Shown here one piece after another: positions 1-64,000 of a stretch of 64,000 nucleotides of DNA. How positions within the stretch are numbered: the stretch's first letter is position 1; each line of letters opens with the position of its first letter. The notes beneath the pieces are model-generated. The model saw only the letters and a list, made by a program, of their open reading frames with translations. It searched no databases and was not told the DNA's origin. This DNA is from Pempheris klunzingeri. Taxonomy: Eukaryota > Chordata > Actinopteri > Acropomatiformes > Pempheridae. The translations under genes and the position numbers were made by a program. The DNA lies in contig NC_092017.1 in NCBI RefSeq assembly GCF_042242105.1, forward strand, positions 15,648,432 to 15,712,431, in the 5' to 3' direction.

Positions 1-3000
1 CGTCTTCATATTCATAGTCCTCTCCGTTAAAATCGCGGTTTAGCTCTAAATCTACAGGGGAGGAAGTGGACATTCAGTAAGCTGCTGTTAGACAGTGACT
101 GCTGCTGTTCTTGGTTATTTTTGGTTTTTTCTGCTCTTGAATATGAGGTCTATTCTTTTTTTATGTTCTTCCTTCATTCATTTAGTCAATAAAAATACAG
201 TCTGAAGATGCAGAGACTACAAACAGAGGAATGTGACAGTGACAGAATGACCTCATACGAGGCCGATGACTCCATCACTCAGGCACAATTCATGTTGAGC
301 TATGTTTAGCCATTTATCACACACTCTTATCACCAGCAATTTATAGGAGTTACTGAGGAGTGCTGAGGACGGCTTGAATCTGTGACATTCGTCGGTGCAG
401 CTGTGGGACCTTCATTTCATTACTGATCACACAATGGAACTAAATGATCAAAATTAGGGCTGCAGCTAACAGTTATTTTCCTAATTGATTAATCTGCTTG
501 ATATTTTCTCGTCCGATCATGAAATGTCTGAAAATAGTGAAAAAGGTCCACCACACTTTACTAAAGCCTGAGATTATATGACATGACATTTACTATATAG
601 CTGAAATAAATCTGAAACTATTTTGATAATTGATTAATCATTTCAGTCTTTTAAGCAAAGACTCCAAATATTATCTGATTTCAGCTGGTTTTTTGCTTTT
701 TCTGTTTTGTATGATTGTAAATTTATAACTTTGGTTTTTGGAACTTTCATGGATATTCTTAACAATTTCATGACCTTTTTTTACTTTCAAATAATAAATC
801 AATGAATCAGGAAAATAATCAGCAGACTAATCAATAATGGCAATGATTAAGTAAGATAAAGACAGGCGTCAAACGCTCACAACAAAGAAGCTGGAACCAG
901 TGCATTTTTGGCATTTTGCTGAAAAAAAAAAATTACATTTATTAATTAGATTATTTTTGGCTAGAGGATGAATCATTTCCACTCCAATTTAAATGAAACC
1001 AAAAAATGTTTTTATGAAGGGAAATCTAGAGAGCGCTTCTTCTCTTAAAATCACTCTCCATATTGACCTGTTCCTTCTCCGCTCCAGCCCAAAGTCGTGT
1101 AATGACTCATGAGAAACAGGATCACAGGTTATCTCTGACATTGTTATTGTGCGAGCTGCTTTCATGGTAACATCTGACGTAAGCAGCTAGCGGCTTGATT
1201 AGATCACTGGACTGGTGTGGAGATGACGGACATCTCCATGACAGACACATACATACATGCCCTCTGTCACATGAAAGATCCACAACAGACGACATCAGGA
1301 ATCGTCTCAGAGAAAGACCTCTTAAGAGGACATATCCGACATTAGCTGGAGGGATGACCTAATGTACCGCAGTCAGATCGACAATCTATTAAGCTCTGAA
1401 CAATAAGAAAACAGGAACATCAATTACATGGAGGTTGAATGGAAGGAATTCCTTCCCACTGAGTGAGGGAGGGTGAGACGGGGGAAGAGAGACACCTGGT
1501 CCTCTTTGAGCAGCGTCATAGCTGCTGTAGAAGTGTGTCAGCCTAGTAGGGAGGTTGACAGGTGGCGGCAGCTGAGAGACCGGCGACCAACCACCCCCTC
1601 CCCACACTGAATAGGAGGAGGAGGGGGGAGACCAGGCTTTGATTTAGAGCAGTTACCAACCACATATACAAATAAATGTGCTATATTTGGAGCACAGTAG
1701 GAGGAGAAGGAGAGGTCTCATCATGGGGAATATCTGACGCTTTGGGCAAAGGCCGACTGGAGGGGCAGCTGGTGGGTCACCACAGTGTAAAAAAACAACA
1801 TCATCAGCTTGTAATGGACGGGGCTCTTTCACTGGAGCGACGCGTTTCTGACCACACAACTTACGCTTGTTTCATATTAAGACACTAACTTAATGAAAAA
1901 AAGGAAAATGTTATCCAGAGCTTTTTTCTTTCACAAACAAGCTTCACTTTGCTTTCAACTATGACGAGAATACCAGTGGTGATAAAATAATATAAATAAT
2001 ATAATAAAACTAATGATTTTAGTCTATGATTATATTCCACTACATTTCTGAGGGAAATGTTGTACTTTTTACTCTACTACATTTGTCTGACAGCTAAAGG
2101 AAACTTCCCCTCGAAACAGTTTCATTTAACTAACTTTTCAAAGCTCAAAGAGGTAAAATGCTATTAAATATCAGTAAAAATGTGTGTAGCAGAACTTTGT
2201 GCTCCATTAATTATTTAACATCCCCTCAGATCTAATGTCATATATGATAGCGGTCTGCGTAACAAGTACTTTTTCATAATTTTACTGATAATACTTCTGT
2301 GTTTCACATAAGTACATTGTGCTTTTTTTTTTTACTTGTATTAGAGTCTTTTTACAAAGTGGAGTGCATCTTTCCGCCTCTGATTGACGGGGCAAACCTA
2401 ACTTACCTAGAAACACTTTTCCATTTCTTCGTCTGGGGATGGCGCCTCCTGCAGCTCCTGTGGCTTTCTGTGGGGGAAACAGGAAGGAAGAAATTAAACT
2501 GGATCAAAGAACCCTCATCACATTAATTAAAAACATCTTTTAACACCTTTCATTATTCTCTTTGTAAAATGCTGCAAAAATCTTTCATGCTTTGCTGTGA
2601 CTGAAAGTCCAGATGGTTGTCATTTTGTTAGAAATAGATGCTGGATGTTCCAGTTGCCAGGTCGGGTTACAAGGCCAGGGGAAAACCCCCTTACATGTCA
2701 GGATCAGAATCAAAGAATGACAAATTAAACTGCCTCAGTTTCACAGTTTGATGTATTGGCTTGGACAGACGCCATTTACAGTATGTTAAACGTCATGTGT
2801 TTTGCTTGCACACTGTGTCATCATCTGTCTCCACCACATACCGTCCAGAGTGATAGAAAATGACAATAAAATAACCCATCTTTAAAGCAGCTACCAGTTG
2901 CTTTTAACCAGTTACAAAGCAGCCTCAATTTTAAACTTACAAAAGCAAACAATTTTATTTTTGATGTTATATTTGGTGGTTATGGCTAATGCTGGGGCAG

Positions 3001-6000
3001 GATCGGCAAAGAGAAAAAGAAAAGAATTGACCGAGGGGGAAAACAACAGAAACAGTGTTGAAGACGAAGAAAGTCAACACGAGTCAACGCTGGTCTGTCA
3101 TTCAACAGATAGAGAGTACTATGGGATTTGAAAAAATTCTAAATCGATCATGAATGGGCCCTCCTCTTCCTAGACAGGTATGTACTTTACTTATAAAATA
3201 CACTGCAAGATGTGGTTTTCAATAAATGAATTTATGGTGGTGGCTAAAAGAAAAGCTGGATTACACTTTACCTAACATTAAAGAATGTAGCTAATGTTAG
3301 CTGCATTTGTCGAGCAACACAAGATCTTCACAAAAACTTAATTCTGAGAAACACTTCCACATTTGTCCACAGGGGCCGCCAAAACGGACACAAAACGTTT
3401 CTTTGAGTTGCTTTAACAGACAAACCTTATGAGCCTTGATATATGGCTCAATCAACCTACAAAAACACTTCAGCCAATCCCCTAAAATGTGAATCTGCCA
3501 AACGACTAGCTGACAGCACAACAACCCAGGGCCACCGACCGGTTTCCTGGTAATCCTCTCAGGTTCAGTTCGCTGCTTCACGTTCACTCGCCAGGGAGGA
3601 GGAGACGGGGGCAGACAGACAGAAAGACAGAGAATGCTGACACACTCGAGACCAAGTGGACTCATGGGAGAAAAAAAAACGGCAGACACAGGAGCCTGCA
3701 GAATGTGAGCAGCTGTTTCTGGCCAGATCCAGGCATGGAAATAGCAGCTCTTTACAAAGCAGAGCTTATCTGAGGGCAATTAGAACCAGTGAGAAAACAC
3801 GGCAGCAGCTAAGGCCTTTGTTGTTCCCCATCAACTTTTAAAAGAGGGCTTGTTTGTGGGTTTTTTCTTTAAGAAAAAGCAAAAGTGCCCTGTTGAGTTA
3901 ATTTTTTATACACAAAGACAATAACAGAAACGCCTCACAAAATAATGCAATCCAATGCAACACCACCACAACCTTCTAAAGTTACCAAAGAGTTGAATCA
4001 ATGGCTCAGTCTCAAAAAGTCTTTGAACATATTTGTTGCAGGGTTGGTTGTTGTTGTTTCAGCTTGCATTATATTCTAAGATGTTCCTGTCCAGCCTATG
4101 AACTGATAAAAACAGAATCTGTTACTTATAATCTTCATTCTACTCAATATACTGCTATTATTTATTTTCATTTATGGGTCTGTATTTTCAGAATATTTGC
4201 TCAATAATTTCCAAGGACGTTTCTTGGTACAAACTGTGGAAATTGATACTAATTATAGTGAGATAAGAGTTATCTAAGATGAAACTCTTCATTAAACCCA
4301 AGTAAACATGTGATTTATTCATTCATTTATTCTATTTTTTAAAATAAAACTAATAATGCATGTTCAGCTATCCTGTTGTGTACCGTCAATAAGACTCGTA
4401 GAAAATTCTTAGGAAATGAGGGAAACATAAAATAAAGCATTAAAAAGGTGCAGCTACAGTGTGCCAGATTATATATTATAAAGCAGTGTTATGGGGAGGA
4501 CAGATAGCTGCAGAGCTGAAAACACTCAAACAGGTCTTCGACTGAAGGTCCAATAATCAGGTCTAAGGAAAAGATAAAAACAAAATTCAGCATTTTCAAA
4601 TTAAATGCTGTAGCGTTCGAGCCTCGTGTAGATGCCGGGCAAACAATGTAATTTAATCACTGAAGGTCAAAATAATGACATCATAACGTCATCGGTCCAG
4701 GTCACTGACTGCACCCTTTTATCTAAAGCACCTTACAGTATCACATGCTTCAGCAGCATTTAACCTGTAATCCTGACAGAGTTAACGACCTGGTCTACTA
4801 ACTTAAACACACACAGGAACCACTTGTCCTGTGTGTGTTTAAGTTTAACTGTAGGAATCAGTAACAGTTGGGAAAAGGCAACGTGCTGTATATTTCCAAT
4901 AAATAAATCTAGATAAAATATCTACTAAGATGGATTCTTTTTTATGCATTTGTATTGTATGCAATTGAGATCTACTTGATCATTATTTTTATCATCATTA
5001 TTATTATCATCATTATCTTCAATATCACTATTATCATTATTAATAGTAGTAGAAGACACAGAGATAGTAATGATTGCAGTGCACAGTGATTAACAGGAGG
5101 AGTACCTTGGGTTACTTTGTGTGGAATCAATTAAGGCCATTGTGATTATTTTTCATTTATCAACACATACATTTGTACTTAAAGCATGAGAGTTGGGCAC
5201 AGTGTGATTCACAAACGTGTGACTTGCACTTCTCCACGTTGGGATCTTGACAGCACAAACAGAGTTCAACACTAATGCTGTACATCGTCGTCATCACATC
5301 GATCATTCCTGATGATGTGAACCAAATATTTTACTTTGTTCACCACATTTAGCGTTTGCTCTGCCATAAATGAAGGAGAATCATGCTTGTGATCTTCCCT
5401 GCTTTTAGCAGTCATGACCGCACTGCTTACAGTTAAATTTATGTCATACTGCACAATATAACTTGACTCGGAGCAGTTGCTGTAAGCCAGCACTGTAAGG
5501 AGATGAGACGACATTAACTTCTACCATGTTAATGTCTCACTCATTGTCTTTTGTGAATTAGTGTTTTATTGATTGCAAAGCCATTTACTCATGTGACTTA
5601 TCTGAACTGGGGTGCAATTAAAAAATAATCTGTACCAAATAAAAACACAGGTATAAAACGTACCTCTTTCACATGTCGTTTGAGGTGCATGTAAACACTC
5701 TGTCCTGTTTTGCGATAATGTCTTTCCACATGTTCTCGCCCGAAGCCCAGGAATGTGTTCATGCACACATACAGGCCTCCCTCTGACTCCTGCAGACAAA
5801 AACAAAACAGTAACAATGAACAGCAGCACTAAGTAAAGGACCACCAACACAACGGCACATTTAACACACTGTTGAAATGTATACAATGCAAAGGTCTGAT
5901 TTCAGGGAAACTACTTAGACTGGATTTTTATATACAGTGGAAAGGCAGCATTCAGTTTTATTTAAAATATTTCACAGTGGAAATAGCACGAGAATAATGA

Positions 6001-7622
6001 TTTCAGTAGAAACAAATGACTGCCATGACCAAAATGATGCGGCTTCAAAGCTCAAAGCTTTCAGCAGAACAACCAGTCACACCATCACTGAGCTTTGGCC
6101 ACACTAGCTGGCACTAGCTACAAAAACTTAACACAACATGCACAGTAGAAATGCAAGTGGGAGAGACGTGTGCCAGTGATTCTGCGAGCACATTTTCAAA
6201 AAGGCCCTTCCTGCTCAAACAGTTTTTCTAGCATCTTGTCAAAAAGCCAAAAATCTGTTCCAGCACTGTTGCACAGAAACAAAATCTCACTTTTATGCAG
6301 AAAATGCCTGCTGCTGAAAAGCCTGGTTTTAGTGTAAATCCTCATTCTCTGAGTCGCCTTTTACGTGTCATTTCTTACCCAAAAATTGGATTAATCTGTG
6401 ATTCATACAAACACTTTTGGTGCTGCTGTTGTTTCAACCAAAGAACATGGGAACACTGTTACATATAGTTAAATAGAAATTTATTTTAATTGGCAAAGTA
6501 GTGCCTATTTGCTTCTGGGGCACCGAGTACTTGGAGGTTTACCAGTTTAAAAGCAAAGTAGCTTTATTTCTCATAACACTGCTGGTGAGTGTCTGTGGAC
6601 TGAAGCGGACACATGTCAGGCAGTCTGTTACAGGATACAAAGGTTTGATCATTTTGTCACATTCAGAAGTCAAACGTGTGACCAGTGAGGCACGTTTCAG
6701 GGGTTTTAAAATGCGTTAGATAAATACAGTTGGGCCTCCTTCAGGAGTGTTCATTTTTCTGACAGAAACAACCTCCTGCACTAAAATACATGAAGAATAC
6801 TCTCTCAAAACTGACCTAAATCTGCAATCAGTGTAGTGCTTATAAACCCCTGTGATAAACCTTTAAGTGGCCCAGGGTGACATATGAGCTTCAACAGTGC
6901 AAGGATAAAAATAAACCAGTCCTCAGGCCAACATGATGAACTCCAGACAGCTGAGTCACCTTTAAAAACGGTTTCTGTCGAGAAAGTAGGTTTTGTGTTG
7001 CTTGTGGAATGTGTTGAGAGCCAAAATCTATGAAATTATTATCTGTCATGAGTCTTTACCAGCGTAGGAAAGGTTGAACTCTGCACCAGATCTGTAAAAT
7101 CTGACATTTATAAAAGTTTTAAAATTTGATATGAATCAAAAGATTCAGTGTGTTGATGTTCTATCGTTGCTTTAACCACAGAAAAAGAAACAGAAAAAGA
7201 GAAAATAAATGAAAGCATGCGAAGGAATGTGGGTCATGAGATTTTCTATGATCAACACCCAAAGTCTCTAGTGACACAATAGCATAGACATATATACAAG
7301 AAAGGCCTCAGAGTCATTTTTGGGTGTAAGAACTTACTTTAAGTCAACATGTGAATATCACAACATCACTGTGGGAAGCATGAATTTTTTGCTGGGTCAT
7401 TGTAAGCTCACTATTGAACACAGTAGTGATTTTTAACAGCACATCGCAGCCTAAATTGGTTGTTACAGGCTCTCAAAGGCTCAATTAAAGGCACCAACAA
7501 ATTCACTGTTGTGAGCATGTGAGATGGAAATGTTGCAGTAATGTTATTGAATACCAGAGACATGCTTCAAATCCATTTTTAGACAAATAATAAGAGACAA
7601 AAACACCGTGAGGAGGCTATGA

Positions 7623-7663
<41 letters not shown>

Positions 7664-8007
7664 GCAGCTGCTCCCTACAACCTGACAGGGGCTGCTGAAG
7701 CTTTTCAAGCACATTCACGTCTCAAAGCAGGTGTGTTTAGCTGGTGTGTGTGTGTGTGTGAGAGTGTGTGAGTGTGTGGCCTGGACTGGACCTGCACAGT
7801 GGGAAAACCCTCCACCCCTCTTCTTCTTCTTCTTCTTCTTCTGGCATGTAAACAACATTTAATTATTTATTTCCTTTTAACTTCCAGGGGAAGGCGGCCA
7901 TGGAGACACACACATAAACAACAGGGCAGATTCACGTGTTGTGGTTCAACCTGCGACACACACACATCTTCCTGCTCCTCCTAATCCCAAACAACCCGCT
8001 CATGTCT

Positions 8008-8083
<76 letters not shown>

Positions 8084-8209
8084 GTGAGTGTGACTTACTG
8101 GGGAGTCGAAGGAGAAGGCACACTCGCTCTTGAAGACCCTGTCCCCTGTCCTGGGCACTCTGATGGTGGGCATGTATGGGACCAGCAGCTCTCCTAGGTC
8201 TGCAGCCAT
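1..8209 (-). CDS. usp13: Ubiquitin carboxyl-terminal hydrolase 13, N-terminal part (gene runs off the left edge)
   Basis: USP13 is a cysteine-protease deubiquitinase. Four coding exons are visible on the minus strand: 8099-8209, 5664-5789, 2407-2467 and 1-51 (the last is cut by the window edge). Joined in frame they give about 116 residues, beginning [18 protein letters not shown] and ending [13 protein letters not shown]. This matches the N-terminus of vertebrate USP13, including the first ZnF-UBP-like domain (exon 2, with [17 protein letters not shown] and a run of His residues). The junctions have GT donors, AG acceptors and consistent phase. The catalytic Cys/His boxes and UBA domains lie outside the window. 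I chose the ATG at 8209 because similarity to USP13 begins there. The frame stays open upstream to an ATG at 8503, but that extension looks unlike the family. USP13 is named over USP5 from the sequence and from neighbours ndufb5, mrpl47, actl6a and gnb4. Confidence 0.93.
455..835 (+). repeat. Dispersed repeat copy, degenerate (family A)
   Basis: This stretch begins with GGGCTGCAGCTAAC and carries TTGATTAATCTGC and, near its end, TGATTAATCATTTCAG-like segments. It shares its word order with the clearer copies at 24968-25190, 36505-36750 and 40990-41265. I recognise the family as a common teleost dispersed repeat without protein-coding capacity. It lies in usp13 intron 3. Boundaries are approximate and the copy is old. 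Confidence 0.5.
4800..4845. repeat. Perfect inverted repeat (19-bp arms, 8-nt loop)
   Basis: Positions 4800-4818 are the exact reverse complement of 4827-4845, with an 8-base loop at 4819-4826. The arm contains a short ACACACAC run, but the flanking bases also pair, so it is not only a microsatellite effect. It lies inside usp13 intron 2. It would form a stable hairpin in RNA from either strand. No gene is recognised here. Confidence 0.8.
4979..5052. repeat. Imperfect TTATCATCA trinucleotide-like tract
   Basis: Interleaved TTATTATCATCA units run through usp13 intron 2 and end in a short TAGTAGTAG run. This is low-complexity DNA with no coding signal. Confidence 0.6.
7624..7842. repeat. Microsatellite cluster in usp13 intron 1
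   Basis: Three simple-sequence tracts lie close together: (CA)n at about 7631-7661, (GT)n at about 7743-7780 with GAGTG interruptions, and (TTC)n at about 7818-7842. All are in usp13 intron 1. Confidence 0.85.
8009..8090. repeat. Long (GT)n microsatellite touching the usp13 exon 1 splice donor
   Basis: A run of about 40 GT dinucleotides, with a CGCGCG interruption near 8068-8076, ends within about 8 bases of the exon 1 donor (plus-strand donor complement at 8093-8098). On the usp13 transcript the intron therefore opens with GTAAGT, then CACACT, then a long (CA)n tract. Confidence 0.9.
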
Positions 8210-9889
8210 CTTCGCATTCCTGCTTCTCGCACCACAGTGCTGCGGAGCCACCGGAGCAGCGCTGTCAGAGGAGAGGATGCTATTTTTAAAGCGGTCCGTC
8301 TCTACATTCCTCCAGCCAGCGGGATGTGACGCTGAAAAACATAAAAATAAAATGACAGAGGGGTGGAGGCTGGCTTGCCACACAGGCGGCAAAGCTAAGG
8401 CAATCAATGTTGGGTGTTTTTTTTTTTTTTTTCTTGCAAAAAAGCTCTGACCTGCGCAGAAATACTGTGTTCCTACTGTTGACTGTGGTGACGCTCCCTG
8501 CACACAGGGATATATATGTTTTTTGTTTTTTTTATCTGAAGGGCCCCTCCCACCTCAGAGGATGATTCATAAAGCCACCCACACTTACTACACCATGTTT
8601 CCCCCTGCAGGATTCAGGAAAAATCATGATTACTGAGGACAGCAGAATCTTGCAACCCAACAAAAGCCTCCATCTCTCTGTGTTCATCTGCAGTGGCGTT
8701 TATTGATAAAAATGACAGTTCAATAAATGAGGGGGTCAGTGTGCATTCTTTTCTATTTCTCTGCAGCGTTTGGGGGGTTATAATAAATGCATTTTAAAGG
8801 AGACAAGGCAGAAGCTGATTTCGTGCATCTTCTGCACACGCATCTGAATGACCTCACATTATCTGCCTTTTGTCCAACAATCATCTTGTCTGCACAGCTC
8901 TGCCACCAGGTGGACGCCCTCGTCTATTGCAAAAATATAAAATTGAGCAATTGTTAGAAAGATTGTACCCAATAAAAAAAGAGTCCTTGTTGTAATGTGT
9001 TGTGACAACGATGATGAGAGCGAGCAAGCGTGATCTGTTCATTATGAGGCAGATATGTAGATCTTACTTTCACCAGACTGCATCTCAACTAGTAATCCCA
9101 TCAAACCTTTACATTGTTACACAGGAATGATAAATTCAACAGATGTAATGTTTCCTGTGCACCCAGCTGGAGGTAAAAGCTCTATTTAAATGTGTAAAAG
9201 CACTTTGGATTAAAGCACTATTTGGACCTACAGAATTCATACAGATTTAATTTATCAATGCATTTTTCTAGAAGGCACCTAAATCGAAAATTTCAAAACT
9301 CTTGAAGCCGGCATCATCATCATCATCATGTCTTAATTTTTACTATAAGTGCAATCTTGAAAAAAAAAAAGAATGAAAAATAAAAAGAAAGTACAGTATT
9401 CCTTTGTGCCCACAGCAGTCAATAACTTTAATTGTACATTTTGATGCTGATTATTTAATGCTTGCTGGAGCTTGCATGAGTGATTATGTAGATTTCAATC
9501 AGATTGTGTTGAAAAATAAAGCAATTTTCAAGAAGCATATTTGAACACGAGCCTTGATGAAAAAACATGGTTAAAATCATCTTCAAAACTTTGTATGAAC
9601 TGTCAATAAATGCGGTCCGTTAATTCGCAGCCTCCATTCCTGCTTAAATTCAGGGTAAAATAAATATACAGGTCAAATTCGGGATAGTATGAAAAAAAAG
9701 TGTGTGTGCAAACAGCTGATTCATTTCAAACTTAAATTGTTGGACTGTGAAAGGACACAGAAGCACCCAGAGGAAACCGGTGCTGACAGAAACTAACCTA
9801 ATCCACAGAGATTTAAATTATAGTACCCCCTAATAGTAAACACTTCTTTGCAGCATGAAGACAGTAAAGACAAAATATCATACAGATAC
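8210..9889. promoter_or_regulatory. usp13 upstream region between usp13 and ndufb5
   Basis: This 1.7 kb spacer must contain the usp13 5' UTR and promoter, because both neighbours are on the minus strand. The sequence just above the usp13 ATG includes GCGAAGATGGCTGC, which resembles a YY1 initiator site overlapping the start codon. A 16-base poly-T tract lies near 8418-8433. No TATA box is evident at a plausible distance and no further gene is seen. The rest is AT-rich unique sequence. Confidence 0.5.
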
Positions 9890-9895
9890 TTTATT
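9890..9895 (-). terminator. ndufb5 polyadenylation signal
   Basis: TTTATT on the plus strand reads AATAAA on the minus strand, 75 bases past the ndufb5 stop codon. It gives a short 3' UTR of roughly 95 bases. Confidence 0.75.
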
Positions 9896-9969
9896 TACGC
9901 AGGAAGGAGAAAAAATGTACAAACAGTGAGATCGATCGGCATGATGTACTGATGGCAGACGTGTCTGGA

Positions 9970-12900
9970 TTAATTGTCAGGTGTTGACTTGGGACTGTTG
10001 TCAATAAGGTCCTTGCTGAGGGTCTCCAGGTGGAACCAGGGACCGTCTCCCCTCTGCCTCATCAGCCGACGCACCTCCAGCTCTGTCAGTCTGTTGGTGA
10101 CAAACAGGCAGAGAAGCAATAAAAGCATGCTTCAGTCATGGAAAAAGAGTTTCTGTTTCATCACGGTGGGAGTTATGGAGAATTAATTCTTCCCAGGTGC
10201 ATGGTCTGACATCTCCCGAGAAACTCTTTACATGAATTTTGCCTTTGACCAAAGACAGTTTTTCTCTGGTGATGTACAGGAGGTGTGCTTGATAAGAAAC
10301 ATTCAGCTTTAATCACATTTATATTAATTCCTAACACGCATTAAAATATATATTTGATGTGTAAAAAGCAAATATTTCAGTTAAGCAAGATACATTCAGA
10401 TCTCTTCTTTAATAAGTTTTTTACAACTGAACAAATGGCTTTAACAGCCTCTCCAACTGCCAGAGAGAAAACTTCCTCCGCAACACCTTCAGATAAGTGC
10501 AAAGTAGATCTGTGAAGGCTCTGCCGACAAACAACAATCCACCTGTTGTGCTAAATCACATTAAAGCTGATCCAGTCAAATTAAATCAAACACGCACAGG
10601 AATCAGGTTCATAAGTGATTATTTAATGGTTACTTTAAGTAACTCAAACCTTAAAATGAATCAATTTAATGGTGTCAAAAGGCTGAATTATTGGACTGAT
10701 CTCTTACAGTGCATTCAGGCGTAAAGCAATGACACCACTGACTTCACCACGAGAAGTAGCAAACTGTGGTGTGGTGAATTAATGTTACACTCTATACATC
10801 ATCAGTACATAGTTGGCTGTTAACGTATAACTTTCCCAAAAAAGATAGATAGATTTTTTGCCAGCAACTCCAATATGCTAAAAATCAATTTCAGAGACAG
10901 TTTTTGTCTGTCGCTGGTTGGAAACGTCTTTGTGTCACTGTATCACAACGGCTCTGTGGCCTTCGCACACGACAGGATTCTGGAAAGAGAAGCTACAACA
11001 TAACATAAACTCCCACCTCATGTCTGCCTTTTCTTTCTCTATTTGGATTGCAGCCATCATCTTTTCATAGTCCTTCACTGGAGAATCATACATGTTTCGT
11101 GCAATCCACCTGGTGATGGGGTGCTGTAACAACAGGGAAAAGGAACGCAAGACAGAGGAATTTTTTAATGACGACACATGCATTTGATCCAAATCACTGA
11201 TTTATCAGTTAAATTAAGTAATCAGTTAAACAACTACTGTCATCCTTTTTTCTCTAAAACATTACAATATGCATTAAAGGACAACTATTAATAGGCTCCT
11301 CTCTGAAATGTCTGTTGATAATAATAATTGTTATAACTGTATTTATATAGCACCTTTCAAAAACAGATTATAACAGATTATAATAACATACGTCCAAAAA
11401 CGTAAGAAATAACAGGATGAAAATATACAAACAACAGATACAACAGTGAAGAAAAAGTCATGAGATAAAATAGAGCTCTGTTTAGGTCCTGAACCAACCC
11501 TTTGTAGTCTGGATGTTGCAGACTGCAAACTTAGACTAGAGGCCAACACCATTGTGCTGAAGGTTGGCAGAGGAACAAAGGTGTTGTGATGGTGAGGATG
11601 ATTACGGTTCTCACATACTGTAATGTTCTGGCATTTAGATCAGCGACACAAAACAGTTTCTGGAAAGCTAGCGAGATAAGACGCTACATACCTTGTAGTA
11701 CTCCCAGTGCTCAGGCTCATAGCCCTCAGGGGTTTCGACCAGCTCTGCCTCACCTTCACAACACAATCACACTCGAGTTCAATTCAAAACGAACATGCAA
11801 GTTTTTGATTAGCACATTAAATCACATCTTTAAAAGACCAAATATCATCAAATGACCCCAATAAAATCAATGAAACATTGATGAAATTAGGTTACTTACC
11901 AAAGAAGAGATTCACACATGTGACAATGACCGCCACAGGAACGCCAGTCAGCAGGATGTAATATCGCTGAGATAAAATGAGGACAAAACGAAATAATGAA
12001 AATCCTGATGTTGTTCTGCATACAGGGTGACCAAGATTGAAGGTCTAACCAAGCCAGCGTGTCAGGAATACTTGTTACTAATATACAAAATTATTTATTT
12101 TTCATTAAGTTGCACTTCTTTATCATAGAAACTGCAAGTGCGGAAGTAATGGGTAAATTCCAATAGTTCTGAACAACATTGCAGACAGTTTGAGGATTTT
12201 ATCTTATTACTGTTGTCATACAAGTTTTTATGCACTGTGTGCTGTACCTGTACTTGTACTTGTACAGAGAGACAATAAATACATTTTATTTATATAGTGG
12301 TTACAGCAGAGCTCCACTTTAGTGTCCTGACTGACTGACTACAGTTGCTGGTATCCACCTGACTATCTGCAGCTCCCAAATTTGGGCTCTGACACCCCCT
12401 TTATTTGTCATGATCACAGGTAATGAATGAGATGCTGTTACAGTGCTCACCAATAAGTGAAGAAATCTCTTGTCATAGAACTCAGAGGGTTTGACGACAA
12501 ACATTTTCTTTCCATGACCCCAACGAACAGCCACTGCAAAACAACAAGACAGGGGATACTGTCATAACCATGTATTTACCAATTAAAGCTGGGTGCTTTA
12601 AGGATGGAGATCTTGTAATAAGACAAGACAGCCTGGGCTTTTGGTTCTTATGATAATGCCATATAGATTCAGTGTTTATCTTTATTTCAAAGGCTGAGAT
12701 CAATGTAATGAACTTATTAGGCTGTAGTATCAGAGTAACCTGAATATTCAGTACTTCATATTCACTTTACTCATCATTGCTCATCAAATGTATCTTCGGT
12801 CAATAAATCTGGAGTGGATCTGGGGTATTCAAATAAAAATAAAATCAGTGTCATAATCATTATCACAACTTTACCTTGATATCAGTGTCTTCTGATATCT

Positions 12901-12993
12901 AATTTACAAAATAGCATGGCACATCCTGTTGTTGCCTTTTCTTCTCATATGCACTGATGCACAGCCTGCCTATGCTACTGTTCATTATCACTG

Positions 12994-13032
<39 letters not shown>

Positions 13033-13707
13033 ATATTTTACATTGTACTCCACAATTTTACCTTTGCACCATATAGTCTTTAGTATTATTTTATTATCTT
13101 TGCTTTTTACTGGTAATTTTCCTTTCATACATATTGTTGGAGGGAGCCTGAGAATTTAGAGTTTCACTGCTCATGACTGTTTCACAGTAATTGTTGTAAA
13201 CTTGACAGTTAAAAGAAAATGTCCCTGGTATTTAAGCTCTCCAGTTATTGCAGAAATTGGCGAAATTATCCGTCTAATTTATTTCAACTTATAAACAGTA
13301 AACCACAATGATTGTATGAGGTGATAAAATTAATTCATATGGCATAAAATATAATATTAATAAAGACCATTACTCTAATAAAATCAGAGACATTAGCTGA
13401 CAAAGAAGAGTGAGTTGTAAGTGGAAAAGCTCTAACCTTCTTTTTCACTCTCTGTTGACAGCAGGACAAACGTTACTAGCCAGTTAGCTAAACTTAGCGA
13501 GCTAACGCGCCCGGCACAAGGTCATAAGAAGAGACGGCCACATTTATGGTCAAACCTCTCACTCTTTAAGCCACCGGGGTGTCTCTTACCTTTATCTGTC
13601 CGTGGGACTGTTCGACTGAGTAAATTCGCCGCATTATTTCCAGATTTCAGTGGACTCAGTCTGGCTGCAAAGGCAGCAGCAGACCTGAGAACACTCATCC
13701 CCACCAT
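9970..13707 (-). CDS. ndufb5: NADH dehydrogenase 1 beta subcomplex subunit 5 (complex I SGDH subunit)
   Basis: NDUFB5 is an accessory subunit of the membrane arm of respiratory complex I, in the inner mitochondrial membrane. Six coding exons on the minus strand (13590-13707, 12451-12533, 11900-11966, 11692-11753, 11017-11123, 9970-10090) join in phase to 558 bases, or 185 residues plus stop, close to the 189 of human. Residues 1 to about 45 form a basic, Arg/Ser/Ala-rich targeting peptide. [22 protein letters not shown] follows, then one membrane segment at about 68-90 ([17 protein letters not shown]), then the conserved [23 protein letters not shown] and a C-terminus ending SPKSTPDN. The start MVGMSVLR aligns with human MAAMSLLR. 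An in-frame ATG at 13755 is an alternative start without family support. The gene is divergent from mrpl47, with 1.1 kb between the starts. Confidence 0.96.
11335..11480. repeat. Interspersed repeat remnant in ndufb5 intron 4
   Basis: The segment begins with TTTATATAGCACCTTTCAAA, a word I recognise from many teleost interspersed repeats, followed by A-rich sequence. It is a degraded fragment and cannot be assigned to a class by eye. Confidence 0.4.
12997..13026. repeat. (TA)n microsatellite in ndufb5 intron 1
   Basis: An uninterrupted TA run of about 15 units is followed by AAATAAAATATTT. It is simple-sequence DNA within ndufb5 intron 1. Confidence 0.85.
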
Positions 13708-13996
13708 CGCTACTGTGGGCAGTCTGCTCAACAACGCGCTCTCTGATTGGTTCATGAAAGAGTGAAGCAGAAATCACCATATTTGATAAGGGCGGATACG
13801 CTGTTCGCCACATCCGGGAACTTCAGCACCCGCAATGTCCCCGCCCCTTTCTGAGTGAGACTTTAATGTAAAATATCGATGCAAAACTACAATAGAAACC
13901 ACCTGCATTTAATTACTTTATGAATATAATTATAAACACACCATGTAATCCACGCTGCTTGACCAACAAAGCACAAGATACACAGAAAAATAAGAA

Positions 13997-14216
13997 GCCC
14001 TCTGATTGGCGGGAAAAAGGGGGTTTTCTCTTTCTGAAAGTAAGGGGTTCTATCATTGGCTGAAAATAAGGGGCTCTCTAATTGGCCAAGAAAAAGAAGC
14101 ATGCTGATTGGCCGAAAGAAATGGGTTTTCTTATTGGTCAAAAGAAAGAAGCACTCTGACTGGCTGTAAGTAAGGAGTTCTATGATTGGGTGAAAGTAAG
14201 AGGCTCTCTGATCATC
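13997..14216. repeat. 26-bp tandem array with an ATTGG (inverted CCAAT) box in most units
   Basis: Perfect ATTGG pentamers begin at 14005, 14055, 14081, 14107, 14133 and 14185, and a one-mismatch ACTGG sits at 14159. From 14055 to 14185 the spacing is exactly 26 bases. A degenerate unit fills the 50-base step before it, and another lies at 14211. Each unit reads roughly CTCTGATTGGC followed by an A/G-rich GAAAGTAAGG half. On the minus strand, the direction of ndufb5, these are CCAAT boxes 300-500 bases upstream of the ndufb5 ATG. NF-Y is the established CCAAT-binding factor; regulation of either flanking gene by this array is inference. An open frame across it at 13887-14225 is a by-product of the repeat. 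Confidence 0.8.
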
Positions 14217-14228
14217 GATCATCAATTG

Positions 14229-14229
14229 G

Positions 14230-14262
<33 letters not shown>
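14229..14262. repeat. (GATT)n tetranucleotide repeat
   Basis: About eight consecutive TGAT units lie immediately after the CCAAT-box array, between ndufb5 and mrpl47. Confidence 0.85.
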
Positions 14263-14789
14263 CTTTAAGCTAGAGATAGCGCTGGGCTCCGATATGCTGG
14301 TTGGTCAGTTAGTTGCTGGAACCCAGGTCAATGATGTATGGCCTTACATCAAAGCTAAGTTGGTTCAGAGTCAGGAAACACAGGTGACTCATTTCACACA
14401 GACAGATGACACACTAGCATATAGCGTTGGCATGTAGCCATAAAACCTTTCAATCAGGATCTTTTTCAGGACATGGCAGGGGAACAAATCAGAAATAAGT
14501 GATGTGGGATTAAACCCTGGTGCAGCCAACTCCACAGCATCTCTTTGGCAGAGCGTTATTAATTTAAATAGGTTTGTCTAAGTGTGGACACTGTTACTAT
14601 TTTGACAAAGGACTGTTTTCCTTTTTAAGGAGGCGTGGTGATGAGAGCAACTATGGATGATGTATTATTGCCGATCTGATCTATATTCTTTTTTAGTGGT
14701 ACTGTTGTGTAGGCACAATAGATAAAACTATAACAAGATAAAGTAAAAAAATAAATAAAAACATATATTTGGTTTAGAAAAAATGCATG

Positions 14790-14848
14790 ATGGGTAATGA
14801 GCGAAGGAGGAAGGAAGTACAACGGTAACGTTAAAGATGGCGGCGTCC
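14790..14848 (+). promoter_or_regulatory. mrpl47 core promoter and YY1-type initiator at the start codon
   Basis: The sequence AAAGATGGCGGCG contains the mrpl47 ATG at 14837-14839. It matches the established YY1 element that often overlaps start codons of mitochondrial and ribosomal-protein genes. GGAAGGAAGTAC just upstream, near 14809-14820, resembles ETS/GABP sites. No TATA box is apparent. The function is inferred from the motifs. Confidence 0.55.
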
Positions 14849-16964
14849 TCAGCAGCAGGACGCGTTTTGACTCTTTGCAGACAGTTTCAAAATGTCATTA
14901 GGATATCCTCAGCGATAAATACTCAGCACTGCGCTGCTAATGTGACCAAATACCAGTCTAATCTTTACAGGTAAGAAGCCGTTGCGGTGTGTAAAACATG
15001 ATGTGTAAGCCATATTGAAGCTAACATGTTGATACAGAAGCTAAAGCTGGCTGTGCTCCTCATTTACGGGTTGTGCGGATCGTGTTAAAGAGTCATTATT
15101 TGTGAATAAGATATCACCATCAAGTCCTACATTTACGATGCCTCCTGCAGACGTGTGCTGGGTTAATTTATATACATTGGATTAGAGAGTCGTGAGCCTT
15201 TATGTTGTGAATATGACCGCTTAAGTTTTAAATCAGAAAGTTGTGTTTGCTGTGTTCAAAGACACGAAGTCACCACAGGTAACAGATAACGACTTGAACA
15301 GTGTTTATATGCCTGACCTCCCTACCAGTCAGTTAGAACTGAAGAAGCCTCTTGGATGAGAGGCGAAACGTCTTCTTGTACCTTCAACAAGTCCAGTTGA
15401 CTTTTTGCTACTTTATTTTGCACCCACCAGGGAAAAGTCTCCGCTCGTTGCCCTCTCTTTGTACAGTCCCACCAGCTCTGTGGGTCAGTGTCGAGCCCTG
15501 CACACAACCACCAGCAGGAGAGGGCTGGACGAGTTCTTCGACCTCCATGAGAACTGGGGAGAGACCACCGTGAAGTCAGGTTAAACGCTAAAGCATTAGG
15601 TGTATCACAGCCTAAGCACTATTTTGGCACAAATGTACCCACTAGGCATGATGGCAGTCTTTCACACTTTTTTTGGTTTGTCATAATTTTGTAGCTGCAC
15701 CATGGACTGCCAAACAACTGAGAACAAAGAGCAATGAAGATTTACACAAACTCTGGTAAGCGCTGTTGAGATTACACTGGTCCCTCGGGGTGTATGAACA
15801 TTCATCGGCTGTGTGTGACGCTCTTCTTCTGTCTCAGGTATGTGCTGTTGAAAGAAAAGAACATGCTGCTCACACTTCAGCAGGAAGCCAAAAGGCAAAT
15901 GGTTCAGATGCCGAGTCCAGAAAGATTAAAGAAGGTTGGTACGACGCTCAAGTGACATCTTCACCATCGCTGCAGAAATGGTGAATGACAGCTCATCTTT
16001 TGACAACGCTAAGCGGGATGCAGAGTTTGTACTTGCAGTATTGTGGGTGTTTTTAGTGGTAAAGAGGAGCCCTGGCTGAGGTAAATCTTGCTGTGGTCCT
16101 CCTCCCAGGTTGAGAGGTCAATGACCAGACTTGAGACGGTGGTGACTGAGAGAGAGACTGCACTGCGTCTGCTGCAGACGGGGCAGGAGAAAGGCCGACC
16201 AGGAGCCTGGAGGAGGAATCTATTTGGATACGTCTACTGGTGAGGGCAGAGTCTCCATATACGTTATGTCACACGGACACTTACAGCAGTCGTAATGAAC
16301 ACTTTGAAGCTCCCTGTGGAGTTTTGACCTTTAGTCGAGCTATTTTTCTGAGTGGGTCCCTGTTTTGTTAATCCTGTGCACAGGATGTACAAGCATGTGT
16401 GCACACATGTGACTGATATGATACACATTCCTGCCCGTTTCTCACTATTCCACTTTCAACATGTGGGGGTAACGCACCGAGATAGTGGTCTGGGATGTGG
16501 TTGTAGTACTGCGAAAGGCTTTGGAAAATGAAATGTGGGAATTAGCATCATTCATGTTACACTTGTTTTCTTTCCCTTAGGTATCGATTCAAAGAGTACG
16601 CCATTCCTTGGTACATGAATAAGAGGTACAAGAGAAAGAAGTTCTACACACCCAATTTTGTCCAGCCACACATAAGGTAAGATGTGGCACACATGCAATA
16701 TGAGCCCCTTTTTATGCTGCGTAAAAGATGTTAGTAGATGCAAAATGTATTGTGTGGAGTGTAATCCACAGTTATATTATGCAAAATTCTATTCTTACAA
16801 AAATCGAAATGTTTTTTTTTTCACTCTCTCTTCATTCTTTTCTGTCTTGCAGGCTGCGCATAGAGAAGCATCTTCGAGAGAAGGCCAGGAAAGCCAACCT
16901 CGAGAAGAAAACTCAGGCCAAACTCAAAGAGAAGTTTACTCAAATGAAAGTTCCCGCGTCTTGA
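14837..16964 (+). CDS. mrpl47: Mitochondrial large ribosomal subunit protein uL29m
   Basis: MRPL47 is the mitochondrial uL29 protein of the 39S subunit, in the matrix, where it helps build the peptide exit-tunnel region. Seven exons (14837-14970, 15467-15579, 15695-15755, 15838-15934, 16109-16239, 16581-16676, 16853-16964) join in phase to 744 bases, or 247 residues plus stop; human has about 250. Residues 1 to about 60 are a basic Ser/Arg-rich targeting sequence ending near [14 protein letters not shown]. The uL29 helical core follows at about 65-125 ([20 protein letters not shown]), then the vertebrate motif [20 protein letters not shown] and a lysine-rich coiled tail ending FTQMKVPAS. Every junction is GT-AG. 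The gene is convergent with actl6a. The order ndufb5, mrpl47, actl6a matches human. Confidence 0.97.
15336..15412 (+). repeat. Interspersed repeat fragment in mrpl47 intron 1
   Basis: The fragment contains ACTGAAGAAGCCTCTTGGAT, GAGAGGCGAAACGTCTTC and ACAAGTCCAGTTGAC. I recognise this word order from a very common teleost interspersed repeat. It ends about 55 bases before mrpl47 exon 2. Its class cannot be settled by eye. Confidence 0.55.
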
Positions 16965-17304
16965 AATTTCCAGTGCTCATTTTACTGTTTAGGAGTTGTG
17001 GGCCTGACATCTGTACAGACATGAGGTTTTCTCCACATTGTATCTGCTGAGTTACTTTGTACACTTGAGTCTGAATCAGCTCCTACGCTATAGTATGAGT
17101 GTACTTGTCCAGCTGTTCTTTGATCCTGTAAGATAAATTATGCTACATCATGAAATGTTTTGGTCATTGTTTTCATACTTAGTAGTTAAACACACCATGT
17201 ATTTAGTTTTCATCATTGTTACTAGTTCATAAGATGTTTTATGCAACTTGCAACCTCATATCAAACAATCTTATAAACTAATATAAAAAAAAAACTTCAA
17301 CAGT

Positions 17305-17310
17305 ATTAAA
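17305..17310 (+). terminator. Candidate mrpl47 polyadenylation signal (ATTAAA)
   Basis: No AATAAA was found between the mrpl47 stop at 16964 and this point. ATTAAA at 17305-17310 is the first common variant, and a second lies at 17434-17439. If the second is used, the mrpl47 and actl6a transcripts would nearly meet or overlap at their 3' ends. Confidence 0.4.
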
Positions 17311-17445
17311 ATAGTAATGTACGTGTAAACGTGTGCTTATTATACTTTTATGACAAACTCGTTTAGAGAATATTTAACAAAGTTTATTTTTAAAAAGATA
17401 TGTAGCTAATGACAATGACAAGCAAAAGTGAAAATTAAATACAGA

Positions 17446-17451
17446 TTTATT
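17446..17451 (-). terminator. Candidate actl6a polyadenylation signal
   Basis: TTTATT on the plus strand is AATAAA on the minus strand, about 620 bases past the actl6a stop codon. A second candidate lies at 17383-17388. Confidence 0.5.
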
Positions 17452-18072
17452 GAGTTGACACTCGACACCAATAAGCACAGGCGAGAACTGGCTGGCCTTT
17501 GCTTATGATGAGCTTAGTTACTACACCAAAAAAAAAAAAGAGGTTTATGGACATAAAATATTCACCCCAGATTGTAAGGTTTTTGCTCCAAATACACATC
17601 ACCCAAATTTTACTTTGTCAGTATTCTGCAGAAACCATGCAGAGCAAATTTCTCTCACGTTGGGTTTCTGCCCAGAGTGATCAAAAACTTGACTTTAGGG
17701 CCTACATGCTGATATTTCATGGCCCTTCGACCATGTCAGGTTGGAGAAAAAAAAATACATGGACAATGCGTATCAAGATGAAGCTTTTTGAAGATGCAAG
17801 GTTTCCACAAAACACCAACAATCCTAAAGATAAGGCAACAGACTGACTTCATATAAACAGAGAAATTTGAATTTACTTTGTAAATGTTTGTCTGATTTTC
17901 ACAATAAATCCCAGACAGGTGGCATGTGGACAAACTCAATTATTTCTTAAAACAAAGTCAAGAACGATCATCCGTGGGTGTTCCTGAGTCCAGGGTCAGA
18001 GGTGAACGGCTCGTGGTGTTGAGAATTGTGGCAAAGACGAGTGTCGGGGAGGGTGGTGGTACGGTGTCAAAA

Positions 18073-26865
<8,793 letters not shown>

Positions 26866-27098
26866 CCTTTAAAGTATCTCAGCGGCAAAATGTTTTAATA
26901 TAAGTTAGCAAAGCAGAATCACAACAAAGGAAATGTGTTAGCATGGATCAATGTAACAAAGCGAGCGCCACACTGCGCAGAGGCGCCTGTCCAATCAGAT
27001 TGCAGCACAGCCTCGGTACTTCCGCTTCGGCTGTGACGCAATCATCAAGTGACTTCCATGCTCCTGAGCGGACGTGGCCCTGCGAACTTGATATCAAC
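26866..27098. promoter_or_regulatory. Divergent promoter between actl6a and aldh7a1
   Basis: Only 233 bases separate the actl6a ATG from the donor of the proposed aldh7a1 leader exon. The spacer is CpG-richer than its surroundings. It contains CCAATCAG at 26991-26998, an NRF1-like CTGCGCAGAGGCGCC near 26973, an ETS-like ACTTCCGC near 27018, and TGACGCAATC at 27034-27043, which resembles a C/EBP-ATF composite. No TATA box is seen. The layout fits a classical vertebrate bidirectional promoter. Activity in both directions is inferred. Confidence 0.6.
27050..27098 (+). other. aldh7a1: Proposed noncoding leader exon of aldh7a1
   Basis: The sequence ATATCAAC|GTGAGT gives a strong splice donor at 27099. 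Its natural partner is the acceptor TTTTCTTCCAG ending at 28063, which leaves CACCC before the aldh7a1 ATG at 28069. The left edge (transcription start) is a guess within the divergent promoter. A cDNA spanning 27098 to 28064 would settle it. Confidence 0.5.
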
Positions 27099-28068
27099 GT
27101 GAGTGGTGAAGAACTGTTTATAACTAACATAAACTAACTTTTGAATAATTAAACACTGTCTGTGCAGGCGGTGTAATCGAAGGCTTTGTGTGAGCTCGGT
27201 GATGTTAGCGGGTGTGAACGTCAGGACCTTGAGTCACGGTCGATCAGACTTAACAAGATTGGTGCTGACCACGGCGCTGACGTGCACTATTTGGTGCAAA
27301 CCTAAAGTTAATCTTTTGGTTACATTTTGCGACGCTTTCTTCATGTTTCGTCTTATTTCTGCATCACCCGTAAATTCGAGGTTTCAACAGCCTCGTGCTT
27401 GTCCAAAGTTGGATGAACTGCGCAGGCGCCTAGGTGGATATTTTAGGTAACTTAACTGGTTAAGTTGTGTGTGAAGAGCAGCCCAAAGTTTCATATCACA
27501 GAAAGTATTAACACTTTAGACACTGCAAGCAGTGGATTTTTGCTTGCTTAAAAAATATTGTGTGTAAAATCTTGTGTAACTCAACTAATTGTTTCCACTT
27601 GAAAAAGAAACGTAATGCATTCACAGAGAGGGATTACGACAAAAGGCATCTATTTTTAAACCAGCAGTCTTTGGGCAACACCTGCTGTTTAGTCTATCCT
27701 GCATTGGACCACAGCAAACTTTATTTTAGTTATTTTATTTTGAAATTGAAAGTGTATTCTTTATCCCCTGAAACAGAACTGGGAATGTTGACAGAACTGG
27801 AGCTGAGATAATTAATTGACATAAAATTAATAAACTATACTTTTGATGATCAATTATTTGGACATCTGGTAAGGAAAATGGTGAACATTCTCTGGTTCGG
27901 GATTCTCAAATGTGAGGATTTGAGGACCTTTTTTCTGTTATGTAATTGTGAACCACGCTTATCCTCTCCTTGTGGTACGATTGTTCCGTCAGCAATTATT
28001 TACAAGTATTCTTAAAACAATTCTGAACTTGTGAAATTAATGTTTAACTTGGTTTTCTTCCAGCACCC

Positions 28069-29697
28069 ATGCAGCGCTGCCTCACTCTGACCCTTGCCCG
28101 GCACAACAGGCTCCTTCTGAGAACTACATTTGCATCTGTCCGCTGCCAGCAGTCAGCCGCCATGTCAAATCTCCTCATCAGCCAGCCCAAATACGCTTGG
28201 CTGAAAGAGCTGGGCCTGTCTGAGGACAATCCTGGTGTTTACAACGGGAGCTGGGGAGGCAGCGGGGAGGTTGTCACATCATACTGCCCCGCCAACAATG
28301 AGCCGATCGCCAGAGTAACTCAGGCAACTTTGGCGGAGTATGAAGAAACTGTTCAGAAGACGAGGGAGGCTTGGAAGATGTGGGCAGATGTTCCGGCTCC
28401 CAAGAGAGGGGAGATTGTGAGGCAGATTGGAGATGCACTTAGAAAGAAGATCAAGGTCCTTGGGAGCCTGGTGTCTCTAGAAATGGGCAAAATCTATGTT
28501 GAAGGAGTGGGAGAGGTCCAGGAATACGTTGATGTCTGTGATTATGCTGTTGGCCTGTCTAGAATGATTGGCGGGCCCATCCTGCCTTCAGAAAGACCAG
28601 GCCATGCTCTGATCGAACAGTGGAACCCAGTTGGTCTTGTCGGCATCATCACTGCCTTCAACTTCCCTGTGGCTGTCTACGGCTGGAACAATGCCATCGC
28701 CCTAACCTGTGGCAATGTCTGCCTCTGGAAAGGAGCACCTACCACACCTCTCACGAGTGTCGCGGTTACCAGGATTGTGGCTGAGGTGCTGGAGCAGAAC
28801 AACCTGCCCGGTGCTATCTGCGCCATGACCTGCGGAGGAGCTGATATCGGCACAGCCATGGCAAAGGATGAGCGTGTGGATCTGCTGTCGTTCACTGGCA
28901 GCACCCATGTTGGCAAGATGGTGGCCATGATGGTGCAGGACAGGTTTGGCCGTAAACTGCTGGAGCTCGGGGGAAACAACGCTATCATCGTGTTTGAGGA
29001 TGCAGACCTGAATCTTGTCGTGCCCTCTGCTGTGTTTGCATCTGTGGGAACTGCCGGCCAGCGCTGCACTACAACCAGGAGGCTGATGTTGCACGAGAGT
29101 GTTCACGACACAGTGGTTGAAAGGATTGCCAAGGCCTACAAACAAGTCCGCATTGGAGACCCCTGGGATCCCAGCACCATGTATGGGCCCCTGCACACCA
29201 AACAAGCTGTGGAGCAGTATCTGGCCGCTATTGAGAAGGCCAAGCAGCAGGGTGGCACTCTGGTCTGCGGAGGAAAGGTGATGGACCGCCCTGGAAACTA
29301 TGTGGAGCCCACCATCATCACCGGGCTAGCTCATGACGCACCCATTGTCCATACCGAAACCTTCGTCCCCATACTGTACGTCCTGAAGTTCAAGACAGAA
29401 GAGGAGGCATTTGCCTGGAACAACGAGGTCAAGCAGGGCCTGTCCAGCAGCATCTTCACCAAAGATATGGGTCGGGTTTTCCGCTGGCTGGGGCCCAAAG
29501 GATCCGACTGCGGCATCGTGAATGTCAACATTCCTACAAGCGGTGCTGAGATAGGAGGGGCCTTTGGTGGAGAGAAACACACAGGAGGTGGAAGAGAGTC
29601 AGGCAGTGACTCGTGGAAGCAGTACATGAGGCGTTCAACCTGCACGATTAACTACAGCAAAGATCTTCCTCTGGCCCAGGGAATCAAGTTTGAGTGA
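28069..29697 (+). CDS. aldh7a1: Alpha-aminoadipic semialdehyde dehydrogenase (antiquitin), intronless
   Basis: ALDH7A1 oxidises alpha-aminoadipic semialdehyde in lysine breakdown, and also other aldehydes including betaine aldehyde. One uninterrupted frame encodes 542 residues (human about 539) and is strongly similar along its whole length. Residues 1 to about 31 are a basic mitochondrial targeting peptide; the second Met at residue 32 ([18 protein letters not shown]) could start a cytosolic form. Visible motifs are ITAFNFP (oxyanion Asn198), FTGST at 275-279 (NAD-binding turn), LELGGNN with general base Glu299, and the nucleophile Cys333 in GQRCTT. The C-terminus is GIKFE. All catalytic positions are intact. 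Mammalian ALDH7A1 has many introns and this coding sequence has none, so it looks like a retrogene. The acceptor at 28063 implies one leader intron. No 3' poly-A tract or target-site duplication remains, so insertion would be old. Whether it is the species' only copy cannot be seen here. Confidence 0.97.
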
Positions 29698-30049
29698 AGC
29701 GTTCAGGTTGTTGTTAAAGTGCTCAATGAGCCCAAAAGGACAACACTAAATGATTTAGTGGCAGGGTGTTGCTTTTCTGCCATTAGTCATTTCATTTGTG
29801 CGTTTAGAAAGGTCAGTTTGAATTCTAACAAAATTTGGAATGTTTTTGGATCCGTTTCATTTTTCATGTATCAAAGCTATGTCTGGTTGTTGCATTAGAT
29901 ATTAATCCTGGTTTTGAATTATCAGTTTTGAAATAGTTTTGTGTGAAAGGTCAAATACTGCTTGCTCAAATGCTAGAGTTTTCTATAAGCACTTATAAAG
30001 TGAGTTTGAGCCTAGATAACTGTACCAGATTCTTTATACTGTATGAAAA

Positions 30050-30055
30050 AATAAA
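30050..30055 (+). terminator. aldh7a1 polyadenylation signal
   Basis: AATAAA lies about 350 bases after the aldh7a1 stop codon. Further AATAAA copies lie near 30206 and 30300 and could give longer forms. Confidence 0.6.
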
Positions 30056-30554
30056 TCTTACCTTTATTTTGGAAAAATAATGGGAGTGGATGTCATTCAT
30101 GTGTAGACTAAAATAGCATGGAAGTAGCATTTCAACACAGACTGCTTAACAACCTTTTTTCCAGGATCTTAAAGAACTAATAGTTCACGGTTAATGGAGG
30201 GTGGCAAATAAAACACTGGCTGCATCTCGTTTACAGCGTTATTGTACTGTACTTTGCATCTAGAGCACTCTTTATGATAGTCACACTGTTCTTTCCAGAC
30301 AATAAAACAACAATAAAGGCTTCATGTTGACACATAGACTTGGCCAGCCTATTTTTTGTAAACTTTCATAGGATTAGAAGAAACAACGGTGGTCCTTTTT
30401 AAAGACCAGCGAGACATCAGCATTATTCAGCCATATCAACTGTTTCATTGCAGCCTGGTAACTTTTATGACCCTTTGTTGTCCAATGCATCATCTAAGTA
30501 TCAAAAACCACTTATTTGAACAAACACGTGAATGTCTGTCAAGAATTTTGTGTT

Positions 30555-30612
30555 AAAGATATTAAGATAAGATATTACTTTATCAGTCCCACGACGGGGA
30601 AATTTACAACCC
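30555..30612. repeat. Retrotransposon tail fragment
   Basis: ATTACTTTATCAGTCCCACG followed by GACGGGGAAATTTACA matches, from memory, a word found at the 3' ends of many teleost non-LTR retrotransposon copies. It is a short isolated remnant. Confidence 0.45.
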
Positions 30613-31517
30613 TATTAACACCCTCACATTTCTGGTGCAGCCCTGAAATCCTCTGTCACTGGTTGTATCTTAAAGGCGAAGATGAAATTGTTGCTGCCCT
30701 AATTTTGAGATTGCAACCATTTAAGTCACTTCTACTGGTTACCACAGAGCCTCAATGTATCGTGTGCAATTGGGTTACTGTATGTAAGTATCGTAGACAT
30801 AATAAAGAACATGTAGCCTACATGACTTCTGGGTTCAAAAGACAAATATATATATAAAACTACACTACAGTAGACCATTAGCAAAAGAGGCAATTAGTGA
30901 TAATATATACGGCAAGTAATTAGCACCCATTTATTGTATTTTAGCCAATGGACTTTACAACCATTCTCTGAAGAGAAGAAATTATTCCAAAATGTATTGG
31001 CAATAGGAGTATTGCTTAGTGGTATCGCTGTAGTGGCAGGAGGGCACAATCCTAATGTTTGTACTGTTTGTGATGAAAAGACTCAGTTGTACATTATCAG
31101 AAAGGAGCCTCTGGTCATTAATGAGTTTAGATAACGGGTAAGAAACAGTCATGTAGACTTTTCACAGGAGACATTTTGATTAGTCAAAGCACACTTATTA
31201 CCAAGAGTGGGTCAAAATGCACAATACTAGGAACCTGAGACGGTTTTCAGCCATCATTATTTTCATTATTTTAGATTATTGAACATTTTATTTTAATGTT
31301 TATTTTTCTCTCCCGTGAGAAGTCAAAATGTCTTGAAAAAGGCCAGTTGTGTCAGATTTCAGTGTCAGAGGAGGTTCACACATATATTGCTTTATATCAG
31401 ATCAAATTCATTTAAAAACTACCCGGTGAGTGTGTATATGGGTTTTATGTCAGGACTTATTTGACATTTATTTAAAATGTCCTTTAAAGAAATAGTTTCA
31501 GTAACCTCATCTTGGAT

Positions 31518-31580
31518 CCATCCACTTTACTAGATCTCCGCCCAGGGCATGCTGGGATAGGCTTCAGCTCTACTTTGAAT
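31518..31580. repeat. Interspersed repeat fragment
   Basis: CCGCCCAGGGCATGCTGGGA followed by TAGGCTTCAGCTCTAC resembles a word I associate with a very common fish repeat. It is degraded and short, so the class is uncertain. Confidence 0.4.
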
Positions 31581-31890
31581 CAATGAAACAAACTATACTT
31601 ACATGCAGAGCTGTTTCGACTTTATTAAAGGAAATATGTACTGTAGATGTTTTTGGTAATCAAGATGACATAGGTGTAGTTGCTTCACCATGAGCCCATC
31701 CTGGAAGTCAGTATCACAGCATGTTTGCCATAAATAACAGAGAATTTCTGGAAGTTATCCTCTGATGTGTTAAACTATAGTACTGAATAAAAAGAAACTG
31801 TCCCTTTAATAGAAATACTACTCCATCTCCCATCCTCCATGCCCCCCATATGCTCACCCTCCCACTCAGCAGCTCTCTACTTCATACTCC

Positions 31891-31932
31891 GTCTCTCTCT
31901 CTCTGTCTCTCTCTCTCTCTCCCTGTCTCTCC
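31891..31932. repeat. (CT)n polypyrimidine tract
   Basis: A CT dinucleotide run with TGTCTCT interruptions lies in the aldh7a1-gnb4 spacer. Confidence 0.8.
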
Positions 31933-34222
31933 ATTTACTGCTCCTCCTAGCAGCATCTACACTCACTGCTGAAAGGAAGAACTGAAACGACAGCAGCGCT
32001 CTGTACGACTCATAATCCATGCCATTTAGGACGTATGCAGAAAACGCCCACTTCCTCTGCTACTCTTCTGCACTGGAGAAAGGTAGAGAAGCTTTAATTA
32101 TATTTCTAAATTTAGATTTCTTGGTGTGCATTCCTGAGTACATTGTCCACTGTTTCCATTCATGTGTGATTCACTTTCACATCAAAATTACTGCAATCAC
32201 TGCTTGCGTGAATCTGAAATTAGAATAACTATATTTTTTTGAAAAATATCCTTATGAAGCACAAAGAAGCACTTTCCTGCAGTTTGGAACAATATTTTTA
32301 TTTTAACAAAGCATCGAAAGATGGTCTGAAATCTGCAGTAGAAGCGTAATTTTAAAACAGAGATGGGTGTGGAGCCAAAACTCACAGTTAAGCCACAGCT
32401 GCAAAATGAACAGAGGAAACACTGTGGTATTTATTGTCATACTGATCTATAGTTCCGATGTCGAGGGCTGTGTTTGGAGTTCAACCAACTAGGTGGTAAA
32501 ACCTTGGTCTTATCTTGTGTTCTGAACCTGTGGTGCAGCAAAATGTCAAGTCAAAATAATTGTGGGCTCATGGCAATAAATTAATCATCATCTGGTATCA
32601 TAGTGTTGCAGCTGGAACAGGAGGCATTTGAAAAGGCTGCATGGCATTAGCACATAAGGGTTGTTCCTCGCTTGCTTTCATTTCTTTCCCATACAGGACT
32701 TTTGTGATTCACTTCTTTGCAAATTCAGAGCATATGAGTTTGTGCTTTGCGTTGCTCGTCGCACCCCTGAATTACAGAAATGTCTGTGATTCCCCTGGAC
32801 TGAAACACTCTCACTTCTTCTCTTTGCACATTTCCTCTGCAGCTTCTCCCTGAAACAAAAGCTACGAGCTTTAAGCCTACTCATTCTGGCTAATTGACTC
32901 CTTCATGTTCAGTTTATGCATCTAACAGGTGCTTTTAGTCAGAGAAACTTGTAATACAGATGTTTGAAAGGGAAAAATGAATGACGTTGCATGTTTAGAA
33001 CATGAACTCTAAGTCAAAGGTTAGTCTTTTTTGGATATTATTCACCTTTTAAACCATGCTGCATATACGTACACATGCCTGTTAATATTTGTTTTTAACA
33101 AATACATTTTTTTTCTAAAAGCAGCCCTGGACATTTCTGCTCACTCAAAACATTTAAACTTCTAATTTAACGTCATTACCAATTACTTAATATATTGCTC
33201 ATCTGATCCTATTCTTTGTTCTGTTATATATGTTGTGTTGATCTATTCTATTTTATTCTATTCTCCAAGTGAGCCAAACAGGAATTTTAAGGTTTTTGAA
33301 CATGTAATATGAATACTTAATGTGACGGCATGTTATTAGTCAATTCTCTACTGCATTTACAAGCTTCTGTCCTGCTGTATTTACTCGGATAGCAACAGTG
33401 CTTGGCCCTTGCCATGAGCAAAACCTGACTGCACCATTGGTGTCCCGGTTGTCGATAGTGTCACTTAAACACAACATGAGAGGTATTATCACAGAAACGA
33501 CGAGGGCTCTTCACGGTGCTGCTGCTGTGACAGTCTCTCATGGGCCAACGACAGGGTTGAGATTAGACAAGAACCTGACACAGGGACAGACTAAAATGCT
33601 GGCGGTTATGCTCTGGACTAACACATGATATGCAGTGATGAGAACGTATGCGCGAATGTCACTGGATCCCTGTTATGTGACCAACAAAGGATCTGCTGGG
33701 GATGGTGATAGCTGATGTGCCAGATCTCTTTCTTTTCAGTTTAGATCGGTTGAGCTGCAGTGCAAATAGGCATGTATTTTGATTAAAGCACGGAAAGTTT
33801 TGTTTTTTGGAGGCTTCAGATCATCATTTATACCCGGCAGCAGACATACTTCACCCTATGGGACAAGAGCACTTAGATTTACAAATGGCATTAAAATGAT
33901 CCAATCTTGGGAGAAAAAAAAAGACCATAGTGTGTTCTTTGAGGAGATGGTTCATCATCAGGGTTTGACTCAAGATGGATAATTTCAACTGGGCCAGTCA
34001 AGCCCAAGCTCTGCCAGTCAGCAAGTAAAACCCTGAAACTGTCAACATCTATTTTCCTCATCACAGAGAGAGAGAGAGAGAGAGGGAGAGAGGGAGAAGT
34101 GGTGGTGAGCCCAGCAAGGCACGCATATTTTAAGTCACTTTGCACTCTTCAAGAGGGCCCTTTTTTCAATAATCCATTATGCATAGCAGCTCTGGCTCTC
34201 CCTGGTATTTCTCCTACCTTCT

Positions 34223-34260
34223 TGACGTCAGTTGCCATTTGTGAGGGTTGCCCTGGCAAC
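34223..34260. promoter_or_regulatory. CRE palindrome next to a palindromic RFX X-box
   Basis: TGACGTCA at 34223-34230 is a perfect cyclic-AMP response element. GTTGCCCTGGCAAC at 34247-34260 is a perfect inverted repeat matching the established RFX-factor X-box. They are 16 bases apart in unique sequence about 3.5 kb upstream of the proposed gnb4 first exon. RFX and CREB/ATF sites are known to cooperate, for example at MHC class II promoters, though with different spacing. A role for gnb4 is inference. Confidence 0.5.
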
Positions 34261-36504
34261 GGCCAGCCTCCCCGGGAGATGTCTGGTGGATAAGACGGCC
34301 CTGATAAAGCCTTTTAAGGTTCTACTGTTGCTACACCTTTTAATTGCCTTTGATACAGTGGAAGTATTACATGGAGGTCGTCGGGGTGCGTCGCCACATG
34401 TGGGCAAAAAAAAAAAAAAAAAGGAAACGTGCAGATAAAAATAGGCACCGAGAGGCTGCTTCAGATTGACGTCCCATTATCTCCACTTGATTTGATCACC
34501 CACGTATTGGGCTCATTTTTGAGCAGTCCTGTGAAACTGAATTGGACATGATGGATCTATTTTTGGCCATGTGGTGCTCTACTGTTCAGTTACACAAAAG
34601 ACACGTGTGTACAACACATTTTAACAATGTGACATTGTCGTGATGAGATAATATGTAAGACTGGATACAACACGCAGCTCATCGTCAAGCCGTTGAATAA
34701 CATATGGATGCAATTATGAATCATTATGATCATCCAAGTTATTCATGTAAGATATTAAACCCTAAATCCTGTCTGGCATGCAAACTTATCCATGCCCATT
34801 ATTGATTATTATCTTACATTTGAATTTATCATTGCAGCAGAGGCCATTATAATTCAAATATCAGATAGCAAACAGTAGGAAGGAAGAAAACAGCTGTATA
34901 CAAATACCAACCTGTTGTTAGTTTTGAGCCTTTTTCTAAACACAGTAATGAAGGGATGGTGCTGTCAGCTCTTGTTATTTCTCCTGAGCCCTAAAACCAC
35001 CCTTATATTCAAATTATCTCATTCTGCAACTGTACTCAGAGCTCTGTTACTTATGCAAAAGCCATCCTGAATTTGCAATGATGCAAAACTGTATCATTTG
35101 TAGGCAACAGTACAGTTGAGATACTGTACACGATACCTCCAGGCTCCAGGAGGCTATTTATAGCCTTACCAACATGTGTGTCTTTTTTTCAGACACCAGG
35201 CTATTGATCTATGCTATTTTTACAGTGTCAATTTGCTCCCTCCCTCTCCTTTTGGTTGCCAAGCGATGGGCCAAGGGACCTGATTGGCCGAGGATGTGCT
35301 TTTGGACACCTTGACTCTGATTCTCAGCTGGCTAATGAATTCAGTCTTTTTGTTCACTAGAGGCAGAACGGAGAACAGTTGACTCCTTCCTATGTAGTTA
35401 AAAAAAGAAAAGAAATCCCTGTTAATCAATCTCTGGTCTGAAACAAAAAATATTGCTGTAACAAATTCATTGCTTAATAAAACACACTGTACGAATTGTA
35501 CACAGCATGATTTATATCCACCTTTGAGCAATTATCAATAAATTTATTGAGCAACTTTAGACATGACACAACAGAAAGCTTTGGCTGACCCAAGATTATG
35601 TCATCTTTAAAACAAGTCAGGGCGAAAACCTTTCAGACTGTTATCGTTCACACCGCCGCACTATACACTTCAACAATCACAGTAAAACTGTTCACGTATC
35701 ATGATTATTGTGAGGATGTGAGACTATTTGTCTCTGATATAGGGGAAGATTTGTGGTTATGATTGGTTATGTGTCATCTAACTTCTCTAAACTGTATGTG
35801 AGGGTATTCAGTCATATGCCATTTTATAGAACAACCGCCTACAGACGTGTGAGTAACAGGTACTGTACGTTGCTGCATTTAATAATGTGTTGTATTTCAA
35901 TAAAAGCCCATTTCAGGATTGCACTGAAAAACCAACCACAACACAAGTTTCTGCTCTCATGCTAATCCTAATCCTCATAATGTATTTAGGGGGAAATTGG
36001 TCTGACACACCTAAACTACTGCTGTGTGTGTGTGAATTCAATTAGACTTAATCTGACCCCATGCCACTTCGAAAGGAAACCAAGGGCTGGGCAACTTTCA
36101 TCTTCCCTTTCATTGATTATGGCTCGTGCAGAGATATGGAAAAGCCTATCCCACTGCTCCCTTTCATTGGACCCATTAAAAATTCATCCTGTCCTAATGG
36201 AGAGAGATCCTTTTCAATGGGCCCACTGCAGGCCAACCGTGGTGTGCTGGGGTGAGACTTGGCACAGCTGTCTCCTGGCACAATCTGAACCTCTTGACTT
36301 TTTACGTTTTTATTTTGGTCGGTTTGGAAATATCAACTAGTTTAAGTTCACCATTCTGCATTCAGAGCAATTACAGGGTATACTGTAAAATTTTTTACTT
36401 TCAAAAGCATAGCAACCGTAAAAAAATATTTCTGTAGTAAATTGCATTGTCTTCACATCACTTGGTACAATAAGTTCATTCATTATTCAAGTATAACATT
36501 TTTA

Positions 36505-36750
36505 AAAAATAGTGAAGATGACCATCACAAATTCCCAGAGCAGCTATAAATTTTACATTTATCAATTAAACTGTTAATTGTTTGATTCACAGAGTGTTAG
36601 AGATTAGTGAAAATGCCCATGGTGACGTCTTTAAATAACAATACAAAGCAAAAAACAAAGACAGAAGCAGAAGATGTTTGGCATTTTTGTTTGATAGATG
36701 AATCAAATTGTTAATCAGTTGTCAAAATTGATTTCTGTGAATCAGCTATG
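36505..36750 (+). repeat. Dispersed repeat copy (family A)
   Basis: The copy includes AATAGTGAAGATGACCATCA, CAAATTCCCAGAG, ATGGTGACGTCTTTAAAT, TTTGGCATTTTTGTTTGA and AATTGTTAATCAGTTGTCAA. The same order of blocks occurs at 40990-41265 and, inverted, at 24968-25190. An internal AAATGCCCATGGTGACGTC segment looks like a second start, suggesting two nested pieces. It is noncoding. Confidence 0.6.
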
Positions 36751-37599
36751 CCAGTCTTTCCCAATTCCCAATGAGTGTTGGAGCAGGGAGACATCTAAAA
36801 CATGCAGGGCAGTAGGGCCTCATTGGATTGAGTGATTAATCGATTGATTGATTTATCTCTAAAGGATATGACTACATGCAGATATACTGTGCTATTACAG
36901 TCTCATAACAGGCTCCTTTGAAATTTATATAGGAAAAACTGCAGTATTTAATTTATAGTTATCCCTGCACATATAAAGTGACTCAAATATTCTGTGCTTA
37001 TGAGCTATTTTTATATTCAAAATAAACAGAAAGATAAAACACACAAATGGTAAAGATTGCATTCATAGTGTAAACTAGAAAATACTGTGCTTAACTCACA
37101 TCCAGCTTCAGTACTAACACTGCAGATTCACGATTCTGGTTTATTCATGTATGTATTGGTATGTGAGTAAATCAAACAGTGGTGTTTTTGACCATGAAGT
37201 GGCTTTATAAACCCGAGGTAAAGTCCATTTGAATCACTACTACCACAGCAGGCTTTATGGGTCTGATATTTGTTTCCTGTATCCCATTCGGTTCCTTTTT
37301 GTTGAGGGGGCTGACAGACGATACCATTTTGCCCGTAGGTGACACAACTCACTTTAGACATTTTTATAAGCACAAGGGAAATATTACTGCCTATATTTTT
37401 TGAGCTATAACGTATATTTAAAGAAGCTTAGTAAATCATCGATATTCTATACGAGTTATATTGGTGAAATTATACAAAACATCAATATGTGTACCGCCGC
37501 GCACCCCTCAGCGTAGGCTGTTGCCATGTTCCCACTTTCATGGGTGTGGTGATTAGCTTGCTTGGTGAAAATTTTAGTCTAATCCGACCCGAGTGGCGC

Positions 37600-37757
37600 T
37601 CTCTCCTGCCTCTGTAAACCGATTAAATTGTTTTAAAATTAACACGTCTGCCTCTGGGATTCCTCTCACAGCTGGGATCATGGTTGTCGTGTGAAAACGG
37701 ATCGGTGTGACTTGGATCGGAAGGACGGACAGAGCCCCCCAAAACAGCCAGTTTCAG
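37600..37757 (+). other. gnb4: Proposed noncoding first exon of gnb4
   Basis: A moderately GC-rich stretch ends in CAGTTTCAG|GTAAGGAC, a near-ideal donor at 37758, about 6 kb before the gnb4 start codon. Human GNB4 also has a noncoding first exon and a long first intron. The left edge is not defined by any visible signal, and no transcript evidence is available. Confidence 0.45.
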
Positions 37758-40700
37758 GTAAGGACGTGTGATCTTGTCTTGGTATTTTGGTGGCTTTCGG
37801 GCTATTTCCTGCTCAACTCAGGGCGGCAGTGTTTTGTTTTACACCGAGGGTGAAATGCAGAAATGTCCTGGGTGCTCTGAGCAGCAGTGTAGCTATTGAC
37901 ATAACTGTGCTACTACTGCCTCAATGCTGTTTTTTTTCTCCTCCTCCAAGCGCAGCTTTCCACTGCTGGAAATTCACTGCTATCCAAACGCGGCCTTTTC
38001 CCCCCAACAGGCTGTCAAATGATCCTCAGGCGGAACTACGGGGGCAAAAGAAAAGCCTTCCACCAGTAGCCACATATTCATCTGTTCCCATTTCATACAG
38101 CAGCTTTCTCATTTGTAGCTGCAAGGACACCCTGCGTAGTCTCCCCCCCCCCCCCCTCTTCATCATCTTCCTCTCTATTAAATATACATGTCAGTCCGCC
38201 TTCATCCGAGCGGCAACTGGTAGCGCTGCTCATGCAATTTGTTGCTCGTAGCAGAGATGTATCTCCTTGTCGGATCAGTTCATAAAGATCATTAATACAC
38301 GTTAATTTCACGTAGAGTCTCTCTAAATGATGAAGCCGATGCTTTCCTGTTGTTGATAGTTAATTGAAGTCATTGCGGCGACCTGCTGCAGAATGAAGTT
38401 ACAGTAAAAGTTAATCATGTATGTCATCAATCTGCAGCTTATTTAGGGTTAATACTCGCCTAAAGGTGTTAGTGATGTGGCTGCTAATGCTCTCACGTAA
38501 TAGTCTAGTTAGTCAAACGTGAAGGTGGATAGTTTGGTAATTGATTGGTAAAATGTATTTAACGTTATGTGTAAATAATTCAGGTACTCTGGGCAAGCAG
38601 TTAACACACACTGCTCATTCAGAATAGCTTTATCACTTGACTGTAATACAGCCTTTTAAAACTGAACCATCAGCTGATTAATCAGATGGCTCATTGAACA
38701 GAAATTAATTGACAAATATTTTGCCAATTGTCAGACATTAAGATGAAATGAACAAAAACTGTCAAATGTGAGGATTTATTGCTTCTCTATATGTGTGATG
38801 TATTTGTTGCTTATATCTACATATATTAGTATAATGTAAATGAAATACGGGCAGGTTTTGAACTGTTGCTCAGATAGAACAGTTTTGTGACTGTTTCATG
38901 TCATTTTATTGACTAAGTCTTCGGTCAGTATTTGAATTATTAATGAAAATAATTGAGAGTTGCAGCCGTACAGTCAAGAAAAGATGACACTGAAAACATT
39001 TCACAAATGAAAGACAATATCTGGTTTTATAAATTATTCAGTATATGAATATGATAATTTACTGACTTTCAGCTGATGCTACTGTTTTATATATGTTTGT
39101 GTATTCTGAACAAACTGGAATTGAAAACTAACAAAAATGAGTTGCTGAAGGTTTTGTTTTCCAAATCCAAGTAGCCAAAAAGTGGAACATGGCTCATTGC
39201 ATTGGACGTTGATTGAATATTTTATGTAATTGTTGAGTAACTTTTCCATATCAAGACTAAATCCATCTGAAAATTTCGACCATCCTGCCCAGCCCTCATG
39301 TACTGGACCTTTCAATCAACAGCTGTATGTTACCAAACCTATACCACACCTTAGTGATACCAACCTGCGGTAAGCTGGCTACACCAGCAGGAAATGTCGA
39401 ACTTTCACGTAAAAGGATCGTGGCTCATATCAGATCATGGATGCCACTCAGGATCTTAGTCTTGTCCAAACAGGCCCTGCATAATTTGGTTCTTGTAGTT
39501 TGGATCAGGAATTATGTGTGACTACATTATGTGTAATTCTGCAACCATCTGGTGTAGGTGGGGTGAAACCTGTGATCAAACTAGGTCATAACAGTCATCA
39601 CACGTCCATTCACTGTGTTCCTGTCAGCTCTGTGTAATAACAATAATGATTTATAAGCAAAATCATACTTTTTCCAAGCGGTTTCTTATTTGCTGTTGTA
39701 AATCAGGACATATGAAGAATATGATGTGAGTATCAGCTGACTAGAAGGAAGAAATGTGGCCTCTGTCCTTATTGGAATCTCACCAGGTATTTCCTCCATT
39801 CTCCGGATGCTTTGAATAGTCAGTGGGTTACCTGAACAAGTTTCCACCTGGTGGAGCGGCCCTGCTGCATCCAGTTTTCACTTTTACACACAAACCCGTA
39901 GTGAGCTTCCTGCTAATTTTTAATGTGGCAAATCCAGTAGGAACACTCCCGCTTCCTGAAATTGGCTGTCATATAGAAACTGTGAGGCAACATCAGGCGT
40001 AGGCTCATTTGGTTTGCAAGAAGTTTTAACTAAATTGAAACATATTCATTTAAGAAGTACCTGAGCATGCTAAGCATCCTCTGGTGGTGTATATCATAAA
40101 TTTAAAATTGTGTAAAATCTTTTGGTTCAAGAAAAAAAAAAGAGCACAATATTGGTTGGACTTCAGCCTTTACATCGCATATTTATTCCAAATTAAGCTG
40201 ATCGTAACTTTTGAGAACAGACTAAACCAGTTTCATTTTCCAGTACCAAATGTATTGTAAAGGAGCATAGTGCCTAAATATGTAAAGAAAGTATAAACGT
40301 TCTTGAAATTCAAAGCCCACAGTAGGCTGTAGTGCAAGAGTTTGTTCAGATCTAACGTTAATTCCTCAAGTTCCTGACCATTTCATGTTGTTGGGCCCCT
40401 GTGGCTCCGGGTGCAGCTGCTCTGCCTGCGCCTCCTGCTGCTCTGCTCTCCAGTATCTGGTCATGATTAAGGCAGATGTGTCTGACTTTCTACTGTATGT
40501 GACCCAGAAGGAGCAGGTGGTCTCGCTGACAACTCTAAGTGAGATACAAAACATCTTGATGGGTGTCACGGCTCCATCATGTTTGAGCTCATGTGAATCT
40601 TCTCCAGTTTTGACTGACTGAAACTCTTTGATCTGCTATGGGACTGAACAGGTTCTCCTGAAGTGCGAGTCAGCAGGGACGCACTGAAGGGACAACGTCT

Positions 40701-40989
40701 CCTGTATTTATTGTGGCCAAGCTTCACCAATTGCAACTAGAGACTATTCTGATGACCGTGACGTTACTATGTAGAAGTTAAGGAGATCTCTGTGCGCCTC
40801 TCTCTCTCTCTCCCTGTATATGGATGGTATAAAAATGAAAGTGAAAGTCTGCACACCGATGCCTGGCATTTGATCAACAGAATAATTTTCACAGTTGTTA
40901 ATGTGAATTAAAACATGCAGCAGCAGCCAATAGCGTATTGACATCTGAACCAGAATTTACACAACAATGTGCACACCATTCTCTTATAA

Positions 40990-41265
40990 AAAGGACTGCA
41001 ACTAATGATGATTTTTCTTTTGATTTACCTCCTGATTAATTCATTAATCGTGTGGTCTATAAAATGTCAGAAAGTCAATGGTGAAAAAAATGCCCATCAG
41101 TTTCTCAGATCAAGGTAATGTCTTCAAATTGTCTCAGAAAATTAGTCCTACAACGCCAAGATATTCAGTTTACCATCAGAAAAGACTAAAAAAGCTGGTT
41201 TCGGATTTTATGATTAATCAAAATCAAAATAGTTGCAATTATCTTTCATTCAACTAATCATTTGA
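40990..41265 (+). repeat. Dispersed repeat copy (family A), the clearest in the window
   Basis: It starts GGACTGCAACTAATGATGAT and continues through TGGTCTATAAAATGTCAGAA, AAATGCCCATCAGTTTCTCA, AAGATATTCAGTTTACCATC and AAAATAGTTGCAATTATC. The order agrees with the partial copies at 455, 23150, 24968, 36505 and about 38670. I know the family as an abundant noncoding teleost repeat but cannot name its class with certainty. Confidence 0.65.
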
Positions 41266-43051
41266 GCTCTATGTCAGGCTGTTTTCTTTTTTTATAATAT
41301 GCCCGTCAAAGGCACATTTTTAAAATGTATTTTGTGTGCTCAATATGAGTATTTTTTTTATAACGTTACTATCAACAACCAGCGCCATGTGTAATGCTGA
41401 TGTATAAGCTCCTCTGGCATTGGTTTAAGACAACGCAGCGCTGACATGAAGTGAAGCTTCATCATCTTTTTGTTCTTTTCGACAACACCAAATGCAAACT
41501 GGTGATTATGGGTGCATCTACGTCCTTCTCTGCATAACTAATGACTGACATTTGTGAAAGAGAATTAGTGGCACACACACACACTTTGCGTCACGTTCTT
41601 AAGACTGTGCGCACACGTTTCTGCGTTTGCGCATCTTTGTCTCAAACCTGCAGTTATGAAGATGGCAGCTGCATGGTCCCAGTTCAGACACAGCGCTCTC
41701 CTGCTGGCTGCTGGGAGTTTCAGCATGAGGCTGAACACATTGGATGGATGGATGGTTATTTGGGTGGTTGCTTGCTTGGTGTCAGAAGTGCAATAGCAAT
41801 TACAGCCTCCTATGGCCAATCTCAGAGATTCAACTGCAGTGGTGCCAAGCAGCACTATCTACTGTAGCTGGCAGCCACATACTAAACAATGGGGCGCTCC
41901 AACACACAGCTCTGCCTTTGTCGCCCATGATACTCTGCCATGCTCTGGGTCTGCAACGGCCCGAATAGCTGGCTGCATGACTCCAGTCACACAACTGGAA
42001 AAAGGACGCGCACACACATTCTCACGGCTGCTCCTTGAGGTTTACGACTATAAATTGATTTTGGTAAACTGTATCTAGTCCTTTTTGTAGGGACTATTTA
42101 TCTGTGTGGCAGCTTCTTTTGGCTGAAGTTGATATTGCTTGCTACAGCAGTAATGAGTGGCCTGGTTTGGATTCTAAATGACTAATATTTAGTATCCACG
42201 TGTGTTGAAGAAAGTTCATGTGGCACTCTAGCAAATCACTGCGAACTAAAATCAGTTCGCTCCAAACTGATGGGAAAGCACTCCAATGCATCACATTTTT
42301 CAGTGTTGTCCTCCATCACACCTGCGTTATTTTCCATCTCATCTCTTTTGTGTGCTCCGTTGCCTTTCACGACACGAGCCTCAGGCTGAAAACATCGATG
42401 GATAATATTTAGAGTGTAGAAGGTCATATCGGGTGTTTTGGTAGTCCACAAGGCGCTCTGTGTGACGTGGCAGATTTGAGAGGCGTACAGTATAATGGAT
42501 CCATCGCAGTCATAGAGCAGTACCACATCACAGGCGAGCTGACGCTGAGAGCCTCTCTTCAGGGGGGTTGCGTCAGTCGGAGGAGGGAGCGACGTCACTC
42601 CTGGGCAGCTGAAAGCATTGCAACACTCGCTGTCCCTGGTGCCTCGTTACTGTCGTAGACCTCTTTGGCCAAGACAAGACTCCATGATGAGCAGTCCAAG
42701 GCATCCTTGCTCGTGTTAGCGAACCAAAGGCATCAGGTCCAAAACCCAAGTGAACCACGAATTTAAAAGAGTAACTTTTCACGCACCATTTCAGCAGCAC
42801 GTACATCAAATCATTGTTCAAGTTGCTCATTTGCTGTTTGTAAAATGAAGGGGTTTTATTTTGTGGTGAGTAACTAGGCCCCAATGGTTTTAAGGTCTCT
42901 GCAAAAATGAAGATAAAGCACAAACAACCCCCTCTTTAGATTAACATGATTTCCTGTGGAGAGGAAGGGCTGGACTCGGTCTAATTGTTGAATTATAGAA
43001 AATGGAACTGAAAATTTAATCTCGGAGGGTTAGACTTCTGGCCTGGAAAAT

Positions 43052-43052
43052 G

Positions 43053-43081
<29 letters not shown>
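43052..43081 (+). repeat. 30-base poly-G run
   Basis: An uninterrupted G homopolymer lies in gnb4 intron 1. It can form G-quadruplexes. Its exact length is likely to be unreliable in assemblies. Confidence 0.85.
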
Positions 43082-43083
<2 letters not shown>

Positions 43084-43670
43084 AACATTTCTGAGTTGTG
43101 TCTAAGTGCTTTGTGACCCACATTCAGGCTCCCCAAGGTAAAGGAGGTGGCAAGTAGCACATGCATACACGCACGCACACGCACGCATGAACATACAAAC
43201 AGATGCTCAATCTGACACACTTAACCCAGACACATTTAAATAAATGCTCACATCTCGCACATGCACAGATAAAATATGTGCATCTATGTTTTCTCTTTCA
43301 TTCAGACATATTGTCTAATAAACCATCAGGATCTGTCCTCAGTATACAACACACACACACACACACACGTTTGGGGCCCTTTGGGGCGGGCCGAGCAAAC
43401 AGCGCAATGCAACAACACAAAAGGCTGATTGAGTCAGGAAAGGTCAGAGCCTGGCTCAGATGGCCTTTTGAACCAGACTGGGGGTGTTTGAAGAGCAAGG
43501 CCACCCTCCAGGCCTCCACCCAGCCCCACCCTTTGCAGCACCCTCCTTTGGTCTCAACCCATACAGGATACCTGTGTTTGTCTGATGGAAGTTCCCATCC
43601 TTCACTCTCCGTCCGCCTGTTGAGCTCATAGTATTTCTGTCTCTGTCTTGCAGGTGTCAGCTGGTAAAGC

Positions 43671-43790
43671 GTGAGTGCGTGTGTGAGTGTGAGTGTGCGT
43701 GTGTGTGTGTGTGTGTGCGCGTGTGTGTGTGTGCGTGTGCGCGTGTGTGTGTGTGCGTGTGCGCGCGCGTGTGGGTGCAGGCGCGTGTGT
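43671..43790. repeat. (GT)n microsatellite just before the gnb4 start codon
   Basis: A (GT)n tract interrupted by GCGC and GAGT ends about 60 bases before the ATG. Two acceptors could define the start-codon exon: TCTTGCAG ending at 43653, which places the whole tract in the 5' UTR, or TTTTCCCAG ending about 43798, which places it in the intron. The sequence alone does not decide. Confidence 0.75.
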
Positions 43791-43849
43791 TTTCCCAGCC
43801 GAGTGAGTATTTGGAGCCGAGTGTGGCCTGAACACATCACAGAGGGACA

Positions 43850-50673
<6,824 letters not shown>

Positions 50674-62710: not shown

Positions 62711-64000
62711 CTGCGAGGCCATAACACACAAGTTACTGTGACAGCTATAGGGGCTGCTGCTGGATAGGGTGCATGAACTGCACGCTACCAGGGACAAAGA
62801 ATGGACAAGATAGACACCTGCTACTTTAACTGAGGAGAAGAACAGAAATGGAAACACAGGGATGAAAATGACAGCAGCAGTGTGTGTATCTTGGGTCCTA
62901 CAGCCCACATGTTGTAAAGTCACAGTAATGTGTTGGTGAAACCTCAGCTAAATCATAAAAACATATACATACAAGAATGCAAGTGAAAGACAATTAAAAA
63001 AAAAAAACACTATTACATATAAAAGTAGGAATATGTGTCATTTTGGCTCAAGGCAGGTTATGCCTGAGGCAACGTTCTTATTTGATCACTTATAGTTGAA
63101 ATCATTAGGATTTTCATGAAATTAAAACTATGGTCAGCATTAACGCTAACTCATCAGGTTGCTTATGAGATTGTGGAAAAAGGTCAATTATTGACCGACT
63201 TTTAAAACAACAGTTGGTTTGGCTGCACTGTAAACAAATACCTGTGCTGCTTTACAATTTTATTTCTAATAAAGTAGTTGCTCAACAAGTGTTTCCTGCA
63301 CGGACCCTGACAGAAAGCCGCCCACCTCTGAGCCTGGTTCTGTTCGAGGTTTCTTCCCAAGTTTTTCCTGCCACTGTTGCCTAATATAATATCTGATGCT
63401 GCTCATGTGAGGATTCTTGAATCATTAATTTTGAATTCCTGAAGCATTGGGTCTCTCTCTTAATTAGAGAGTTTGGTCTAGACCTGCTCTTTATGGAAAG
63501 TGTCCTGAGATAACGCTGTTATGAATTGGCAGTATATAAACAAAGATTGATTGACTGATTGATTGATTAATTGCTCCCAGAATTCTGGGAAGTGTGGGAT
63601 CAAACACCAAGTTACCATGGGACGGAAATCTAAAGGATTATGATAATTTCATCCCATTATGGACACAATTCAATTCCTGCTAGTTAAAAATCAAAAAAAT
63701 CTCAACAAGATGCAAGAAACACAGAGACACAAAGAAAACTGAACAATCAAATTAGTCACAACAGAGGAAAACCAAAGTGCAATGAAAACAAACAGATGCC
63801 CTCGCCCAAGTGAATCTAGACTTCAGCAATGAAGACGCAGGTTGATGGAAAACGCACAGTGATTGGACTAGAAGGCTCTGGGTCTGCCGGCTTGACACTG
63901 AACCACTAAGCCAGGTTCAAGTAGTTGACTGCTCAGGTTAATAGTTATGATTACGAGGAGGAAACTAGTTGCTTCTTGTTTTATTCAGTTTCTTTCACCA
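62711..64000. other. mfn1 intronic sequence
   Basis: No further mfn1 exon was recognised to the right of the acceptor at 62711. The stretch holds an A-rich run near 62995-63007 and an interspersed repeat tail at 63296-63568. Confidence 0.5.
63296..63568. repeat. Interspersed retroelement-type tail ending in GATT repeats
   Basis: TCTGAGCCTGGTTCTGTTCG, AGGTTTCTTCCCAAG, TTTTTCCTGCCACTGTTGCC and GGCAGTATATAAACAAAGAT follow the order of a 3' tail that I know from a highly abundant teleost retroelement-like repeat. It ends in (GATT)n at about 63546-63568, consistent with a short simple-repeat tail. It lies in an mfn1 intron. Confidence 0.6.

Follow-up and report, generated by a model that had tools for sequence, protein, structure and literature searches.

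Orphan retrogenes, intronless genes whose parent is absent from the genome, are already known as a kind. The closest precedent is amphioxus SYCP1. As PMC5803294 reports it, SYCP1 has a single coding exon derived from a multi-exon ancestor, and the parent was not found in the genome; the gene lies divergent to CHIC, is proposed there to have taken over the bidirectional promoter of that neighbour, and has gained a new 5'UTR exon-intron structure. Intronless retrogenes have also been fixed in ray-finned fishes and put to use there: teleost rhodopsin and Opn4m2 are the examples given in PMC10339062.

The locus described here lies in a window of 64,000 bases from the fish Pempheris klunzingeri (contig NC_092017.1). 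Its aldh7a1 frame, at 28069..29697 on the plus strand, is very probably an orphan retrogene that replaced its parent and now stands beside actl6a. The proposed history has several steps. A spliced aldh7a1 mRNA would have been copied into DNA by reverse transcription and have landed between actl6a and gnb4, head-to-head with actl6a; the intron-bearing parent would have been lost later; and the intronless copy would now supply antiquitin, a lysine-catabolism enzyme. Transcription would probably start at the CpG-rich promoter of actl6a, on its plus-strand side, and a short non-coding leader would be spliced to an acceptor 5 bases before the aldh7a1 ATG. The exact leader exon is the least certain part of this account.

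The aldh7a1 frame and its product

The frame opens with an ATG at 28069, its stop codon ends at 29697, and its 542 codons form a single exon without an internal stop. Judged by homology, this is a full-length ALDH7A1 (antiquitin, alpha-aminoadipic semialdehyde dehydrogenase), nearer antiquitin than other aldehyde dehydrogenases. The product consists of one Aldedh domain (Pfam, E 3.2e-134). Among the best 60 of 255 PDB matches, the closest relative is seabream antiquitin (2JG7), followed by the human enzyme; antiquitins score 999-1155 bits, the next non-animal homologue 708, and other ALDH families at most 233. The product contains the catalytic motifs FNFP (residue 197), FTGST (275), LLELGGNNA (297), AGQRCT (329), and GGAFGG (496). 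The preliminary description had claimed an intronless ALDH7A1 frame of this length with all of its motifs, and that claim is confirmed. Seabream antiquitin is reported to share 84% identity with the human protein (PMC4086958).

The start context of Met1, CACCCATGC, is weak, and that of a second in-frame ATG (Met32, 28162..28164, plus strand), GCCGCCATGT, is good. From these contexts, it is possible that starts at both Met1 and Met32 give rise to mitochondrial and cytosolic forms.

Human ALDH7A1 is described as having 18 exons (PMC3963937), with exon junctions at c.192, c.1008, and c.1200 (PMC8047191). With a three-residue offset based on the human start, these junctions map to 28269, 29085, and 29277, all within unbroken coding sequence. 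The zebrafish gene was targeted by CRISPR in exon 4, and so has at least four exons (PMC5650160); the counterpart of that target in the window encodes VPAPKRG. Both ALDH7A1 genes therefore carry introns, and the coding region at 28069-29697 lacks them where its ancestor had them; retroposition is the presumed cause. Thus the human gene is multi-exonic, as had been stated at the outset, and the zebrafish gene weakens the objection foreseen then, that teleosts might share an ancestral single-exon aldh7a1.

The proposed leader exon and its promoter

The divergent neighbour is actl6a, a multi-exon gene whose coding region (18076..26865, minus strand; ATG at 26865..26863) was recognised by alignment to the human protein, by Pfam, and by a PDB search that named one piece. 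A CpG-rich zone (26500..27400) spans the start of actl6a as well as the proposed leader. Within it, CpG observed/expected is 1.08 (26500-26865), 0.89 (26866-27098), and 1.12 (27099-27400); it is low, 0.39, at 27400-28063, and the window mean is 0.43. Promoter-like DNA therefore covers both of these features, and not the region beside the aldh7a1 ATG. A bidirectional promoter shared by the two genes, from which aldh7a1 would presumably be expressed, is consistent with this zone and with usable splice signals.

The predicted leader exon has its 3' part at 27058..27098 on the plus strand. It would be followed by a predicted 5'UTR intron of 965 bases (27099..28063, plus strand; AAC/GTGAGT ... TTCCAG/CACCC). 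The donor, with C at -1, begins at 27099, and 233 bases separate 27098 from the actl6a ATG. The acceptor, CTTCCAG/CACCC-ATG, has 28064 as its first exon base, 5 bases before the aldh7a1 ATG. Both sites were scored with a simple weight matrix and were compared with 22 introns aligned in the window (8 from gnb4 and 14 from actl6a, of which 3 look misplaced). The donor scores 3.40, above 11 of the 22 reference donors; the acceptor scores 3.57, above 5 of the 22 acceptors. Both sites thus lie where the preliminary description had placed them, but they are ordinary rather than strong.

Within 26866-27400 the donor ranks first of the four that score above 1, and the acceptor ranks first of the seven that score above 0 in 26950-28069. 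Donors as good occur at 1.03 per kb per strand, so that chance alone would give 0.24 in 233 bases; for acceptors as good the density is 2.25, which would give 0.05 over the 24 bases that precede an ATG. Capture of a leader exon is plausible but unproven: the CpG zone covers it and the best acceptor abuts the ATG; neither site is exceptional, and a higher-scoring donor is nearby. We lean towards some predicted leader that begins in the CpG zone and joins 28064. That this leader would end at the 27098 donor is a tentative prediction, for which the chances look slightly below even.

Alternatively, aldh7a1 might lack a spliced leader and use its own promoter just upstream of 28069, or have a leader with another donor. 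This is a sizeable, if minority, possibility. Nine plus-strand donors score above 1 in 26866-28060, and two outscore 27099: 27912 (3.75) and 27869 (CTG/GTAAGG), which is nearer the aldh7a1 ATG and reaches 6.16. The proposed leader also contains an upstream ATG, at 27058; if transcribed and spliced as proposed, this would give a frame of 66 codons that overlaps the aldh7a1 start. The low CpG value of 27400-28063 beside the CpG-rich zone argues the other way, as does an acceptor adjoining the ATG that is the best in its interval.

Search for a parental gene and its locus

A leader spliced from the actl6a promoter would be one part of the preferred reading; replacement of the parent is the other. 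The host assembly (645,938,514 bases in 439 contigs, of completeness not stated) was the sole assembly examined. A protein search with antiquitin, in which 31 of 31 candidates were scored, gave seven matches: one at 100% identity, and six short pieces at 30-42%. A DNA search with aldh7a1 at E<=1 returned a single match, aldh7a1 itself. Neither search, then, found a second antiquitin in this assembly. As a control, a gnb4 protein query (119 of 150 candidates scored) recovered seven of its own nine coding exons, the smallest of 24 residues, and missed two exons of 19 and 13 codons; it also found multi-piece paralogues elsewhere, spread over no fewer than five contigs (C2, C8, C11, C14, and C16). 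Searches with GRAMD2B and LMNB1 likewise recovered multi-exon genes. Because these controls succeeded where the antiquitin searches found nothing more, the parent's absence is well supported for this one assembly. Replacement of the original gene, at first suggested only as something that may have happened, is now backed by both searches and by a control gene recovered exon by exon.

The parental neighbourhood was sought from the human arrangement. On human chromosome 5, GRAMD3, ALDH7A1, PHAX, and LMNB1 are reported as successive genes, and a topological domain boundary separates the two in the middle, ALDH7A1 and PHAX (PMC4424952). In the fish, gramd2b-like GRAM exons occur on contigs C19 and C7. 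Next to gramd2b on C7, the first gene recognised is slc12a2, which is about 10.6 kb away from the closest gramd2b piece; on C19 lmnb1 lies at 10.846 Mb and has a cortexin gene upstream. Searched by tblastn at E<=1, the 160 kb (16 stretches) around both gramd2b loci gave no convincing match to aldh7a1 or phax. Nor did the 10 kb that lie upstream of lmnb1, where the lowest E values were 0.91 (aldh7a1) and 1.8 (phax). Near gramd2b, phax gave nothing at E<=1, and with filters off only low-complexity matches (best E 0.046). A candidate fossil of the parent, L030:5462-5545 (28 residues, 39% identity, E 0.13, or 0.065 with other settings), lies between gramd2b exons by eye and was taken as chance. 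Since the ancestral block has been rearranged, no single empty parental site is identifiable.

An intron-containing parent might coexist with the retrocopy and simply be missing from the assembly, so that nothing was replaced. The assembly's 439 contigs and unstated completeness leave room for this, as does a parental locus not identified as an empty site; we nevertheless think it improbable, because neither the protein nor the DNA search turned up another copy, while the same tool recovered multi-exon genes. The only antiquitin copy found is intact, intron-free, and beside a foreign promoter; an mRNA copy therefore appears to have displaced the original gene, and the parent was probably lost.

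The present location is a conserved block. The downstream neighbour, gnb4 (43850..50670, plus strand, nine coding exons), was recognised by alignment to the human protein and by Pfam. Identities to human proteins are 389/431 for actl6a and 315/340 for gnb4. Beyond these two genes lie mfn1 and ndufb5. (A tandem array of period 26 or 52 bases, at 14034-14212, is close to the ndufb5 start.) Pfam assigned the expected family to six of nine neighbour frames at E<=0.001 (actin-like, G-beta, mitofusin, and NDUFB5 pieces); at this threshold the frames at 62114-62299, 16725-16961, and 15360-15581 had no family match. We take actl6a, gnb4, mfn1, and ndufb5 to be the human 3q26 set, with the same order here apart from aldh7a1; the argument from conserved order presumes this human order of gnb4 and actl6a. 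The location of aldh7a1 is new relative to human, with actl6a and gnb4 as flanks and not GRAMD3, PHAX, and LMNB1. Human ALDH7A1 does lie on another chromosome than the actl6a block, as had been claimed. The claim that an mRNA copy was inserted into a syntenic block is also supported, by an intact intronless frame amid conserved neighbours.

Hallmarks of insertion were not found. The first AATAAA past the stop codon, by sequence scan, is at 30050..30055 (plus strand). Runs of at least seven A are absent from 29698-31200, so that there is no poly(A) tract, and no target-site duplication stands above chance: the longest word common to the flanks has 10 bases, and 45 of 200 shuffles gave 10 or more. 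Neither hallmark is required of an old retrogene, because both decay with age. Their absence is as expected of an old insertion, and would also be expected if there had been none. Loss of introns in place, by recombination of a gene already at the actl6a-gnb4 site with its own cDNA, would leave the same intron absence without hallmarks, but is highly improbable, since human ALDH7A1 sits with GRAMD3, PHAX, and LMNB1 and the order of gnb4 and actl6a is kept here with aldh7a1 between them.

phax and comparison with known retrogenes

A second gene of the ancestral neighbourhood, phax, appears to share the intronless fate of aldh7a1, and this is the most surprising point. Human PHAX is a multi-exon gene. 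In the fish, phax is an uninterrupted 405-codon frame (L041:808-2025; contig C22, about 19.073-19.075 Mb). Its residues 9-386 align without a frame break to residues 5-383 of the 394-residue PHAX chain 8pnt_C, and the single PF10258 match in the assembly falls inside this frame. Upstream, on the opposite strand, lies a gene resembling mitochondrial-processing-peptidase beta, with M16 domains. One M16 frame has MPP-beta as its best PDB match, narrowly ahead of complex III core 1; for a second frame, other M16 proteins rank highest and MPP-beta takes third and fourth place. The M16 domains and the MPP-beta matches are the reasons for naming this neighbour pmpcb, a probable assignment. (The region of this gene also holds a reverse-transcriptase-like frame at L042:2280-2750, minus strand, whose RVT_1 score of 25.9 bits is below the Pfam cut-off of 29.6.)

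Both aldh7a1 and phax are divergent from a neighbour (actl6a and the pmpcb-like gene, respectively), and each has a usable acceptor just before its ATG. That of phax is at L041:801, 7 bases before the ATG, and scores 3.37; over 300 bases, L041:602 scores higher (4.68). A CpG-rich stretch at L041:420-660 (CpG 0.82) may serve phax itself, rather than the promoter of the pmpcb-like neighbour. For the two genes together we suggest, with some hesitation and at a little under even chances, a paired replacement: aldh7a1 (C6) and phax (C22), on different chromosomes, would survive only as intronless frames, after one locus breakdown and two mRNA rescues.

The two promoters have a 24-base stretch in common (27034-27057 and L041:21-44), 21/24 identical and in the same orientation to the genes. 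Simple shuffles reached 21 in 0 of 500 and 20 in 2. With up to two mismatches, the pattern occurs only at those two places in the assembly (the reversed control gave one match), a circular count because the pattern was built from those two copies. Possibly the stretch is made up of common transcription-factor sites. The argument that it proves descent of both promoters from one ancestor was rejected: a head-to-head pair needs opposite orientations, and the same orientation is seen. Separately, 63299-63408 and L042:7209-7328, at the phax locus, have about 120 bases in common at 81% identity, probably a dispersed repeat.

Cases in which a retrogene has replaced a conserved metabolic gene are seldom documented, and that of aldh7a1 is easily dated and tested across fishes. 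Literature searches, with most subscription papers outside their reach, found no description of a fish aldh7a1 retrogene. Because zebrafish, the model for pyridoxine-dependent epilepsy, has a multi-exon gene, regulation of aldh7a1 in fish may differ between models. If phax was also replaced, the pair offers a natural experiment on neighbouring genes that survive loss of their locus and gain a new promoter and 5'UTR intron.

The enzyme itself is familiar: seabream antiquitin, known from 2JG7, is the same enzyme, with 495/510 residues identical over the aligned stretch and 15 that differ. The gene resembles teleost rhodopsin and Opn4m2 as an intronless retrogene of a ray-finned fish. Teleosts, however, are reported to retain intron-containing rhodopsin and Opn4 genes, whereas no intron-containing aldh7a1 was found in this assembly; sturgeon and paddlefish, which according to the same source lost intron-containing rhodopsin, come closer (PMC10339062). 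The resemblance to amphioxus SYCP1 extends to the single coding exon, the parent not found, and the divergent neighbour; for aldh7a1, the counterpart of the new 5'UTR structure would be one predicted leader and one intron. In contrast to SYCP1, aldh7a1 encodes a conserved metabolic enzyme, and the pattern recurs in phax, its neighbour at the ancestral locus.
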